The position numbers and the translations under genes were made by a program. Shown one piece after another: positions 1-64,000 of a stretch of 64,000 nucleotides of DNA; position 1 is the first letter of the stretch, and each line of letters starts with the position of its first letter. Origin of the DNA: Kaistia sp. 32K (GTDB lineage: Bacteria > Pseudomonadota > Alphaproteobacteria > Rhizobiales > Kaistiaceae); the NCBI RefSeq assembly GCF_016629525.1, contig NZ_AP024269.1, positions 4,228,001 to 4,292,000 on the forward strand. Direction: 5' to 3'. The notes under the pieces were generated by a model, which saw only the letters and a program-made list of their open reading frames with translations, did not search any database and had not been told where the DNA came from.

Positions 1-2
1 GA

Positions 3-365
3 TTGCAGAAGCCGTTCTTCAACCCGCCGAACTGGATCTTTGGACCGGTATGGACGCTGCTCTATGCCCTGATGGCCGTCGCCTTCTGGCGGGTCTGGGT
101 GCTCGGTCGCGGCCCGGCGCTGCAGGCGGCGGCGCTTGCCTTCGCCGTGCAGCTGGTGCTCAACGTCGCCTGGTCCGGGCTGTTCTTCGGCCTGCACGCG
201 CCCGGTCTGGCGCTGATCGATATCGCGGCGCTCCTTCTCGCCATCATCGCGACGATGAGCGCGTTTTCCCGCATCGATAGCCGATCCGCCTGGATGCTGG
301 CGCCCTATCTGGCCTGGGTCGCCTTCGCCAGCGTGCTCAACGCGTCTATCTGGTGGCTCAACTGA
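3..365 (+). CDS. TspO/MBR family membrane protein, 5' end cut by window edge
   Basis: The frame is open from the first bases of the window, so the true start lies outside it. The visible 120 residues carry the family signature PNWIFGPVWTLLY near the start and four hydrophobic segments. The family usually has 150-160 residues and five membrane helices, so roughly the first helix is missing. TspO proteins bind porphyrins and related ligands in the membrane and influence tetrapyrrole-dependent regulation; the ligand here is unknown. The next gene starts 80 bp downstream on the same strand. Confidence 0.85.
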   Translation: MQKPFFNPPNWIFGPVWTLLYALMAVAFWRVWVLGRGPALQAAALAFAVQLVLNVAWSGLFFGLHAPGLALIDIAALLLAIIATMSAFSRIDSRSAWMLAPYLAWVAFASVLNASIWWLN

Positions 366-444
366 GCGACATTTCGCGATATGGCGGGTCTTCGCGGAAC
401 GCGCGTATAAAAGCGGACCCTTCCGATTCCCGAAGCAGAGCCCG

Positions 445-636
445 ATGAACAGCTTTTTCTACTACCTGATCCCGATCGCGCTCGGCGCCGTTGCCATCGT
501 GCTGCTGCTCGGCCTTTTCAACATGGTGCGCGGCGGCTCGCCCGAGCGCTCGCAGAAGCTGATGCGCCTGCGCGTCCTGCTGCAGTTCGCCGCCGTCGTG
601 ATCATGATGGCCGCCCTCTATTTCGCAGCCCGCTGA
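445..636 (+). CDS. HIG1-domain twin-transmembrane protein
   Basis: This 63-residue protein has two hydrophobic helices (about residues 5-27 and 43-61) joined by a basic loop, NMVRGGSPERSQKLMRLRV. That layout is typical of the hypoxia-induced HIG1/twin-transmembrane family. Mitochondrial relatives associate with respiratory supercomplexes, and a role beside cytochrome oxidase is plausible here but inferred. The stop lies only 7 bp before the adenosyltransferase start, so the two are probably co-transcribed. A HIG1-like protein next to a PduO-type adenosyltransferase is, as far as I recall, a common neighbourhood in alphaproteobacteria. Confidence 0.85.
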   Translation: MNSFFYYLIPIALGAVAIVLLLGLFNMVRGGSPERSQKLMRLRVLLQFAAVVIMMAALYFAAR

Positions 637-643
637 GGAAACG

Positions 644-1210
644 ATGGTCGCGCTCACCCGCATCTATACGAGGACTGGCGACGACGGCACCACCGCCCTC
701 GTCACGGGCGAGCGTCGGGCCAAGTCGGACCTCCGGGTCGAGAGCTACGGCACGATCGACGAGACGAACGCCCATATCGGCGCCGCACGTCTCTACGTCA
801 CCGATACGCTCGATCAGATGCTGGCCCGGATTCAGAACGACCTGTTCGACCTCGGCGCCGATCTCTCGACGCCGGAGTCCGGTCTGAAGCCTGGACGCGA
901 GGCGCTGCGCATCGTCGACGCGCAGACCGAGCGGCTGGAGGCGGAAATCGACCAGCTCAACGCCGAGCTGAGCCCGCTGCGCTCCTTCGTGCTGCCGGGC
1001 GGGTCGCCTGCCGCGGCGCATCTGCATCTGGCGCGCACCGTCGCCCGCCGCGCCGAGCGCGTGATGGTCGAGCTCGCCTCGCGCGAGGCGGTCAACGCCG
1101 CCGCGATCCGCTACATCAACCGCCTGTCCGATTTCCTGTTCGTGGCGGCGCGCTATGTCAATGATCGCGGCGCCACGGATGTCCTGTGGGTGCCGGGTCA
1201 GAATCGCTGA
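644..1210 (+). CDS. cob(I)yrinic acid a,c-diamide adenosyltransferase, PduO type
   Basis: This 188-residue protein transfers the 5'-deoxyadenosyl group of ATP to cob(I)alamin to make coenzyme B12. The N-terminal ATP-binding motif YTRTGDDGTTAL (about residues 7-18) and the later segment LPGGSPAAAHLHLARTVARRAER are diagnostic of the PduO trimeric class, rather than CobA or EutT. The Shine-Dalgarno TGAGGAA lies just upstream and overlaps the stop of the HIG1 gene. The rhomboid gene starts 10 bp after the stop, so HIG1, this gene and the rhomboid gene probably form one transcript. Confidence 0.95.
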   Translation: MVALTRIYTRTGDDGTTALVTGERRAKSDLRVESYGTIDETNAHIGAARLYVTDTLDQMLARIQNDLFDLGADLSTPESGLKPGREALRIVDAQTERLEAEIDQLNAELSPLRSFVLPGGSPAAAHLHLARTVARRAERVMVELASREAVNAAAIRYINRLSDFLFVAARYVNDRGATDVLWVPGQNR

Positions 1211-1219
1211 GGACGACAC

Positions 1220-1939
1220 ATGTTCGTGCCGTTCCACGACCAAAATCCGCTCCGCTACATCCGCTTTCCGTGGGTCACGCGCGGGCTCGTGGTCCTGAAC
1301 TGCCTGATCTTCCTGATCTACCAGCGCGCCGGCAACGCCGATGCCGAAGCCGCGTCGGTGATGGCGTTCGGCCTGATTCCGTCGACGCTCGCCGGCATCC
1401 ACATCCGCACGCCCGGCATCTTCCACGCGCCGGAATATCTGACCTTCGTCACCTCGTCCTTCCTGCATGGCGACATCTGGCACCTTGCCGGCAACATGCT
1501 GTTCCTCTGGGTCTTCGGCGACAATGTCGAGGACGCGATGGGGCATGTCCGCTTCATCATCTTCTATTTCCTGTGCGCGATCGGCGGCGGGCTGGCGCAT
1601 GTCGCGGTCGAGCCCGGCTCCGATATCGCCCTGATCGGCGCCTCCGGCTCGGTCGCCGGCGTGATCGCCGCCTATTTGCTGCTGCATCCTCGCGTAAAAA
1701 TCTGGATCCTGCTGCTGTTCCGTATTCCGATACGGCTCAGGACCGTCTGGGTGCTCGGTTTCTGGATCCTGCTGCAGATCTACAATTTCCTCTTCGGCGC
1801 GCCGGGCGAGATCTCCTGGGCGGCGCATCTCGGCGGCCTGTTGATGGGCACAATCCTGGTCTTGTTCATGCGCAGGCCCGGCGTGCCGCTGCTGGCGCGG
1901 CAGGCGGACGAGGCGCTGCCGGTCGACCCTGTGGTTTGA
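1220..1939 (+). CDS. Rhomboid family intramembrane serine protease
   Basis: This 239-residue polytopic membrane protein carries the catalytic serine in GASGSVAGVIAAY (about residues 140-152, the GxSG motif) and a late histidine in AAHLGGLLMG, the expected Ser-His dyad. The motif HGDIWHLAGNMLFLWVFGDNVED matches the conserved HxxxHLxxNM segment of rhomboids. It would cleave membrane proteins within the bilayer; the substrate is unknown. GAGGA sits just ahead of the ATG. It closes the short HIG1-adenosyltransferase-rhomboid transcript. Confidence 0.95.
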   Translation: MFVPFHDQNPLRYIRFPWVTRGLVVLNCLIFLIYQRAGNADAEAASVMAFGLIPSTLAGIHIRTPGIFHAPEYLTFVTSSFLHGDIWHLAGNMLFLWVFGDNVEDAMGHVRFIIFYFLCAIGGGLAHVAVEPGSDIALIGASGSVAGVIAAYLLLHPRVKIWILLLFRIPIRLRTVWVLGFWILLQIYNFLFGAPGEISWAAHLGGLLMGTILVLFMRRPGVPLLARQADEALPVDPVV

Positions 1940-1964
1940 GCCATTCCAGCCTGCCGGAGTTGCG

Positions 1965-1993
1965 TTGACTCCCGGCGAACCCGCCAGTACGGT
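1965..1993 (+). promoter_or_regulatory. Candidate sigma-70-type promoter for etfBA
   Basis: TTGACT at 1965-1970 is followed after 17 bp by TACGGT at 1988-1993. The -35 is good and the -10 weak, as is usual in GC-rich alphaproteobacteria. It lies about 50 bp before the etfB start. Confidence 0.35.
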
Positions 1994-2043
1994 CCCGCGC
2001 CAAACGCTCCGCAAATCGCTGCAGCGAAAGGATAATCACCAAG

Positions 2044-2793
2044 ATGAAAATCCTCGTGCCCGTTAAGCGGGTGGTCGACACCAACGTCAAGATCCGCGTC
2101 AAGCCGGATGGCACCGGCGTTGATCTTGCCAACGTCAAGATGTCGATGAACCCCTTCGACGAAATCGCCGTCGAAGAGGCTCTGCGTCTGAAGGAAGCGG
2201 GCAAGGTGACGGAAGTCGTCGTCGTCTCCATTGGCTCCGACAAGTCGGCGGAAACGCTGCGCACCGGCCTTGCCATGGGCGCGGATCGCGCCATCCTGGT
2301 GAAGACCGACGCCGCCAGCGTCGAGCCCCTCGCGGTCGCGAAGCTCTTGAAGGCGGTCATCGCCACCGAACAGCCCGGCCTCGTCATCCTCGGCAAGCAG
2401 GCGATCGACGACGATTCGAACCAGACCGGCCAGATGCTGGCCGCCCTGCTCGGCTGGCCCCAGGCGACCTTCGCCTCGAAGGTCGTGATCGGCGACGGCA
2501 CGGTCGACGTGACGCGCGAGATCGACGGCGGCCTCGAGACCCTGCAGCTCAAGCTGCCGGCGATCGTCACCACGGATCTGCGCTTGAACGAGCCGCGCTA
2601 CGCTTCGCTGCCGAACATCATGAAGGCGAAGAAGAAGCCGCTCGACGAGACGACGCCGGAGGCGCTCGGCGTCGACGCCGCGCCGCGTTTGACCGTGCTC
2701 AAGACGGTCGAGCCGTCGGGCCGCACGGCCGGCGTCAAGGTTGGCTCCGTCGACGAACTGGTCGCGAAGCTCAAGCAGGCGGGAGTACTCTGA
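2044..2793 (+). CDS. etfB: Electron transfer flavoprotein beta subunit
   Basis: This 249-residue subunit opens with [20 protein letters not shown]. It contains [17 protein letters not shown], the [22 protein letters not shown] stretch, and the signature [31 protein letters not shown], all characteristic of EtfB. The EtfAB dimer collects electrons from acyl-CoA dehydrogenases and passes them to ETF-ubiquinone oxidoreductase. The etfA ATG follows one base after its stop, indicating translational coupling. Length and start agree with the family. Confidence 0.97.
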
Positions 2794-2794
2794 G

Positions 2795-3730
2795 ATGGCG
2801 ACGCTGATCATCGCGGAACATGACGACGCGCATCTGAACGAGGCGACCGCGAAGGCGCTCAGCGCCGCGCTGGCGCTCGGCAAGCCGGTCGATATCCTCG
2901 TCGCCGGCCACCAGGCGAAGGCCGCGGCGGACGCGGCGGCGCAGCTTGCGGGCGTGCGCACGGTGCTGCTCGCCGATGGCGAGAGCCTCGCCAATCGCCG
3001 CGCCGAGCCGCTCGCCGACCTGGTCGTCTCGCTCGCCGACAAGTATGACGCGATCGTCGCCCCGGCGACATCGACCGGCAAGAACGTCGCGCCGCGCGTC
3101 GCGGCGCTGCTCGACGTGATGCAGGTCTCGGAAATCACCAAGGTGGTGGCTCCGGATACGTTCGAGCGTCCGATCTATGCCGGCAACGCCGTCGAGACGG
3201 TTCAGTCGAGCGACAAGAAGCTGGTCGTCACCGTCCGCATCGCCGCCTTCCCGGCGGCAGCGACCGGCGGCAGCGCCCCGGTCGAGACGATCGCGGCCCC
3301 TGCCGATGCCGGCCTCTCCCGCTTCGTCGGCGCGGATCTCTCCGTCTCCGACCGTCCGGAACTGGCCTCGGCCCGCGTCATCGTTTCCGGCGGCCGCGCC
3401 CTCGGTTCGGCCGAGAAGTTCCAGGAGGTGATCGCCCCGCTCGCCGACCAGCTCAAGGCCGCCATCGGCGCCTCGCGCGCCGCGGTCGACGCCGGCTACG
3501 CGCCGAACGACTGGCAGGTCGGCCAGACCGGCAAGGTGGTGGCGCCGGAGCTCTACATCGCCGTCGGTATCTCGGGCGCGATCCAGCATCTCGCCGGCAT
3601 GAAGGACTCGAAGGTCATCGTCGCGATCAACAAGGACGGCGACGCGCCGATCTTCCAGGTCGCCGATTATGGCCTCGTCGACGATCTCTTCACGGTCGTG
3701 CCGGCCCTGACCAAGGCGCTCGGAAACTAA
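2795..3730 (+). CDS. etfA: Electron transfer flavoprotein alpha subunit
   Basis: This 311-residue protein begins [22 protein letters not shown]. The C-terminal FAD domain contains [18 protein letters not shown] and [24 protein letters not shown], the expected FAD-contacting segments. An upstream in-frame start at 2741 lies inside etfB and has no family support, so the ATG one base after the etfB stop was chosen. It forms the EtfAB dimer with the preceding gene. The 3-hydroxybutyryl-CoA dehydrogenase downstream fits a shared role in acyl-CoA oxidation. Confidence 0.97.
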
Positions 3731-3854
3731 GCGTTTACCAAGACCGGTTGACAATCCCGCCGGCCGTGCTCGACTGACCTCCCGGTCATCGTGCACGGCC
3801 GCATCGTTTTTCAGACCCGCATTCCGTTCGAGACGACAAAGGAGCCCTTGGGGC

Positions 3855-4736
3855 ATGAGCACCGCGATTAAGACGATCGGCGTCATTGGAGCCGGTCAGA
3901 TGGGCAATGGTATCGCCCATGTGAGCGCGCTTGCCGGCTACGAGGTCTTCATCCACGACCTCGCCGAGGAACGGGTCCGCAAGGGCCTCGCCACCATCGA
4001 CGGCAATCTCTCGCGCCAGGTGCATTCCGGCCGCATCAGCGAGGACGACCGCAAGGCAGCGCTGGCCCGCGTCAAGCCGGCCGTCAGCGTCGACGCGCTC
4101 GGAACCTGCGATCTCGTCATCGAGGCGGCGACCGAGGACGAGCAGACCAAGCGCAAGATCTTCGCCGGCATCTGCCCGGCCCTGAAGCCGGAGGCGATGC
4201 TCGCCACCAACACCTCGTCGATCTCGATCACCCGCCTTGCCTCGGCGACCGACAGGCCCGAGCGCTTCATCGGCATCCATTTCATGAACCCCGTCCCGGT
4301 CATGCAGCTGGTGGAGCTGATCCGCGGCATCGCCACCGGCGACGAGACCTTCGAGGCGTCGAAGGCCTATGTCGGCCAGCTCGGCAAGACCTCGACGGTT
4401 TCCGAGGATTTCCCAGGCTTCATCGTCAACCGCATCCTGCTGCCGATGATCAACGAGGCGATCTACGTTCTCTACGAGGGCGTCGGCTCGGTCGACGCGA
4501 TCGACACGGCGATGAAGCTCGGCGCCAACCATCCGATGGGCCCGCTGCAGCTCGCCGATTTCATCGGCCTCGATACCTGCCTGTCGATCATGCAGGTGCT
4601 CTATGAGGGCCTGGCGGATTCGAAGTACCGCCCCTGCCCGCTCCTGGTGAAATATGTCGAGGCCGGCTGGCTCGGCCGCAAGACCAATCGCGGCTTCTAC
4701 GACTATCGCGGCGAGCACCCCGTCCCGACGCGCTGA
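3855..4736 (+). CDS. 3-hydroxybutyryl-CoA dehydrogenase
   Basis: This 293-residue enzyme interconverts 3-hydroxybutyryl-CoA and acetoacetyl-CoA with NAD(P). The N-terminal Rossmann motif is [16 protein letters not shown] (about residues 8-23). The catalytic-histidine region is [21 protein letters not shown], and [19 protein letters not shown] opens the C-terminal dimer domain. AAGGAG precedes the ATG by about ten bases. The placement directly after etfBA is a frequent alphaproteobacterial arrangement. A perfect -35 box TTGACA occurs at 3748-3753 without a convincing -10, so it could have its own promoter. Confidence 0.95.
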
Positions 4737-4759
4737 AGCGACGGTCAGACGCAAGCAAG

Positions 4760-4880
4760 CCCCTCACCCAACCCTCTCCCGCAAGCGGGCGAGGGCTTTT
4801 TCGGCCGAAGTGGTGTCGGTGTGGAGGCGGGGCGCGGCGCTCCCTCTCCCGCTTGCGGGAGAGGGTCGGGATGAGGGTCC
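4760..4880. repeat. Pair of inverted REP-like palindromes (type D), terminator-like
   Basis: Two copies of a motif around CCCTCTCCCGC face each other. The first (near 4772-4795) forms a hairpin and runs into CTTTTT, so it could end the 3-hydroxybutyryl-CoA dehydrogenase transcript. The second is a perfect 11-bp inverted repeat with a 2-nt loop (4842-4852 and 4855-4865). The same family recurs near 12780, 47380 and 53190. The space separates convergent genes. Confidence 0.75.
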
Positions 4881-4899
4881 GGAAGCCCTCGAACTCACA

Positions 4900-5562
4900 T
4901 CAGGCCTCGCCGAGCGCCGCTTTGATCAGCGCCTTGGCGTCGTCCGAATCCCATTCGGCCGGGCCGGACATCACGCCGAGCGCGCATCCCTTGCCGTCGA
5001 TCAGCACCGTCGTCGGCAGGCCGACCGCCAAGCCCTTGCCCTTCAGGCCGGAGAAGATGCCGGTTGTGGGATCGCCGTAGAAGCCGAGCGACTTGACGCC
5101 GATCTCCTCCAGGAATGCCTTCGGCTTGGCAGGGTCCTGCGTGTCGATCGAGACAGCGACGACCGAGAAATCCTTGCCCTCATGCGCCGCGTCGAGCCGG
5201 TCGAGCGCCGGCATCTCCTGCCGGCAGGGCGCGCACCAGGTCGCCCAGAGGTTCAGGAGCACCGTCTTGCCGGCGAAATCGGCGATCGAGACCTTGTCGC
5301 CGCTGGCGTTCTGGAACGACAGGTCGCCGAGCAGCGTCGGCTCGCTGGCGACGCGGAACGCCGCGACCTCGCCCTTGGCGAAGGGCGCGAGCAGCCCTGC
5401 CGCCTTGACCGCCGGGGCGCAGTCGACGCCCGACCATTCAACGACGGCGTTGCCTTTCCGGGTCTCCGTCACGTATACCGCCGCGACTCCCACTGCGATG
5501 CCTGCGATCGCGGCAAGGCCGATTACCGTCCACCGCCGCGATTGACCGCGCGTCTCATTCAT
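4900..5562 (-). CDS. tlpA: TlpA/ResA-type membrane-anchored thiol:disulfide oxidoreductase
   Basis: This 220-residue protein has one N-terminal membrane anchor (about residues 12-31, [19 protein letters not shown]). A periplasmic thioredoxin-fold domain follows, with the redox motif [15 protein letters not shown] (CxxC, about residues 131-145). The cis-proline segment appears as [12 protein letters not shown]. TlpA proteins in rhizobia reduce disulfides during cytochrome oxidase (Cu-A site) maturation, and that role is inferred here. It is divergent from argH with only 26 bp between the two starts, an arrangement I recall from other Hyphomicrobiales. Confidence 0.93.
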
Positions 5563-5588
5563 TCCGTCCTGCCTCCAAGAGAGGGTAC

Positions 5589-6983
5589 ATGAGCAATTCG
5601 ATGTGGGGCGGCCGCTTCTCCGAAGGTCCGGCCGCCATCATGGAAGAGATCAACGCGTCGATTGGTTTCGACCAGAAGCTCTACCGCCAGGACATTGCCG
5701 GTTCGAAGGCGCATGCTGCCATGCTCGCCCGCCAGGGCATCCTTGGCGCGGACGATGCCGAAAAGATCGTGGCAGGTCTAGACACCATCCTGCGCGAAAT
5801 CGAAGCGGGCGAGTTCAAATTTTCCCGCGCGCTCGAGGACATCCACCTCAACATCGAGTCGCGCCTGAAGGAACTGATCGGCGACGCCGCCGGCCGGCTG
5901 CACACCGCCCGCTCGCGCAACGACCAGGTCGCGACCGACTTCAAGCTCTGGGTCCGCGACACGATCGACGCGCTCGACGCGGCGCTGCGCGAGCTCCAGG
6001 TAGCCCTTGCCGACAAGGCCTTCGCCCATGCCGGCCAGGTCATGCCGGGCTTCACGCATCTGCAGAGCGCCCAGCCGGTCACCTTCGGCCATCACCTCCT
6101 CGCCTATGTCGAGATGATCGGCCGCGATCGCGGCCGCTTCCAGGACGCCCGCAAGCGCCTGAACGAGAACCCGCTCGGCGCCGCGGCGCTCGCCGGCACG
6201 TCGTTCCCGATCGACCGCTTCCAGACGGCGGCAGCGCTCGGCTTTGACCGGCCGACGGCGAATTCGCTCGACAGCGTCTCCGACCGCGACTTCGTCATCG
6301 AGGCGCTGGCGGCGGCGAGCCTCTGCGCCATCCATCTCTCGCGCTTCGCCGAAGAGATCGTGATCTGGTCGTCGGCCCAGTTCCGCTTCATCAAGCTCTC
6401 CGACAAGTTCACCACCGGCTCGTCGATCATGCCGCAGAAGCGCAACCCGGACGCGGCCGAGCTGGTGCGCGCCAAGACGGGCCGCATCATCGGCGCCCAG
6501 ACGGCGCTGCAGATCGTCATGAAGGGTCTTCCGCTCGCCTATCAGAAGGACATGCAGGAAGACAAGGAACAGGCCTTCGACGCGTTCGAGAGCCTGGAGC
6601 TGGCGATCGCCGCCACCACCGGCATGGTCCTCGACATGGAGCCGGAAGCCGCCAATCTGAAGAAGGCGGCAGGCTCGGGCTTCGCCACGGCGACCGATCT
6701 CGCCGACTGGCTGGTGCGCGAACTGAACATGCCGTTCCGCGACGCCCACCACGTCACCGGCCGCATCGTCGCCATCGCGTCCGAGCGCGGCGTCGAGCTC
6801 ACCAAGGTGACGCTCGCCGAGATGCAGGCCGTGCATCCGGCCATCACCGACGCCGTCTATTCGGTGCTGACCGTCGACAAGTCGGTCCGCAGCCGCACCT
6901 CCTATGGCGGCACCTCGCCGAAGAATGTGCGGTCGCAGGCGAAGCGCTGGCAGCGGGCGCTGGCCCGTGAAACGAAGGCCTGA
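5589..6983 (+). CDS. argH: Argininosuccinate lyase
   Basis: This 464-residue enzyme cleaves argininosuccinate to arginine and fumarate, the last step of arginine synthesis. It starts [15 protein letters not shown] and carries the superfamily signature [16 protein letters not shown] (about residues 278-293). It also has the conserved [20 protein letters not shown] and [12 protein letters not shown] segments. A GAGAGGG Shine-Dalgarno lies five bases before the ATG. Length and start match the family. The LptM-like lipoprotein and lysA follow on the same strand. Confidence 0.98.
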
Positions 6984-7060
6984 ACCCCGCCGATTTTGGC
7001 AATGACGCGGCGGCGCGATCGGATAAGATGCGCCGCCGAATGCCCTCAGGAGACGCCGCC

Positions 7061-7258
7061 TTGGCCCTTGCTGCCCGAATTCTTCTTATGACCGCCGCCC
7101 TGGCGCTTGCCGGTTGCGGTGTGAAGGGCCCGCCGGAGCCGCCGCCGGGCGGCCCGCAGGCGCTCTCCGCCGAGCATCCCGGCCCCGACGGCAAGAAACC
7201 CGACGTCTCCAAACCGGCCGTACCGGACCGGTCGCTATGGATCGACAAGCTGCTCTGA
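7061..7258 (+). CDS. Small LptM-like (YifL) lipoprotein
   Basis: The short signal peptide ends in the lipobox LALAGC, followed by GVKGPPEPPPGG, the usual look of the small lipoproteins found between argH and lysA. In E. coli LptM helps mature the LptD disulfides of the LPS translocon; the same role here is inferred. I prefer the TTG at 7061 because AGGAG (7048-7052) lies 8 bases ahead and gives a normal-length signal (65 aa). An in-frame ATG at 7028 would give 76 aa but lacks a good ribosome site. Confidence 0.75.
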   Translation: MALAARILLMTAALALAGCGVKGPPEPPPGGPQALSAEHPGPDGKKPDVSKPAVPDRSLWIDKLL

Positions 7259-7300
7259 ACCCTCCGGGAACAGGCGGCGCTGCAAACCACCATTTGATTG

Positions 7301-7402
7301 CCGTCATTCCCGCGAAAGCGGGAATCCATCCCGCCGAAGCCTGGGGAGTTCTCTCCGACCGGGCCACGGCTGAATGGATCCCGGGTCAGGCCCGGGATGA
7401 CG
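7301..7402. repeat. Type C intergenic repeat pair
   Basis: An inverted pair: GTCATTCCCGCGAAAGCGGG, then, after about 50 bp, TGGATCCCGGG...CCCGGGATGACG. Each half is itself a hairpin and the two face outwards. This is the same family into which the IS110 element at 42256 has inserted. It sits directly before lysA, so any lysA promoter must lie within it or upstream of it. Confidence 0.8.
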
Positions 7403-7421
7403 ACCGAGGGTTGACCCTGAA

Positions 7422-8693
7422 ATGAACCATTTCGAATATCGCGACGGCGCGCTCTACGCCGAGGACGTGGCGATCGCCGATATCGCCGCCGCCGTCGGCA
7501 CGCCGTTCTACTGCTATTCGACCGCGACGCTGACCCGCCACTTTCGCGTTTTCCGCGAGGCGCTGGCCGGGCTCGACACGCTGGTCTGCTACGCCGTGAA
7601 GGCGAATTCCAACCAGGCGGTGCTGAAGACGCTGGTCGCCGAGGGCGCCGGCATGGACGTCGTCTCGGAAGGCGAACTGCGCCGGGCGCTGGCCGCCGGC
7701 TGCCCGCCGGAAAAGATCGTCTTCTCCGGCGTCGCCAAGACGGCGCGCGAGATCGCGCTGGCGCTCGATACCGGCATCCTCTGCTTCAACGTCGAATCCG
7801 AGCCGGAACTGGAGCGGATTTCCGAGATCGCGACCGCCAAGGGCAAGACCGCGACCATCTCGCTGCGCATCAATCCCGACGTCGATGCCAAGACCCACGC
7901 CAAGATCACCACCGGCAAGTCCGAGAACAAGTTCGGCATTCCGTATGAGCGCGCCCGCGAGGTCTACGCCCATGCAGCGACCTTGCCCGGCCTTCGCGTC
8001 GCCGGCGTCGACATGCATATCGGCAGCCAGATCACCGACATGGAGCCGTATGACGCGGCCTATGGGCTGCTCGCCGACCTGGTTCGCGACCTCCGCGCCG
8101 ACGGCCACCAGATCGACCATGTCGACGCGGGCGGCGGTCTCGGCATCCCCTATCGCCTGAGCGAGGCCACGCCGCCGGATCCCACCGCCTATGCGGCGAT
8201 CGTGCGCAAGCGCCTCGGCAATCTCGGCGCCAGGATCCTGTTCGAGCCGGGCCGGATGATCGTCGGCAATGCCGGCATCCTCGTCTCCGAGGTCGTCTAT
8301 GTGAAGGAAGGCGCCGCCAAGACCTTCGTCATCGTCGACGCCGGCATGAACGACCTGATCCGCCCGACCCTCTACGAGGCGCATCACGACATCCAGCCGG
8401 TCGCGGTGCCGAAGCCGGGTACGCGCGAGATCTTCGCCGACGTCGTCGGCGGCGTCTGCGAGACGGGCGACTATCTGGCGCTCGACCGCACCATGGCCGC
8501 CGTCGAGCCCGGCGACCTGATCGCCGTGATGACCGCCGGCGCCTATGGCGCGGTGCAGGGATCGAGCTACAACACCCGGCCGCTCGCCGCGGAGGTGCTC
8601 GTCAACGGCGGCGACTTCGCTGTTGTCCGCCCGCGCCAGACCTATGACGACCTGATCGGCATGGACAAGCCCGCGCCCTGGCAGGCGGAATAG
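7422..8693 (+). CDS. lysA: Diaminopimelate decarboxylase
   Basis: This 423-residue PLP enzyme converts meso-diaminopimelate to L-lysine. The PLP lysine is in [17 protein letters not shown] (about residue 59). The phosphate-binding [10 protein letters not shown] and the substrate-contacting [14 protein letters not shown] with [14 protein letters not shown] are present. Length and N-terminus match the family. argH, the lipoprotein and lysA lie in the same order and strand in many proteobacteria. No lysine riboswitch is seen in the 163-bp upstream gap, which is filled by a repeat. Confidence 0.98.
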
Positions 8694-8767
8694 ACCGACT
8701 CCGGCTTCGCCGCCGCTGGGCGGCGGCGATTGCCAATTTGCCGCACAATGCCGATATTGGAGGGGAG

Positions 8768-9100
8768 ATGACCAACGCCGACGCGTTTCCCCTCGATCCC
8801 GACCCTGCCCAGCGCTCCGAGCCGCCGCGCCTCAGCGACCGGCAGGTCGTGTTGATCTCGAAGGCGCTGGCCGAGCCGCGCCGCTACCAGATCCTGAAGG
8901 AACTCGGCGCCGTCGGCGGGTCGATAGCGTGCAGCTGCGTCGTCCAGAACCACCAGGTCAGCGCCGCCACCATTTCGCATCACCTGAAGGAACTGGAAAC
9001 CGCGGGACTGATCGAGATCGTCCGCGAGGGCAAGTTCGCGAGCCTGGTCCTGCGCCGCGACGTGCTCGACGCCTACCTCGCCCAGCTCTCCCAGATTTGA
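8768..9100 (+). CDS. ArsR-family winged-helix transcriptional regulator
   Basis: This roughly 110-residue protein has the helix-turn-helix [36 protein letters not shown] (about residues 60-94), typical of ArsR/SmtB repressors. The preceding segment has cysteines in [10 protein letters not shown], a possible sensing site. I chose the ATG at 8768 because GGAGG precedes it closely; an in-frame ATG ten codons upstream has no ribosome site. A near-perfect operator (9139-9166) separates it from the SDR gene, so it probably controls that gene. The inducer is unknown. Confidence 0.9.
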
Positions 9101-9138
9101 TCGACGACGCGATTATCGCCCGATCGCGCTCTTGTAAT

Positions 9139-9166
9139 GATTAGATACTTATCTAACTGTCTAATC
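9139..9166. promoter_or_regulatory. Palindromic operator candidate for the ArsR-family regulator
   Basis: TTAGATACTTATCTAA at 9141-9156 is a 7-2-7 perfect inverted repeat. Overlapping it, GATTAGA (9139-9145) pairs with TCTAATC (9160-9166) as a second inverted repeat. The block is AT-rich in a GC-rich genome and ends 26 bp before the SDR start, where a repressor would occlude the promoter. Confidence 0.65.
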
Positions 9167-9192
9167 GACTCATACCAACAGGAGCAAATGAG

Positions 9193-9942
9193 TTGAGCAA
9201 ACTGACAGGCAAGGTAGCGGTCGTAACGGGCGCATCGAAGGGCATCGGGGCAGGCATCGCCAAGGAACTGGCTGCCGCCGGCGCCTCGGTCGTGGTCAAC
9301 TACGCCTCTAGCAAGGAAGGCGCCGACCGCGTCGTCGCGGAGATCGAAAGCAAGGGCGGCAAGGCCGTCGCCGTGCAGGGAGACGTCTCGAAGTCCGCCG
9401 ACGTGGCGCGGCTCTTCGCCGAGGCGAAGACGGCCTATGGCTCGCTGGACATCCTGGTGAACAATGCCGGCGTCTACCAGTTCGGGGCGCTCGAAGACGT
9501 CACCGAGGACGAGTTCCACCGGCAGTTCAACACCAACGTGCTCGGCCTCCTGCTCACGACCAAGGAAGGCGTGAAGCATTTCGGCGCCGAGGGCGGCAGC
9601 GTCATCAACATCGGCTCGACGATCAGCCAGTTGCCGATGCCGAATTCGTCGATCTACACCGCCACCAAGAGCGCGGTCGATGCGATCACGCATGTGCTCT
9701 CCAAGGAGCTCGCGGGCAAGAACATCCGCGTGAACTCGATCAATCCGGGCGGTGTCGAGACCGAGGGCACGCACGCAGCCGGCGTGATCGGCAGCGATCT
9801 CGAGAAGCAGATGGTCGCGCAGACGCCGCTTGGACGGCTCGGCCAGCCGGGCGATATCGGCACGATCGCCGTATTCCTCGCCTCTCCCGATTCGGGCTGG
9901 TTGACGGGCGAGCTGCTGCTTGCATCCGGCGGCATGCGCTAG
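9193..9942 (+). CDS. SDR-family oxidoreductase (classical short-chain dehydrogenase)
   Basis: This 249-residue NAD(P)-dependent enzyme has the cofactor motif VVTGASKGIGAGIA (residues 9-22), NNAG at about 89-92, and a catalytic Ser-Tyr-Lys set in NIGSTISQLPMPNSSIYTATKSAV. The start is a TTG with AGGAGC upstream. An ATG five bases earlier is out of frame and reads ATG-AGT-TGA, a two-codon ORF overlapping the start. It is probably controlled by the ArsR regulator upstream. The substrate cannot be told from sequence. Its stop codon lies in the first bases of the type A repeat. Confidence 0.9.
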   Translation: MSKLTGKVAVVTGASKGIGAGIAKELAAAGASVVVNYASSKEGADRVVAEIESKGGKAVAVQGDVSKSADVARLFAEAKTAYGSLDILVNNAGVYQFGALEDVTEDEFHRQFNTNVLGLLLTTKEGVKHFGAEGGSVINIGSTISQLPMPNSSIYTATKSAVDAITHVLSKELAGKNIRVNSINPGGVETEGTHAAGVIGSDLEKQMVAQTPLGRLGQPGDIGTIAVFLASPDSGWLTGELLLASGGMR

Positions 9943-10041
9943 AGCGTTTTCGAGCGAAGTGGATGCCGGTTCGCGTGAAGAAAACGCGACCAAACAAATC
10001 GTTAGATCCCTTCATCGTTTCCATGAAACGATGAAGGGATC
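9941..10041. repeat. Type A repeat with a 17-bp hairpin, copy 1
   Basis: The conserved left part runs from AGAGCGTTTTCGAGCGAAG to AAAACGCGACCAAACAAA. A perfect hairpin follows, with 17-bp arms at 10005-10021 and 10025-10041 and the loop CAT. The left end overlaps the SDR stop codon (9940-9942). Other copies lie at 34757 and 44735, with a minimal form at 17754. It probably serves as the SDR transcript terminator as well. Confidence 0.8.
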
Positions 10042-10200
10042 TTGCACGAGACACTCGGCACGCGCGCGCGTCCGACGCGTGCGTGCCGGTCTCGCTGCAG
10101 CCGCAGTTGATCGCTAAACCTTGTCGGAAGGCTCGCCCGTCCCAACTACAGTTGCTACAGTGGCTAGGGCGGCGGGCGTGATGGACGAGACGGAGCGACG

Positions 10201-12765
10201 ATGACCGAGCCCGCGGGCGGCACGGCGGACAGGAGCGGAGCGGAGACCGGACGGGATCTGCCCCATTCGGTCGAGCAGGCCGCGCAACGACGGATCGCAC
10301 GGGCGACCGGACGGGCGCGGCTGGTGCTTCTGTGGGAAGCACTGTGGCCGCGGCTGGTGCCGCTCCTCTGCCTCGCCGGGTTTTTCCTCATCCTCTCCTG
10401 GTTCGGCCTCTGGTCGCGGCTGGCCGATCCCCTGCGCTATGGCGTCCTGGCTCTGTTCGGGATCGCTTATGTCTGGCTGATCCTGCGCGTGGCGCGATTG
10501 CCGATGCCGACGCCGGACGAGGCTCTGGCCCGGGTCGCGCGCGAAAGCGCCGAGCCGCATCGCCCGGCGACCGCCTTCGGCGACCGGCTCTCGCAACCGA
10601 CCGACGACCCGCTGACCCGCTCGCTGTGGCAGGCGCACAGGCTCCGCCTGCTGGAGAAGCTCGACCGCCTCAAGGCCGGGCTGCCCTCCCCCGGCATGAA
10701 CCGGCTCGATCCCTACGCGCTTCGCTTCCTGGTTCCCCTCGTCCTCATCGTCGCCTTCCTGATGGCCGGGCCGGACCGGCTCGACCGCATTCTCGACGCG
10801 GCGCGGCCGGGCGCGACGGCCAGCGAGGCGCCGCCGCGCATCGACGCCTGGGTGACGCCGCCCGCCTATACGGGACGTCCCCCGATCTTCCTGACCGGCG
10901 ACAGCAGCCGCCCCGCCAATCTCGATCCCAACGCGCCGGTTCGCGTGCCCGAGGGCTCCGTCGTCACGCTCCGCATGCCGTCGCAGCCGGACCTCGGCGC
11001 CGAGGCGAGCACGACGAACGGCCAGCCGATCGGCTTCGACGCGGTCGAGCCTGCCAAGGCTACCAAGGTCAACGCCGCCAACAGTGACGACGCTACGGCG
11101 CCGTCAGCTGAGCGCAAGCTGACGCTCTCGACGGATAGCGCGCTGACCATCTCGCGCGACGGCCGGCCGCTGCTTTCCTGGTCCTTCGCTGTCCAGCCCG
11201 ATGCGCCGCCCTCGATCGAACTCACCCGCGATCCCGGCTCGACGGCGAGCGGCGCTCTCTCGCTCGCCTATGCGCTGCACGACGACTACGGCGTCGTCGG
11301 CGCCAACGCGATCCTCGGCGCCGCCGATCCGGAAACGGCGGATGGCAGCCGGCCGCTGGTCACCGCCCCGGAGCTACCGCTCAACCTGCCGCGCTTCCGC
11401 ATGCGCGAAGGCACGGGCGAGACGATCCGGGACCTCTCCGCCCATCCTTGGGCCGGCGCCAAGGTGAAGATGCGGCTGGTCGCCAAAGACGAGGCCGGCC
11501 AGACCGGCGAAAGCGCGCCGGTCGAATTCGTGCTGCCGCAGCGCCCGTTCAACAATCCGCTCGCCCGCGCCGTCGTCGAGCAGCGGCGCAACCTCGCCCT
11601 CGACGCCAACAAGGCGCCTGCCGTCGCCATGGCGCTCGACGCGCTGACGCTCGATCCCGACAAGTTCCAGCAGAATGGCGCCTATCTGGCGCTCCGCGCC
11701 GCCTATCACCGGCTGACCGGCGCGCGCAGCGACGCCGACCTCACCGAAACCGTCGATTTCCTGTGGGAGATCGCGCTCGGCATCGAGGATGGCGACCTGT
11801 CGCTCGCCGCGCAGGATCTGCGCGCTGCCCAGGAGGCGCTGCGCAAGGCGATCGAGAACAATGCTCCCGACGCCGAGCTCGAAAAGGCGATGCAGGACCT
11901 GCGCGCCGCCATGGACAAATATCTGGAAGCGCTGGCGCGCGACGCCGAGCGCAATCCGCAGGCGAACCAGCAGCCGATGGATCCAAACGCGCAGGTGCTG
12001 CGACCCGAAGACCTGCAGAAGATGATGGACCAGATCGAGAACCTGGCGAAGACAGGCTCGCGCGACGCAGCCAAGCAGATGCTGAGCCAATTGCAGCAGA
12101 TGCTGGAGAACCTCGAGGCGACCCGCTCGCAGCAGGGCCGGCAGGGCCAGAACGGCGAGATGAACCAGGCGCTCGACAAGCTGGGCGAGATGATCCAGCG
12201 CCAGCAGAAACTGATGGACCAGACCTTCAAGCTGGACCCGGATACCGACGGCAGCGGCGCCGAGGCGCAGCCGATGACGCCGGAAGAGCGCCAGCAGGCG
12301 CTGCAGCAGCTGCGCGAAGGCCAGAAGAGCCTGCAGAAGATGCTGCAGGAGCTGCAGCAGTCCATGCAGCAGCAGGGCATGCAGCCGGACGGCAAGCTCG
12401 GCCAGGCCGACCGGTCGATGGGCGACGCCGCCGATCAGCTCGGCGAAGGCGCGCCCGGCCAGGCCGTGGGCCCGCAGGGCCAGGCCCTTCAGGCGCTGCG
12501 CGAAGGCGCCCGCAACCTCGCCGACCAGATGGCGCGCCAGAACGGCAGCGGCAACCGCCAGGGCGGTCCGATGCCCGGCCAGGACCCGCTCGGCCGCCAG
12601 CAGCAGGGGCGCGGCACGGATCTCGGCTCCTTGGTCAAGGTGCCGGATGCGATCGACACGCAGCGCGCCCGCGAGATCCTCGACATGATCCGCAAGCGGC
12701 TCGGCGACACCGCCCGGCCGCTGATCGAGCGCGACTATCTGGAACGCCTGCTGCAGAAGTACTGA
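10201..12765 (+). CDS. TIGR02302/DUF4175-family membrane protein
   Basis: This 854-residue protein has two hydrophobic segments near the N-terminus (about residues 43-62 and 78-100) and another near 175-190. A large extracytoplasmic region follows. After about residue 560 there is a long Gln/Met/Glu-rich low-complexity segment predicted to be coiled-coil (many LQQML and QQ runs). The C-terminus ends ALREILD-like, with IRKRLGDTARPLIERDYLERLLQKY. These features match an alphaproteobacteria-specific family of unknown function. It stands alone after a 160-bp gap behind the type A repeat. Confidence 0.85.
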   Translation: MTEPAGGTADRSGAETGRDLPHSVEQAAQRRIARATGRARLVLLWEALWPRLVPLLCLAGFFLILSWFGLWSRLADPLRYGVLALFGIAYVWLILRVARLPMPTPDEALARVARESAEPHRPATAFGDRLSQPTDDPLTRSLWQAHRLRLLEKLDRLKAGLPSPGMNRLDPYALRFLVPLVLIVAFLMAGPDRLDRILDAARPGATASEAPPRIDAWVTPPAYTGRPPIFLTGDSSRPANLDPNAPVRVPEGSVVTLRMPSQPDLGAEASTTNGQPIGFDAVEPAKATKVNAANSDDATAPSAERKLTLSTDSALTISRDGRPLLSWSFAVQPDAPPSIELTRDPGSTASGALSLAYALHDDYGVVGANAILGAADPETADGSRPLVTAPELPLNLPRFRMREGTGETIRDLSAHPWAGAKVKMRLVAKDEAGQTGESAPVEFVLPQRPFNNPLARAVVEQRRNLALDANKAPAVAMALDALTLDPDKFQQNGAYLALRAAYHRLTGARSDADLTETVDFLWEIALGIEDGDLSLAAQDLRAAQEALRKAIENNAPDAELEKAMQDLRAAMDKYLEALARDAERNPQANQQPMDPNAQVLRPEDLQKMMDQIENLAKTGSRDAAKQMLSQLQQMLENLEATRSQQGRQGQNGEMNQALDKLGEMIQRQQKLMDQTFKLDPDTDGSGAEAQPMTPEERQQALQQLREGQKSLQKMLQELQQSMQQQGMQPDGKLGQADRSMGDAADQLGEGAPGQAVGPQGQALQALREGARNLADQMARQNGSGNRQGGPMPGQDPLGRQQQGRGTDLGSLVKVPDAIDTQRAREILDMIRKRLGDTARPLIERDYLERLLQKY

Positions 12766-12778
12766 GGTTTTCCGGAAC

Positions 12779-12894
12779 GCACCTCACCCCAACCCGCTCG
12801 CGGGAGAGGGAGATCGCCGGTGCCATTCGCCGACAATCGATGAAGACAACGCCCAAAGCCCTCGCCCGCCTGCGGGAGAGGGTTGGGTGAGGGT
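12779..12894. repeat. Type D REP-like repeat pair
   Basis: An inverted pair of the CCCTCTCCCGC-type motif (near 12782-12810 and 12860-12893). It lies between the convergent TIGR02302 gene and the response regulator, where it may act as a bidirectional terminator. Confidence 0.65.
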
Positions 12895-12938
12895 CTTGCT
12901 TCGGTTCGAATTCCGTCAGGAAGCGGACGACAGCGTGG

Positions 12939-13328
12939 TTACGCCACCGCGGCGCGCGGCGTATTGGCGTTGAGCGCGCATTTGACGACGTGGCGGATCT
13001 CGGCCAGCGAGAACGGCTTGTTGACGACGTCGTAGACCAGCTCCATCAGCCCATCGGCGCGTTCGCGCTGATCGGCGAAGCCGGTCATCAGAAGGATGGT
13101 CAGATCGCGATATTGCGACGCCGCTGCATGGGTCAGCGCGATGCCGTCCATGATCGGCATCTTGATGTCGGTGAGGAGAAGGTCGAAATCGCCCTTCTCC
13201 TGGATGAGCACGTCGAGTGCGTTCTCGCCGTCCTCGGCCGTCATGACCTCATGGCCGTCGAGCATGAGCGCCCGCGATACGAACATCCGCACCGCGTCGT
13301 CGTCTTCGGTCACCAAAATCCGCGCCAT
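12939..13328 (-). CDS. cpdR: CpdR-like single-domain response regulator
   Basis: This 129-residue protein is a lone receiver domain. The acidic pocket is TEDDD (residues 7-11), the phospho-acceptor is Asp54 in LLLTDIKMPIMDG, and the conserved Lys lies in VVNKPFS. The N-terminus MARILVTEDDDAVRMFVSRAL closely resembles CpdR, which links the CckA-ChpT phosphorelay to ClpXP-dependent proteolysis in the alphaproteobacterial cell cycle. Upstream in-frame starts would add 19 residues without family support, so MARIL was chosen. Hpt lies upstream on the same strand. Confidence 0.85.
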   Translation of the reverse strand: MARILVTEDDDAVRMFVSRALMLDGHEVMTAEDGENALDVLIQEKGDFDLLLTDIKMPIMDGIALTHAAASQYRDLTILLMTGFADQRERADGLMELVYDVVNKPFSLAEIRHVVKCALNANTPRAAVA

Positions 13329-13455
13329 CAAGTTCCGTCCCGGAGCATGGTCCTCCGGACGAAACTTCCCGGTCCGGACCATCATTCAAACGATCAGACC
13401 GGGATCATCCTCGATTCGCCTAAACAGATCGTGACCTCTGACGGGGCAATTCGAG

Positions 13456-13995
13456 CTATTCCTCGACGACGCCGACGAAGGGCAGCTCGCGGAAGGCATG
13501 CGCCACGTCCATGCCGTAGCCGACGACGAACAGGTCCGGGCAGACGAAGCCGACATGATCGGCGTCCATCGGGGCGACCCGCTTGCCGGGCTTGTCGAGC
13601 AGAACGGCGACGCCGACGCGGGCGGCGCCCCGCTCCTGCATCAGCTTGCGGGCGAAATCGAGCGTGCGGCCGGATTCGAGTATGTCGTCGATCAGCAGGA
13701 CATCCCGGCCGGCGACTTCGCTCTCGATGTCCTTGACGACTCGCACCGCGCCCGAAGACGTGGTGCCGGCGCCGTAGCTCGACAGCGAGATGAACTCGAC
13801 CTCGGGCGCCATGCCGGCCGCGTGCAGGGCACGGATCAGGTCGGCGGCGAAGACGAAGCTGCCCTTCAGGATCGAGATGACCAGCAGGTCGCGGTAGCCG
13901 GCCGCGGCGATCTCGGTGGCGAGTTCGGCGTTGCGCGCGGCGATTTCGGGAATGTCGTAGAGGACCCGGATCGACCGGCCACGGACAACTGGCAT
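13456..13995 (-). CDS. hpt: Hypoxanthine phosphoribosyltransferase
   Basis: This 179-residue purine-salvage enzyme makes IMP or GMP from hypoxanthine or guanine and PRPP. The PRPP-binding motif is DVLLIDDILESGRTLDFA (about residues 99-116). LVISILKGSFVFAADL and the base-binding end PDLFVVGYGMDVAHAFRELPFVG are both characteristic. The frame stays open far upstream, but the conserved protein begins at MPVVRGRSIRVLYD, preceded by GGAAAG. The upstream part of the open frame overlaps the ftsE promoter region and was rejected. Confidence 0.95.
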   Translation of the reverse strand: MPVVRGRSIRVLYDIPEIAARNAELATEIAAAGYRDLLVISILKGSFVFAADLIRALHAAGMAPEVEFISLSSYGAGTTSSGAVRVVKDIESEVAGRDVLLIDDILESGRTLDFARKLMQERGAARVGVAVLLDKPGKRVAPMDADHVGFVCPDLFVVGYGMDVAHAFRELPFVGVVEE

Positions 13996-14392
13996 CAATT
14001 CTTTCCTTCGTTGATCGGATCGCCGGGGACGCGGGGACGGGCGCACCAGGAAACTCGCCCCAGACGCTAAGGCCCGGGAAACCGTTCTCATAGTCGGGGA
14101 CGGGCCGAATGTCACCGGAAACGAGCCAAACGCGTCGAAACGGCCCGGAGCGCCGTGCACCGGGACCACCCGGGGCGATGACGAGGCCGTTTGCCGGGCT
14201 TCCGTGCCGCTGCTTTGCCTTGATCGGATGCCATATGCTGCCCGAACGCCCAATCCGCCGGGCATCGCTAACAACTCGTTAACGCTGAACCTGACATTCT
14301 GTGCGAATCGACGCCGGATCTTTGGCGCCGACATCGAGCGCAGTGCGAAGGGCGGCTGGTCCGGCCGAGAGAGCGGAAACAGGAAACAGACG
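13996..14392. other. 397-bp divergent intergenic region, hpt to ftsE
   Basis: I find no supported gene here. It holds the hpt ribosome site on the minus strand and must hold promoters for both genes. An AT-richer stretch with GTTAAC (about 14278-14283) lies roughly 110 bp before ftsE, but I see no convincing -35/-10 pair. Confidence 0.5.
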
Positions 14393-15052
14393 GTGATCCG
14401 CTTCGAAAATGTCGGCCTGCGTTATGGCATGGGAGCCGAGGTCCTGCGCGACCTCTCCTTCCAGATCGCGCCGAAATCGTTCCAGTTCCTGACCGGCCCC
14501 TCCGGCGCCGGCAAGTCGACGCTGCTGCGCCTGCTCTGCATGTCGCTGAAGCCGACGCGCGGCCTGATCACCGTGTTCGACCGCGACGTCGTCACCCTGC
14601 CCAAGGGCGAGTTGCCGGCGCTGCGCCGCCGCGTCGGCGTCGTCTTCCAGGATTTCCGCCTGCTCGATCACCTGACCACGTTCGAAAATGTCGCGCTGCC
14701 GCTGCGCGTGCTCGGCCGCGAGGAATCGAGCTATCGCGCCGATGTCATCGAGCTCCTGAAATGGGTCGGCCTCGGCGACCGCGTGCAGGCGCTGCCGCCG
14801 ATCCTCTCCGGCGGCGAGAAGCAGCGCGCCGCGATCGCGCGCGCGCTGATCGGCCAGCCGGAAATCCTGCTCGCCGACGAGCCGACCGGCAATGTCGATC
14901 CGCCGCTCGCCAAGCGGCTGCTCCGGCTCTTCGTCGAACTGAACCGTCTCGGCACCTCGGTTGTCATCGCCACCCACGACATCGGGTTGATGAACCAGTT
15001 CGATGCCCGCCGTCTCGTGCTCCATGAAGGGCGGTTGTCGATTTATGACTGA
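14393..15052 (+). CDS. ftsE: Cell division ATP-binding protein FtsE
   Basis: This 219-residue ABC ATPase has Walker A GPSGAGKST (about residues 36-44), the signature LSGGEKQRAAIARAL, Walker B ILLADEPTGNVD and an H-loop in IATHD. FtsEX couples ATP hydrolysis to periplasmic peptidoglycan hydrolase activation at the septum. The GTG at 14393 gives the family length; the frame is open upstream but without homology. Its last 8 bases overlap the ftsX start, so the two are translationally coupled. Confidence 0.96.
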   Translation: MIRFENVGLRYGMGAEVLRDLSFQIAPKSFQFLTGPSGAGKSTLLRLLCMSLKPTRGLITVFDRDVVTLPKGELPALRRRVGVVFQDFRLLDHLTTFENVALPLRVLGREESSYRADVIELLKWVGLGDRVQALPPILSGGEKQRAAIARALIGQPEILLADEPTGNVDPPLAKRLLRLFVELNRLGTSVVIATHDIGLMNQFDARRLVLHEGRLSIYD

Positions 15053-16037
15053 CCGGACCCTCTCCCCGCCGCGCCCCGGCATCTTCAGCCGCATCCTCGG
15101 CATCTTCCTTCCGTCGCGCCGCCGCGCGCGCGCCGCCGGAGCCGTTTCGGCGCCGATCGTGCCGGCGCAGTCGATCGCCGGACGGTCGCTGATGATCGTC
15201 ATCGCGATCATGAGCTTCCTCGCCTGCCTGACGCTGGGCGCCGTCTCGCTGGTGCGCGACGCCTCGCTCGCCTGGCAGGACGATATCGTCCGCGAGGTCA
15301 CCATCCAGGTCCGCCCGGTCGACGGCGTCGACACCAAGGCCGAGGCGGACAAGGCCTCCGCCATCGCCGCCTCGATGCCCGGCGTCGCCTCGGCGCGCGC
15401 GCTCGAGGACTGGGAGAACGCCAAGCTGCTGGAGCCCTGGCTCGGCAGCGGCCTCGACATGGCCGACCTGCCGATCCCGCATCTGATCGTCGTCGAGCTG
15501 TCCGATCCCGACGCCGTCGACCTGGTCGCGCTCGCCGCCCGCCTCAACACCGAGGTGAAGGGCGCCAGCCTCGACGATCACCGCAGCTGGACCGACCGGC
15601 TGAAGACCATGGCCAACGCCACGGTGATCATCGGCGTCTCGATTCTCGGCCTCGTCTTCATCGCCACGGTCCTGTCCGTCATTTTCGCGACGCGCGGCGC
15701 CATGGCCTCCAATCGCGACATCGTCTCCGTCCTGCACTATGTCGGCGCGGAGGCCAGTTTCATTGCCCGCGAGTTCCAGCGCCACTTCCTGTTCCTCGGC
15801 CTGAAGGGCGGGTTGCTCGGCGCCTCGGGCGCGGCGGCGCTGTTCGCCGTCCTCTCCTTCTTTATCGGCCGGTCGATCGCAACGCCGGAGGGGGACCAGG
15901 TGTCGGCCCTGTTCGGCCGCTTCGCGATCGGCCCGACCGGCTATCTCGGCGCACTGGTGATCGCGCTCCTGATCGGCGTGATGACAGCGATCACCTCGCG
16001 ACTTACCGTCTATCGCCACCTGGCCTCGATCGAATGA
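15045..16037 (+). CDS. ftsX: Cell division protein FtsX
   Basis: This 330-residue permease-like partner of FtsE has a basic cytoplasmic N-terminus and a first membrane helix at SLMIVIAIMSFLACLTLGAV. A periplasmic domain of about 110 residues follows, then three C-terminal helices around TVIIGVSILGLVFIATVLSVI, FLFLGLKGGLLGASGAAALFAVLSF and GYLGALVIALLIGVMTAI. The ATG overlaps the ftsE stop by 8 bp. An upstream in-frame start inside ftsE was rejected. The YdcF-family gene and plsC follow on the same strand, a recurrent block in Hyphomicrobiales. Confidence 0.94.
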   Translation: MTDRTLSPPRPGIFSRILGIFLPSRRRARAAGAVSAPIVPAQSIAGRSLMIVIAIMSFLACLTLGAVSLVRDASLAWQDDIVREVTIQVRPVDGVDTKAEADKASAIAASMPGVASARALEDWENAKLLEPWLGSGLDMADLPIPHLIVVELSDPDAVDLVALAARLNTEVKGASLDDHRSWTDRLKTMANATVIIGVSILGLVFIATVLSVIFATRGAMASNRDIVSVLHYVGAEASFIAREFQRHFLFLGLKGGLLGASGAAALFAVLSFFIGRSIATPEGDQVSALFGRFAIGPTGYLGALVIALLIGVMTAITSRLTVYRHLASIE

Positions 16038-16166
16038 GCGTGCCCTTGTTCCCCTCGCGGAGCCCCGCAGCCTTGGATTCCGACCCGGTCCCGATGTCCA
16101 GAGTCGCAATGCGCAATGCTTGGCCGTGCCAACTCTTGGCCGCAATCGACCCTCATCCTCGCCATC

Positions 16167-16931
16167 ATGACTGACGCGGCCCAAACCGATAGGGATCTCG
16201 GCCGACGGAACTACGCCGGCGCCATCGCGCGCGGCCGCTCGACCGACCCTTCCCACCGGCATCCGGCGCCCGGTCGCCGTCCCCTGGTCACGGTGCTGCT
16301 GCTGGTCGCCATCGCCGGCTCGGTCGCCGGCATCGATTTCGCTCGCTTCGCCCAGCAGGTCGCCAATTTCAACGCGCCCACCGACGTCACCGCCCAGGGC
16401 ATCGTGGCGCTGACCGGCGGCACGGCGCGCATCGACGGTGCGCTGGCGCTGCTGCGCGACAACCGGGCCGAGAAGCTGCTGATCTCCGGCGTCAATCCGG
16501 CGGTCGGCCGCCACGACATCGCCCGCGCGGTCGAACGCGCCTCGAATATCGTGCTCGACCAGCGCGTCGATCTCGGCCATGCGGCGCGCAACACGATCGG
16601 CAACGCCGACGAGACGCGGGCCTGGGTCGAGAAGGAGGGCATCCGCTCGCTGATCATCGTGACCAGCGACTATCACATGCCCCGAAGCATGGTGGAGCTG
16701 ACCCGCGCGATGCCCGACGTGCAGCTCATTCCCTACCCCGTTTCGAACAAACAGCTCGAAATGGACCGATGGTGGCGACACGCCGCGTCAGTAAAGCTTC
16801 TCCTGAGCGAGTACGTGAAGTATACGCTCGCTCGTGCGCGGCTCGCCTTCGAGACGCCGCGGGGGGAAAGCGTGACCGCGCTGGCGGCGGACACGATCAC
16901 CCACGCGACAGCGGGCGGGATCCTGCGCTGA
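16167..16931 (+). CDS. YdcF/SanA-family (DUF218) membrane-anchored protein
   Basis: This roughly 254-residue protein has a basic N-terminus, one membrane helix (LVTVLLLVAIAGSVAGI) and a DUF218 domain. Family landmarks are IVALTGGTARIDGAL, KLLISGVNPAVG and SLIIVTSDYHMPRSMVEL, with the conserved HMPRS-type motif. The family is linked to envelope integrity and lipid-carrier handling (ElyC, SanA), but no exact activity is assigned. An in-frame start 17 codons earlier exists. MTDAAQ was preferred because the extra residues look non-conserved. It sits between ftsX and plsC. Confidence 0.88.
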   Translation: MTDAAQTDRDLGRRNYAGAIARGRSTDPSHRHPAPGRRPLVTVLLLVAIAGSVAGIDFARFAQQVANFNAPTDVTAQGIVALTGGTARIDGALALLRDNRAEKLLISGVNPAVGRHDIARAVERASNIVLDQRVDLGHAARNTIGNADETRAWVEKEGIRSLIIVTSDYHMPRSMVELTRAMPDVQLIPYPVSNKQLEMDRWWRHAASVKLLLSEYVKYTLARARLAFETPRGESVTALAADTITHATAGGILR

Positions 16932-16965
16932 CGCCGTATTTCTCGACGCCGACGTAGAACCGCTC

Positions 16966-17757
16966 ATGTTGATCCTTCGCTCACTGCTCTTCCAGGTCGC
17001 GTTCTACCTGATCATGGCGATCATCCTCGCCGTGACGCTTCCGTTCTTTTTCTTCCTGCCGCACCGGGCCGCGATCGCGGTGGTCAAGTTCTGGACCGCC
17101 TCGTCGATGTGGGCGCTGCGCGTGTTCGCAGGCACGAAGATCGAGATCCGCGGCGCGGAAAACCTGCCCAAGGGCGGCGGCCTGATCGCGCCCAAGCACC
17201 AGTCCGCCTTCGAGACGATGGCGCTGTTCCATCTGCTCGACGATCCGACCTATGTGATGAAGCGGCAGCTGATGTGGATCCCGCTGTTCGGCTGGTACAC
17301 GTGGAAGGCTGGCATGATCCCGGTCGACCGCGCCGGCGGCTCGAAGGCGCTCCGCAAGCTCGCAGCCGATTCGAAGGAAGCCGTCGAACACGGCCGCCAG
17401 GTGATCCTGTTCCCGGAAGGCACGCGCCGGACCGCCGGATCGCCGCCGGACTACAAATTCGGCATCATCCATCTCTATCGCGAGCTGAAGGTGCCGGTGG
17501 TGCCGATCGCGATGAATTCCGGCCTCTACTGGCCGCGCCAGAGCTTCCTGCGCTTTCCCGGCACCATCGTCATCGACGTGCTGGAGCCGATCCCGGCCGG
17601 CCTTGATTCGAAGACCTTCCTGGCGACCCTGATCAATGTGCTGGAGCCGGCGACCGACAAGCTGCTGATCGAGGCGGCCGAGGGGCCGAACCCGCCGCCG
17701 CTGCCGCCGGAGACCGTCTCCCGCATCAACACGCTGCAGGCGAGCGAATCGCTCTAG
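16966..17757 (+). CDS. plsC: 1-acyl-sn-glycerol-3-phosphate acyltransferase
   Basis: This 263-residue enzyme makes phosphatidic acid from lysophosphatidic acid at the inner membrane. The N-terminal membrane helix is followed by the acyltransferase motif KHQSAFETM, where Glu replaces the usual Asp of HX4D, a form also known in related alphaproteobacterial proteins. LFPEGTRRTAG is motif III and VPVVPIAMNSG is motif IV. The TAG stop is in the left arm of a hairpin whose right arm holds the stop of the convergent ChaC gene. It ends the ftsEX-ydcF-plsC block. Confidence 0.95.
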   Translation: MLILRSLLFQVAFYLIMAIILAVTLPFFFFLPHRAAIAVVKFWTASSMWALRVFAGTKIEIRGAENLPKGGGLIAPKHQSAFETMALFHLLDDPTYVMKRQLMWIPLFGWYTWKAGMIPVDRAGGSKALRKLAADSKEAVEHGRQVILFPEGTRRTAGSPPDYKFGIIHLYRELKVPVVPIAMNSGLYWPRQSFLRFPGTIVIDVLEPIPAGLDSKTFLATLINVLEPATDKLLIEAAEGPNPPPLPPETVSRINTLQASESL

Positions 17758-17777
17758 AGCGTTTTCGAGCGCTCTAG
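17754..17777. terminator. Bidirectional hairpin carrying both stop codons (minimal type A repeat)
   Basis: CTAGAGCG (17754-17761) and CGCTCTAG (17770-17777) form a perfect 8-bp stem with loop TTTTCGAG. The plsC TAG (17755-17757) lies in one arm, and the ChaC stop (TAG on the minus strand, 17774-17776) in the other. The sequence is the first 17 bp of the type A repeat plus its own reverse complement. Confidence 0.65.
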
Positions 17778-18325
17778 GCGGCAGGCTCCCCTGCCGCCGT
17801 CCCGGCGTTGAGCTGCTCGGCGAGCCAGGCGAGCTCCGGATCCTCGATGCCGAGGCCGGCGAGATGCGCCGCCGTGGCGAGAACGTAGTCGCGATTGCTG
17901 CCAGCCTGGCCGACGCTGTCCCGCACCTGCGCCAGCACCGCCTCGCGGGCGAGGTCGCCGGCATATTGCGGATGCCTGCGGTCGACGACATAGGTCACGA
18001 CCCGCACATAGTCCCGCGACGGCCGTTCGAGCCGGACGCTGCGCTCGACCTCGATATAGGCGTTCGTCACCAGCTCGCGCTCGCGCAGATAGGCGAGCAC
18101 GGCGTCGCGATCGTCCTCGGCCACGTGGAAGGCGATGCCGCGGCAGGAGCCGCCGCGATCGAGGCCCAGCACCAGCCCCGGCTTTTCCGGCGTGCCGCGA
18201 TAGACATGCGACTGGATGCAGAAGGCGCGGCGCTCGCCTTCGAGATGCGCCGGCACGGCCTCGACATAGGCGAAGCCCGGCCGCCACATCAGCGAGCCAT
18301 AGCCAAAGACCCAGAAATCGGACAT
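17774..18325 (-). CDS. ChaC-like gamma-glutamylcyclotransferase
   Basis: This 183-residue protein starts MSDFWVFGYGSLMWRPGF, containing the conserved YGSLMW substrate loop. It continues with RAFCIQSHVYRGTPEKPGLVLGLD and GSCRGIAFHV, typical of the ChaC branch that degrades glutathione to 5-oxoproline and Cys-Gly. The family length is 180-230 residues. The open frame extends upstream, but the family N-terminus begins at 18325. It converges on plsC, with both stops in one hairpin, and is divergent from the DUF2125 gene. Confidence 0.93.
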   Translation of the reverse strand: MSDFWVFGYGSLMWRPGFAYVEAVPAHLEGERRAFCIQSHVYRGTPEKPGLVLGLDRGGSCRGIAFHVAEDDRDAVLAYLRERELVTNAYIEVERSVRLERPSRDYVRVVTYVVDRRHPQYAGDLAREAVLAQVRDSVGQAGSNRDYVLATAAHLAGLGIEDPELAWLAEQLNAGTAAGEPAA

Positions 18326-18396
18326 GAGTGCGTCCTCGAAAAGACAGATTGTCACCGCGTAACAGCCGCCGCCCGCCACATCAACGGAGGAAACGG

Positions 18397-19500
18397 ATGA
18401 TCGACCCGGCCAAGACGGACGCAACCACGGGAGTGGACGCCGCCGCGAAGCCCCGCCCCCGTTCCGTCCGGCGCAAATTCCAGTTCGTCATCGCCGCCGC
18501 CGTGCTTTTGTGCGCGGTCTGGGCCGGCGGCTGGTTCTGGGCCAACCGGATCGCGGCCGAACGAATCGCCGCCGTGAAGGCGGACTTCGTTGCCGAAGGC
18601 GGCGTGCTGGGCTGCAACGCCGAATCGCTTGGCGGCTTCCCGTTCAAGTTCACGCTCGATTGCGCGCCCGCCTCGCTCGAACTGCCATCGCGCGGGCTTT
18701 CGGCCAGCGTCGGCGCGCTGGAGGCGATCGCGCTCATCTACAATCCCGGCCATGTGCTCGCCTCGGTGCAGGGGCCGCTCACGCTGAAGGCGCCGGGCGA
18801 TCTCGGCGTGCAGGCGAACTGGTCCTCGCTGCAGACCAGCGTCCGCGTCGGCACCTCGCGGCTGAAGCGCTTCTCCGCCGTCGCCGACGACCTGACGACG
18901 ACGATCAACGCCCCGGCCAATCCGCGCCTGCCGACGGCGGCGGGCGCCAAGCATGCCGAGCTGCACCTGCTGCAGAACGACACCGACGCCACCTCGCTCG
19001 ACCTCGCCGGTACCGTCGACAATTTCGCCGTGACGATCCCCGGCGCGCCGGCGCTGCCCGCCCTTTCCGCCCAGCTCTATGCCACGCTGCCGGGCGCGCT
19101 GCCGGAGCTGCGCGACGGCCATGTCGATCCGCTGCCCGTCTGGCTCGCCGCCGGCGGCCAGGTCAAGCTCGGCCAGCTCAGCCTCGATGTCGGCGGCTTC
19201 CTCGCGAATGCCAGCGGCGATTTGACGGTCGCCCGCGACGGCGTGATTTCAGGCCGGGTCGCGGTCCGGGTCGACCAGCTCGACCGCCTGCCCGATCTCG
19301 CCGAGACGCTGCATCCCGGCAGCCGCGACCAGGTCGCGCGGATCCTCGGCCCGCTCTCGGCCTTCCTGAAGCCGGTCGAGGTCGACGGCAAGACCTGGCG
19401 CGAGACGACGCTGACGATCAAGAACGGCAAGGTCTCGGCCGGGTTCATTCCGCTCGGCAAGCTGCCGCCGCTGAAGCTCGGCAACGCCATCGGCGGCTGA
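18397..19500 (+). CDS. DUF2125-family envelope protein
   Basis: This 367-residue protein has an N-terminal membrane anchor (about residues 27-46, FQFVIAAAVLLCAVWAGGWFWA). A long, probably periplasmic, beta-rich domain follows, containing GGFPFKFTLDCAPASLEL and IALIYNPGHVLASVQGPL, landmarks of DUF2125. The C-terminus ends in GFIPLGKLPPLKL. GGAGG (18387-18391) sits 5 bases before the chosen ATG; an upstream start would overlap the divergent ChaC leader. The function is unknown, and the fold resembles lipid-transfer-like or AsmA-like surface proteins only by inference. Confidence 0.88.
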   Translation: MIDPAKTDATTGVDAAAKPRPRSVRRKFQFVIAAAVLLCAVWAGGWFWANRIAAERIAAVKADFVAEGGVLGCNAESLGGFPFKFTLDCAPASLELPSRGLSASVGALEAIALIYNPGHVLASVQGPLTLKAPGDLGVQANWSSLQTSVRVGTSRLKRFSAVADDLTTTINAPANPRLPTAAGAKHAELHLLQNDTDATSLDLAGTVDNFAVTIPGAPALPALSAQLYATLPGALPELRDGHVDPLPVWLAAGGQVKLGQLSLDVGGFLANASGDLTVARDGVISGRVAVRVDQLDRLPDLAETLHPGSRDQVARILGPLSAFLKPVEVDGKTWRETTLTIKNGKVSAGFIPLGKLPPLKLGNAIGG

Positions 19501-19563
19501 GCCGGTTCTGGCGCGCGGCTTGCTTGCCGATACCGGCATGACAAGCAATCGGGAGACGCGCGC

Positions 19564-20232
19564 ATGAACGACCGGCCTCAGAAAGCGAAGGGCCCGTTGC
19601 GCCTGCTGGTGATCAATCCGAATACCTCGGAGGCGATCACGGCGCGGCTTCGGGCGCTCGCCGAGGAGGAAGCCGGTGACGGCGTCGTCGTCTCGGCCGT
19701 CACCGCCCGCTTCGGCGCCCCCTATATTTCCGATCGCGCCGGCGCGGCGGTCGCCGCCGAAGCCGTGCTGGACGTCGCCCTGGCGGAATTTCAGGACGGC
19801 GCGGCGCCGGACGCGATCGTCATCGCCTGCTTCGGCGATCCCGGGCTGAAGGCGCTGCAGGAAGCGGTGCCGTGCCCCGTCGTCGGCTTCGCCGAGGCGG
19901 GCCTGCTTGCGGCGGCGGCCGAGCCCGGTCCGTTCCTGGTGGCGACCAATGGCGAAGCCTGGTGCGACATGCTCTCGGAGCTTTCGGCGACGATCGGCCT
20001 CTCCGACCGCATTGCGGGCTTCCTGTCGATCGGCGACGCGGCGGCGCGCGATGCCGAACTCTGCCGCGCCATGATCACGGAAGAGGCAGAACGGATCGGC
20101 GCGGCCCGCGTCGTGCTCGGCGGCGCCGGGCTGATCCCGATCCTCGGTCCGGTGGCGCGCGGCATGACACTGCCGCTGGTCGACCCGCACCGCGCCGCGA
20201 TCCGCAAGGCGATCGCGCTGGCGCGGACATAG
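19564..20232 (+). CDS. Asp/Glu/hydantoin racemase-family protein lacking the second catalytic Cys
   Basis: This 222-residue protein shows the family N-terminus LRLLVINPNTSEAITARLR and the first catalytic cysteine in DAIVIACFGDPGL (Cys89). In family racemases the second cysteine sits in an LGCAG-type motif. Here that position reads VVLGGAGLIPI, with Gly187. The active site therefore looks one-sided, and the protein may be a non-racemizing member of the superfamily. It stands between the DUF2125 gene and a repeat, with no operon partner. Confidence 0.85.
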   Translation: MNDRPQKAKGPLRLLVINPNTSEAITARLRALAEEEAGDGVVVSAVTARFGAPYISDRAGAAVAAEAVLDVALAEFQDGAAPDAIVIACFGDPGLKALQEAVPCPVVGFAEAGLLAAAAEPGPFLVATNGEAWCDMLSELSATIGLSDRIAGFLSIGDAAARDAELCRAMITEEAERIGAARVVLGGAGLIPILGPVARGMTLPLVDPHRAAIRKAIALART

Positions 20233-20271
20233 CCAGGAGAAGCTTCCCGGCCGATCTGCCGGACACCAATG

Positions 20272-20404
20272 ACCATCATCCTGAGGGGCTTGCGCAGCAA
20301 GCCGTTTCGAAGGACGCACAACCGTGATGCCACACTCCCGGCAAGGCGTTGCACGACCGCCCTGCGTCCTTCGAGACGACCCTTCGGGTCCCTCAGGATG
20401 ATGA
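20272..20404. repeat. Type B repeat pair, copy 1 (divergent form)
   Basis: Starts CCATCATCCTGAGG and ends CCTCAGGATGATG, with inner arms around TTTCGAAGGACGC and GCGTCCTTCGAGACG. It lies between the convergent racemase-like gene and tyrC. Better-conserved copies are at 30606, 30936 and 47780. Confidence 0.75.
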
Positions 20405-20444
20405 GGGCGGTGCGCTGCAGTCCGGTTGCAAGGCCTGTGAACCG

Positions 20445-21380
20445 CTAAGGGCTAGACGGCTTCGTATGATCGCGGCGGCCGAAATCCGGGGCGGCCGTGT
20501 CCTGGCCGATGGCGACGATCGAGCGGCGGATGGCGCGGGTGCGCGTGAACAGCTCGAACAGCGTGTCGCCATCGCCATTGCGGATCGCCCGCGTCAGCGT
20601 CGCCAGATCCTCGTTGAAGCGGCCGAGCATCTCGAGCACGGCTTCCTTGTTGTTGAGGAAGACGTCGCGCCACATGGTCGGATCCGACGCCGCGATGCGG
20701 GTGAAATCGCGGAAACCGGAGGCGGAGAACTTCAGCACTTCCGAGCGAATGCCCGATTCGAGATCCGACGCCGTGCCGACGATGTTGTAGGCGATCAAAT
20801 GCGGCAGGTGGCTGGTGATGGCCAGCACCAGGTCATGATGCTCGGCGCTCATCGCCTCGACATTGGCGCCAAGCGCGCGCCAGAACGCCATCAGCTTCTC
20901 GACCGCGGCCGGATCGACCGTCTCGGCCGGCGTCAGTACGCACCAGCGGTTCTGGAACAGGTCGACGAGGCCGGCGTCCGGACCCGAATGCTCGGTGCCG
21001 GCCAGCGGATGGCCGGGGATGAAATGCACCGCCGACGGCAGATGCGGCGCCATCGCCTTGATGACGGCAGCCTTGACCGAGCCGACGTCGGAGACGATCG
21101 CGCCGGCCTTCAGATGCGGGCCGATCTGCTTCGCGACCTCCCCCGACGCGCCGACCGGCACGCAGACGATGACGAGATCGGCATCCCGCACGGCGTCGGC
21201 CGCGTCGGCGAAATAGACGTCGCCGAGGCCGAGCTCCTCGGCGCGCTTCAGCGTCGCCGGGCTGCGGGTCGAGATGGCGATCCTGCCGACGACGCCGGCG
21301 CGACGCGCCGCGAGCGCGATCGAGGCACCGATATGGCCGATGCCGACGAGGGCGAGCTGCCCGAAGAGAGGATCCGCCAT
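20445..21380 (-). CDS. tyrC: Prephenate/arogenate dehydrogenase
   Basis: This 311-residue NAD(P)-dependent enzyme of tyrosine synthesis has the Rossmann motif LALVGIGHIGASIALAARR (about residues 9-27). The substrate region includes FIPGHPLAGTEHSGPDAG with its catalytic histidine, and AITSHLPHLIAYNIVG. The start ATG overlaps the hisC stop as TGATG, so translation is coupled. With hisC and a chorismate mutase in the same transcript, this operon links chorismate to tyrosine, HisC probably acting as an aromatic or histidinol-phosphate aminotransferase. Confidence 0.94.
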   Translation of the reverse strand: MADPLFGQLALVGIGHIGASIALAARRAGVVGRIAISTRSPATLKRAEELGLGDVYFADAADAVRDADLVIVCVPVGASGEVAKQIGPHLKAGAIVSDVGSVKAAVIKAMAPHLPSAVHFIPGHPLAGTEHSGPDAGLVDLFQNRWCVLTPAETVDPAAVEKLMAFWRALGANVEAMSAEHHDLVLAITSHLPHLIAYNIVGTASDLESGIRSEVLKFSASGFRDFTRIAASDPTMWRDVFLNNKEAVLEMLGRFNEDLATLTRAIRNGDGDTLFELFTRTRAIRRSIVAIGQDTAAPDFGRRDHTKPSSP

Positions 21381-22504
21381 CAGCGCGCCGTCCGGTGCAG
21401 GAAGGTGCGCAAGCCCGCGATCGCCGCCTCGTTGGCCTCGGCCGAGCCGATGGTCATGCGGAGCGCGTTCGGCAGGTGATAGCTCGTCATGACGCGCAGG
21501 ATGATGCCCTGCGAGACGAGATATTCGTCGGCGTCGGCGGCGCGGCGGCCCTTCTCGTCCGGGAAGTGGATCAGCACGAAATTGCCGACGCTCGGCGTCA
21601 CCTCAAGCCCGAGCGCGCGGATCGCCTCGGTCACGCGCGGCAGCCATTCCTCATTGTGGGCGATGGCCGCGTCAAGATGCGCCCGGTCCTTCAGCGCCGC
21701 GATGCCGGCGGCCATGGCCGGGGCGGAGACGTTGAACGGACCGCGGATGCGGTTCAGCGCGTCGATCACCTCGGCGGGACCATAGCCCCAGCCGAGGCGG
21801 GCGCCGGCGAGGCCATAAATCTTCGAGAAGGTGCGCGTCATGATGACGTTCGGCGCGGTGCCGGCGAGCTCGATGCCGCTCTCATAGTCATTGCGCCGGA
21901 CATATTCGGAATAGGCGGCGTCGAGCACGAGCAGCACGCGCGGCGGCAGGCCGGCATGCAGGCGGCGGATCTCGCTGAACGGCAGATAGGTGCCGGTCGG
22001 GTTGTTCGGATTGGCGACGAAGACGACGCGCGTCTTGTCCGTCACCAGCTCGAGAATGCCGTCGACATAGGTTGTCAGGTCCTTTTCCGGCGCGACGACC
22101 GGGGTGCCGCCGGCGGCCTGGATCAGGATCGGATAGATGTTGAAGCCGTGCTTCGAATAGATCGCCTCGTCGCCCGGGCCGAGGAAGACGTGGCTGATCA
22201 TCGCCAGCACGTCGTCCGAGCCGTTGCCGCAGATGACGCGGGACGCGTTGACGCCATAGGCGTCGGCAATCGCTGCGCGCAGTTCCGCCGCCGAACCGTC
22301 CGGATAGATGTCGAGCTTCCCCGCGACGCCCTGATAGGCGGCGATCGCCGCCGGGCTCGGGCCGAGCGGCGTCTCGTTGGAAGAAAGCTTGTGGACCTTG
22401 GTGCCCCCCGTCGCCTTGGAGCGGCCGGGCACATAGGGGGCAATGTCCAGCACGCCCGGGCGGGGAACGGGCCGGTCTGCCGGCTTGGAATCGGACTTGC
22501 TCAT
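21380..22504 (-). CDS. hisC: Histidinol-phosphate aminotransferase
   Basis: This 374-residue class I/II PLP aminotransferase has the PLP lysine in TRTFSKIYGLAGARLGWGYG (about residue 227). It also has NPNNPTGTYLP, LDAAYSEYVRR and an N-terminal KLSSNETPLGPSP. The ATG at 22504 overlaps the chorismate mutase stop as TGATG; a GTG one codon earlier is possible. Such enzymes placed with tyrC often also transaminate prephenate or phenylpyruvate, so its role may extend beyond histidine synthesis. That is inference from context. Confidence 0.94.
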   Translation of the reverse strand: MSKSDSKPADRPVPRPGVLDIAPYVPGRSKATGGTKVHKLSSNETPLGPSPAAIAAYQGVAGKLDIYPDGSAAELRAAIADAYGVNASRVICGNGSDDVLAMISHVFLGPGDEAIYSKHGFNIYPILIQAAGGTPVVAPEKDLTTYVDGILELVTDKTRVVFVANPNNPTGTYLPFSEIRRLHAGLPPRVLLVLDAAYSEYVRRNDYESGIELAGTAPNVIMTRTFSKIYGLAGARLGWGYGPAEVIDALNRIRGPFNVSAPAMAAGIAALKDRAHLDAAIAHNEEWLPRVTEAIRALGLEVTPSVGNFVLIHFPDEKGRRAADADEYLVSQGIILRVMTSYHLPNALRMTIGSAEANEAAIAGLRTFLHRTAR

Positions 22505-23382
22505 CACGAAACTCCCGCCTCGTCGAGGCGCTGATAAAGAACGGGATTGGCGTCGGTGTCGCCGATCGCGATACCGCGCGACAGCGCGCCAACCAGAGAG
22601 ATGTCGTCGAAGCCGGCGCGCGCCGCCAGCGCCGCGACGGCCGTGCCGTGCGGCAGCACCACCAGCTGCTCGGCGCCGGCCTCGGCCAGGATCGTCCCGC
22701 CGGCGGCGGCGATGGCAGCAGCGGGATCGCCGCTGATCACCGTCACGGCGAAAAGCTCAAGATCCGGCGGGGTCGGATCGGCGAGTTCCGGCGCGATCAC
22801 GAAGGAGGCATGATCGGCCGGCCGGCCCGCGATGCGGATATAGGGCGAGAGCGCCATGATGCGGGGCCCGGTCGACCGGCCCAAAGCCCGCCACCAGGCA
22901 CCCGCCTCGGCGGGCTGGTCCAGCGAGACGAGGCCGAGATCGGTGCCGCTCTCGCGGATATGGTTGATCGTCGCCGACGCATCCGGCTGGCCGTGCAGGG
23001 CCACCGTGAAGCCGAACAGGAAACGGGCGGTATCGCGGATCGCGTCGCGGGCGACGCCCTGATCGATGGCGACGTCAAACGGCGCCTGCATGCGCGTGAA
23101 CGTGGTGATGATCTCGCGCCAGATGTGCTCGACCGTCCAGAGCGGCAGCGCGCCCCGATGCCGCGCCACCAGGCGGCGCATCATGTCGGCCTCGCGGCCG
23201 GGGCGGAAGGCGGCGCCCGGACGGCTGGTGCCCTTGACCTTGATCAGCGTGCCGATGGCGGTGCCGCGCTCGATCAGGCAGCGATGCATCTCGACATCGA
23301 GCTCGTCGATCGTTTGCCGGATACTGGCGAGGGTCGCCGCATCCGCTTCGGTCGCAGAAATCTTCGTATCGGTCGAGGCCAT
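22504..23382 (-). CDS. Chorismate mutase (AroQ-type domain with long C-terminal extension)
   Basis: About 292 residues. The N-terminal helical segment TLASIRQTIDELDVEMHRCLIERGTAIG with MRRLVARHRGALPLWTVEHIWREIITTF forms the AroQ chorismate mutase fold. The remaining 190 residues, with FGFTVALHGQPDASATINHIRESGTDLGLV, resemble the periplasmic-binding/prephenate-dehydratase-like region seen in rhizobial homologues. ATGs at 23382 and 23448 are both possible; the first keeps the conserved part. It is the first gene of the coupled CM-hisC-tyrC transcript. Confidence 0.88.
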   Translation of the reverse strand: MASTDTKISATEADAATLASIRQTIDELDVEMHRCLIERGTAIGTLIKVKGTSRPGAAFRPGREADMMRRLVARHRGALPLWTVEHIWREIITTFTRMQAPFDVAIDQGVARDAIRDTARFLFGFTVALHGQPDASATINHIRESGTDLGLVSLDQPAEAGAWWRALGRSTGPRIMALSPYIRIAGRPADHASFVIAPELADPTPPDLELFAVTVISGDPAAAIAAAGGTILAEAGAEQLVVLPHGTAVAALAARAGFDDISLVGALSRGIAIGDTDANPVLYQRLDEAGVS

Positions 23383-23537
23383 CGTCGGTCGGCTCTGGGC
23401 GGGAAAATCGTGAGGCCGCGCCTGGCTGGCCGACGGCGGCCGATTCATAGGCAAGCCCCGTGGCAAAATCAAAGAAAACATTGCCGGCCAAAGGAAGTCC
23501 GCCAACGCCCGCGCGCGATTTGCGGGCCACCGGCAGA

Positions 23538-24281
23538 CTAGCCGGGCGGGGCCAGCGCCGGCCGGAAGGCAGGCTGGCGGCGACGGCTCTGCGTGCGCGC
23601 CGGCAGGCCCTGGTAGACGAGCTTGGTCGCCTCGACGATCTGCACGCCGCAGAAGCCCGGCCACAGTACCCCGCCGACCCGCTCCCACGCCCGTCCGCTG
23701 CGAAGCAGGATCCGGCTCGAAAACGGCGGCACGAACAGCGCGCCGCTCCACGCCGTCTCGCTGAATTCGGCGTTGCGGAGCAGCGTCGAAAGCTGGCCGC
23801 GGCTGAACGGGCGGCCATAGCCGAAGGGGGTGCGCTCGACCCGCGCCCAGATGCCCCGCCGGTTCGGCACCACGGCGATCATCTTGCCGCCCGGCACCAG
23901 CACGCGCCACAATTCGCGCAGCGTCTCCCGCGCATTGCCGGCCGTCTCCAGGCAATGGACGACGAGGATGCGATCGATCGACGAATCGGTCAGCGGCAGC
24001 TCGTCCTCGATGACGAGGGCGGAGAGATTGCCGCCATCGGCCGGCCAGTTCATGACGCCCTGCGCCGCCGGCATGAAATTGAGCACCCGCTCGGCCTGCG
24101 ACAGGAAGGGCGCGAGATAGGGCGTCGCATAGCCGATGCCGAGCACGCGGTCGCCGGAAACGCGCGGCCAGAACGCGGCGAGGCGCGCGGCGATCAGGCT
24201 CTGCGCGATGCCTCCCAGGCGCTCCGAATAGAAACTCGCGAGATCCAGCACATCGGGCGTCAGCGTCCGGCCCTGTTCCAA
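23538..24281 (-). CDS. Class I SAM-dependent methyltransferase domain protein
   Basis: This 247-residue protein has motif I in DRVLGIGYATPYLAPFL (about residues 44-60), a motif II/III region in LPLTDSSIDRILVVHCLETAGN, and LRELWRVLVPGGKMIAVVPNR (post-III). It therefore has a complete methyltransferase fold. Similar proteins lie next to gloB in many rhizobia. Its substrate is not known. It is divergent from gloB with about 95 bp between starts, and lies 155 bp upstream of the chorismate mutase gene, perhaps in the same transcript. Confidence 0.88.
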   Translation of the reverse strand: MEQGRTLTPDVLDLASFYSERLGGIAQSLIAARLAAFWPRVSGDRVLGIGYATPYLAPFLSQAERVLNFMPAAQGVMNWPADGGNLSALVIEDELPLTDSSIDRILVVHCLETAGNARETLRELWRVLVPGGKMIAVVPNRRGIWARVERTPFGYGRPFSRGQLSTLLRNAEFSETAWSGALFVPPFSSRILLRSGRAWERVGGVLWPGFCGVQIVEATKLVYQGLPARTQSRRRQPAFRPALAPPG

Positions 24282-24375
24282 GCGCGATCTCCCTGTCGAT
24301 ATGTCGGCGCGACGATGTTAGGTAACGATTCCAACCGACGCCACCCCGTCGCTTACGCCCATATTGGAGTTCGTC

Positions 24376-25146
24376 ATGGCTCTCGCAATCTTCCAGTTTC
24401 CCTGCCTGTCCGACAATTACGGCGTCCTGATCCACGACGAGGCCTCGGGCCGCACGGCCTCGATCGACGCGCCGGATGCCGCCGCCGTCCAGGCCGCGCT
24501 GGCCGAGACGGGCTGGACGCTCACCGAGATCCTGACCACGCATCACCATGCCGACCACACCGACGGCAATCTGGCGCTCAAGGAAGCGACCGGCTGCACC
24601 ATCGTCGGCCCGAGCTACGAGGCCGACAAGATCCCCGGCATCGACCAGAAGCTCAGTGAAGGCGACGTCTATGATTTTGCCGGCCACCCCGTCCATGTGA
24701 TCTGGACCCCCGGCCATACGCTCGGCCACATCGCCTACTTCCTGCCCGAGGACGGCATCGCCTTTGCCGGCGACACCATGTTCGCGCTCGGCTGCGGCCG
24801 CGTCTTCGAAGGCACGTTGCCGCAGATGTGGCAGTCTCTGCAAAAGCTGGCGGCGCTGCCGGACGAGACGATCGTCTATTGCGGCCACGAATACACCGAA
24901 TCGAACTTCCGCTTCGCCGTGACGATCGACGGCGGCAATGCGGCGCTGCTCGCTCGTGGCGAAGAAATCCGGAAGCTGCGCGCCGAAGGCAAGCCAACGG
25001 TGCCCACGACGATCGCCGCCGAAAAGGCGACCAGCCCCTATCTGCGCGCCGACGACGCGGCGGTTCGTGCGGCGATGAAGCTGCCCGACGCGCCCGCTGC
25101 AGACGTCTTCGCCGCCATCCGCACCGCCAAGGACAATTTCAAGTGA
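24376..25146 (+). CDS. gloB: Hydroxyacylglutathione hydrolase (glyoxalase II)
   Basis: This 256-residue metallo-beta-lactamase-fold enzyme hydrolyses S-lactoylglutathione to lactate and glutathione. The metal motif is TTHHHADHTDGN (about residues 55-66), with further ligands in TPGHTLGHIAYF, FAGDTMFALGCGRVFEG and YCGHEYTESNFRFA. GGAG lies seven bases before the ATG; a TTG four codons upstream overlaps that ribosome site and was rejected. The stop overlaps the GTG of the next gene by three bases. Confidence 0.95.
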   Translation: MALAIFQFPCLSDNYGVLIHDEASGRTASIDAPDAAAVQAALAETGWTLTEILTTHHHADHTDGNLALKEATGCTIVGPSYEADKIPGIDQKLSEGDVYDFAGHPVHVIWTPGHTLGHIAYFLPEDGIAFAGDTMFALGCGRVFEGTLPQMWQSLQKLAALPDETIVYCGHEYTESNFRFAVTIDGGNAALLARGEEIRKLRAEGKPTVPTTIAAEKATSPYLRADDAAVRAAMKLPDAPAADVFAAIRTAKDNFK

Positions 25147-25577
25147 GCTCCGCCGAAGACATCATCCGCCTGCTCGATCTCGCCCCCCATCCGGAGGGCG
25201 GCTACTATCGCAGGACGTTCGAGGACAGCGTCACCCGGGATGGCCGGCCTGCCTCGACCGCGATCTACTATCTGCTCGCCGAGGGCATGACGTCGCACTG
25301 GCACCGCATCGATGCGATCGAGGTCTGGCACTACTACGCCGGCGCGCCGATCGCGCTGTCGCTGTCGGAAGACGGCACGACGAGCGAAACCCACCGCCTC
25401 GGACCTGACCTTGCGGCCGGAGAAAGGCCGCAAGTGGTCGTTCCGACCGGCTGGTGGCAGGCGGCGAAGAGCCTCGGCGAATGGACCCTGGTCGGCTGCA
25501 CGGTGGCGCCCGGCTTCCGTTTCGAGGGCTTCGAACTGGCGCCGCCGGACAGGCTTCCGCACGACCAGCGCGCATGA
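25143..25577 (+). CDS. Cupin-domain protein, DUF985 family
   Basis: About 144 residues from a GTG that overlaps the gloB stop (GTGA). DUF985 landmarks are LAPHPEGGYYRRTFED, STAIYYLLAEGMTSHWHRIDAIEVWHYYAG, VVPTGWWQAA and VGCTVAPGFRFEGFELA. The His and Glu residues line the cupin barrel and could hold a metal. The biochemical role is unknown. The frame runs further upstream through gloB, but those residues are a shadow. Tight overlap indicates co-translation with gloB. Confidence 0.92.
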   Translation: MSSAEDIIRLLDLAPHPEGGYYRRTFEDSVTRDGRPASTAIYYLLAEGMTSHWHRIDAIEVWHYYAGAPIALSLSEDGTTSETHRLGPDLAAGERPQVVVPTGWWQAAKSLGEWTLVGCTVAPGFRFEGFELAPPDRLPHDQRA

Positions 25578-25730
25578 CGCAGGGCCTTGCGCGCCATGGT
25601 CGTGGAGAGATGAAAGCAGGCATCGCCAAACCGGAGATCGCCCGCTAAGGTGCTGCCTCCGTTGGGGGCACGGCATGAAATCCGCGATTGAATTGGGGGG
25701 GAAGACGTTTATGAACCGCAGGAACTGGTC

Positions 25731-27647
25731 ATGACGGCCCCGATCAAAAGCGTCCTCTTCGTCGACTATGACAGCCTCTATACGAGCCTGCGCGCCCGCG
25801 ATCCCGGCATGGCGCGGCGCTTCGCGCTGCGCCCCGGCGTCTGGCTGGACGCGATCGAGTCCGGCCTGCTCTTGGAGCCGCGCGGCGAGGAGGGAACGCG
25901 CCGGCGCGTCCTGATGCGCCGCTGCTATGCCGATCCCAAGCTGCTCGGCAAGGCGCGCTCGGCCTTCACCTCGCAGGGCTTCCAGATCGTCGATTGCCCG
26001 CCGCTCGCCGGTCGCGAGCGCAATTCGGCCGAGATCCACATGGTTCTCGACACGATCGACGCCCTCGCCCACCAGACCGGGTTCGAGGAATTCATCCTGC
26101 TGTCGGCCGATTCCGACCTGACGCCGGTGATCTTCCGGCTGCGCTCCTACAATCGCGCCACCACGATCTACACGACCGCCACGACGGCTTCAGGCTATCG
26201 CGCCATCGCCGACGGCGCGATCGACGAGCAGGCGCTGATCACGCTGCTGGCGCCGACCGCCGACGGCGAGACGCCGGAAGCGGACGATGCCGAGGAGGAG
26301 AGCGCAGGCGGCCGCGCGAGCGGCAACGAGCGCGACGAACTCGCCGGGCTCGCCCGCCGCATCCACCAGGCCACCAGCGTGCCGCTGTTTTCGCCGCGCG
26401 GCTACAACGAGCTGTTCCGCACGCTGACGCGCGAAGTGGCCGAGAACGGGTATCATTTCCAGACCACGGCGGAGAATGTCGCGGCGCGCCTGACGGCGAA
26501 CGGCCGCAATGCGTCGCGCCGCCAGATCGCCTTCATCGTCAAGGGCCTGGCGCTCAAGGGCCATGTCTTCTCGGTGAGCGACAGCCCGGAGAAACTGGCC
26601 GAGGCGTTCAAGGAGCAGGTGCTCTATCTCGCCCGCAACGCCGGCATCGAGATCGACGAGGGCATGGAGGAGACGATCCGCGCCTGGATCGTCGGCCGCA
26701 ATGCGCCGCTGCCCGACGCCGCGCCGCCCATCGCCCTGCCCGCGCCCACCCCGACCCCGGAACCGGCCGCCGAGCGGCCCGTGGTCCGTCCGGCGCCGAC
26801 GCCCGTGCCGCCGCCGGCCCCGGTCGCCGAGGCCGCCCCGCGCGAGGCGCGGCCGATCACCTTGCAGCCGATCTCGGCATCGATGCCGCAGCCGGCGCGG
26901 CCGATCCAGGTGCGTCCGGCCCCCGAGCCCGAACCGCAGCCGCAACCGGTCGAGCCGGCGCGTCCGGCTCCGGCAGCCCAGCCCATCCGCCCCGCGGCCG
27001 TTAACCCGCCGTTAACCCCGCCGAAGGCTTCCGTTACCCCGCCGGCACCGGTCGAGCCGGCGGCGGAGCCCGTCGCCGCCCCCGCGCCACGCGCCCCGGC
27101 AGCGACCGAGGCACGCCCCCGACCTGCCGCCCCGGCGGCGGAGGCAGCACCGCCGACACCGCCCCGGCGGGTCCAGATCGACACGGATTCGTTCCTCGCC
27201 GATATTTCGTCCGACCGGCCCGCGCAGCGTCCGAGCATCGCGCCGCCACGCGCCCGCGCCGCCCGGCCAGAGCCGGCCGCAGAGCCGACGCCGCCTCCCG
27301 CAAGCCCCGCGCCGCCGCGCGCGCCGGCCCAGCGCGGTTCCGCCGTGGCGCTGCGACCGCCGGCGAAACGCAGCCTCGTCGCGACGCAGGATCCGCATGG
27401 CAGCGGCGATCGCGATCCGATCGAGAACTCGATCCTCGCCGCCATCGCCCAGGCGGTCGACGTGCTGGTCGACGACGGCGACAAGAAGCCGCCGGCGCCG
27501 CCCGCGAACGAGCCGGCCGCCATCGCCGCGCCACAACCGGCGCCCGAGCCGGAAGTGGCCGAGGCGGAAGACGGCGATATCGGCGACGAGATCCAGCGGA
27601 TCCTCGCCGCCTACAGCCAGAACCGGAAGCCGCCCGCGGGGCGGTAG
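25731..27647 (+). CDS. NYN/LabA-type nuclease-fold protein with LOTUS-like domain and Pro-rich tail
   Basis: 638 residues. The N-terminal NYN (PIN-like) domain has acidic residues in LFVDYDSLY (about 9-17), RNSAEIHMVLDTIDAL and LSADSDLTPVIFRLR, as in LabA/DUF88 proteins that act on RNA. Residues about 200-325 form a helical winged-helix region (LFRTLTREVAENGYHF...) resembling OST-HTH/LOTUS. A disordered Pro/Ala-rich stretch of about 220 residues follows, with short conserved-looking islands RVQIDTDSFLADIS and DPIENSILAAIAQAVDVLVDDG, and a terminal helix GDEIQRILAAYSQN. Function is inferred as RNA binding or cleavage. Confidence 0.85.
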   Translation: MTAPIKSVLFVDYDSLYTSLRARDPGMARRFALRPGVWLDAIESGLLLEPRGEEGTRRRVLMRRCYADPKLLGKARSAFTSQGFQIVDCPPLAGRERNSAEIHMVLDTIDALAHQTGFEEFILLSADSDLTPVIFRLRSYNRATTIYTTATTASGYRAIADGAIDEQALITLLAPTADGETPEADDAEEESAGGRASGNERDELAGLARRIHQATSVPLFSPRGYNELFRTLTREVAENGYHFQTTAENVAARLTANGRNASRRQIAFIVKGLALKGHVFSVSDSPEKLAEAFKEQVLYLARNAGIEIDEGMEETIRAWIVGRNAPLPDAAPPIALPAPTPTPEPAAERPVVRPAPTPVPPPAPVAEAAPREARPITLQPISASMPQPARPIQVRPAPEPEPQPQPVEPARPAPAAQPIRPAAVNPPLTPPKASVTPPAPVEPAAEPVAAPAPRAPAATEARPRPAAPAAEAAPPTPPRRVQIDTDSFLADISSDRPAQRPSIAPPRARAARPEPAAEPTPPPASPAPPRAPAQRGSAVALRPPAKRSLVATQDPHGSGDRDPIENSILAAIAQAVDVLVDDGDKKPPAPPANEPAAIAAPQPAPEPEVAEAEDGDIGDEIQRILAAYSQNRKPPAGR

Positions 27648-27662
27648 TGTCCCCCGAATCAA

Positions 27663-27694
27663 AAAGGCCGGCGCTTTCGCACCGGCCTTTTTTT
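27663..27694. terminator. Bidirectional intrinsic terminator
   Basis: AAAGGCCGG (27663-27671) pairs with CCGGCCTTT (27682-27690), followed by a T run; A-rich on the other side, so it also works on the minus strand. It separates the convergent NYN gene and phbB. Confidence 0.9.
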
Positions 27695-27727
27695 GTGTTC
27701 GACGAACGAGCGAACCAGCGAAGCCGA

Positions 27728-28456
27728 TCAGCCATTCGCCATGTACTGACCGCCATTGATGGTGAGCACCGCGCCGGTCATGAAGGCGGCGGCGTCCGAG
27801 GCGAGATAGGTGACGAGCGCCGCGATCTCTTCCGATTTGCCGAGCCGGCCGACCGGGATCTGGCCCAAAATCCCCTCCATCACCTTCGGCGGCACCGCCA
27901 GCACCATGTCGGTGTCGATATAGCCGGGGCAGACGCAGTTGACCGTGATGCCCTTGCGCGCGTTTTCCAGCGCCAGCGCCTTGGTGAAGCCGATCACGCC
28001 GGCCTTGGCGGTGGCGTAGTTGACCTGGCCGAGCTGTCCCTTCTGCGCGTTGATCGAGGAGAGGTTGATGATGCGGCCGAAACCGCGCTCGCGCATCCCC
28101 TCGATCACCGGCCGCGTCATGGTGAACATCGAATCGAGATTGGTGCTGATCACGCTCGACCATTGCGTCTGGTCCATCTTGTGGAACCAGCCGTCGCGCG
28201 TGATGCCGGCATTGTTGACGAGGATATCGACGGGACCGAGCGCCGCCTCGACGGCGCCGACGCCGGCGACGCACCCCTCGGCATCCGTCACGTCCCACTG
28301 GAAGACCGGAATTCCGGTCTCGGCCTGGAACGCCCCAGCCTTCTCGGCATTGCCGGCGAAGGTCGCCGCGACCGTGTAGCCGGCAGCCTTCAGTCCCTTC
28401 GAGACGGCCGCGCCGATACCGCGCGTACCGCCTGTCACGAGGGCGACTTTCCCCAT
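27728..28456 (-). CDS. phbB: Acetoacetyl-CoA reductase
   Basis: This 242-residue short-chain dehydrogenase reduces acetoacetyl-CoA to (R)-3-hydroxybutyryl-CoA with NADPH for polyhydroxybutyrate. The cofactor motif is ALVTGGTRGIGAAV. The catalytic region is NLSSINAQKGQLGQVNYATAKAGVIGF. The ITRDGWFHKMDQTQW, CPGYIDTDMV and C-terminal INGGQYM segments are typical of PhaB/PhbB. MGKVAL at 28456 was chosen as start over an upstream ATG. phbA lies 60 bp upstream on the same strand, so the two are one transcript. Confidence 0.96.
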   Translation of the reverse strand: MGKVALVTGGTRGIGAAVSKGLKAAGYTVAATFAGNAEKAGAFQAETGIPVFQWDVTDAEGCVAGVGAVEAALGPVDILVNNAGITRDGWFHKMDQTQWSSVISTNLDSMFTMTRPVIEGMRERGFGRIINLSSINAQKGQLGQVNYATAKAGVIGFTKALALENARKGITVNCVCPGYIDTDMVLAVPPKVMEGILGQIPVGRLGKSEEIAALVTYLASDAAAFMTGAVLTINGGQYMANG

Positions 28457-28516
28457 CCGATCCTCCCCCCAAAGCAACCGGTTGAACTCCGGTCTGCGAA
28501 TTGATCCGTCGGCGCC

Positions 28517-29698
28517 TCAGCGCTCGACGGTCAAAGCAATTCCCATTCCACCGCCGATGCAGAGCGTTGCCAATCCCTTGCTTGCGTCGCGGCGCGCCAT
28601 TTCGTGCAGCAAGGTGACGAGAATGCGGGCGCCGGAGGCGCCGATCGGGTGTCCGATGGCGATCGCGCCGCCATTGACGTTGACCTTGGACGCATCCCAG
28701 CCGAGGCCCTGGTTGACGGCGCAGGCCTGCGCGGCGAAGGCCTCGTTGGCCTCGATCAGGTCGAGATCCTCGACCGACCAGCCAGCCTTCTTCAGCGCCT
28801 TCTTCGAAGCCGGAATCGGGCCGGTGCCCATCACGGCCGGGTCGACGCCGGCCGTCGCCCAGGAGGCGATCCGCGCCAGCGGCGTGACGCCGCGACGCGC
28901 CGCTTCCGCCGCCGACATCAGGAGCAGCGCCGCGGCGCCGTCATTGAGGCCCGAGGCGTTGCCCGCCGTCACCGTGCCGTCCTTGGCGAAGGCGGGACGC
29001 AGCTTGGCGGCCGCCTCCAGCGTCGCACCGGCGCGGATATATTCGTCCTGGTCGACGATGATGTCGCCCTTGCGGGTCGAGATGGTGAACGGGGTGATCT
29101 CGTCCTTGAAGCGGCCGGCCTTCTGCGCCGCCTCGGCCTTGTTCTGCGATGCGGTGGCGAACGCGTCCTGCTGTTCGCGGCTGATCTGGAACTCGCGCGC
29201 GACGTTCTCCGCCGTGACGCCCATGTGATAGCCGTTGAAGGCATCCCAGAGGCCGTCCTTGATCATGGTGTCGACCATGGCGAGGTCGCCCATCTTGGTG
29301 CCGGCGCGCAGATGCGCGGCATGCGGCGCCAGCGACATCGATTCCTGGCCGCCGGCCACGATGATCGAGGCATCGCCGGTGGCGATCTGCTGCATGCCGA
29401 GGGCCACCGAACGCAGGCCCGAACCGCAGACCTGGTTGAGGCTCCAGGCCGTCGTCTCCTTGGGCAGGCCGGCGAGCATCGACGCCTGGCGCGCCGGGTT
29501 CTGGCCCTGCGCCGCGGTCAGCACCTGGCCGAAGATCAGCTCGTCGACGGCCTCGGCCTCGGTCTTGCCCTGCTCCAGCACGGCCTTGACGACGGCCGCG
29601 CCCAGCTCGTGCGCCGGGACGTTGGCGAAGGATCCATTGAAGGCGCCGACGGCGGTGCGGCTGGCGGCGGCGATGACGATGTCGTTTTCTGAAGCCAT
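28517..29698 (-). CDS. phbA: Acetyl-CoA C-acetyltransferase (beta-ketothiolase)
   Basis: This 393-residue thiolase condenses two acetyl-CoA to acetoacetyl-CoA. The nucleophilic Cys is in [17 protein letters not shown] (about residue 89). The C-terminal signatures [19 protein letters not shown] and [15 protein letters not shown] give the catalytic His and second Cys. MASEND at 29698 is the start; a 24-residue upstream extension has no support. It precedes phbB and is divergent from phaR, forming the PHB precursor operon. The synthase phaC is not in the window. Confidence 0.97.
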
Positions 29699-29791
29699 GA
29701 GTGTTTCCTCGATCCGGGGTTGGGTTGCTCCCTTTGCCGCAATCAGAGACCGGCGGAGAGGGGCTGTCAATCAACCATGGTGCATCGCCGT

Positions 29792-29806
29792 TGCTGCAGC
29801 GCAGCA
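29792..29806. promoter_or_regulatory. Palindromic TGC-rich operator candidate for PhaR
   Basis: TGCTGC (29792-29797) and GCAGCA (29801-29806) form a perfect 6-3-6 inverted repeat, with more GCAGC elements just downstream. TGC-rich targets have been described for PhaR. It lies in the phbA-phaR divergent gap. A weak phaR promoter, TTGGTG (29847-29852) and TATCGT (29870-29875) with a 17-bp spacer, follows it. Confidence 0.55.
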
Positions 29807-29974
29807 TTTTCGCAGCATCCACAAGACCATGCAGCGCACAATCAATTTGGTGGATTTCGAGAATGCTCCTATCGTGGAGGTTCTGGAGGGGCAGCTTGCC
29901 GGAGAATGGGCGCGCAGACGCCACGGGCGGCGAACCAGCCGATCGATCACGAGAGAGGGGCCAGGGGAGCGGAC

Positions 29975-30580
29975 ATGACCAAGGAAAAAGAACCGACGAC
30001 GATCAAGAAATACGCCAATCGTCGCCTCTACAACACCGGAACCTCGACCTATGTGACGCTCGAGGACCTGGCGAACATGGTCAAGGCGGGCGAGGATTTC
30101 GTCGTGTTCGACGCGAAATCCGGCGAAGAGATCACGCGTTCGGTGCTGACCCAGATCATCTTCGAACAGGAGAACAAGGGACAGAACCTGCTGCCGATCA
30201 CCTTCCTGCGGCAACTGATCCGGTTCTACGGCGATTCGATGCAGAATCTGGTGCCGACCTATCTCGATTTCTCGATCGACAGCCTGACGCGCGACCAGGA
30301 CAAGCTGCGCGGCCAGATGGCGAACGCGTTCGGTCCGAGCGCCTTCACGGCGATCGAGGAGACGGTGCGGCGCAATACGGAAATGTTCGAGCAGGCGATG
30401 CGGATGTTCCTGCCGTTCAGCGGCGGCCGCCCCGATGCGCCGGCCTCGCCGGGCCAGACCACCCGGCCCGATGCCCGCCCCGAAGCGAAAACGGAACGCG
30501 GCGACGGCGATTTCGACGTGCTGAAGCGCCAGCTCGACGAAATGCAGAAGAAGCTCGAAAAGCTCGCCGAGAAGGGCTGA
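29975..30580 (+). CDS. phaR: Polyhydroxyalkanoate synthesis repressor PhaR
   Basis: 201 residues. The N-terminal DNA-binding PHB_acc_N domain is TIKKYANRRLYNTGTSTYVTLEDLANMVKAGEDFVVFDAKSGEEITR. It is followed by the PHB-accumulation regulatory repeats (QNLLPITFLRQLIRFYGDSMQNLVPTYLDFS) and a C-terminal coiled coil (FDVLKRQLDEMQKKLEKLAEKG). PhaR senses free polymer and represses phasin and PHB genes. The frame is open for 85 codons upstream across the operator, but the conserved start is MTKEKE. Divergence from phbAB fits direct control. Confidence 0.96.
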   Translation: MTKEKEPTTIKKYANRRLYNTGTSTYVTLEDLANMVKAGEDFVVFDAKSGEEITRSVLTQIIFEQENKGQNLLPITFLRQLIRFYGDSMQNLVPTYLDFSIDSLTRDQDKLRGQMANAFGPSAFTAIEETVRRNTEMFEQAMRMFLPFSGGRPDAPASPGQTTRPDARPEAKTERGDGDFDVLKRQLDEMQKKLEKLAEKG

Positions 30581-30605
30581 CGGCAGATCCGTCCGCCGAC
30601 CTCCG

Positions 30606-30783
30606 CCATCATCCTGAGGTGCTTCGCGAAGCGAAGCCTCGAAGGAGGGTCCAGCGGAGATCGCGGCTTCCCCCTCCCCCTTGTGGGGAGGGAACTCCTG
30701 AGCCACGACCGTCTGCTTCCTGATGAGAGCCTACTGGACCCTCCTTCGAGGCCCGGCTGCGCCGGGCACCTCAGGATGATGGT
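30606..30783. repeat. Type B repeat pair, copy 2
   Basis: The left half CCATCATCCTGAGGTGCTTC is followed by a GCGAAGC hairpin and CCTCGAAGGAGGGTCC. The right half is its mirror, ending CACCTCAGGATGATGG. The two halves can pair over the whole length, with about 80 bp of unrelated sequence between. It follows phaR by 26 bp. Confidence 0.85.
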
Positions 30784-30935
30784 CATGCGGGTTCGCCGAA
30801 ACGTGCGGGCCGCTGTGAGCTAGGCACTGACGGTTCCCTCCCCCACTCCGGGCGGTTCAAGTGCTTCGAGGGGGAATGCCAAAAATGTCTCAAGCCCATC
30901 AACGCTTCCCGGCCATCTTTGATTCACCCCCCCAG

Positions 30936-31096
30936 ACCATCATCCTGAGGTGCTTCGCGAAGCGAAGCCTCGAAGGAGGGTCCAGCGAAACTCCGAAGCG
31001 CCCGAGATCCGAAACGCCAGGCCGTCTGCTCCCTGATGGGAGCCGCCTGGACCCTCCTTCGAGGCCCGGCTGCGCCGGGCACCTCAGGATGATGGT
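30936..31096. repeat. Type B repeat pair, copy 3
   Basis: Nearly identical outer halves to the copy at 30606, in the same layout, but with a different centre. Two such pairs within 500 bp suggest duplication of a BIME-like unit. Together with 30606-30783 they explain most of the 676-bp gap between phaR and the YkvA gene. I see no gene in the remainder. Confidence 0.85.
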
Positions 31097-31256
31097 CGTG
31101 CGGGTGCGTCGAAGTGCGCGGGAAAATCCGTTCGCTCCTGACCCAGCGTCATCGCGATTCGTTGCAGAGAGGCTCCGGGCTTCCTAAATGCAGGCGTGCC
31201 CGGCCCGGTGTGCGACTTTTTCGCCGCCCTCCCCGCTGGCAGACGAGGTGCAAACG

Positions 31257-31637
31257 ATGAAGGGCGTCAAGTTCGGCGACATTCTGGGTCCGGAAAGCGA
31301 TGCCGGCGACGATTCGGCGCGGGCCGAGCAGGTCCGCCGGGGCTTCTGGAAGACATTCCGTCGCGCCGCCCGGCACATTCCCTTCGCCGAGGACGTCGCG
31401 GCCGCCTATTTCTGCGCCTTCGACACCAACACGCCGCTCAGGGTCCGGGCGACGCTGATCGGCGCCCTCGCCTATTTCGTCCTGCCCGTCGACGCCGTCC
31501 CCGACTTTCTGGTCGGCATCGGCTTCGCGGACGATGCGACCGTGCTGATGACGGCCCTGACGCTGCTGCGCGGCCACCTGAAGCCGGTCCACTACGAGGC
31601 CGCCAGACACGCCCTGAACGGCGACAAGGGCGCCTGA
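31257..31637 (+). CDS. YkvA-family (DUF1232) membrane protein
   Basis: About 126 residues with the DUF1232 core TPLRVRATLIGALAYFVLPVDAVPDFLVGIGFADDATVLMTALTLL, containing the typical YFxxPxDxxPD motif and one or two hydrophobic segments. The function is unknown. The start at 31257 has GAGGTG upstream; an earlier ATG at 31188 would add 23 cysteine-rich residues without homology. The gene stands between the type B repeats and ialB, with no clear operon partner. Confidence 0.88.
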   Translation: MKGVKFGDILGPESDAGDDSARAEQVRRGFWKTFRRAARHIPFAEDVAAAYFCAFDTNTPLRVRATLIGALAYFVLPVDAVPDFLVGIGFADDATVLMTALTLLRGHLKPVHYEAARHALNGDKGA

Positions 31638-31850
31638 CGGCCGCCGCCCGGCCACGCGCCATCCGTTCAGGCCGGCGAGGTCACACTCTCGCCCCATTGG
31701 CGCGCCCCTCTCTCCACTCAACTCTCGGCCAGCTCTCCACACGACGTGGTTCATGGGTTCTTAACGGAATTCCGCGCAATTTGAGGCAATTGCTCGGGTG
31801 ACGGAATCCACCCGCCCGACGTGTGTGCTGACAAATTTGGTGGGAACGAC

Positions 31851-32369
31851 ATGAACGGAACAAGGATCGCAGCAGCGGCGCTCCTCACGAGTGCTTTCTT
31901 TGGCGGTTTCGCAGGCGAGGCTTCGGCCCAGACGCCGAACCGGGTAGGCACCTTCAAGGACTGGAGTTCCTACGCGTATTCCGAATCGCGCGGGAAGGTC
32001 TGCTATGCGGCCTCGCAGCCGAAATCCCAGGCGCCGCAAGGCCTCAACCGGGATCCGGCCTATTTCATGGTGACGGCCCGCCCGAGCGAGAATGTCCGCA
32101 GCGAGATCTCGATCATCATCGGCTATCCCTTCAAGGAAGGCTCGACGGTCACCGTCGACGTCGACGGCCAGAAGTTCACCATGTTCACCAAGGACGACGG
32201 CGCCTGGGTCGAGAACGCCGCCCAGGAAGCGGCGCTGATCGCCGCGATGAAGAAGGGCCACTCGATGTCGGTCTCCGGCACGTCGCGCCGCGGCACCCAG
32301 ACGACCGACACCTATTCGCTCGCCGGCATCTCCGCCTCGCTCGACGCGCTCGGCAAGTCCTGCCCGTAG
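31851..32369 (+). CDS. Invasion-associated locus B (IalB) family secreted protein
   Basis: This 172-residue protein has a Sec signal peptide (MNGTRIAAAALLTSAFFGGFAGEASA, cleavage after ASA about residue 26). The IalB domain follows: FKDWSSYAYSESRGKVCYAASQPKS near the start, YPFKEGSTVTVDVDGQKFTMF in the middle, and a terminal GKSCP. The two cysteines probably form a disulfide. Bartonella IalB aids erythrocyte invasion, but the family is widespread in free-living Hyphomicrobiales, so no pathogenic role is implied. A terminator follows directly. Confidence 0.93.
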   Translation: MNGTRIAAAALLTSAFFGGFAGEASAQTPNRVGTFKDWSSYAYSESRGKVCYAASQPKSQAPQGLNRDPAYFMVTARPSENVRSEISIIIGYPFKEGSTVTVDVDGQKFTMFTKDDGAWVENAAQEAALIAAMKKGHSMSVSGTSRRGTQTTDTYSLAGISASLDALGKSCP

Positions 32370-32394
32370 GCTTCGGTCTGCTCGATGATCTCCG

Positions 32395-32426
32395 AATGGC
32401 CGGGCTCAGTCCCGGCCATTTTCTTT
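32395..32426 (+). terminator. Intrinsic terminator after ialB
   Basis: AATGGCCGGG (32395-32404) and CCCGGCCATT (32411-32420) form a 10-bp stem with loop CTCAGT, followed by TTCTTT. Confidence 0.85.
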
Positions 32427-32478
32427 GGCGGAAGCCCTCCCCGCCGCGTGGCAAACCGGCGGGCCGGGCCGGGATTGA

Positions 32479-32508
32479 TTGACTCAACCCGCCTTTCCGC
32501 GCTAAAAG
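32479..32508 (+). promoter_or_regulatory. Candidate promoter for the ffh-rpsP-rimM-trmD-rplS block
   Basis: TTGACT (32479-32484) and TAAAAG (32503-32508) with an 18-bp spacer. It lies about 155 bp before the ffh ATG and just after the ialB terminator, so the transcript would have a long leader. Confidence 0.45.
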
Positions 32509-32662
32509 CCGCCAAATTCTCGCGAAGAGGTCTCCTCTGAGCCGCCGACCGGGGCCCGACCCCGGAGGTCAACGTCCGCCAGCGCGTCGCGCCCGCGGGC
32601 GCTGAACGTCTTTGGAAAAACGGCGGATCGGAAGCGATCCCTTCGAGGAAGAGCGGAACCGA

Positions 32663-34198
32663 ATGTTCAATAATCTGTCCGAGCGCCTCTCCGGCATCTT
32701 CGACAAGCTCACCCGCCGCGGTGCGCTGACGGAGGCCGACGTCAACGAAGCGATGCGCGAAGTCCGCCGCGCGCTGATCGAGGCGGACGTGGCGCTCGAC
32801 GTCGTCCGCTCCTTCACCGACAAGGTCCGCTCGCGCGCCGTCGGCGCCGACGTCATCCGCTCGGTGACGCCTGGCCAGATGGTCGTCAAGATCGTCCACG
32901 ACCAGCTGGTCGAGATGCTGGGCGCCGAGGCCGAGCCGATCGATTTGAACGCCGCTGCCCCGGTCGCCATCATGATGGTCGGCCTGCAGGGCTCGGGCAA
33001 GACGACCTCGACCGCCAAGATCGCCCGCCGCCTGACGCAGCAGCAGAAGCGCAAGGTGCTGATGGCGTCGCTCGACGTGCGCCGCCCCGCCGCGCAGGAA
33101 CAGCTGCGCGTGCTCGGCGAGCAGAACGGCATCGACACGCTGCCGATCGTCGCCGGCCAGTCGCCGACCGAGATCGCGACGCGCACGCTGCAGGCCGCCC
33201 GCCTCGGCGGCTATGACGTCGTCATCCTCGACACCGCCGGCCGCACGCATATCGACGAGCCGCTGATGGTCGAGATGGCCGACATCAAGGCCATCGCCAA
33301 GCCGCACGAGATCCTGCTCGTCGCCGACAGCCTGACCGGCCAGGACGCGGTCAACCTCGCCCGCTCCTTCGACGAGCGCGTCGGCATCACCGGCATCGTG
33401 CTGACCCGCGCCGACGGCGACGGCCGCGGCGGCGCCGCGCTCTCGATGCGCGCCGTCACCGGCAAGCCGATCAAGCTGATCGGTACCGGCGAAAAGGCCG
33501 AGGATCTCGAGGATTTCCATCCCGGCCGCATCGCCAACCGCATCCTCGGCATGGGCGACATCGTCTCGCTCGTCGAGAAGGCGGCGCAGAACATCGATCT
33601 GGAGGAAGCCGCCAAGGCGGCCGAGAAGATGCGCAAGGGCATCTTCGACCTCGACGATCTCGCCAACCAGCTCCGCCAGATGGAGAAGATCGGCGGCATG
33701 TCCGGCATGCTCGGCATGCTGCCCGGCGTCGGCAAGATCAAGAAGCAGATCGAGGGCGCCAATCTCGACGACGGCATGATCAAGCGCCAGGTCGCCATCA
33801 TCTCGTCGATGACCAAGGCCGAGCGCCGCAACCCCGACATCCTGAAGGCGAGCCGCAAGAAGCGCATCGCCGCCGGTTCCGGCGTCCGCGTCGAGGACGT
33901 CAACCGCCTGCTCAAGATGCATCGCCAGATGGCCGACATGATGAAGGCCATGGGCAAGCAGAAGGGCGGCGGCATGCTCGGCAAGATGATGGGCGCGCTC
34001 GGCGGCGGCATGGGTGGCGGCATGGGCGGCCTGGGCGGCGGCATGCCTCCCGGCGGCATGCCGAACATCGACCCGGCCCAGCTCGAGAAGCTCGCCAAGC
34101 AGATGGGCGGCGGCGGCCTGCCGGGCATCCCCGGCCTCGGCGGCAAGCTGCCCGGCCTCGGCGGCGGCTTCCCGGGCCTGCCCGGCAAGAAGAAATAG
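32663..34198 (+). CDS. ffh: Signal recognition particle protein Ffh
   Basis: This 511-residue GTPase targets nascent inner-membrane proteins together with SRP RNA and FtsY. The N domain starts MFNNLSERLSGIFDKL. The P-loop is MMVGLQGSGKTTSTAKIA, followed by DVRRPAAQEQL, LDTAGRTHID and the TRADGDGRGGA closing loop. The C-terminal M domain ends in an unusually long Gly/Met/Pro-rich tail of about 90 residues (GGGMGGGMGGLGGGMPPGGM type), common in alphaproteobacterial Ffh. A start 17 codons upstream was rejected. Confidence 0.97.
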   Translation: MFNNLSERLSGIFDKLTRRGALTEADVNEAMREVRRALIEADVALDVVRSFTDKVRSRAVGADVIRSVTPGQMVVKIVHDQLVEMLGAEAEPIDLNAAAPVAIMMVGLQGSGKTTSTAKIARRLTQQQKRKVLMASLDVRRPAAQEQLRVLGEQNGIDTLPIVAGQSPTEIATRTLQAARLGGYDVVILDTAGRTHIDEPLMVEMADIKAIAKPHEILLVADSLTGQDAVNLARSFDERVGITGIVLTRADGDGRGGAALSMRAVTGKPIKLIGTGEKAEDLEDFHPGRIANRILGMGDIVSLVEKAAQNIDLEEAAKAAEKMRKGIFDLDDLANQLRQMEKIGGMSGMLGMLPGVGKIKKQIEGANLDDGMIKRQVAIISSMTKAERRNPDILKASRKKRIAAGSGVRVEDVNRLLKMHRQMADMMKAMGKQKGGGMLGKMMGALGGGMGGGMGGLGGGMPPGGMPNIDPAQLEKLAKQMGGGGLPGIPGLGGKLPGLGGGFPGLPGKKK

Positions 34199-34279
34199 CA
34201 TCAACCCTTCGGAGCCGAGGCCCGACCGGCCGAGGCTCCATCCAGACAACCGAATTCGTTTCAGAAGGAAGAAACCAGA

Positions 34280-34642
34280 ATGTCCCTCAAGATCCGTCTT
34301 TCCCGCGGTGGTGCCAAGAAGCGTCCGTTCTACCGCATCGTCGTCACCGACGCCCGTTCGCCGCGCGACGGCCGCTTCATCGAGCGTATCGGCTCGTTCG
34401 ACCCGATGCTCGCCAAGGACGCCGCCAACCGCGTCGTGCTCGACCTCGACCGCGCCAAGCATTGGCTGTCGGTCGGCGCCCAGGCGACCGATCGCGTCGC
34501 CCGCTTCCTGAGCGATGCCGGCCTCGTCAAGCGCGACGCCCGCAACAACCCGGAGAAGGCTCTGCCGGGCAAGAAGGCCCAGGAGCGCGCCGCCGAGAAG
34601 GCCAAGAAGGCCGAGGCAGCCGCCGCAGCCGCCGCCGAGTAA
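34280..34642 (+). CDS. rpsP: 30S ribosomal protein S16
   Basis: This 120-residue protein starts [42 protein letters not shown], the S16 signature region, and has the usual alphaproteobacterial Ala/Lys-rich tail. AGAAGGAAGAAA precedes the ATG. It lies 81 bp behind ffh and before rimM-trmD-rplS, the classic order. A type A repeat intervenes between rpsP and rimM. Confidence 0.98.
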
Positions 34643-34756
34643 TTTTGGTTTCGCGCCGCGCCCTGCCGCGAGGCGGGGCGCTGGGCGCGACCCGCGCTCG
34701 GGAGGGGACGGCCCTGCCGCCGCCCCTTCCCCGCCATCGCGGCTTCCCTCCGCTTG

Positions 34757-34839
34757 GAGCGTTTTCACGCGAAGTGGGTACCGGTTCGCATCAAGAAAAC
34801 GCGACCAAACAAACCAATAGAGCATCTGCGATGCTCTAG
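34757..34839. repeat. Type A repeat, copy 2
   Basis: The conserved left part GAGCGTTTTCACGCGAAGTG to AAAACGCGACCAAACAAA is followed by a hairpin, TAGAGCATC (34818-34826) and GATGCTCTA (34830-34838). It lies inside the ribosomal operon between rpsP and rimM, so it is probably transcribed and could alter message processing or act as a partial terminator. Confidence 0.8.
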
Positions 34840-34863
34840 CGGGATATTCGACAAGGACATGCG

Positions 34864-35409
34864 ATGCCCGCTCCGGACGCAGACAAGGTTCTCCTCGGCC
34901 AGTTCGGTGCCGCCCACGGCATCCGTGGCGAGATCAAGCTCCACTCCTATACCGAGGAGCCGCTCGGCATCGCCGATTACGGCCCGTTCACGCTGGATGA
35001 CGGCCGCGTCATCGAGATCACCAGCGTCCGCATCCAGGGCGAGAACGTCATCGCCCGCGTCGAGGGCATCGGCGACCGCGACGCCGCCGAGACGCTGCGC
35101 AACCGCAAGCTCTTCGTCGGCCGCGACGCCCTGCCGGAGCTCGAGGAAGAGGACGATTTCTACCACGCCGACCTCGTCGGCCTGACGCTTGAGCTCGCTG
35201 ACGGCACGCCCTACGGCACCATCGCCTCGGTGCAGAATTTCGGCGCCGGCGACCTGATCGAGATCGAGCCCGCGCCGGGCGCCCGCACTTTCTACCTGCC
35301 GTTCACCCGTGCCATCGTGCCGACCGTCGACATTAAGTCCGGGAAGGCCGTCGTCGTGCCCCCGCCCGAGACCGAGGCGCGCCCCGAGGACGGCGAGGAC
35401 GAGGCGTGA
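34864..35409 (+). CDS. rimM: Ribosome maturation factor RimM
   Basis: This 181-residue protein starts [33 protein letters not shown], the conserved N-terminal RimM domain. The PRC-barrel half contains [33 protein letters not shown] and [14 protein letters not shown]. It binds S19 and assists 30S head maturation. Its stop overlaps the trmD GTG by three bases. Confidence 0.97.
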
Positions 35410-36188
35410 GCGACAACGCCTTCGACGCCACGAAGGACGCCGCCGACCCGGCCGGGTTCGGGGGTTCGAGTCCCTGGCGCGCTACCATATTGACCCTCTA
35501 TCCCGACATGTTCCCCGGCCCGCTCGGCCAGTCGCTCTCCGGCAAGGCGATCGCCGACGGCAAATGGTCGCTCGACGCGGTCAACATCCGCGATTCGGCG
35601 ACGACCAAGCACCGCAACGTCGACGACACGCCGGCCGGCGGCGGCCCCGGCATGGTGATGCGCGCCGACATTGTTGCGCGCGCACTCGACGCGGCGGCGC
35701 CCGCCGACGACCCGCGCCCCCGTCTTCTGATGAGCCCGCGCGGAAAACCGCTGGAGCAGGCGCGCGTCCGCGAACTCGCCTCCGGGCCCGGCGCGGTGAT
35801 CCTCTGCGGCCGCTTCGAGGGCGTCGACGAGCGCGTCATCGAGGCGCGCCAGCTCGAGGAAGTCTCGATCGGCGATTATGTGCTGTCGGGCGGCGAGCTC
35901 GGCGCCATGGTGCTGCTCGACGCCATCGTCCGCCTGCTGCCGGGCGTGATGGGCGGCGCCGAATCGGGCACCGAGGAAAGTTTTGAAGGCGGCCTGCTCG
36001 AATATCCGCACTATACCCGCCCGCGCGAATGGGAAGGCCGCACCATCCCCGACGTGCTGCTCTCCGGCGACCACGCGGCGATCGCCAAATGGCGACGCCT
36101 TGAGGCCGAGCGCATCACGCGCGAGCGCCGGCCGGACCTTCTGGCGGATCGAGCCGACGGCCGGACCGCGCAAGAAAAGCGCCGCTGA
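35406..36188 (+). CDS. trmD: tRNA (guanosine(37)-N1)-methyltransferase
   Basis: This SPOUT-class enzyme makes m1G37 in tRNAs and prevents frameshifting. The conserved part begins at [21 protein letters not shown]. The trefoil-knot SAM site is seen in [51 protein letters not shown]. The GTG start overlapping the rimM stop gives 260 residues, with about 23 extra N-terminal residues ahead of the family core. No in-frame ATG lies nearer the core, so the extension appears real. Confidence 0.96.
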
Positions 36189-36331
36189 GCGCCCGCGCGC
36201 TGGACTTTGACGCCCGCTTCCTGTAAACGCCCGCCATCCATGGCCGTATTCGGCGATGGACCCAATAACTGAAAACAGCGCACCGAAACGCTCGCGGCTC
36301 GCAAGAGACCGCATCGGCAGGAGTTGAGACC

Positions 36332-36718
36332 ATGGTCAACATCATCGAACAGCTCGAGAAAGAGCAGCTCGAAATCGTCGCCGCCCAGCGCGCCGTCCCG
36401 GAATTCCAGCCCGGCGACACGCTCAAGGTCAACGTGAAGGTCGTCGAAGGCTCGCGTTCGCGCGTGCAGGCCTATGAAGGCGTCTGCATCGCCCGTTCCG
36501 GCGGTGGCCTCTCCGAGAGCTTCACCGTTCGCAAGATTTCCTACGGCGAAGGCGTCGAGCGCGTCTTCCCGGTCTACTCGCCGCTGATCGCCAGCATCGA
36601 AGTCGTCCGCCGCGGCAAGGTTCGTCGCGCGAAGCTTTATTACCTGCGCGATCGCCGCGGCAAGTCGGCCCGCATCGTCGAGCGCACCGAGGCCCGCAAG
36701 GACAAGGCTCAGGCCTGA
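36332..36718 (+). CDS. rplS: 50S ribosomal protein L19
   Basis: This 128-residue protein has the L19 signatures [60 protein letters not shown] and [25 protein letters not shown]. It lies at the 30S-50S interface. It is the last gene of the ffh-rpsP-rimM-trmD-rplS block, 143 bp after trmD, and is followed by a strong terminator. Confidence 0.98.
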
Positions 36719-36743
36719 TCCTTCGCCCGAGGCGAAGCTTACG

Positions 36744-36775
36744 AAGGCGGGTCCCCAGGACCCGCCTTTTCTTTT
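36744..36775 (+). terminator. Intrinsic terminator after rplS
   Basis: AAGGCGGGTCC (36744-36754) and GGACCCGCCTT (36758-36768) form an 11-bp stem with a three-base loop, followed by TTCTTTT. Confidence 0.93.
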
Positions 36776-36787
36776 GGGGGAGCGCAG

Positions 36788-37600
36788 ATGGACGCCTTCA
36801 AGCAGAGCAACCGCGCCGGCTGGGACGAGCGCGCCGACATCCACGCCAAGGACAGCACCGGCTTCTACGCCATCGACCCGTTCCTGGCGGGCGAGGACGT
36901 GCTCTACCCCATCGAGGCAGCCGAGATCGGCGACGTCGCCGGCAAGAAACTCGCGCATTTCCAGTGCCATATCGGCATCGACACGCTCTGCCTCGCCCGT
37001 CGCGGCGCCATCGCCACCGGGCTCGATTTCTCCCCGCACGCCATCGCGCAGGCCCGCTCCCTGTCGGAGCGCTCCGGCCTCTGCGCCGACTTCGTCGAGG
37101 GCGAGGTCTATGACGCGCCCGAGCTGATCGGCAGCGACTACGACATCGTCTTCACGAGCTGGGGCACGATCACCTGGCTCGACGATATCCGCGCCTGGGC
37201 GCAGGCGATCGCCGGCACGCTGAAGCCGGGCGGCCGCCTCTATTTCGCCGACACCAGCCCGGCGATCTCGACGCATGAGGAAATCGACGGCGTCATCCGC
37301 CCCTATTACGACTGGCGCTCCGCCCGCGAAAAGCCGCAGCGCTTCGATGCCGAGACGACCTATACCGGCGACGCGACGCCGCTCGTCACCAATTTCACCT
37401 ATGAGTGGATGCGCGGCACCTCCGACGTCATCGACGCGCTGCTGCGCGCAGGCCTGCGGCTCGACTTCATGCGCGAGCACGAGGTGCTACCCTTCAAGCT
37501 GTTCCCGATGATGGTCGACGCGGGCAATCGCATGTTCGCCCTGCCGGCCGGAATCCCGCGCCTGCCGCTCGCGCTTTCGCTCGGCGCGACGAAGCTGTGA
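36788..37600 (+). CDS. Class I SAM-dependent methyltransferase
   Basis: This 270-residue protein has a SAM-binding region KLAHFQCHIGIDTLCLARRGAIATGLDFSPHAIAQAR (about residues 54-90). The later motif is DIVFTSWGTITWLDDIRAWAQAIAGTLKPGGRLYFAD. The cysteine and histidine in motif I (FQCHIG) are a subfamily trait. The substrate is unknown. GGGGGAGCGCAG lies before the ATG and the rplS terminator ends 13 bp upstream, so its promoter must overlap the terminator region, or it depends on read-through. Confidence 0.9.
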   Translation: MDAFKQSNRAGWDERADIHAKDSTGFYAIDPFLAGEDVLYPIEAAEIGDVAGKKLAHFQCHIGIDTLCLARRGAIATGLDFSPHAIAQARSLSERSGLCADFVEGEVYDAPELIGSDYDIVFTSWGTITWLDDIRAWAQAIAGTLKPGGRLYFADTSPAISTHEEIDGVIRPYYDWRSAREKPQRFDAETTYTGDATPLVTNFTYEWMRGTSDVIDALLRAGLRLDFMREHEVLPFKLFPMMVDAGNRMFALPAGIPRLPLALSLGATKL

Positions 37601-37668
37601 TCCGATGGTAGGATCGCGCGCACGATCCGAATTGTCGTTCCGGAAATTGACTGCTATTTAGAACCGCT

Positions 37669-37803
37669 ATGAACAGTCCTTTCGCCCGCATGCATCAGCC
37701 GACGACCGCAGAATTCGCGGCGCTGACCGATCATGCGCGGCTGCCCTGGCGCTTTTTCGCCCGTCTGCTGGCGACCGAGGATCTTGGTTCCGATCGACTT
37801 TGA
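37669..37803 (+). CDS. Possible small ORF (44 aa) upstream of leuC
   Basis: A short frame reads MNSPFARMHQPTTAEF... and ends ...LGSDRL; it contains six leucines. It follows TTGACT (37647-37652) and is followed within two bases by the hairpin GGGGC-AGTG-GCCCC (37805-37818), 63 bp before leuC. The layout recalls a leader peptide, but leucines are not clustered and no T run follows, so I rate it low. Confidence 0.25.
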   Translation: MNSPFARMHQPTTAEFAALTDHARLPWRFFARLLATEDLGSDRL

Positions 37804-37866
37804 CGGGGCAGTGGCCCCGATCGATCCCCCTCGCCCAAGCAATTTATCCTTCAGGAAGAAGACGTC

Positions 37867-39285
37867 ATGACCACGTCGAACGGCAATCCCCGCACCCTCT
37901 ACGACAAGATCTGGGACGACCACGTCGTCGAGAAGAACGAAGACGGCAACACGATCCTCTACATCGACCGCCATCTCGTGCATGAAGTCACGAGCCCGCA
38001 GGCCTTCGAAGGCCTGCGCATGGCCGGCCGCAAGGTGCACCAGCCGCAGAAGACGCTCGCCGTCGTCGACCACAACGTGCCGACGACCGACCGCACGCAC
38101 GGCATCGAGAACCCGGAATCGGCCCTGCAGGTCGCGACGCTCGCCGAGAACGCGGCCGAGTTCGGCGTCGAATACTATTCCGAGCTCGACCGTCGCCAGG
38201 GCGTCGTCCACATCGTCGGCCCCGAGCAGGGCTTCACCCTGCCCGGCATGACCATCGTCTGCGGCGACAGCCACACCTCGACGCATGGCGCCTTCGGCGC
38301 GCTGGCGCACGGCATCGGCACGTCCGAGGTCGAGCACGTGCTCGCCACCCAGACGCTGATCCAGTCCAAGGCCAAGAACATGCTGGTCACGGTCGACGGC
38401 GTGGCGCCGGAAGGCGTCTCGGCCAAGGACATCGTGCTCGCCATCATCGGCGAGATCGGCACGGCCGGCGGCACCGGCCACGTGATCGAATATGCCGGCG
38501 ACGCCATCCGCGCCCTGTCGATGGAAGGCCGCATGACCGTCTGCAACATGTCGATCGAAGGCGGCGCCCGCGCCGGCCTGATCGCGCCGGACCAGACGAC
38601 CTACGACTACATCAAGGGCCGTCCCAAGGCGCCGACGGGCGACACCTGGGATGCGGCCGTGCGCTACTGGGAGACGCTCAACACCGATCCCGGCGCGCAT
38701 TTCGACACCGAGATCCGTCTCGACGCGGCCAGCCTGCCGCCGATCGTCACCTGGGGCTCCTCGCCCGAGGACGTCGTCTCGATCGCCGGCGTCGTGCCGA
38801 ACCCGGACGACATCGCCGACGAGAACAAGCGCAAGTCGAAGTGGCGCGCGCTCGAATATATGGGCCTGAAGCCCGGCACCCGCATGGTCGACATCCCGGT
38901 CGAGCGCATCTTCATCGGCTCCTGCACCAATGGCCGCATCGAAGACCTGCGCGCCGCCGCCTCGATGATCCGCGGCCAGAAGGTCCGCGAGGGCGTCAAC
39001 GCCATGGTCGTCCCGGGCTCCGGCCTGGTGAAGGCGCAGGCGGAAGCCGAGGGCCTCGACAAGCTGTTCCGCGAGGCCGGCTTCGAATGGCGCGAGCCTG
39101 GCTGCTCGATGTGCCTGGCGATGAACGACGACCGGCTGAAGCCGCATGAGCGCTGCGCCTCGACCTCGAACCGCAATTTCGAGGGCCGCCAGGGCTTCAA
39201 GGGCCGCACCCATCTGGTGTCGCCGGCCATGGCCGCCGCCGCCGCGATCGCCGGCCACTTCGTCGACATCCGCAGCTGGCGCTGA
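37867..39285 (+). CDS. leuC: 3-isopropylmalate dehydratase large subunit
   Basis: This 472-residue aconitase-fold subunit carries the 4Fe-4S cluster for isomerising 2- to 3-isopropylmalate in leucine synthesis. The cluster cysteines are in [13 protein letters not shown] and [11 protein letters not shown] (C-x2-C). [10 protein letters not shown] and [32 protein letters not shown] are typical. The small subunit leuD lies 2.2 kb downstream, separated by four unrelated genes. A strong terminator follows immediately. Confidence 0.98.
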
Positions 39286-39308
39286 GCCGCGACGTCGCTC
39301 GATACAAG

Positions 39309-39343
39309 AAGGGCCCGGACGGCGACGTCCGGGCCCTTTTTCA
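39309..39343 (+). terminator. Intrinsic terminator after leuC
   Basis: AAGGGCCCGGAC (39309-39320) and GTCCGGGCCCTT (39327-39338), a 12-bp stem with loop GGCGAC, then TTT. The A-rich other side may also stop the converging secreted-protein gene. Confidence 0.92.
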
Positions 39344-39354
39344 TTCCGCGACCG

Positions 39355-39654
39355 CTACCAGCGCGGGCCGCGGCCCTGGGTCCAGTAGCAGCGCTCGCCG
39401 ACCTGGACCTTGCGCCATTCCCAGCGGCCGTGGCGCCAGACCCTGCGCTCGCGGAACTCCGGGCGGCAGACCCGGTGGCCCCGGCCCCAGCCATGGCCAC
39501 GGCCATTGTCCCAGCCGCGATCGTCCCAGCCGCGGTCATAATTCCGGTGCGGCTCGCCGCGATGCCAGGCCAGCGCACTGCCGGTCGAGGCCCCGAGGAC
39601 GCCCGTGACCAGCACCAGCGTGGTCGCGGCAGCCATGATCGTTTGCTTCAGCAT
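39355..39654 (-). CDS. Secreted Trp/Arg-rich small protein (paralogue 1)
   Basis: 99 residues with a signal peptide (MLKQTIMAAATTLVLVTGVLGASTGSALA). A Gly/Arg/Trp/Asp repeat (RGWDDRGWDNGRGHGWGRGH) follows, then the module RVCRPEFRERRVWRHGRWEWRKVQVGERCYW. The same C-terminal module with two cysteines closes the neighbouring protein at 39822. The function is unknown. It probably lies outside the cytoplasm with one disulfide. It converges on leuC. Confidence 0.75.
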   Translation of the reverse strand: MLKQTIMAAATTLVLVTGVLGASTGSALAWHRGEPHRNYDRGWDDRGWDNGRGHGWGRGHRVCRPEFRERRVWRHGRWEWRKVQVGERCYWTQGRGPRW

Positions 39655-39821
39655 CTTTCAGTCTCCCTTCCAGGCAATCAGGCCAACCGGCCCGCAGGCC
39701 GATGCGACCTGTTGCGTCTATGAAGGGACACTGGGGATGAACCGGCGCTGAGACGACCGTTCAGGGAGCGTTCACGATGCCCCGCCGACCCGGGGGTCGG
39801 CGGGTTGAAGCTTATGCCGCC

Positions 39822-40253
39822 TTACCAACCCTGATGGACCCAGTAGCAGCGGTTGCCGACGAAGACGTTGCGCCAGCGCCAGCCGTTGCTGGTGTGCACT
39901 CGGACGGTCCGGAATGCCGGCTGGCAGACCCGCGTCGGTCCGTAGTCGTAGCCATAGTTCCACGAACCGAGCCCGTAGCCGAGGCCGAAGCCCAGCGCCG
40001 GACCCCAGCCCCAGCCGCCGCCCCAGCCGCCGCAGTTCCAGCAGCCGCCGCCGCCGTGCCAGCCGCCGTTCCAGCCGCCACCGTGCCAGTTGCCGCCGCC
40101 GCCATGCCAGTTGCCGCCACCGCCGTTCCAGCCGCCGCCGCCGTGCCAGCCACCACCACCGCCGCGTGCGAAGGCGTCGTCCGTCGCGGCGCCGAGCGTG
40201 CCCAGGGCGAGGGCAAGCGTGGCCGCGGCGGTAATCAGGATATGCTTCCTCAT
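39822..40253 (-). CDS. Secreted Gly/Trp-rich protein (paralogue 2)
   Basis: About 143 residues with a signal peptide (MRKHILITAAATLALALGTLGAATDDAFA). A tract of GGGWHGGGGWNGGGG-type repeats covers about residues 31-75, then a Gly/Tyr section, then RVCQPAFRTVRVHTSNGWRWRNVFVGNRCYWVHQGW. GGGAG lies eight bases before the chosen ATG; an ATG two codons earlier is possible. The C-terminal module matches the downstream paralogue. The role is unknown; an adhesive or matrix role would be speculation. Confidence 0.78.
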   Translation of the reverse strand: MRKHILITAAATLALALGTLGAATDDAFARGGGGGWHGGGGWNGGGGNWHGGGGNWHGGGWNGGWHGGGGCWNCGGWGGGWGWGPALGFGLGYGLGSWNYGYDYGPTRVCQPAFRTVRVHTSNGWRWRNVFVGNRCYWVHQGW

Positions 40254-40479
40254 GGCCATTACTCCCAGGAGCCAATGGCACGCCGCCCCGCGACCATCCC
40301 GGCGCACCAACCGTCGATGCGAGTATCAACAGCCGGGTCCGGCCGGTTATTCGGTCGGCAGGTCCGGCATGCCGCAGGGCTCCGGAACATTGCGGATTGC
40401 ATCACGGGAACCGATGCGACATTGCTATGACATGGGAAACTGGACCGTACGCTGCCAGTAGGCAGCCGGAATTGGCCAA

Positions 40480-40968
40480 ATGGGAATGAGTACGCTGCCC
40501 CTCTCGACTCGCTTCGACACCGTCACGCTGACCATCGACGACGCGCTCGAATTCGCGCCGCTGCTGGCCGCCTATGTCCAGGACATGAAGCGCGGCGCGC
40601 CGCGTCATCCGGACCTCTATTATGCCGAAAGCCTGCTGCGCGACCGCACCGCCGAGATCCTCGGCGCCCGCCTCGACGGCACGCTGGTCGGCTTCGCCGT
40701 CTTCTACGACCTGCCGGACGCGATGAGCGGCATGCGGGTCGGCCAGCTGGAAGACCTGTTCGTCATGCACGATTCGCGCGGCCGCGGCGTCGCCCGCGCG
40801 CTCGTCGAGGCGCTCGCCCGCAAGGGGCGCACGCGCGACTGGCTGTCGCTCCGCCTGATGGTGCCCGAGGGCTCGCAGATGCGGACCTCGTTCGCCGAGA
40901 CCGTCGGCAAGAAGGCCCGCCTCGACAGCTTCGTCGTGCAGATCGACCGCGGCCGCGCGGCGGGCTGA
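40480..40968 (+). CDS. GNAT-family N-acetyltransferase
   Basis: This 162-residue protein has the acetyl-CoA motif A in VGQLEDLFVMHDSRGRGVARALVEALARKG (residues about 86-115, with the RGRGVA pyrophosphate loop) and the preceding LVGFAVFYDLPDAMSG strand. The substrate is unknown. A second ATG two codons in is equally possible. The zincin-like gene starts six bases after the stop, so the pair is co-transcribed. Confidence 0.9.
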   Translation: MGMSTLPLSTRFDTVTLTIDDALEFAPLLAAYVQDMKRGAPRHPDLYYAESLLRDRTAEILGARLDGTLVGFAVFYDLPDAMSGMRVGQLEDLFVMHDSRGRGVARALVEALARKGRTRDWLSLRLMVPEGSQMRTSFAETVGKKARLDSFVVQIDRGRAAG

Positions 40969-40973
40969 CCCTC

Positions 40974-41387
40974 ATGGCAAGGATCGATCTCGACGCGCTG
41001 AAGGCGCCTTCGCTCGACGATTTCCAGGCGCTCGGCCAGGCCGCGCTCGACGGCCTGCCGGCGGAGTTCCGCCGGCTGACCGGCGATATCGAGATCCGCG
41101 TCGACGATTTTCCCGACGACGAGGCGCTCGACGCGCTCGGCATCGAGTCGGAATTCGACCTGCTCGGCCTGTTCCAGGGCGTCGGCCTGGCGCATGCCTC
41201 GGCGGTCGAGCACACCGGCATGATGCCGAACCGCGTCTGGCTCTACCGCCGGCCGATCCTCGACTACTGGGCAGAGCATGACGAGACGCTGGGCGCCATC
41301 GTCAGCCATGTTCTGATCCACGAGATCGGCCATCATTTCGGCCTCTCCGACGACGACATGGAAGCGATCGAGGAAGCGGCCGGCTGA
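40974..41387 (+). CDS. Metallopeptidase-family zincin-like protein
   Basis: This 137-residue protein has the zinc motif [11 protein letters not shown] (HExxH at residues 116-120, third ligand probably the downstream Asp) near its C-terminus and [24 protein letters not shown] in the middle. This layout matches the small bacterial MtfA-unrelated acidic metallopeptidase family (possible minimal gluzincin). Catalysis has not been shown for most members. It is coupled to the GNAT gene and precedes leuD by 95 bp. Confidence 0.9.
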
Positions 41388-41482
41388 GACGACGCCCGAG
41401 CGCGAAACAAGCCGAAAGCCTTGACCTAGGCTGGTTTTCGGCGCATTTACCGCCGTCTGAACGGCTAATTGGGATGATCACC

Positions 41483-42088
41483 ATGGAAAAATTCACGACG
41501 ATGACCGGTGTCGCGGCTCCGCTGCCGCTGATCAACATCGATACCGACATGATCATTCCGAAGGACTATCTGAAGACGATCAAGCGCACCGGCCTCGGCA
41601 AGGGCCTGTTCGCCGAGATGCGCTTCAACGAGGATGGCAGCGAGAATCCGGACTTCGTCCTGAACAAGCCGGCCTACCGCCACGCCTCGATCATCGTCGC
41701 GGGCGACAATTTCGGCTGCGGCTCGTCGCGCGAGCATGCCCCCTGGGCGCTGCTCGACTACGGCATCCGCTGCGTCATCTCGACGTCCTTCGCCGACATC
41801 TTCTACAACAACTGCTTCAACAACGGCATCCTGCCGATCCGCGTGTCGAAGGAAGACCTCGACAAGCTGTTCGACGACGCCAACCGCGGCGAGAACGCGC
41901 GCCTGACGGTCGACCTCGAGGCGCAGGAGATCCGCGGCCCCGACGGCGGCGCGGTGCATTTCGACATCGACCCGGCCCGCAAGGAGAAGCTCCTGAGCGG
42001 CCTCGACGACATCGGCCTGACGCTGGTCAAGGCGCCGCGCATCGAAGCCTACGAGAAGACCACGGAAGCCGCCCGCCCCTGGGCCTGA
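41483..42088 (+). CDS. leuD: 3-isopropylmalate dehydratase small subunit
   Basis: This 201-residue swivelling-domain partner of LeuC contains [62 protein letters not shown] and a C-terminal [12 protein letters not shown]. An in-frame ATG at 41474 sits directly on the GGG ribosome site, so 41483 was preferred and gives the family length. leuC is 2.2 kb upstream. A terminator follows. Confidence 0.97.
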
Positions 42089-42114
42089 GACGTTTCTCGA
42101 CCGAATTGAAAAAG

Positions 42115-42143
42115 GCGTCCGGAGCGATCCGGGCGCTTTTTTT
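42115..42143 (+). terminator. Intrinsic terminator after leuD
   Basis: GCGTCCGGA (42115-42123) and TCCGGGCGC (42128-42136) pair with one G-T wobble around GCGA, followed by seven T. Confidence 0.88.
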
Positions 42144-42186
42144 GTATTTGGCTGGGACGGCGAGCGCGTGGGACGACAGAGCGGGG

Positions 42187-42255
42187 TCCTGCAACGCCGC
42201 CGATTGAGGCACCGCCCACGCCCCACCCTCGCCGTCATCCCGGCCTCCGAGCCGG
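42187..42255. repeat. Type C repeat, left part of the copy split by IS110
   Basis: This stretch, ending in CATCCCGGCCTCCGAGCCGG, matches 43509-43577 with few differences. The rest of the same unit resumes at 43361 on the far side of the insertion. Confidence 0.85.
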
Positions 42256-42266
42256 CAACTGTGTCG

Positions 42267-43196
42267 TCACGGGTTGAATGCGACGCGTTGCCGGAGCATG
42301 GCGTTGGCGATGACGAGGATCTTTCTGGCGATGGCGATGAGGGCGACCTTGGGTGACTTTCCGGCGTTGGTCATGCGTCGGTAGGCATCCGAGAAGCGTG
42401 GCTCGATCCGGGCGGCGCAGACGGCGGCCATGTAGAGGGCCTCGCGGACACGCCGTCGTCCGCCGTGGATGCGGCGGCTGCCGCGGAACTGGCCACTGTC
42501 GACATTGTAGGGCGCCAGGCCGGCCAGGGCAGCGATGGTCTTGGGCGAGCGCTGGCCGAGTTCGGGCAAAAGGGCGATCAGCGTGACGCTGGCGACGGGG
42601 CCGACGCCAGGGATTGAGCGCAGCCACCGTTCGGCTTCGGCGAGATCGGCCGAGGCCTGGATGCAGGCCTGGATGGTACGCTCCAGCGCGGCGATCCGAA
42701 GGTCGAGCCAGGCAAGGGTCTCGCGGATGTCGCCGGCGATCTCGTCGGTGCATCCTTGCTGGCGGGTGCGTTCCTGCTTGCGCATGGCGACGAGCTGGTC
42801 GCGGCGCTTGTGCAGCTCCGCTAGGCGGTCGCGCTCCGGGGAACGCGGCTGACGGGTCGCGGGACGGAGCGTCTGGGCCATGGCGGCGAGCCTGCGCGCG
42901 TCGATCCGGTCGGTCTTGGCGAGAATGCCGGTGGCGCGGGCGAAGTCACGCGCCCGGGCCGGATTGACGCGGACGAAGGCGATGCCGGCCTTGGTCAGGG
43001 CCTGGGCGAGGACCCGGTCGTAGGGACCCGTCGCCTCGAACACGACGAGAACATCGGTACCGCGCCAAGGCTCGAGCCGTTGCGCGATCGCCTCGGCCTG
43101 ATTGGCGATGCGCTCGGCCACGCCGACGGCGCCGTCGAACAGATCCAGATGCGCTTTGGAGATGTCGCAACCGACAAAGCCAGGGTGTATCTTCAT
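42267..43196 (-). CDS. IS110-family transposase (DEDD recombinase)
   Basis: 309 residues. The RuvC-like DEDD domain shows Asp11 (VGCDISKAHLDLF), Glu54 (VVFEATGPYD), Asp96 and Asp99 (KTDRIDARRLA). The C-terminal Transposase_20 domain contains WLRSIPGVGPVASVTLIALL and GLAPYNVDSGQFRGSRRIHGGRRRVREALYMAA, in which Ser234 fits the catalytic serine by spacing. The frame is intact and the length normal, so it may be active. IS110 recombinases act with a bridge RNA encoded in the element's non-coding end, here at 43197-43360. Confidence 0.95.
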   Translation of the reverse strand: MKIHPGFVGCDISKAHLDLFDGAVGVAERIANQAEAIAQRLEPWRGTDVLVVFEATGPYDRVLAQALTKAGIAFVRVNPARARDFARATGILAKTDRIDARRLAAMAQTLRPATRQPRSPERDRLAELHKRRDQLVAMRKQERTRQQGCTDEIAGDIRETLAWLDLRIAALERTIQACIQASADLAEAERWLRSIPGVGPVASVTLIALLPELGQRSPKTIAALAGLAPYNVDSGQFRGSRRIHGGRRRVREALYMAAVCAARIEPRFSDAYRRMTNAGKSPKVALIAIARKILVIANAMLRQRVAFNP

Positions 43197-43360
43197 GCTG
43201 CCTATCCCTGTGCTGCGAGGTCCGTCACAGCGGCCTCGATCAACTGTTCAGGCTGGGTATCGAAGCAGGCGGACGAGGACCGGGCCGGCTCACGGTCTCG
43301 AAGACCTGGGATCCAACGATCTCTCGTCCGCCACCCATCCTCGCACAGCTCCAACACACA
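43197..43360 (-). ncRNA. Predicted IS110 bridge RNA
   Basis: Read on the minus strand, GGCGGACGAG (43332-43323) and CTCGTCCGCC (43277-43268) form a perfect 10-bp stem. Its loop holds TGGATCCC (43315-43308), the hairpin GGTCT-TCG-AGACC, and GAGCCGG (43291-43285). TGGATCCC equals the left target flank plus core; GAGCCGG is complementary to core plus right flank. Downstream, ACAGTTG (43247-43241) equals the last seven bases of the element's far end, and CACAGG (43212-43207) is complementary to core plus its first four bases. This is the guide layout described for IS621 bridge RNA. The donor-loop fold is less clear. Confidence 0.7.
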
Positions 43361-43467
43361 GGGATCCATTCAGCCGAGGCATCGGGAGGCTCGCACGCCC
43401 TGCGGCGCGGCTGTATGGATCCCTGCTCGCAGGGATGACGGGGAGTGGGTGGGACCGTCGAGCTAGG
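43361..43467. repeat. Type C repeat, right part of the copy split by IS110
   Basis: It continues the unit interrupted at 42255: GGGATCCATTCAGCCGAG, a variable centre, then TATGGATCCCTGCTCGCAGG and GATGACGG. It is the right flank of the element. Confidence 0.85.
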
Positions 43468-43508
43468 TCCCGCGACGTGTCGGGGCGAGCGGATAGACCG
43501 GGCCAGTT

Positions 43509-43677
43509 CTGCGACGCCGCCGATTGAGGCACCTCCCCCGCCCCGCCCTCGCCGTCATCCCGGCCTCCGAGCCGGGATCCATTCAGCCGAGACATCGGGA
43601 GGCCCGGCGACCGGCGGCGCGGCTGTATGGATCCCCGCCTTCGCGGGGATGACGGCGAGTGTGTAGGACCGTCGAGC
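43509..43677. repeat. Type C repeat, intact neighbouring copy (empty IS110 target)
   Basis: A near-duplicate of the interrupted unit, including the uninterrupted junction GAGCCGGGATCC (43569-43580). It shows the pre-insertion sequence and is a potential second target. A partial third unit (GCCGTCATCCCGAGTTCG) follows near 43727. With the right part above, these repeats fill the gap between the element and the lyase gene. Confidence 0.85.
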
Positions 43678-43749
43678 GGGGCTGGAAGCGCCGGGTTGAG
43701 GCACGACGGCGTTCGCCCCCTCCGCCGTCATCCCGAGTTCGAACGCCCC

Positions 43750-44625
43750 CTACCCCCGCGCGGCGATTGCCTCGGCGAGCCGCAGCAGCCTTTGCGCCAT
43801 ATCGGCGTGCAGGCGCTCGACCATGCGGCCGTCGACCATGACGACGCCCTTGCCGGCGTTTTCGGCCAGGTCGAACACGCCGGCGATGCGCGTCGCCCGG
43901 GCGATCTCTTCCGCGCTCGGGGCAAAGGCCGCGTTGGCGCCGTCGACCTGTCTCGGGTGGATCACCGTCTTGCCATCAAAACCGCAGTCGCGGCCCTGTC
44001 GGCATTCGGCCGCGAAGCCGGCTTCATCGGCGATGTCGTTGAAGACGCCGTCGAGGATGCCGATGCCGGCCGCGCGCGCGGCGGCGAGCGCCGTCATCAA
44101 CCAGGGCAGCATCGGCGCCCGGCCCGGCACCTGCCGCGTCCCCGTCTCGCGGGCGAGGTCGTTCAAACCGAGCACCAGCATCTCGAGCGGCAGCCGTTCA
44201 TCCCGCGCCGTAGCGATGGAAAGCGGATCGAGAACGGCCAACGGCGTCTCGATCATCGCCCAGAGCGGCAGCGCGGCATCCGGGGCGAGCAGCGCGCGAA
44301 CCCTGGCGAGATCCTCGGCGCGCGAAATCTTCGGCAGCAGGAGGGCGTCGGGACGGGCGGCAGCGATGGCCGCCAGATCGGCTTCGATCCACGGCGTCCC
44401 GAGCCCGTTGGCGCGGACGACGATCTCGACCGGCGAACCCGCCTGGCGGAAGGCCGCCACCGTCTCGACGGCGCGAGCGCGGGCCGCGTCTTTCTCCGCC
44501 GGCGCGACGGCGTCCTCGAGATCGAGGATGACGACATCGGCGCCGAGCGACGGCGCCTTGGCGAGCGCGCGCGGGCTGGAGCCCGGCACATAGAGGGCGG
44601 AACGGCGCGGACGGATCGACGGCAT
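43750..44625 (-). CDS. CoA-ester lyase of the HpcH/HpaI (citrate lyase beta-like) family
   Basis: 291 residues in a TIM-barrel fold. The start MPSIRPRRSALYVPGSSPRALAKAPSLGADVVILDLEDAVAP contains the family N-terminus and metal-site acidic cluster. Later landmarks are VRANGLGTPWIEADL, LPKI, IETPLAVLD, LGLNDLARETG and GFDGKTVIHPRQVDGAN. Relatives cleave citramalyl-, malyl- or methylmalyl-CoA; the substrate cannot be told. The upstream 50 codons of open frame come from the type A repeat and were rejected. Confidence 0.92.
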   Translation of the reverse strand: MPSIRPRRSALYVPGSSPRALAKAPSLGADVVILDLEDAVAPAEKDAARARAVETVAAFRQAGSPVEIVVRANGLGTPWIEADLAAIAAARPDALLLPKISRAEDLARVRALLAPDAALPLWAMIETPLAVLDPLSIATARDERLPLEMLVLGLNDLARETGTRQVPGRAPMLPWLMTALAAARAAGIGILDGVFNDIADEAGFAAECRQGRDCGFDGKTVIHPRQVDGANAAFAPSAEEIARATRIAGVFDLAENAGKGVVMVDGRMVERLHADMAQRLLRLAEAIAARG

Positions 44626-44734
44626 GCAGGCTTCCCGGTCAGGTGACGGTCGCTCCGGCATGCCGGAAATCGGACCTCGCCGCCAGCATAGGCGCGGGAG
44701 CTGCGAAACGGAATCGAGCAGGCTCGAACCTTTG

Positions 44735-44825
44735 ACCGAAGCGGATACCAGTTCGCGTCCAGAAAACGCGACCAAACAAAAGGTTAGAGCATTCCGTCAT
44801 TTCCACGAGACGATGAAATGCTCTA
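44735..44825. repeat. Type A repeat, copy 3
   Basis: GAAGCGGATACCAGTTCGCG to AAAACGCGACCAAACAAAA is followed by a hairpin whose outer arms are TAGAGCATT (44785-44793) and AATGCTCTA (44817-44825). It lies in the divergent gap between the lyase and pyridoxal kinase genes, about 50 bp before the kinase start. Confidence 0.78.
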
Positions 44826-44873
44826 GCTTCGCACCGCCGCCAAGAGCCGCAGCGCCGCAGGAACCATGCGCCC

Positions 44874-45752
44874 ATGACCGAGCCGACCATGACCGAGCCG
44901 ACGACCATCAAGCCCGCCATCCTGGTCCTTTCCTCCAGCGTCGTGCGCGGCGCCGTCGGCGGCCGCGGCGCGGTGTTCGCGCTGGAGCGCTTCGGTCATC
45001 CCGTCTGGTCGATGCAGACGGTGACGCTGCCCTGGCATCCGGGCCATGGCCGCGCCAGCCGCGTCATCCCCGACGAAGCCGCCTTCGAGGCACTGATCGA
45101 CGACCTGATTCGCGCGCCCTGGCTCGGCGAGATCGGCGCGATCCTGACCGGCTACATGGGCGCGGCGAGCCAGCCCGCCGCCGTGGCGAGGCTGGTCGAC
45201 GCCGTCAAGGCGGCGCGACCGGACGCGCTCTATCTCTGCGACCCGGTGATGGGCGACGCCGGCATTCTCTATGTGCCGGAGGCGACGGCCTCCGCGATCC
45301 GCGACCATCTCGTGCCGCGCGCCGACATCCTGACGCCCAACCCGACCGAGCTCGGCTTCCTGACCGGCAATCTGGCGCTCCCCGCCGAGGCGCTGCACGC
45401 GGCAGCGACGAGCCTGCCGACGCCGCGCATCGCCGTCACCTCCGCCGCCGGAACCGAGGGCGAGATCACGACGCTCTTGGTCTCGCGCAACGGCACCGGC
45501 CACGACACCATCCAGGCGAGCCACGCGGCAATCGGCGGCCGCGTGCCGAACGGCACCGGTGACCTCTTCGCCGCTTTGTTCCTCGCCCGCCTGGTCGGCG
45601 GCGCCTCGGATGCGCAGGCGCTGCGGCTCGCCACCGCCGCCGTCGCCGACGCGATCGACGCGGCCGCCAGCCTCGGCGCCAACGAGCTGCCGCTCGCCAC
45701 CATCCAGGACCAGTTGCTGGCGCCGAAGACGCCGGTGCGGATCATCCCGTGA
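44874..45752 (+). CDS. Pyridoxal kinase (PdxK/PdxY-like)
   Basis: This 292-residue ribokinase-fold enzyme phosphorylates pyridoxal in B6 salvage. Landmarks are SSSVVRGAVGGRGAVFALERFGHPVWSMQTVTLPWHPGHG (substrate loop), LTGYMG, YLCDPVMGD, ILTPNPTELGFLTG and the anion-hole/catalytic VPNGTGDLFAALFLARL. Starts at 44874 and 44889 are both ATG; the first was kept. The stop overlaps the GTG of the DUF429 gene by four bases. Confidence 0.93.
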   Translation: MTEPTMTEPTTIKPAILVLSSSVVRGAVGGRGAVFALERFGHPVWSMQTVTLPWHPGHGRASRVIPDEAAFEALIDDLIRAPWLGEIGAILTGYMGAASQPAAVARLVDAVKAARPDALYLCDPVMGDAGILYVPEATASAIRDHLVPRADILTPNPTELGFLTGNLALPAEALHAAATSLPTPRIAVTSAAGTEGEITTLLVSRNGTGHDTIQASHAAIGGRVPNGTGDLFAALFLARLVGGASDAQALRLATAAVADAIDAAASLGANELPLATIQDQLLAPKTPVRIIP

Positions 45753-46465
45753 CCCGCGTCGTCGGCGTCGACGGCTGCCCGACGGGCTGGATCGCGGTCT
45801 CGATCGCCGCCGAGGGGCCGGTCGAGCCGATGGTCCGCATCGTTCGGCATTTTGCCGAACTGGTCGCCGAGGCGGAAAACGCCGTCATCGCCGTCGACAT
45901 GCCGATCGGCCTGCCCGACTTCATCGGCGCGGAGGGGCGAGGCCCCGAGCGACTGGTTCGTCCGAAGCTCGGCCCCCGCCAGAGCTCGGTCTTCTCGGTG
46001 CCGTCGCGAAGCGCCGTGATGACCGAGGACTATCGCGAGGCCTGCGCGGTCGCGAGCGCCACCTCCGAGCCTGGCCGGATGGTCGCGAAGCAGTGCTTCC
46101 ATATCTTCCCGAAAATCCGCGAGATCGACGCCGCGATGACGCCGGCGCTGGAGGCGCGGGTGTTCGAGGTGCATCCCGAGCTCGCCTTCTGGCGGCTGAA
46201 CGGCGAAGCGCCGATGAGCCTGCCCAAGAAGGTGAAGAGCCGGCCCAATCCGGACGGGCTCGACCAGCGCCGCGCGCTGCTGGTGCGGTCGGGCTATGCG
46301 CCCGGCGATCTCGCCAGGCCGCCGCGCGGCGCCGGCGCCGACGATCTCCTCGACGCGGCGGTGAACGCCCTGATCGCCCGGCGCATCCTTGCCGGCAAGG
46401 CCGAGAGCTTTCCGGCCGAGCCGGGGCGCGACGCCAGGGGTCTCCGGATCGCCATCTGGGCCTGA
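45749..46465 (+). CDS. DUF429-family protein
   Basis: 238 residues from a GTG overlapping the pyridoxal kinase stop. Family landmarks are VVGVDGCPTGWIAVSI at the N-terminus, VIAVDMPIGLPD, SSVFSVPSRSAV, FHIFPKIREID, EVHPELAFWRLNG and ADDLLDAAVNALIARRI. The acidic residues at the strand ends suggest an RNase H-like nuclease fold, but no activity is assigned. Coupling to pyridoxal kinase is seen here; I cannot say how general it is. Confidence 0.9.
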   Translation: MTRVVGVDGCPTGWIAVSIAAEGPVEPMVRIVRHFAELVAEAENAVIAVDMPIGLPDFIGAEGRGPERLVRPKLGPRQSSVFSVPSRSAVMTEDYREACAVASATSEPGRMVAKQCFHIFPKIREIDAAMTPALEARVFEVHPELAFWRLNGEAPMSLPKKVKSRPNPDGLDQRRALLVRSGYAPGDLARPPRGAGADDLLDAAVNALIARRILAGKAESFPAEPGRDARGLRIAIWA

Positions 46466-46590
46466 TCCGGCCGGCCGGACAGCGCTGCTGCAAATTGTCT
46501 CGACCCGTGCGGAAAACGCGTTTATTGGATCGCTAGCCTTATGCTGCACTGCATGAATTCGTAGGCGGCCCCCCTTTGGAGCACCACCCG

Positions 46591-47253
46591 ATGGCCAAGG
46601 CCCTAGACTTCCCGTCCCGGCTCCTGCGCGGCTACGCAGCCTTCCGCGACAACCGCCTGCCGCAGGAAAGCTCGCGCTACAAGGTCCTCGCCGAGACCGG
46701 CCAGCGCCCGCAGACCATGATCCTCGGCTGCAGCGACAGCCGCGCCGCCCCCGAGACGATCTTCGACGCGGCGCCGGGCGAGCTCTTCGTCGTCCGCAAT
46801 GTCGCCGCCCTGGTACCTCCGTTCACGCCGGATGGCGAGCATCACGGCACGTCGGCGGCGATCGAATTCGGCGTGATGGGGCTGAAGGTTCGCCATCTCG
46901 TCGTCATGGGCCATGGCCGCTGCGGCGGCATCACCGCCTATCTGGCAGGGCGCGAGGCGCCGAACCTGCAGGCGCCGAACGATTACATTCACAAGTGGAT
47001 CTCGCTGTTGAAGCCGGCCGAGGCGCTGATCTGCGAGGATCCGGCCGAGGCGGCCGACCGCCAGCGCGCGATGGAATTCGCCTCGATCCGCCAGACGATC
47101 GAGAATCTGCGCACCTTCCCGTGGATCAAGAGCCTCGAGGAGATCAACGAGCTGGAGCTGCACGGCGCCTGGTTCGACATCTCGACCGGCGAGCTCTACC
47201 TCCTCGACAAGGAAACCGGCCGCTTCACCGTCCCGGAAGAGATCGAGGCGTAA
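46591..47253 (+). CDS. Beta-class carbonic anhydrase
   Basis: This 220-residue enzyme interconverts CO2 and bicarbonate. The zinc ligands are Cys47 (ILGCSDSRAAPE), His108 and Cys111 (VVMGHGRCGGI), with the Asp49-Arg51 dyad. The ATG at 46591 has GGAG nine bases upstream; a TTG five codons earlier overlaps that site. It could supply bicarbonate to pyruvate carboxylase encoded 13 kb away, which is inference from pathway logic only. Confidence 0.96.
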   Translation: MAKALDFPSRLLRGYAAFRDNRLPQESSRYKVLAETGQRPQTMILGCSDSRAAPETIFDAAPGELFVVRNVAALVPPFTPDGEHHGTSAAIEFGVMGLKVRHLVVMGHGRCGGITAYLAGREAPNLQAPNDYIHKWISLLKPAEALICEDPAEAADRQRAMEFASIRQTIENLRTFPWIKSLEEINELELHGAWFDISTGELYLLDKETGRFTVPEEIEA

Positions 47254-47377
47254 TTTCGGTTCAGGACTCCAGCGCCGTCTTTGCCTGAGACAGGCGCTGC
47301 ATCGGCGCCCTGCGTCCTTCGAGACGCCCCTCCGGGGCTCCTCAATGCCTAGCCCGTAATTCGGGGGACGCTCTCCT

Positions 47378-47534
47378 TTCACCTCTCCCTGAGGGAGAGG
47401 TCGACGGCCGAAGGCCGGCGGGTGAGGGTTTACGGCCTCGCCGGAGGGTCTCCATCATCTTGCCGCTTCATCCGGAGGGTTCCCTAAACCCTCACCCGGA
47501 GCTTCGCTCCACCTCTCCCTCAGGGAGAGGTGAG
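47378..47534. repeat. Type D repeat pair
   Basis: Two palindromes CCTCTCCCT-N-AGGGAGAGG (47382-47400 and 47512-47530) flanked by mirrored GGGTGAGGGTTTA and AAACCCTCACCCG. Confidence 0.85.
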
Positions 47535-47640
47535 GAAGCGGGGTGCCACCTCGGTGCTGGGAGACAGTCACTGCGGAACGTGACTCATCCGCGCCTGGGG
47601 CATCTTCGCGTCAGCTCCCATTGAGCGGTGAACCCGGCGG

Positions 47641-47670
47641 CATGGATCCCGGGTCAAGCCCGGGATGACG
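47641..47670. repeat. Type C half-unit
   Basis: CATGGATCCCGGGTCAAGCC followed by CGGGATGACG. It contains the TGGATCCCGG sequence read by the IS110 guide. Confidence 0.8.
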
Positions 47671-47779
47671 GCGGAAGCGGGGGATAGGGCGCCGCGAAGT
47701 CGGCCAAGGCATTTGAGGACAAGGCGCGGGCCCTGCCCCAGGCTCCCGTCATCCCTGCGATGCGCATTCCCAAAACTCG

Positions 47780-47922
47780 ACCATCATCCTGAGGTGCCCG
47801 GCGAAGCCGGGCCTCGAAGGAGCGTCCAGGGAACGCGGAGACTGCGGGGCGGACTTTGTCTGCAAGGTGCCCGCTGGATCCTCCTTCGAGGCTTCGCTCG
47901 CGCGAAGCACCTCAGGATGATG
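47780..47922. repeat. Type B repeat pair, copy 4
   Basis: CCATCATCCTGAGGTGCCCG and its mirrored end CACCTCAGGATGATGG flank inner arms CTCGAAGGAGCGTCC and GGATCCTCCTTCGAG. Confidence 0.85.
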
Positions 47923-48060
47923 GCGGAGTGGATCGATCGGCCTGGAAGTCTGAGAGGTGGCGAGCGGCCGTCCGCCGCCTGCAGCATCCATCCAGGCCCG
48001 GATGTCGATTATGGGCCGGATTCCGAAAAGCCCCCCAGAAGCCCAACCAGCGTCCCATAC

Positions 48061-48089
48061 GAAAAAGGCGCGACCTCGCGGCCGCGCCT
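48061..48089 (-). terminator. Intrinsic terminator after asd
   Basis: On the minus strand, AGGCGCG (48089-48083) pairs with CGCGCCT (48072-48066) around a GC-rich loop and runs into TTTTT. Confidence 0.82.
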
Positions 48090-48127
48090 CTTCAAATATA
48101 TGGCTCCAGAGAGCCGAACGATCCGCC

Positions 48128-49162
48128 TCAGGCGGCCTGCTTCTTCGGCTGGATCAGCTTGCGGTTGACCAGCACTTCGGCGATCTGCACGGCGTTGAGC
48201 GCAGCGCCCTTGCGGAGGTTGTCGGAGACGACCCACATGTTGAGGCCGTTCTCGACGGTGGCGTCCTCGCGGATGCGCGAGATGTAGGTCGCGTCCTCGC
48301 CGGTCGCCTCGTAGGGCGTGATGTACTGCTCTTCTTCCGGATTATCGATGACAAGGCAGCCGGGCGCCTCGCGCAGGATGTCGCGCGCCTCGTCGGCGGT
48401 GATCGGCTTCTCGAACTCGATGTTGACGGATTCGGAGTGCGAGACGAACACCGGCACGCGCACGGCGGTGCAGGTCAGCTTGATCTTCGGATCGAGGATC
48501 TTCTTCGTCTCGGCCATCACCTTCCACTCTTCCTTCGTGTAGCCGTCCTCCATGAAGACGTCGATGTGCGGAATGAGGTTGAAGGCGATGCGCTTGGTGA
48601 ACTTGGTCGATTCGATGGGATCGTTGACGAAGACGGCGCGGGTCTGCGTGAACAGCTCGTCCATGCCTTCCTTGCCGGCGCCGGACACCGACTGGTAGGT
48701 CGAGACGACGACGCGCTTGATCGTCGCGACGTCATGCAGCGGCTTCAGGGCTACGACGAGCTGCGCGGTCGAGCAGTTCGGATTGGCGATGATGTTGAGC
48801 TTGGAGAAGCTGACAATGGCGTCGGCATTCACTTCCGGCACGATCAGCGGCACCTGCGCGTCGTAGCGCCAGGCCGAGGAATTGTCGATCACGACGCAGC
48901 CCTGCGCGCCGATCTTCGGCGCCCATTCCTTCGAGATCGCGCCGCCGGCCGACATCAGGCAGATGTCGGTGTCGGAGAAATCATACTGGTCGAGCGGCTT
49001 CACCTTGAGCGTGCGGTCGCCGAAGGAGACTTCGGTGCCCTGGCTGCGGCGCGAGGCCAGCGCCACGACCTCGTCGGCGGGAAAGCCGCGCTCGTCGAGG
49101 ATGGAGAGAATTTCGCGGCCCACATTGCCCGTGGCGCCGACGATCGCGACCTTGTAACCCAT
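48128..49162 (-). CDS. asd: Aspartate-semialdehyde dehydrogenase
   Basis: This 344-residue NADPH enzyme makes aspartate semialdehyde for lysine, threonine and methionine. The Rossmann motif is VAIVGATGNVGREIL (residues 5-19). The catalytic Cys is in IIANPNCSTAQLVVALKPL (about residue 131), with the substrate segment STYQSVSGAGKEGMDEL. The start MGYKVAIVG at 49162 has AGGAGCAGG upstream; an open extension of 35 codons was rejected. A Thr-rich leader ORF precedes it, so it may be attenuated by threonine supply. Confidence 0.97.
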   Translation of the reverse strand: MGYKVAIVGATGNVGREILSILDERGFPADEVVALASRRSQGTEVSFGDRTLKVKPLDQYDFSDTDICLMSAGGAISKEWAPKIGAQGCVVIDNSSAWRYDAQVPLIVPEVNADAIVSFSKLNIIANPNCSTAQLVVALKPLHDVATIKRVVVSTYQSVSGAGKEGMDELFTQTRAVFVNDPIESTKFTKRIAFNLIPHIDVFMEDGYTKEEWKVMAETKKILDPKIKLTCTAVRVPVFVSHSESVNIEFEKPITADEARDILREAPGCLVIDNPEEEQYITPYEATGEDATYISRIREDATVENGLNMWVVSDNLRKGAALNAVQIAEVLVNRKLIQPKKQAA

Positions 49163-49204
49163 TTTTTCCTGCTCCTTGTCCGTCTCTCTCCCCCACCGCA
49201 CGTC

Positions 49205-49255
49205 CGCGGAAAACCCGCGCCCGGTCGGCCCCGCTTCCCTCGGGGCCCCGAGGGA
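49205..49255 (-). promoter_or_regulatory. Attenuator-like set of competing hairpins in the asd leader
   Basis: A perfect palindrome lies at 49236-49255 (TCCCTCGGGG and its mirror). Its inner GGCCCCG (49247-49241) can instead pair with CGGGGCC (49233-49227), so the two structures exclude each other. A further small hairpin CGCGG/CCGCG lies at 49219-49205. No T run follows, so control of translation rather than termination is possible. Confidence 0.4.
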
Positions 49256-49278
49256 GAATGGGGGCACGGGAGGGACGA

Positions 49279-49329
49279 TCAGGCAGTCGTCGTGGTTTTC
49301 GACGTTTTGGGCGTGGTGGAGATGCGCAT
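49279..49329 (-). CDS. Putative Thr-rich leader peptide of asd
   Basis: The 16-residue frame reads MRISTTPKTSKTTTTA and stops 116 bp before asd. Seven of 16 residues are Thr and two are Lys, both end products of the pathway. It resembles the E. coli ThrL leader, which begins MKRISTTITTT. The frame can also start at 49404, giving 41 residues (MTAHADAFSIL...). Neither start has a strong ribosome site. Competing hairpins follow it. TTGACT at 49460-49455 on the minus strand is a possible -35. Confidence 0.5.
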   Translation of the reverse strand: MRISTTPKTSKTTTTA

Positions 49330-49474
49330 GACGGCCGTGCTTGTCCGGGTGACGGAAGCCACCTGGTCGATTAGGATCGAAAAAGCATCGGCGTGCGCAG
49401 TCATCGGTCTACCCGAATGAGATTGGCGCATCTTCTGCCGCCAAACCGGCCAGAAGTCAACGGAGGCGAACGGC

Positions 49475-49942
49475 TTGAGCGTTTTGATGGCCTTTCCGAA
49501 ACCGGCGCTCGTGCTGTGCGCCGCCCTCTCCGTCGTCCTCTCGGTAGCCCAATGGACCGGATCGGCCGCCGCCCGGGCCGGCGAGCGCGTGCCGGAAAAG
49601 GAGATCGAGAAGTCGCTCTCCGGCGTCACGCTCGACGGCATCTACAACAACGGCGCCTTCTTCAGCGAGACCTACAACGAGGACGGCTCGGTCCGCTATC
49701 ACGACATCGACGGCTCCGACAGCGGCCAGTGGTCAGTGCAGGCGGGCAAGTTCTGCACCTTCTACGAAAGCCAGCAGGGCGCCTGCTTCTTCGTCGAGCG
49801 CGACGGCCCCAACTGCTTCACCTTCTTCGTGCCCGACGAAAAGGGCGGTCCGAATGCCGGCCCGGCCAAGGAATGGACCTCGCGCGGCTGGGACCGGCGC
49901 AAGCCGTCAACCTGCCCGACCGCGCCGGAAATCCGGCTCTAG
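49475..49942 (+). CDS. Secreted hypothetical protein
   Basis: 155 residues with a signal peptide (LVLCAALSVVLSVAQWTGSAAARA). A small domain follows, with three or four cysteines in KFCTFYESQQGACFFVERDGPNCFTFFV and a terminal STCPTAP. The segment GVTLDGIYNNGAFFSETYNEDGSVRYHD resembles small periplasmic proteins of unknown function in Hyphomicrobiales. GGAGG (49462-49466) lies eight bases before a TTG and 20 before the next ATG (49487), so TTG was chosen. It is divergent from the asd leader. Confidence 0.78.
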   Translation: MSVLMAFPKPALVLCAALSVVLSVAQWTGSAAARAGERVPEKEIEKSLSGVTLDGIYNNGAFFSETYNEDGSVRYHDIDGSDSGQWSVQAGKFCTFYESQQGACFFVERDGPNCFTFFVPDEKGGPNAGPAKEWTSRGWDRRKPSTCPTAPEIRL

Positions 49943-49956
49943 AGACGGCATCCCCC

Positions 49957-50568
49957 TCAGCGCGTTCGCGCCAGGGCGAGCCAGACGCCGCCGCCGATCA
50001 GGCAGGCGCCGCCGATGCGCGCGACCAGGCGCGAGCGCGCCTCGGTCAGAAGGCGCCCTGCCCGGCTGGCGAGGATGGCGAAGGTGCAGTCGTTGATCCC
50101 GGCGACGGCGAGCGCGGTCACGCCCATCAGGACGATCTGCACCACCTTGTCGCGGTTCGGATCGATGAACTGCGGGAAGAAGGCCCCGAAGAAGAGCAGG
50201 ATCTTCGGATTGCTCAGCGACACGACCATGCCCTGCAGCAGGAAGCCGCCGCGCGGCGGCGCGGGCGCCCGCGCCATCGCGATCCCCTCCGAGCGAAACA
50301 TCTTCCAGCCGAGCCAGACGAGATAGGCGGCGCCGGCCAGCCGCAGCCAGTCGAACCAGTGACCGGCGGCGACGATCAGCGAGGTGAGCCCGATCGCCGC
50401 GACGACCACCATGATGGCGAGGCCGAGCTGGGTGCCGGCGACGTTGAGCAGCCCGGCGCGGGCGCCGTGCCGGAGGCTGTTGGCGACGATCAGCGTGACC
50501 GTCGGCCCCGGTATGATGGCGATGACGATGCAGGCGGCGACAAACGCCGCATAGGTTTCGAGCGACAT
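49957..50568 (-). CDS. LysE/RhtB-family amino-acid exporter
   Basis: This 203-residue protein has about six membrane helices. The start MSLETYAAFVAACIVIAIIPGPTVTLIVANSLRHGARAGLLNVAGTQLG contains the family PGP motif in the first loop. YLVWLGWKMFRSEG and FLLQGMVVSLSNPKILLFFGAFFPQFID are typical. It probably exports a neutral or basic amino acid or homoserine lactone; the substrate is not known. The aldo/keto reductase gene lies upstream on the same strand, 60 bp away. Confidence 0.93.
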   Translation of the reverse strand: MSLETYAAFVAACIVIAIIPGPTVTLIVANSLRHGARAGLLNVAGTQLGLAIMVVVAAIGLTSLIVAAGHWFDWLRLAGAAYLVWLGWKMFRSEGIAMARAPAPPRGGFLLQGMVVSLSNPKILLFFGAFFPQFIDPNRDKVVQIVLMGVTALAVAGINDCTFAILASRAGRLLTEARSRLVARIGGACLIGGGVWLALARTR

Positions 50569-50628
50569 GCCGTATTCCTCCAGACCGCGAGGATGGCATG
50601 CCGCAACGTCATCGCAAAGCGCGGACGG

Positions 50629-51558
50629 TCAGACCAGCGCCTCGAAGGCGGCGACGTCGGCCGCCGTCAGCTGCCAGTCCGACGCCTTCGCGTTGGCGGC
50701 GATCTGCTCCGGCGTCGTCGCGCCGGCGATCACGGACGGCACCGAATCCTGCGCCAGCAGCCAGGCGAAGGCGAGTTCGAGCACGCTGTGGCCCCAGGCG
50801 GCGGCAAAGGCGTCGAACTTCTCGACCAGCACCATGTTGCGCGGCGTCAGATAGCGGTCGCTCAGATGCTTCCAGGCGCCGAACCGGCTGCCGGTCGGGA
50901 GCTCGCCGCGGCGATACTTGCCGGAGAGCAGGCCGCTCGCCAGCGGGAAGAACGGGATCAGCGCCAGCTTCTCCTCGCGCACCACCGGCAGCAGCTCCTT
51001 CTCGATCGTGCGCTCGACCAGGCTGTATTCGTCCTGGCTGGAGACGAAGCCGCGATAGCCCGCCTTGCGCGCCGCCGCCTGCGCCTCGCGCAGCTGCTTC
51101 GGCGTGAAATTGGAGGCGCCGTAGTAGCGGATCTTGCCCGCGGCCACGAGATCCTCGAGCGCGCCCAGCGTCTCCTCGATCGGCGTATGCGGGTCGGGCT
51201 CGTGCTGCTGGTAGAGGTCGATGCGGTCGGTCTTGAGGCGCTTCAAACTGGCCTCGACGGCGCGGGCGATGTAGTCGCGCGAGGCGCGCTTCGTCTCGGT
51301 CGCCCCGGCGATCGGCTTGCCGAACTTGGTCGCGAGCACGATTGCGTCGCGCCGCGATCCCAGCACCTCGCCCAAAATGCTTTCCGAGCGGGTATCGGCA
51401 TAGATGTCGGCGGTGTCGAAGAAATTGATGCCCGCGTCGATCGCCGCGTCGATCACCTGCCGCGATGCCTCGAGATCGATCCGCCCGCCGAAATTGTTGG
51501 TGCCGAGACCGATCACCGAAACTTCGAGATCCGTGCTGCCAAGCCTGCGCGTCCGCAT
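50629..51558 (-). CDS. Aldo/keto reductase
   Basis: This 309-residue NADPH-dependent TIM-barrel enzyme has the catalytic tetrad in NFFDTADIYAD (Asp, Tyr), VLATKFGKP (Lys) and LYQQHEPDPH (His). The start is MRTRRLGSTDLEVSVIGLGTNNFGG, and cofactor residues lie in the C-terminal VIAGATTPEQIAANA. The physiological substrate is unknown. It probably shares a transcript with the LysE gene downstream. Confidence 0.94.
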   Translation of the reverse strand: MRTRRLGSTDLEVSVIGLGTNNFGGRIDLEASRQVIDAAIDAGINFFDTADIYADTRSESILGEVLGSRRDAIVLATKFGKPIAGATETKRASRDYIARAVEASLKRLKTDRIDLYQQHEPDPHTPIEETLGALEDLVAAGKIRYYGASNFTPKQLREAQAAARKAGYRGFVSSQDEYSLVERTIEKELLPVVREEKLALIPFFPLASGLLSGKYRRGELPTGSRFGAWKHLSDRYLTPRNMVLVEKFDAFAAAWGHSVLELAFAWLLAQDSVPSVIAGATTPEQIAANAKASDWQLTAADVAAFEALV

Positions 51559-51778
51559 TGTCCTGCCTCTTGATCCTGGTCCGAATTCGGGTCCGATCGG
51601 CTATCTAGGGTGTCGATGGCCGCCGGACAGTCTTGTCTTGATGCCGGATCGCCGCGCCCGCGCCCTGACCCGCAGCCGGGACAGCCGTCAGGCAGCCGAA
51701 CGATATCGCGGGAGCATCCGCCTCGCCGAAGCGTTCCGCAAGGAACTTCTTGACTTTTGCGCTGCATCATCCACTTAT

Positions 51779-51793
51779 TGCGAATAATTCGCA
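51779..51793. promoter_or_regulatory. Perfect palindromic operator at the Nramp gene, Fur/Mur-like
   Basis: TGCGAATAATTCGCA is a 7-1-7 perfect inverted repeat. It lies just downstream of TTGACT (51750-51755), which fits a -35 box, and before the GTG at 51816. An AT-rich palindrome at a Mn/Fe transporter suggests a Fur-family (Mur) or MntR-type repressor; which one is inference. Confidence 0.6.
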
Positions 51794-51815
51794 TTATCAT
51801 TTTGGACGCAACGTC

Positions 51816-53168
51816 GTGCGGACGGTCAATGAAGAGACGGGCGAGGTCGGCGGATGGCGCCGCGCCCGGGGCATGCCCTCGCTTTCCGAAGTCCATGGTT
51901 CGATCCCCGTCGCAGAGACCGGTCCAAACTGGCGCAAGGCCGCCGCCTTCCTGGGCCCCGGCTATCTCGTCGCCGTCGGCTATATGGACCCCGGCAACTG
52001 GGCGACCTCGATCGCCGGCGGCTCGCGCTTCGGCTACACCCTGCTCTTCGTGGTGCTGCTGTCGAGCCTGATGGCGATGATCCTGCAGGCGCTGGCCTCA
52101 CGGCTTGCCATCGCCACCGGGCGCGACCTGGCGCAGGCCTGCCGCGATGCCTATCCGGCGCCGGTCGCGGCGCTGCTCTGGCTGCTGGCGGAAGTCGCCA
52201 TCTGCGCCACCGACCTCGCCGAGGTGATCGGCACGGCGATCGGCCTCAATCTGCTCTTCGGCATCCCGCTCGAGATCGGCGTCGTCATCACGGCGCTCGA
52301 CGTCTTCCTGGTGCTCTATCTGCAGACCAAGGGATTCCGCTGGGTCGAGGCACTGGTGATCTCGCTGCTCGGCGTCATCGCCGTCTCGTTCCTTGTGCAG
52401 ATCGTCATGGCCGATCCGAACTGGGGCGACCTCGTCCGCGGCTTCGTGCCGAACCCGGAGATCGTCAGAAATCCGGACATGCTCTATCTGGCGCTCGGCA
52501 TCATCGGCGCCACCGTCATGCCGCATAACCTCTACCTGCATTCCGGCATCGTGCAGACGCGCGCCTATCACGCCGACGACGAGGGCAAGCGCCAGGCGAT
52601 CCGCTTCGCCACCCTCGATTCGACCCTGGCGCTCGTCTTCGCACTGCTGATCAACGCCTCGATCCTGGTGCTCGCGGCTTCCGCCTTCCACGCCAAGGGC
52701 TCGACCGAGGTGGTCGAGTTGGACAAGGCCTATGCGCTGCTGCACCCGCTGCTCGGCTCGTCGCTGGCGCCGACCTTGTTCGCGATCGCGCTGCTCTGCT
52801 GCGGCCTCAATTCGACCGTCACCGCCACCATGGCCGGCCAGATCGTCATGGAGGGCTTCCTCAACATCCGCCTGGCGCCGTGGCTGCGCCGGTTGATCAC
52901 GCGCGGCCTCGCCATCGTCCCGGCCGCGGTCGTCACCATCCTCTATGGCGAGAGCGGCGCCGGCCAGCTCCTGATCCTGTCACAGGTAATCCTGAGCCTG
53001 CAGCTGCCCTTCGCGGTGATCCCGCTGGTGATGTTCACGGCCGAGCGCCGCAAGATGGGCGCCTTCGCCGCGCCGCGCTGGCTCTCCGCCATCGCCGGCA
53101 TCGTCGCGGCGGTGATCATCGTGCTGAACATGAAGCTGCTGTTCGATTTCATGGCGGGCGGCGGATAG
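51816..53168 (+). CDS. mntH: Nramp-family divalent metal transporter
   Basis: 450 residues with eleven or so membrane helices. The metal-binding DPGN is in [16 protein letters not shown] (helix 1) and [13 protein letters not shown] is in helix 6, both Nramp signatures. It imports Mn2+ (and perhaps Fe2+) with protons. The frame opens at a TTG (51750), but that TTG is part of a -35 box and the operator lies after it. The GTG at 51816, ahead of the conserved [16 protein letters not shown], is therefore the likely start. Confidence 0.93.
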
Positions 53169-53191
53169 GCGCCATCCGGGAAGGCACAAAA

Positions 53192-53327
53192 ATCCCCTCC
53201 CCCTTGTGGGGAGGGTTAGGGAGGGGGTACCGGCTCCGCCCCTGCAAGTAGAGTACCGTTCGAAGACACTTCCCCGCATCGAGGTGGCACCCCCACCCCG
53301 CCCTCCCCACAAGGGGGAGGGGGAAGG
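53192..53327. repeat. Type D-like repeat pair
   Basis: CCCCTCCCCCTTGTGGGGAG (53194-53213) and its mirrored copy near 53299-53322 face each other downstream of mntH, a palindrome variant of the type D family. Confidence 0.7.
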
Positions 53328-53349
53328 AAGCGGCGCCTGCCCCCCGCTC

Positions 53350-53446
53350 GTCGTCATCCCGGGGCGGATCCATGCAGCCGGGTTGCGTGCCACGTGAAAC
53401 GCCCGAAAACCCGGCTGCATGGATCCCCGCCTTCGCGGGGATGACG
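53350..53446. repeat. Type C repeat pair
   Basis: GTCATCCCGGGGCGGATCCATGC..., then GCATGGATCCCCGCCTTCGCGGGGATGACGG in mirrored order. With the type D pair it explains most of the 386-bp gap between mntH and the dehydratase. Confidence 0.8.
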
Positions 53447-53493
53447 GAGCCCTTTTTAGAGACGACGCGGGATGGCCCCCTGAAAGCCGCAAC

Positions 53494-53525
53494 AAAAAAG
53501 CCCCCGTCCGAACCGGACGGAGGCT
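53494..53525 (-). terminator. Intrinsic terminator after the dehydratase gene
   Basis: On the minus strand GCCTCCGTCCG pairs with CGGACGGGGGC around GTT and is followed by TTTTTT. Confidence 0.9.
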
Positions 53526-53554
53526 TCTCTGAATTCACCCAGTAAGGCCGGCCC

Positions 53555-55087
53555 TTACATCACGGCGCCGATCTGCCACGGCACGAATTCCGCGTCGCCA
53601 TAGCCGAGGTCTTCCGACTTCGAGTGCTTGCCGGAAGCGACCGCGACGATCTCGTCAAAAATCTCCTGGCCCTTTTCCTCGATCGAGACGCCGTCGAGGA
53701 CGTCGCCGCAATTGATGTCCATGTCTTCGATCATGCGGTTGTAGACGTCGGAATTGGTGGCGAGCTTGATCGAGGGCGTCGGCTTGTAGCCGGCGGCCGA
53801 CCCGCGGCCCGTCGTGAAGACGATCATGTTGGCGCCGGACGCGATCTGGCCGGTGACGGCGGCCGGATCGTAGCCGGGGCTGTCCATGTAGACGAAGCCG
53901 TGCGTGTCGACCGGCTCGGCATATTTGTAGACGCCGCGCAGCGTCGAGGTGCCGCCCTTGGCGGCGGCGCCAAGCGACTTCTCGAGAATGGTCGTCAGGC
54001 CGCCGAGCTTGTTGCCGGGCGACGGGTTGTTGTTCATCTCGCCCTGGTTGCGCTCGGTATAGTCTTCCCACCACTTGATCAGGTCGACCAGCTTCTCGCC
54101 GACCTGGCGATCGGCGGCGCGGCGGGTGAGCAGGTGCTCGGCGCCGTAGATCTCCGGCGTCTCCGACAGGATCGTCGTGCCGCCGTGGCGGACGAGGATG
54201 TCGGAGGCGTGGCCGAGCGCCGGGTTGGCGGTGATGCCGGAATAGCCGTCGGAGCCGCCGCACTGCAGGCCGACCATGATCTCGGAGACCGGGGTCGGCT
54301 GGCGCTTGTAGGCGTTGGCGGCCGGCAGCATGTCCTTGATGACGGCGATGCCCGCCTCGATCGTCTTGCGGGTGCCGCCAGTCTCCTGGATCGTCATCGT
54401 CCGGAAGCCGTCATGCTCGACGAGATTATACTGCTTCATCAGGCGCGGGATCTGGAACACTTCACAGCCGAGGCCGACGACGAGCACGCCGGCGAGATTC
54501 GGGTGGCTGGCATAGCCCCACTGCGTGCGCTCGAGCGTGTCGTAGCCCTCGCCCGATCCGCCCATGCCGCAGCCCTGGCCGTGCACGAAGGAAACGACGC
54601 CGTCGACGTTCGGGTAGTCCTTCAGGATGTCGGTGCGGTTGAAGGCGTCGGCGATGTAGCGGGCGACCGTCGCCGAGCAGTTCACGCTGGTCAGGATGCC
54701 GATGTAGTTGCGCGTGCCGACCTTGCCGTTCGGGCGATGGTAGCCGTCGAAATGGCGACGCTCGTTGAACGGCAGCAGGCCGTCGTCATGCGCGCCTTCC
54801 GCGAACTGATAGTCGCGGTCGAACTCGGACATGCCGCAATTATGCTCGTGCACCCACTCGCCCGGCGCGATCGGCGCCTTGGCGAAGCCGATGATCTGGC
54901 CGAACTTCAGGATCGGCGCGCCCTCGGCGATGCCGACAACAGCGATCTTGTGGCCCTTCGGCACGCGCTGGCTGGCGGTGACGCCCTCCACCACCGATCC
55001 CGGCAGGATCGTGTCGATGGCGACGCGGACATTGTCGGTGGCGTTCAGGCGAAGGGTTCTGGGCTGGGCAGCGGTGGTGACGCTCAT
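53555..55087 (-). CDS. Altronate/galactarate dehydratase family (UxaA/GarD) protein
   Basis: 510 residues. The N-terminal SAF domain (LNATDNVRVAIDTILPGSVVEGVTASQRVPKGHKIAV) is fused to the UxaA/GarD catalytic part. That part has NYIGILTSVNCSATVARYIADAF, GCGMGGSGEGYDTLERTQWGYASHPNLAGVLVVGLGCE, GLQCGGSDGYSGITANPALG and NCGDVLDGVSIEEKGQEIFDEIVAVASG. It dehydrates a hexonate or hexarate; sequence alone does not settle altronate against galactarate. The start MSVTT is at 55087. The ribokinase lies upstream on the same strand. Confidence 0.9.
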   Translation of the reverse strand: MSVTTAAQPRTLRLNATDNVRVAIDTILPGSVVEGVTASQRVPKGHKIAVVGIAEGAPILKFGQIIGFAKAPIAPGEWVHEHNCGMSEFDRDYQFAEGAHDDGLLPFNERRHFDGYHRPNGKVGTRNYIGILTSVNCSATVARYIADAFNRTDILKDYPNVDGVVSFVHGQGCGMGGSGEGYDTLERTQWGYASHPNLAGVLVVGLGCEVFQIPRLMKQYNLVEHDGFRTMTIQETGGTRKTIEAGIAVIKDMLPAANAYKRQPTPVSEIMVGLQCGGSDGYSGITANPALGHASDILVRHGGTTILSETPEIYGAEHLLTRRAADRQVGEKLVDLIKWWEDYTERNQGEMNNNPSPGNKLGGLTTILEKSLGAAAKGGTSTLRGVYKYAEPVDTHGFVYMDSPGYDPAAVTGQIASGANMIVFTTGRGSAAGYKPTPSIKLATNSDVYNRMIEDMDINCGDVLDGVSIEEKGQEIFDEIVAVASGKHSKSEDLGYGDAEFVPWQIGAVM

Positions 55088-55205
55088 CGGACATCTCGAA
55101 ATAGGAGTGAGGCGATGGGCTTCATGCGGCGGACCGCGCAAGGCGCGCGTCACCGATGAAGCCCCTCAGCTGGCTTTCCGGGTGAAATCTTCATTCACCA
55201 GTGAT

Positions 55206-55220
55206 CAGGTTACTCACCTG
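55206..55220. promoter_or_regulatory. Inverted-repeat operator candidate upstream of the dehydratase gene
   Basis: CAGGT (55206-55210), TACTC, ACCTG (55216-55220) lies 120 bp before the dehydratase start, beside the AT-rich TCATATATAG. A GntR-type sugar-acid regulator would fit, but none is encoded in the window. Confidence 0.35.
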
Positions 55221-55246
55221 TCATATATAGCAGCGATGCCGCCCTG

Positions 55247-56164
55247 TCACGGAAAAGCGGGGTCGCCCGACAGCGACAATTCGATCGCCGCGCGCAGCGG
55301 GAAGCTCGGCTGCGCGCCGGCCTTGGCGCAGGCGAGCGAGCCGGCGACCGAGGCATGCCGCATGGCGGTGGCGAGATCCGCGCCCTCGTCGAGCAGCGCC
55401 GCCAGCACGCCGCAGAACGTGTCGCCCGCGCCGGTCGTGTCGACGGGCACCACCTTGAGCGCCGGCACGCTGATCGTGTCGTTCTCGGTGGCGGCGACGG
55501 CGCCGTCGGCCCCGAGCGTGGCGATCACGGTGCGCTTCAGCTCGCTCGCGAGCCGCGCCACGGTCTCGGCGCCGGTCGAGCCCGGCAGCAGGCCGAGATG
55601 GCGGGCGAGGTCGGCCGCCTCGGTCTCGTTGACGAGGATCATGTCGACATCGGCGAAGGCCTCGCGCTCGACCGGCAGGAACGGCGCGATCGACAGCACG
55701 ACGCGGGCGCCGGCCGCCTTGGCGATGCGCGCGGCGGCGAGCGTCTCGGCGAACGGTGTTTCCATCTGCAGGAGCAGTGTGTCGCCGGCGCCGATCGCGC
55801 TGCCTTCGAGGTCGCTCGCCAGCAGCTTGGCGTTGGCGCCCGGCGACAGCACGATCGTGTTCTCGGCGTGGTCGTCGACGGTGATCACCGCCATGCCGGT
55901 GGTGGCGCCGCGGCGCTGGATGCCCGAGAGGTCGACGCCGCCCGCTTCCAGCTCGCTGAGGGCCACGGTCGCCATGTCGTCGGAGCCGACCGCGCCGATC
56001 ATCTTGACGGTTGCGCCGGCGCGTCGCGCGGCCAGCGCCTGGTTGGCGCCCTTGCCGCCGGGGATGAGCTTGTAGTCCGATCCCGGCACGGTCTCCCCCG
56101 GGCGTGGCAGGCGCGCGGTGCGACTGACGAGGTCGATGTTGACCGAACCAAATACCGTGATCAT
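55247..56164 (-). CDS. rbsK: Ribokinase-family (PfkB) sugar kinase
   Basis: 305 residues. The start MITVFGSVNIDLVSRTARLPRPGETVPGSDYKLIPGGKGANQALAARRAG has the NxD substrate motif and GGKGANQA. LVNETEA and the catalytic PVDTTGAGDTFCGVLAAL close the active site. These match ribokinase best; a deoxyribose or other pentose is possible. GAGGAAG precedes the ATG. It lies 159 bp upstream of the sugar-acid dehydratase on the same strand, suggesting a sugar utilisation pair. Confidence 0.93.
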   Translation of the reverse strand: MITVFGSVNIDLVSRTARLPRPGETVPGSDYKLIPGGKGANQALAARRAGATVKMIGAVGSDDMATVALSELEAGGVDLSGIQRRGATTGMAVITVDDHAENTIVLSPGANAKLLASDLEGSAIGAGDTLLLQMETPFAETLAAARIAKAAGARVVLSIAPFLPVEREAFADVDMILVNETEAADLARHLGLLPGSTGAETVARLASELKRTVIATLGADGAVAATENDTISVPALKVVPVDTTGAGDTFCGVLAALLDEGADLATAMRHASVAGSLACAKAGAQPSFPLRAAIELSLSGDPAFP

Positions 56165-56639
56165 GAACGCTTCCTCAAACCGGCCGCCTTGCTACGTGTC
56201 GTGGCGAATTTGCCGCGGCGGCGGCGAGAGAATGCCCGATGCGCCGCGACGCGCACAAGAGGCAGGCGCGCGACGGCCACGGGCGACGTTCGGGCATGCG
56301 GTACCAAAAGTGGAGCCCGCCTTAAATATGATCGCCACGGGCCCCGCGGTGTCATTCCGCATTTGAAAAAACACAGCTAGATTGACGCGGAACGCACGGA
56401 ATTCGCGACGGTGGGGATCGCGGCCTTGTCAGACTTGATCTATGCGGTGTCGGAAGAAATGGCCGCAGGGTTCGGAACTTTTGTCGTCGGCGCCGCCATG
56501 GCGCCGAAGCGAAGCCCGCTCCCGGCCCATCGACGTCCTGCGCCAAATCGTCTACGCAAATTTCGACCGTGAAACTTTCACCACAGTTCGTTCCTAGGTT
56601 CGGGCCATTCGACGGTTTCCCGAGAAAAACAGACAGAAC
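56165..56639. other. 475-bp divergent intergenic region, rbsK to opgG
   Basis: No supported gene. The palindrome GTGAAACTTTCAC (56569-56581, 6-1-6 perfect) lies about 60 bp before opgG and is a possible operator. A GCCCGA/TCGGGC inverted pair sits near 56236-56305. An AT-rich patch lies near 56320-56390, but I see no convincing -35/-10 pair. Confidence 0.45.
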
Positions 56640-58226
56640 ATGACTGAGACTCCGTACAAGATCACGCGGCGCCGCCTGCTGGCCTCTGCCGGCGCTTTTG
56701 TCGCCGCCGCAGCGATTGGCGATCTCTATCCCGACCAGGCCATGGCACAGGCGACCAACATCGCCGCCTCGCTGGCGACGGATGGTCCCTTCACGCGGTC
56801 GACCGTGGCCGAGATCGCCCGGCGCCTGTCGCGCGTGCCGTTCGCCGCACCCGCATCGCGCCTGCCGGACGTGCTGCAGAACCTCACCTATGACCAGTAT
56901 CGCGACATCCGCTTCAAGTCGGCGGCGTCGGTCTGGGCCAATGACGGGCTGCCGTTCAAGCTGCAGCTCTTCCATCCCGGCTTCTACTTCAAGGAGCCGA
57001 TCGAGGTTGCGATCGTCAAGGACGGCCAGGCCAAGCACCTGCCCTACTCGACCAACCTGTTCGACTTCGGGCCGCTGGTGCCGAAGGGCATTCCGGACGA
57101 GGACATGGGCTTCGCCGGCATCCGCGTGCACGGCCCGATCAACAAGCCGGACTATTTCGACGAAGTCCTCGTCTTCCAGGGCGCCAGCTATTTCCGCTCG
57201 CTCGGCAAGGGCCAGGTCTACGGCATCTCGGCCCGCGGCCTGGCGCTGAAGACGGCCGAGCCCGAGGGCGAGGAATTCCCGATCTTCCGCGCCTTCTGGG
57301 TCGAGACCCCGGTCCAGCAGGGCGACACGATCGTGCTGCACGCGCTGCTCGACAGCCCGAGCGCGGCCGGCGCCTACCGCTTCACCGTCCGTCCCGGCTA
57401 TCCGACCACGATGGACGTCGAGGCGACGCTGTTCCCGCGCACCGAGCTGACCAAGGTCGGCCTGGCGCCTGGCACCAGCATGTTCTTCTTCGGCGCCAAC
57501 GACCGCCTCGGCGTCGACGACTTCCGCCCCGAGGTGCATGATTCGGACGGCCTGCTGATGGTCAACGGCCGCGGCGAGCGGCTGTGGCGTCCGGTCTCCA
57601 ACCCGACGACGCTGCAGATCAGCGCCTTCGTCGACGCCGGCCCGCGCGGCTTCGGCCTGATGCAGCGCGACCGCGTGTTCGAGACCTATCAGGATCTCGA
57701 GGCCGTCTACGAGCGTCGCCCGAGCCTCTGGGTCGAGCCGGTCGGCGACTGGGGCCAGGGCGCCGTGACGCTGGTCGAGATCCCGACCAATTCGGAGATC
57801 CACGACAACATCGTCGCCTACTGGCAGCCGAAGGATCCGATTCCCGCCGGATCGGAATATTCCTTCGCCTATCGCCTGTCCTGGGGCGGCGATCCGAACT
57901 TCGTCCCGGGCGGCATGGTCGTCGCCGGAACGCGCGTCGGTCGCTCGACGCTGGACGGCGACTCGCCCGCTCGCCGCTTTGTGATCGATTTCTTCCCGCC
58001 GGTGCCCCTCGAAGGCAAGCCGGCGCCCGAACCGAAGGCGACGGTGACCACGTCCAAGGGTAAGATCAGCAATGTCGTGCTGATCCCCAATCCCAAGCTG
58101 GGCGAGGGCTGGCGGGTCAATTTCGAGCTCGATCCGGAAGACGCGACGCTCGTCGAGTTGCGGACCGTGCTGCAGTTCCCCGATGAACGACCAGCGGAGA
58201 CCTGGGTCTATCGATGGACGGCGTGA
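56640..58226 (+). CDS. opgG: Periplasmic glucan biosynthesis protein, MdoG/OpgG family
   Basis: 528 residues with a Tat-type signal (ITRRRLLASAGAFVAAAAIGDL, cleaved after AMA about residue 36). The MdoG domain follows: FAAPASRLPDVLQNLTYDQYRDIRFK at the start, FHPGFYFKEPIEVAIV, FAGIRVHGPINKPDYFDEVLVFQGASYFR and a C-terminal immunoglobulin-like part. It acts on the beta-glucan backbone made by OpgH in the periplasm. A Tat signal is more usual in the paralogue OpgD. The stop overlaps opgH by 13 bp. Confidence 0.93.
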   Translation: MTETPYKITRRRLLASAGAFVAAAAIGDLYPDQAMAQATNIAASLATDGPFTRSTVAEIARRLSRVPFAAPASRLPDVLQNLTYDQYRDIRFKSAASVWANDGLPFKLQLFHPGFYFKEPIEVAIVKDGQAKHLPYSTNLFDFGPLVPKGIPDEDMGFAGIRVHGPINKPDYFDEVLVFQGASYFRSLGKGQVYGISARGLALKTAEPEGEEFPIFRAFWVETPVQQGDTIVLHALLDSPSAAGAYRFTVRPGYPTTMDVEATLFPRTELTKVGLAPGTSMFFFGANDRLGVDDFRPEVHDSDGLLMVNGRGERLWRPVSNPTTLQISAFVDAGPRGFGLMQRDRVFETYQDLEAVYERRPSLWVEPVGDWGQGAVTLVEIPTNSEIHDNIVAYWQPKDPIPAGSEYSFAYRLSWGGDPNFVPGGMVVAGTRVGRSTLDGDSPARRFVIDFFPPVPLEGKPAPEPKATVTTSKGKISNVVLIPNPKLGEGWRVNFELDPEDATLVELRTVLQFPDERPAETWVYRWTA

Positions 58227-60421
58227 TCGCTTTCCCGGCCGGTGAGGCGAAGCAGACGGTGGAGACACCGCCGGCTGCCCGCCACACCCCCGATGTGGAC
58301 GAAGAGACAAGCCTTCATCCCGAACCCGGCATGCCGACGGAAACCCCTGGCGACATGCCGCCGCAATCGCTCTGGCGGTTTCGCCGGCGCGATCGGCGCA
58401 AGTTCAGCGATCCACGACGGTCCCGGTCGTCGTGGGTCCGGCGCATCGCGATTCTCGGCAGCGCGTTCGCGCTCGCCGCGATCGCGGTCTATGAAATGGA
58501 GCAGGTGCTGATCGTCGGCGGACTGACGCCGGTCGAGATCAGCGTGCTCGTGCTGTTCGCGCTGAATTTCGGCTGGATCGCGATGGCCTTCACCAGCGCG
58601 ATCGCCGGATATGGCGTCGTCATGGGCCGGCTGCATCGGCCGAAGCGGACGCCCGCGGGGCCGCTCGGCTCGCGCACCGCCATGCTCATGCCGACCTACA
58701 ACGAGGATCCGTCCCGGGTCTTCGCCGCGGTCGAGGCCATGGCGACCGGGCTCGACGAACTGCGCCAGGGCCCGGCCTTCGACTGGTTCATCCTGTCGGA
58801 CACCACCGATCCCGACGTCGCGCTGCAGGAAGAAGCGGCGCTGCTGACGCTGCGCGGCCGCCTCGGCGACCGGGCGCGCATCTACTATCGCCGCCGCCGC
58901 AAGAATATCGCGCGGAAATCCGGCAACGTCGCCGATTTCTGCACGCGCTGGGGCGCGGCCTATGACCATATGCTGGTGCTGGACGCCGACAGCCTGATCG
59001 CCCCCGAGACGATCGTCGAGCTGGCGCGCCGCATGGAGGAAGACCCGGATTCCGGCCTGATCCAGACGATCCCGGCGCTGGTCAACGGCACCACCATCAT
59101 CGCGCGGCTGCAGCAGTTCGCCGGCCGCGTCTATGGCCCGGTCGTCGGCGCCGGCCTCGCCTTCTGGACCGGCTCCGAGGGCAATTACTGGGGCCACAAC
59201 GCCATCATCCGCACCCGCGCCTTCATGGAATCGGCGGGACTGCCGGATCTCCCCGGCAAGCCGCCCTTCGGCGGCCATATCCTGAGCCATGATTTCGTCG
59301 AGGCGGCGCTGCTGCGCCGCGCCGGCTGGACGGTTCGGATCGCCGACGACCTCGCCGGCTCCTATGAAGAGAGCCCGCCCTCGATCATCGATCTCGCCGT
59401 GCGCGACCGCCGCTGGTGCCAGGGCAACCTGCAGCACACGCTCGTGCTGCCGGCGCGCGGCCTGCACTGGGTCAGCCGTATCCATCTTTTGACCGGCATC
59501 GGCTCCTACCTCGCCTCGCCGCTCTGGCTGATGCTGATCCTCGCCGGCCTGGTGCTGTCGCTGCAGGCGCACTTCATCCGTCCGGAATATTTCACCGAGG
59601 ATTTCCAGCTCTTCCCGACCTGGCCGGTGATCGACGCCGAGCGCGCCTTCCGCCTGTTCGGCCTGACGCTCGTCATTCTGTTCGGGCCGAAGTTCCTCGG
59701 CCTCGTCGCCTTCCTGCGCAACCGCGACGACCGCCGCACCGTCGGCGGCTTCCGCACCCTCGCGAGCTTCCTGTTCGAGATCATCATCTCGGCGCTCATC
59801 GCGCCGGTGATGATGCTCGTCCATACCGGCGCCATCCTGTCGATCCTGCTCGGCCGCGATTCCGGCTGGAAGCCGCAGCGTCGCGACGATGGCGGCGTGC
59901 CGCTGCGCTCGCTGATCGCCCGCCACCGCTGGCACTTCCTGATCGGCGCCGCGCTGCTCTTCGCCGCCTGGCTCGACAGCTGGGTGCTGGTCGCCTGGAT
60001 GTCGCCGGCCATTCTCGGTCTGCTGCTGGTCGTGCCGGTCTCCGGCTGGACCGGCTCCAACCGCGTCGGCCGCTTCGTCCGCCGGATGGGCCTGCTGCGC
60101 ACGCCGGAGGAGGTCGATCCGCCGGCCGTCGCCCGCAGCGCCGCCGCCATCCGCCCGGTCTACGAGGCGGCGATCGAGGTCGCGCCGGACCTGGTCACCA
60201 TCGCCAGCGACGCCAATCTGCGCGCCGTCCACCTGGCGCTGATCGACGCCGTGCCCGAGCGGAAGCCCGGCAAGGTCGAGGCGGTCGAGGCGCTGTCGGC
60301 GGCGAAAATCGACGACGCCACCTCCATCGCCGAGGCGGTTTCCTTCCTGACGCCGCAGGAGCGCGCCATGGTCATGGCGACGCCTGCGCTTCTGAGCCGG
60401 CTCAGCGCCTTGCCCACCTGA
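58214..60421 (+). CDS. opgH: Glucans biosynthesis glucosyltransferase MdoH/OpgH
   Basis: 735 residues with membrane helices near 80-100, 110-135 and several after 430. The cytoplasmic GT2 domain holds LMPTYNEDPSRVFAAVEAM, WFILSDTTDPDVALQEE, YDHMLVLDADSLIAPETI (DxD-like), LSHDFVEAALLRRAGW and the processive QxxRW-type motif DRRWCQGNLQHTL. It polymerises UDP-glucose into osmoregulated periplasmic glucan and exports it. The start lies inside the end of opgG, so the two are coupled. Confidence 0.95.
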   Translation: MDGVIAFPAGEAKQTVETPPAARHTPDVDEETSLHPEPGMPTETPGDMPPQSLWRFRRRDRRKFSDPRRSRSSWVRRIAILGSAFALAAIAVYEMEQVLIVGGLTPVEISVLVLFALNFGWIAMAFTSAIAGYGVVMGRLHRPKRTPAGPLGSRTAMLMPTYNEDPSRVFAAVEAMATGLDELRQGPAFDWFILSDTTDPDVALQEEAALLTLRGRLGDRARIYYRRRRKNIARKSGNVADFCTRWGAAYDHMLVLDADSLIAPETIVELARRMEEDPDSGLIQTIPALVNGTTIIARLQQFAGRVYGPVVGAGLAFWTGSEGNYWGHNAIIRTRAFMESAGLPDLPGKPPFGGHILSHDFVEAALLRRAGWTVRIADDLAGSYEESPPSIIDLAVRDRRWCQGNLQHTLVLPARGLHWVSRIHLLTGIGSYLASPLWLMLILAGLVLSLQAHFIRPEYFTEDFQLFPTWPVIDAERAFRLFGLTLVILFGPKFLGLVAFLRNRDDRRTVGGFRTLASFLFEIIISALIAPVMMLVHTGAILSILLGRDSGWKPQRRDDGGVPLRSLIARHRWHFLIGAALLFAAWLDSWVLVAWMSPAILGLLLVVPVSGWTGSNRVGRFVRRMGLLRTPEEVDPPAVARSAAAIRPVYEAAIEVAPDLVTIASDANLRAVHLALIDAVPERKPGKVEAVEALSAAKIDDATSIAEAVSFLTPQERAMVMATPALLSRLSALPT

Positions 60422-60441
60422 AATCGTGGATTTTACTCGCA

Positions 60442-60466
60442 CCGCAACAAAATATTGCGGTCTTTT
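60442..60466 (+). terminator. Terminator-like hairpin after opgH
   Basis: CCGCAA (60442-60447) and TTGCGG (60455-60460) with a 7-nt AT-rich loop, then TCTTTT. The stem is short, so it may be leaky. Confidence 0.5.
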
Positions 60467-60548
60467 CGCGCGTGCACAAACGCTGTAAGGCTTACCACGT
60501 TCAATTTCGGCTGCGCGGCAAAGGGCCGCTCACTGCTGGGGGAAATAC

Positions 60549-63500
60549 GTGGCTATCAAGAAAATCCTTGTCGCCAACCGGTCCGAAATCGCCATTCGCG
60601 TCTTCCGCGCGGCGAACGAACTGGGTCTCACCACCGTTGCTATCTTCGCAGAAGAAGACAAACTCGCCCTGCACCGCTTCAAGGCCGACGAAGCCTATCA
60701 GGTCGGCAAGGGCCTCGGCCCGATCGAAGCCTATCTGAACATCGCCGACGTCATCCGCATCGCCCGCGAGGCGAAGGTCGACGCCATCCATCCCGGCTAC
60801 GGCCTGTTGGCCGAGAGCCCGGAATTCGCCGAGGCCTGCGCCGAGGCCGGCATCATCTTCATCGGGCCGTCGCCTGAAACGATGCGCATGCTCGGCAACA
60901 AGGTCGCCGCCCGCAATCTGGCAATCGCCGCCGGCGTGCCGGTGATGCCCGCGACGGATCCGCTGCCGGACGACATCGAGCAGATCAAGGCCGAGGCGGC
61001 CCGCATCGGCTATCCGCTGATGCTGAAGGCCTCCTGGGGCGGCGGCGGACGCGGCATGCGCGTCATCCGCGACGAGGAGACCCTGCTCAAGGACGCGATC
61101 ACCGCCAAGCGCGAGGCGAAGGCCGCCTTCGGCAAGGACGAGATCTATCTCGAGAAGCTGGTCGAGCGCGCCCGTCACGTCGAGGTGCAGATCCTCGGCG
61201 ACCAGCACGGCAACATCGTCCACCTCTACGAGCGCGACTGCTCGGTGCAGCGCCGCCACCAGAAGGTGGTCGAGCGCGCCCCGGCGCCCTACCTGTCCGA
61301 CGCCGAGCGCAAGGGCATCACCGACTACGGCGTCGAGATCGCCAAGGCCGCCAACTATTTCGGCGCCGGCACCGTCGAGTTCCTGATGGATGCCGACACC
61401 GGCAAGTTCTACTTCATCGAGGTGAACCCGCGCATCCAGGTCGAGCACACCGTCACCGAGCAGGTGACCGGCATCGACATCGTCAAGGCGCAGATCCACA
61501 TCGCCGAGGGCGCCGCCATCGGCACGGCCGAATCGGGCGTGCCGAAGCAGGAAGACATCCGCCTGAATGGCCACGCCCTGCAGTGCCGCATCACGACGGA
61601 AGATCCCGAGCAGAACTTCATCCCGGACTACGGCCGCATCACCGCCTATCGCGAGGCGTCCGGCTTCGGCATCCGCCTCGACGGCGGCACCGCCTATGCC
61701 GGCGCGGTGATCACCCGCTTCTACGATCCGCTGCTGGAAAAGATCACCGCCTGGGCGCCGACGCCGCAGGAGGCGATCGCCCGCATGGACCGCGCGCTGC
61801 GCGAGTTCCGCATCCGCGGCGTGGCGACGAATTTGACCTTCGTCGCCAACATCATCAACCACCCGCAGTTCCGCGACAATTCCTACACCACGCGCTTCAT
61901 CGACACGACGCCGGAGCTGTTCTCGGCCGTGCGTCGGCGCGATCGCGGCACCAAGCTGCTCAACTACATCGCCGACGTCACCGTCAACGGCCATCCGGAG
62001 ACGCGCGGCCGCGCCAAGCCGAAGGCCGACGCGCTCGCCAAGGTGATCCCGCAATTCGCGGCCGAGCCGGCGCCGGGCACCAAGCAGTATCTCGACGCGC
62101 ACGGCCCCGACGCGCTCGCCAAGTGGATGCGCGCCGAGAGCCGCGTGCTCGTCACCGACACGACGATGCGCGACGCGCACCAGTCGCTGCTCGCCACCCG
62201 CATGCGCACGCATGACATCATCGGCATCGCCGACGCCTATGCACGCGGCCTGCCGGGACTGCTCAGCCTCGAATGCTGGGGCGGCGCCACCTTCGACGTC
62301 TCGATGCGCTTCCTGACCGAGGATCCGTGGGAGCGGCTCGCCATGGTGCGCGAGCGCGCGCCGAACATCCTGCTGCAGATGCTGCTGCGCGGCGCCAACG
62401 GCGTCGGCTACACCAACTATGCCGACAACGTCGTCAAGTTCTTCGTCAAGCAGGCAGCCGCCGGCGGCGTCGACCTCTTCCGCGTGTTCGACTGCCTGAA
62501 CTGGGTCGAGAACATGCGCGTCTCGATGGACGCCGTGCGCGAGGAGGGCAAGGTCCTCGAGGCCGCCATCTGCTACACCGGCGACATCCTCGATCCCGAC
62601 CGCGCCAAGTACGATCTGAAGTACTATGTCGCGCTCGCCAAGGAGCTGGAGCGGGCCGGCGCGCATGTCATCGGCCTGAAGGACATGGCGGGCCTCTTGA
62701 AGCCGGCCGCCGCCAAGAAGCTGATCGCGACCTTGCGCGAAGAGACCGAGCTGCCGATCCACCTGCACACGCATGACACGTCCGGCATCTCCGCCGCGAC
62801 CGTGCTGGCGGCGGTGGAAGCCGGCGTCGACGCTGTTGACGCGGCGATGGACGCGCTGTCGGGCCTCACCTCGCAGCCCTGCCTCGGCTCGATCGCCGAA
62901 GCGCTCAAGGGCTCCGAGCGCGACACCGGCCTCGATCCCGACGCGATCCGCCAGATCTCGTTCTATTGGGAAGCCGTGCGCGGCCAGTACACGGCCTTCG
63001 AGAGCGATCTGAAGGCCGGCGCTTCGGAAGTCTATCTGCACGAGATGCCGGGCGGCCAGTTCACCAATCTCAAGGAACAGGCCCGCTCGCTCGGCCTCGA
63101 CACGCGCTGGCACGAGGTGGCGCAGGCCTATGCCGACGTCAACCGGATGTTCGGCGACATCGTCAAGGTGACGCCCTCCTCCAAGGTCGTCGGCGACATG
63201 GCGCTGATGATGGTGTCGCAGAACCTCTCCGTCGCCGACGTCGAGAACCCGGCGAAGGACATCGCCTTCCCGGATTCCGTCGTGCAGATGATGCGCGGCG
63301 ATCTCGGCCAACCGCCGGGCGGCTGGCCCGAGGGCATCCAGAAGAAGGCGCTGAAGGGCGAGACGCCGTCGACGGCCCGTCCGGGCTCGCTGATCGCCGC
63401 CGCCGACCTCGAGGCCGAGCGCAAGACGGCCAAGGAGAAGGTCGGCAATGGCGAGATCGACGATTTCCAGCTCGCCTCCTACCTGATGTATCCGAAGGTC

Positions 63501-63989
63501 TTCACCGACTTCGCCAAGGGCCAGCAGAACTGGGGACCGACCAGCGTGCTGCCGACGCCGGTCTATTTCTACGGCCTGCCTGTCGGCGAGGAGATCCTGG
63601 TCGAGCTCGAGAAGGGCAAGACCATGGTGATCCGGATGCAGGCGATCGGCGACGCCGACGAGGAAGGCCTGATCCGCGTCTTCTTCGAGCTGAACGGCCA
63701 GCCGCGCGTGATCAAGGTTCCCGACCGCGCCAATTCCGGCAAGGTCGTCGCCAAGCGCAAGGCGGATGACGGCAACCCGAACCATGTCGCGGCGCCGATG
63801 CCGGGCGTCGTCTCGACGCTCGCCGTCAAGGCCGGCCAGACGGTCAAGGCCGGCGACGTGCTGCTGTCGATCGAGGCGATGAAGATGGAAACCGCCATCC
63901 ACGCCGACCGCGACGGCACGATCGCCGAAGTCCTGGTCCACGCCGGCAGCCAGATCGACGCCAAGGACCTGCTGGTGGTGTTCGGGTAG
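60549..63989 (+). CDS. pyc: Pyruvate carboxylase
   Basis: 1146 residues converting pyruvate, bicarbonate and ATP to oxaloacetate. Order: biotin carboxylase (KKILVANRSEIAIRVFRAANELG at the N-terminus, ATP loop KASWGGGGRGMR, FIEVNPRIQVEHTVTEQVTGIDIV); carboxyltransferase from about residue 530 (DTTMRDAHQSLLATRMRTHDI, FDCLNWVENM, GLKDMAGLLKP, HTHDTSG); allosteric linker; biotinyl domain with the biotinylated lysine in SIEAMKMETAIHADRDG about 35 residues from the end. All domains are on one chain and complete. The stop lies 11 bp before the window end. Confidence 0.98.
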   Translation: MAIKKILVANRSEIAIRVFRAANELGLTTVAIFAEEDKLALHRFKADEAYQVGKGLGPIEAYLNIADVIRIAREAKVDAIHPGYGLLAESPEFAEACAEAGIIFIGPSPETMRMLGNKVAARNLAIAAGVPVMPATDPLPDDIEQIKAEAARIGYPLMLKASWGGGGRGMRVIRDEETLLKDAITAKREAKAAFGKDEIYLEKLVERARHVEVQILGDQHGNIVHLYERDCSVQRRHQKVVERAPAPYLSDAERKGITDYGVEIAKAANYFGAGTVEFLMDADTGKFYFIEVNPRIQVEHTVTEQVTGIDIVKAQIHIAEGAAIGTAESGVPKQEDIRLNGHALQCRITTEDPEQNFIPDYGRITAYREASGFGIRLDGGTAYAGAVITRFYDPLLEKITAWAPTPQEAIARMDRALREFRIRGVATNLTFVANIINHPQFRDNSYTTRFIDTTPELFSAVRRRDRGTKLLNYIADVTVNGHPETRGRAKPKADALAKVIPQFAAEPAPGTKQYLDAHGPDALAKWMRAESRVLVTDTTMRDAHQSLLATRMRTHDIIGIADAYARGLPGLLSLECWGGATFDVSMRFLTEDPWERLAMVRERAPNILLQMLLRGANGVGYTNYADNVVKFFVKQAAAGGVDLFRVFDCLNWVENMRVSMDAVREEGKVLEAAICYTGDILDPDRAKYDLKYYVALAKELERAGAHVIGLKDMAGLLKPAAAKKLIATLREETELPIHLHTHDTSGISAATVLAAVEAGVDAVDAAMDALSGLTSQPCLGSIAEALKGSERDTGLDPDAIRQISFYWEAVRGQYTAFESDLKAGASEVYLHEMPGGQFTNLKEQARSLGLDTRWHEVAQAYADVNRMFGDIVKVTPSSKVVGDMALMMVSQNLSVADVENPAKDIAFPDSVVQMMRGDLGQPPGGWPEGIQKKALKGETPSTARPGSLIAAADLEAERKTAKEKVGNGEIDDFQLASYLMYPKVFTDFAKGQQNWGPTSVLPTPVYFYGLPVGEEILVELEKGKTMVIRMQAIGDADEEGLIRVFFELNGQPRVIKVPDRANSGKVVAKRKADDGNPNHVAAPMPGVVSTLAVKAGQTVKAGDVLLSIEAMKMETAIHADRDGTIAEVLVHAGSQIDAKDLLVVFG

Positions 63990-64000
63990 GCTTATTCGGG

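Follow-up and report, generated by a model that had tools for sequence, protein, structure and literature searches.

The 164 non-coding nucleotides at the left end of an insertion sequence in Kaistia sp. 32K (43197..43360, minus strand, of the window, which denotes the whole 64,000-nucleotide stretch of contig NZ_AP024269.1 that was analyzed) are almost certainly the bridge RNA gene of an IS110-group element that acts by the guide mechanism proposed below. This assignment, made in a preliminary description from the letters of the DNA, is supported by an IS110 recombinase, a REP sequence that is rebuilt when the flanks are joined, loops that follow their targets and a conserved layout. The mechanism as such has already been published, and the element adds to it a clear new case, a further member of the IS110 group that differs at the sequence level. 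It provides a natural case in which target loops differ with the insertion sites across alphaproteobacterial relatives and the donor loop hardly changes. Its CC core, its shortened left donor guide and a link to the RNA family sX15 are the parts worth the attention of specialists.

The element without its core occupies positions 43360-42256 of the minus strand (42256..43360) and comprises 1105 bp between two copies of the core CC, or 1107 bp with one core copy. Its ends are fixed by the CC on each side, the left copy (43361..43362) being the end of the left target and the right copy lying at 42254..42255. As is typical of the IS110 group, insertion took place at a short core and duplicated nothing further of the target. 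The recombinase gene (42267..43196, minus strand) encodes 309 amino acids and is flanked by 164 non-coding nucleotides upstream and 11 nucleotides downstream, which are followed by the core. Its product contains the DEDD/serine recombinase domains PF01548 (E 4.2e-16) and PF02371 (E 6.6e-20) and matches the solved structures of IS621 (chain 8wt6, E 2.9e-31) and ISCro4 (chain 9t56, E 5.5e-31). The five catalytic residues reported for IS621 (PMC11208158) have their counterparts by motif position in D11, E54, D96, D99 and S234; D11 was assigned by position alone, the alignment to the IS621 and ISCro4 chains starting at residue 47. Membership of the element in the IS110 group is secure.

The insertion site is a REP. 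Joining the flanks by script yields a REP-like sequence that agrees with the intact REP next to it at 101 of 132 ungapped positions, and the two share 46 consecutive identical bases (counted by eye) spanning the insertion point. The inverted repeat of the REP reads ATCCCGGC / GCCGGGAT, and the element is inserted within its first arm, between the left target TGGATC (43363..43368, minus strand) and the right target GGCTC (42249..42253, minus strand), the extent of the latter being set by guide-target covariation, which ends beyond +5. The 13-bp REP target motif TGGATCCCGGCTC has 45 occurrences in the genome and the same pattern read backwards has none. A search for the leuD neighbourhood in 14 genomes of the genus, the Kaistia sp. 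32K genome included, gave strong matches in 12 others (L124 to L135) and only weak ones in G007. Inspection by eye of the 470 nt beyond the end of leuD in the 12 genomes revealed no IS110 end, and in 7 of the 12 (L129 to L135) the sequence after leuD differs from the intergenic stretch of the window. REP-like palindromes without the element were seen by eye downstream of leuD in some species of the genus, for instance L126, L127 and L128.

All parts of the RNA described here are encoded on the minus strand. The perfect 10-bp stem pointed out in the preliminary description is present exactly as given, positions 43332-43323 pairing with 43277-43268, and its two arms (5' arm 43323..43332, 3' arm 43268..43277) enclose the target loop. 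Within this loop lie the left target guide (LTG) TGGATCCC (43308..43315), a small hairpin (helix 2, 43294..43306) and the right target guide (RTG) GAGCCGG (43285..43291). The LTG is identical to the six bases left of the core together with the CC core (43368-43361), and the RTG is the reverse complement of the core plus GGCTC (42255-42249). The donor loop is closed by a short stem (helix 3) made of CCU (43250..43252) and AGG (43201..43203). It carries the left donor guide (LDG) ACAGTTG (43241..43247), a second hairpin (helix 4, 43216..43238) and the right donor guide (RDG) CACAGG (43207..43212). The LDG equals the far end of the element, the left donor (LD) ACAGTTG (42256..42262) within the 11-nt right end, and the RDG is the reverse complement of the core plus TGTG (43362-43357). 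All four matches were thus correctly read in the preliminary description.

A chance origin of these matches was rejected on the basis of 5000 dinucleotide shuffles of the 164-nt left end, along with the guide-target pairing test described below. Single matches recur in the shuffles (LTG 26, RTG 295, LDG 45 and RDG 134 times per 5000), ordered matches of the two target guides once, and ordered matches of the two donor guides or of all four guides never. The earlier argument that four independent matches in the right order are hard to explain by chance was sound with respect to chance and too strong with respect to independence: close relatives have almost the same donor matches, which are therefore weaker independent evidence than the varying target matches.

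Relatives of the recombinase were sought at several thresholds. Of 8,000 candidate proteins that were scored, 4,659 match at E up to 1e-30. With the own genome counted, relatives were detected at E up to 1e-60 in 12 of 397 genomes of the order and at E up to 1e-65 in 2 of 385 genomes of the class; at 1e-70 they occur in 1 of 18 and 1 of 11 genomes of two families, and at 1e-72 in 2 of 87 and 6 of 397 genomes of two further families. Named relatives include those of Parvibaculum, Tardiphaga and Labrys as well as those on plasmids of Sinorhizobium and Agrobacterium, and the viral contigs searched contain none. In the 5.35-Mb genome itself the element is the sole full-length match, accompanied by one additional match of 33 bp, and a domain search returned a single DEDD_Tnp_IS110 match, that of this element. 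It is conceivable, if unlikely, that the bridge RNA is functional in the relatives and that the single copy found here has lost its mobility and is a fossil. One copy beside 45 exact target motifs would fit such a state, as would the genus search, in which 12 of the 13 other genomes have no match and one (G003) has six partial matches with 47-49% identity. Against it stand the intact 309-aa frame with its motif residues, the perfect stem, target guides that fit the present site and clean ends, and the absence from the other species searched is also in keeping with a recent arrival.

The central evidence for a guide function comes from comparison of target loops with insertion sites. Relatives were drawn from genome contigs, genomes and plasmids, and 60 loci gave 57 elements with 28 distinct bridge RNAs. 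The loci L035 and L084, in which the search for a left donor guide was negative, and L080, for which the pattern gave no left boundary, were dropped, and L043, L044, L048 to L072, L074 and L075 lie outside the bridge RNA comparison. Through the use of two collections, at least 6 of the 57 loci come from genomes already represented, namely five Labrys copies and one Beijerinckiaceae copy (identical flanks). Six of the 28 bridge RNAs were left out of the pairing test: L047, L073 and L082 have poly-C loops that are unalignable, L083 and L085 have a CT core, and the left flank of L117 ends at a contig end, its right flank being usable. The left boundary of L115 was moved by one base by hand. The test of the right target covers 14 of 17 target-loop types, the pattern having yielded no right flank for L045, L081 and L104.

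Across the 17 types, an average of 5.588 of 6 non-core positions agree between the LTG and the target that belongs to it, compared to 3.569 with shuffled targets, and none of 20,000 shufflings, which leave the relatedness of the types in place, scored as high. For the RTG (14 types) the agreement is 4.179 of 5, compared to 2.750 when shuffled, again with 0 of 20,000 as high. Position by position, the agreement is higher than under shuffling at -6, -3, -2, -1, +1, +3, +4 and +5 (at most 6 of 2000). There is little variation at -5 and -4 (115 and 114 of 2000) and none at +2, and at +6 and +7 the guide-target covariation is no better than shuffling. From this position-wise covariation it follows that the guides read at least 6 + 2 and 2 + 5 bases (scored from -6). 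Examples of loops and their left targets are TGGATCCC in the window, TGGGTCCC in Parvibaculum, GTGCACCC in Labrys and AGCAATCC in L101, and a Sinorhizobium loop reads CGGAATCC for GGAATCC sites. The donor loop is nearly fixed across the types, and since types with nearly one donor loop have different targets, the covariation is not explained by ancestry alone. On the donor side, joint changes of guide and end are confined to outgroups: the LDG and the LD both read ATGGTTG in L083, and in L085 the two read ACGGTTG, compared to ACAGTTG elsewhere, and in L101 a right donor TATG accompanies an RDG CATA.

The preliminary description had named identical loops at unrelated targets as the observation that would speak against it. 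Overall such a pattern was not found, and poor fits are confined to a few single sites: L038 matches at 3 of 6 left positions, L103 at 4 of 6 positions on the left and 1 of 5 on the right, and L119 at 3 of 6 left positions as bounded. The right flanks of Labrys elements have 3 of 5 matches at four of five sites. The poorly matching sites may be off-target insertions or rearranged copies, the former being a possibility for L038 and L103 in particular. The right end of L104, ACCGTTG, is one base off its LDG and was not caught by the pattern search.

Conservation of the RNA structure was assessed in an alignment of 21 of the 28 bridge RNAs, the left end of the window and 20 others; L047, L073, L082, L083 and L085 and the near-duplicates L106 and L122 were left out. 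The layout, the absence of which in close homologues, like that of the 10-bp stem, had also been put forward as counterevidence, is retained in all 21 left ends. In the four helices as drawn, 91.2% of the cells are paired, compared to 35.5 to 44.6% when the helices are slid, and 10 of 26 pairs have changed on both sides, compared to 2 to 6 when slid. One of five pair measures, the number of further pair types, was no better than shuffled (164 of 500). The covariation stems mainly from the target-loop stem, in which 6 of the 9 pairs counted in the alignment have changed on both sides, and from its hairpin, helix 2, with 3 of 5 such pairs and an innermost pair that is broken in 13 of 21 rows. 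Helix 4 is paired in 97.0% of its cells, with 1 of 8 pairs changed on both sides. Of the four pairs that close the donor loop, three never vary and hence show no covariation; the outermost pair is disrupted in 19 of 21 rows.

A consensus fold, made independently of the drawn helices, recovers them minus two outer or inner pairs. It contains 37 pairs, 12 of them changed on both sides, and includes extra pairs within both loops. Some of these connect columns of the left guide with columns of the right guide, so that the open loop is an interpretation. Folding of the single sequence was discarded as proof of a bridge RNA because it is too weak: the fold energy departs only mildly from expectation (z -2.06, with 5 of 200 shuffled sequences folding equally well), and the minimum-energy fold lacks the donor loop as drawn.

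These data bear on the idea that the recombinase recognizes the REP by protein-DNA contact or by DNA folding and that the matches in the left end are remnants of target capture or ancestry. Other IS families, for example members of IS3 and IS4, also insert in REP palindromes (PMC1525189), and the letters of the donor loop, which hardly vary in the close lineage, would by themselves be compatible with ancestry. This alternative is nevertheless very improbable, given that the letters of the target loop track left targets as different as TGGATCCC, GTGCACCC, AGCAATCC and GGAATCC, doing so at defined positions on each of the two strands, and that the helices are preserved through two-sided changes.

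The closest known system is IS621 of E. coli. As described in PMC11208160 and PMC11208158, it has in common with the present element an IS110 recombinase, a left end that encodes a bridge RNA, four guides distributed over two loops, a core within both target guides, handshake bases, a REP target and a short subterminal repeat. Junction promoter boxes would be a further likeness, those of the present element being candidates picked by eye and with no control. The two elements differ in the core, which is CC here and CT in IS621, and in the LTG, which covers six target bases plus the core here (scored from -6), whereas that of IS621 has 9 nt, that is, seven plus the core. The RTG reads the core plus five bases, compared to 4 nt in IS621, longer ones having been reported in IS621 orthologues, and the RDG is taken as six contiguous bases here and is discontiguous in IS621. 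ISCro4 (PDB 9t56), compared at the protein level, has a homologous recombinase. With respect to target type, the element resembles ISRm19 of Sinorhizobium meliloti, ISPpu9, ISPpu10 and further IS110 elements that split REPs (PMC1525189). ISEc21 and the IS1111-type elements with their seekRNAs likewise select the target with an RNA from a non-coding region; ISEc21 belongs to a different IS110 cluster and has a longer protein, and in IS1111 types the RNA is usually downstream of the gene with a reversed guide order (PMC11187229). That the element is itself of the IS1111 group, with a seekRNA in its right end, is extremely improbable: the superfamily is the same and the IS1111 member ISPa11 also targets REPs (PMC11187229), yet the long non-coding end lies upstream of the gene (164 nt vs 11 nt), the subterminal repeat is short and not of 7-17 bp, the matches fall within the left end, the left guide preceding the right one, and an 11-nt right end is too small for a guide-bearing RNA.

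For IS621, all four guide pairings are stated to include the core, a property that was not used here to judge membership in the IS110 group. In the present element the core takes part in the pairings of the LTG, RTG and RDG, and in the LDG an A stands opposite the core. The preliminary description had marked the premature end of the LDG match as a point to examine, and it is real: the eighth LDG position (43240..43240, minus strand) is A and not the core C, as in 16 of the 28 distinct bridge RNAs (window included), the other 12 having C. The IS621 LDG pairs eight bases, seven of the donor and the first of the core (PMC11208158). The gap is partly expected, since only the first core base is paired in IS621, and here even that base is unmatched. 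On a quick protein tree of 26 rows with several unsupported forks, two changes are needed to account for the state of this position. Cores were scored in 54 two-ended elements; CC was found at both ends in 47, among them L115 with its shifted boundary, and CT at both ends in 6 (from two outgroup genomes), and the last, L047, has CC at both ends with its right end correctly set. The element L145 combines a CT core with an A at LDG position 8 (by eye), so that the missing LDG core match is not tied to the CC core. A protein signature of the CC core beside the EATG motif was sought and abandoned, because the residues vary and give no clean rule.

The second core T is described as almost invariant in IS621 and its orthologues (PMC11208158), and AT, GT and TT cores have been tested (PMC11208160). 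For this reason a CC core is useful for tests of core rules, and together with the shortened LDG it represents a natural variant for this purpose. The highly conserved CT is a property of IS621 and its orthologues rather than of the IS110 group at large. The lineage may follow a core rule of its own, in which CC replaces CT and only a single donor guide reads the core on the donor side.

In IS621, bases that follow each right guide pair with the other DNA after strand exchange (PMC11208158). The corresponding handshake bases in the window are a C in the target loop (43284..43284, minus strand), which faces the donor G before the core and is C in 28 of 28 rows, and GA in the donor loop (43205..43206, minus strand), which faces, and can pair with, the last two bases of the left target (C and T). 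In an uncontrolled count, pairing of the donor-loop base with target position 7 is possible in 17 of 17 types (13 by Watson-Crick pairing on the main target, 4 by G-U only), with A instead of G in three types that have a target T. At handshake position 6, 12 of 17 types can pair at one site at least, likewise in an uncontrolled count. The outer pair of the short subterminal repeat (2-3 bp) is C-G in 16, T-A in 4 and unpaired in 3 of 23 elements. Were LD joined to the right donor side (RD) TGTGTGTTGG (43351..43360, minus strand), the circle junction would bring TTGCCT, a 17-nt spacer and the left-end hexamer GAGGAT together. Behind a TTGC-type box and a 17-nt spacer, the predicted junction of 20 of 25 elements has a -10-like hexamer with A at position 2 and T at position 6 (by eye, with no control). 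A sigma-70 promoter scan of the integrated copy returned none that passes, which is expected if, as we infer, the promoter exists only in the circle.

Onto the observed anatomy, enzyme family, conserved helices and guide-target covariation, the steps of circle formation, transcription from the circle, RNA-protein binding and catalysis with strand exchange can be transferred by analogy with IS621. In the most likely course of events, the ends of the element would be joined in a circle upon excision, and a -35-like box of the right end and a -10-like box of the left end would meet across the CC. The circle would then transcribe the 164-nt left end, and the RNA would be bound by the recombinase. 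Its first loop is predicted to read the REP, where the LTG would pair with TGGATC-CC on the bottom strand and the RTG with CC-GGCTC on the top strand, and its second loop would read the joined ends of the element itself. A recombinase tetramer would exchange strands at the CC core, and the element would enter one arm of the REP hairpin in a single orientation, with a duplication limited to the core.

No bridge RNA family reaches the Rfam gathering score in the window; the sole match at this level is an ffh sRNA elsewhere (RF01793, window 32558-32609, plus strand, 53.6 bits). A permissive Rfam search of the region returned a single match, RF02234 sX15, at window positions 43183-43345 on the plus strand, with 31 bits (E 0.0015 for 321 bases), below the gathering score of 55. 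The family is named as an sRNA of Xanthomonadaceae, and sX15 was reportedly described in Xanthomonas by Schmidtke et al. 2012. In related loci, sX15 matches were found in 10 of 17 at E up to 10 (3 below 0.01) and in 7 of 17 there was none; all matches in the 10 loci lie at the left end, antisense to the bridge RNA, and none exceeds the gathering score. Among 398 genomes of the phylum, 5 contain a total of 13 matches with E no greater than 0.001, and one of these matches is above the gathering score (L143, 120.2 bits). In L143, L145, L146, L149 and L151 an IS110 recombinase starts beside the sX15 match in the opposite reading direction, the open frame in L143 being only 180 aa long. L147 is cut by a contig end and has an IS110-like start by eye that tblastn did not find, and in G1543 a distance of 5 bases separates the seven matches from contig ends.

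The RF02234 sX15 family may be either a mis-oriented bridge RNA or a real antisense RNA. PMC3771888 cites Schmidtke et al. 2012 for 24 Xanthomonas sRNAs and a table in PMC6337395 names sX15 among Rfam hits; among the matches listed in the literature search, no title or abstract opening mentions a link between sX15 and IS110. From the position of the matches one might speculate that IS110 left ends are also read on the other strand and that sX15, as an antisense RNA covering the bridge RNA, could switch it off, a rather improbable scenario at present. If the strand of sX15 is right, the link would add antisense control to the IS110 family.

L047 (1275-1326, 2431-2534) is an element inside the bridge RNA of a sibling, in a poly-C stretch where the LTG would lie; its left flank aligns with the first 52 nt of its own bridge RNA and its right flank with the remainder. 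The DNA copy of a guide is itself half a target. In the window, the DNA of the bridge RNA continues after the LTG with AGGTC (43307-43303, minus strand) and not with GGCTC, and as the right half-site is absent, self-insertion should be disfavoured. A partial left end of about 52 nt that ends at the LTG lies just upstream of a full Labrys element in L037 (the site of L087), which suggests insertion into, or recombination with, a resident copy.
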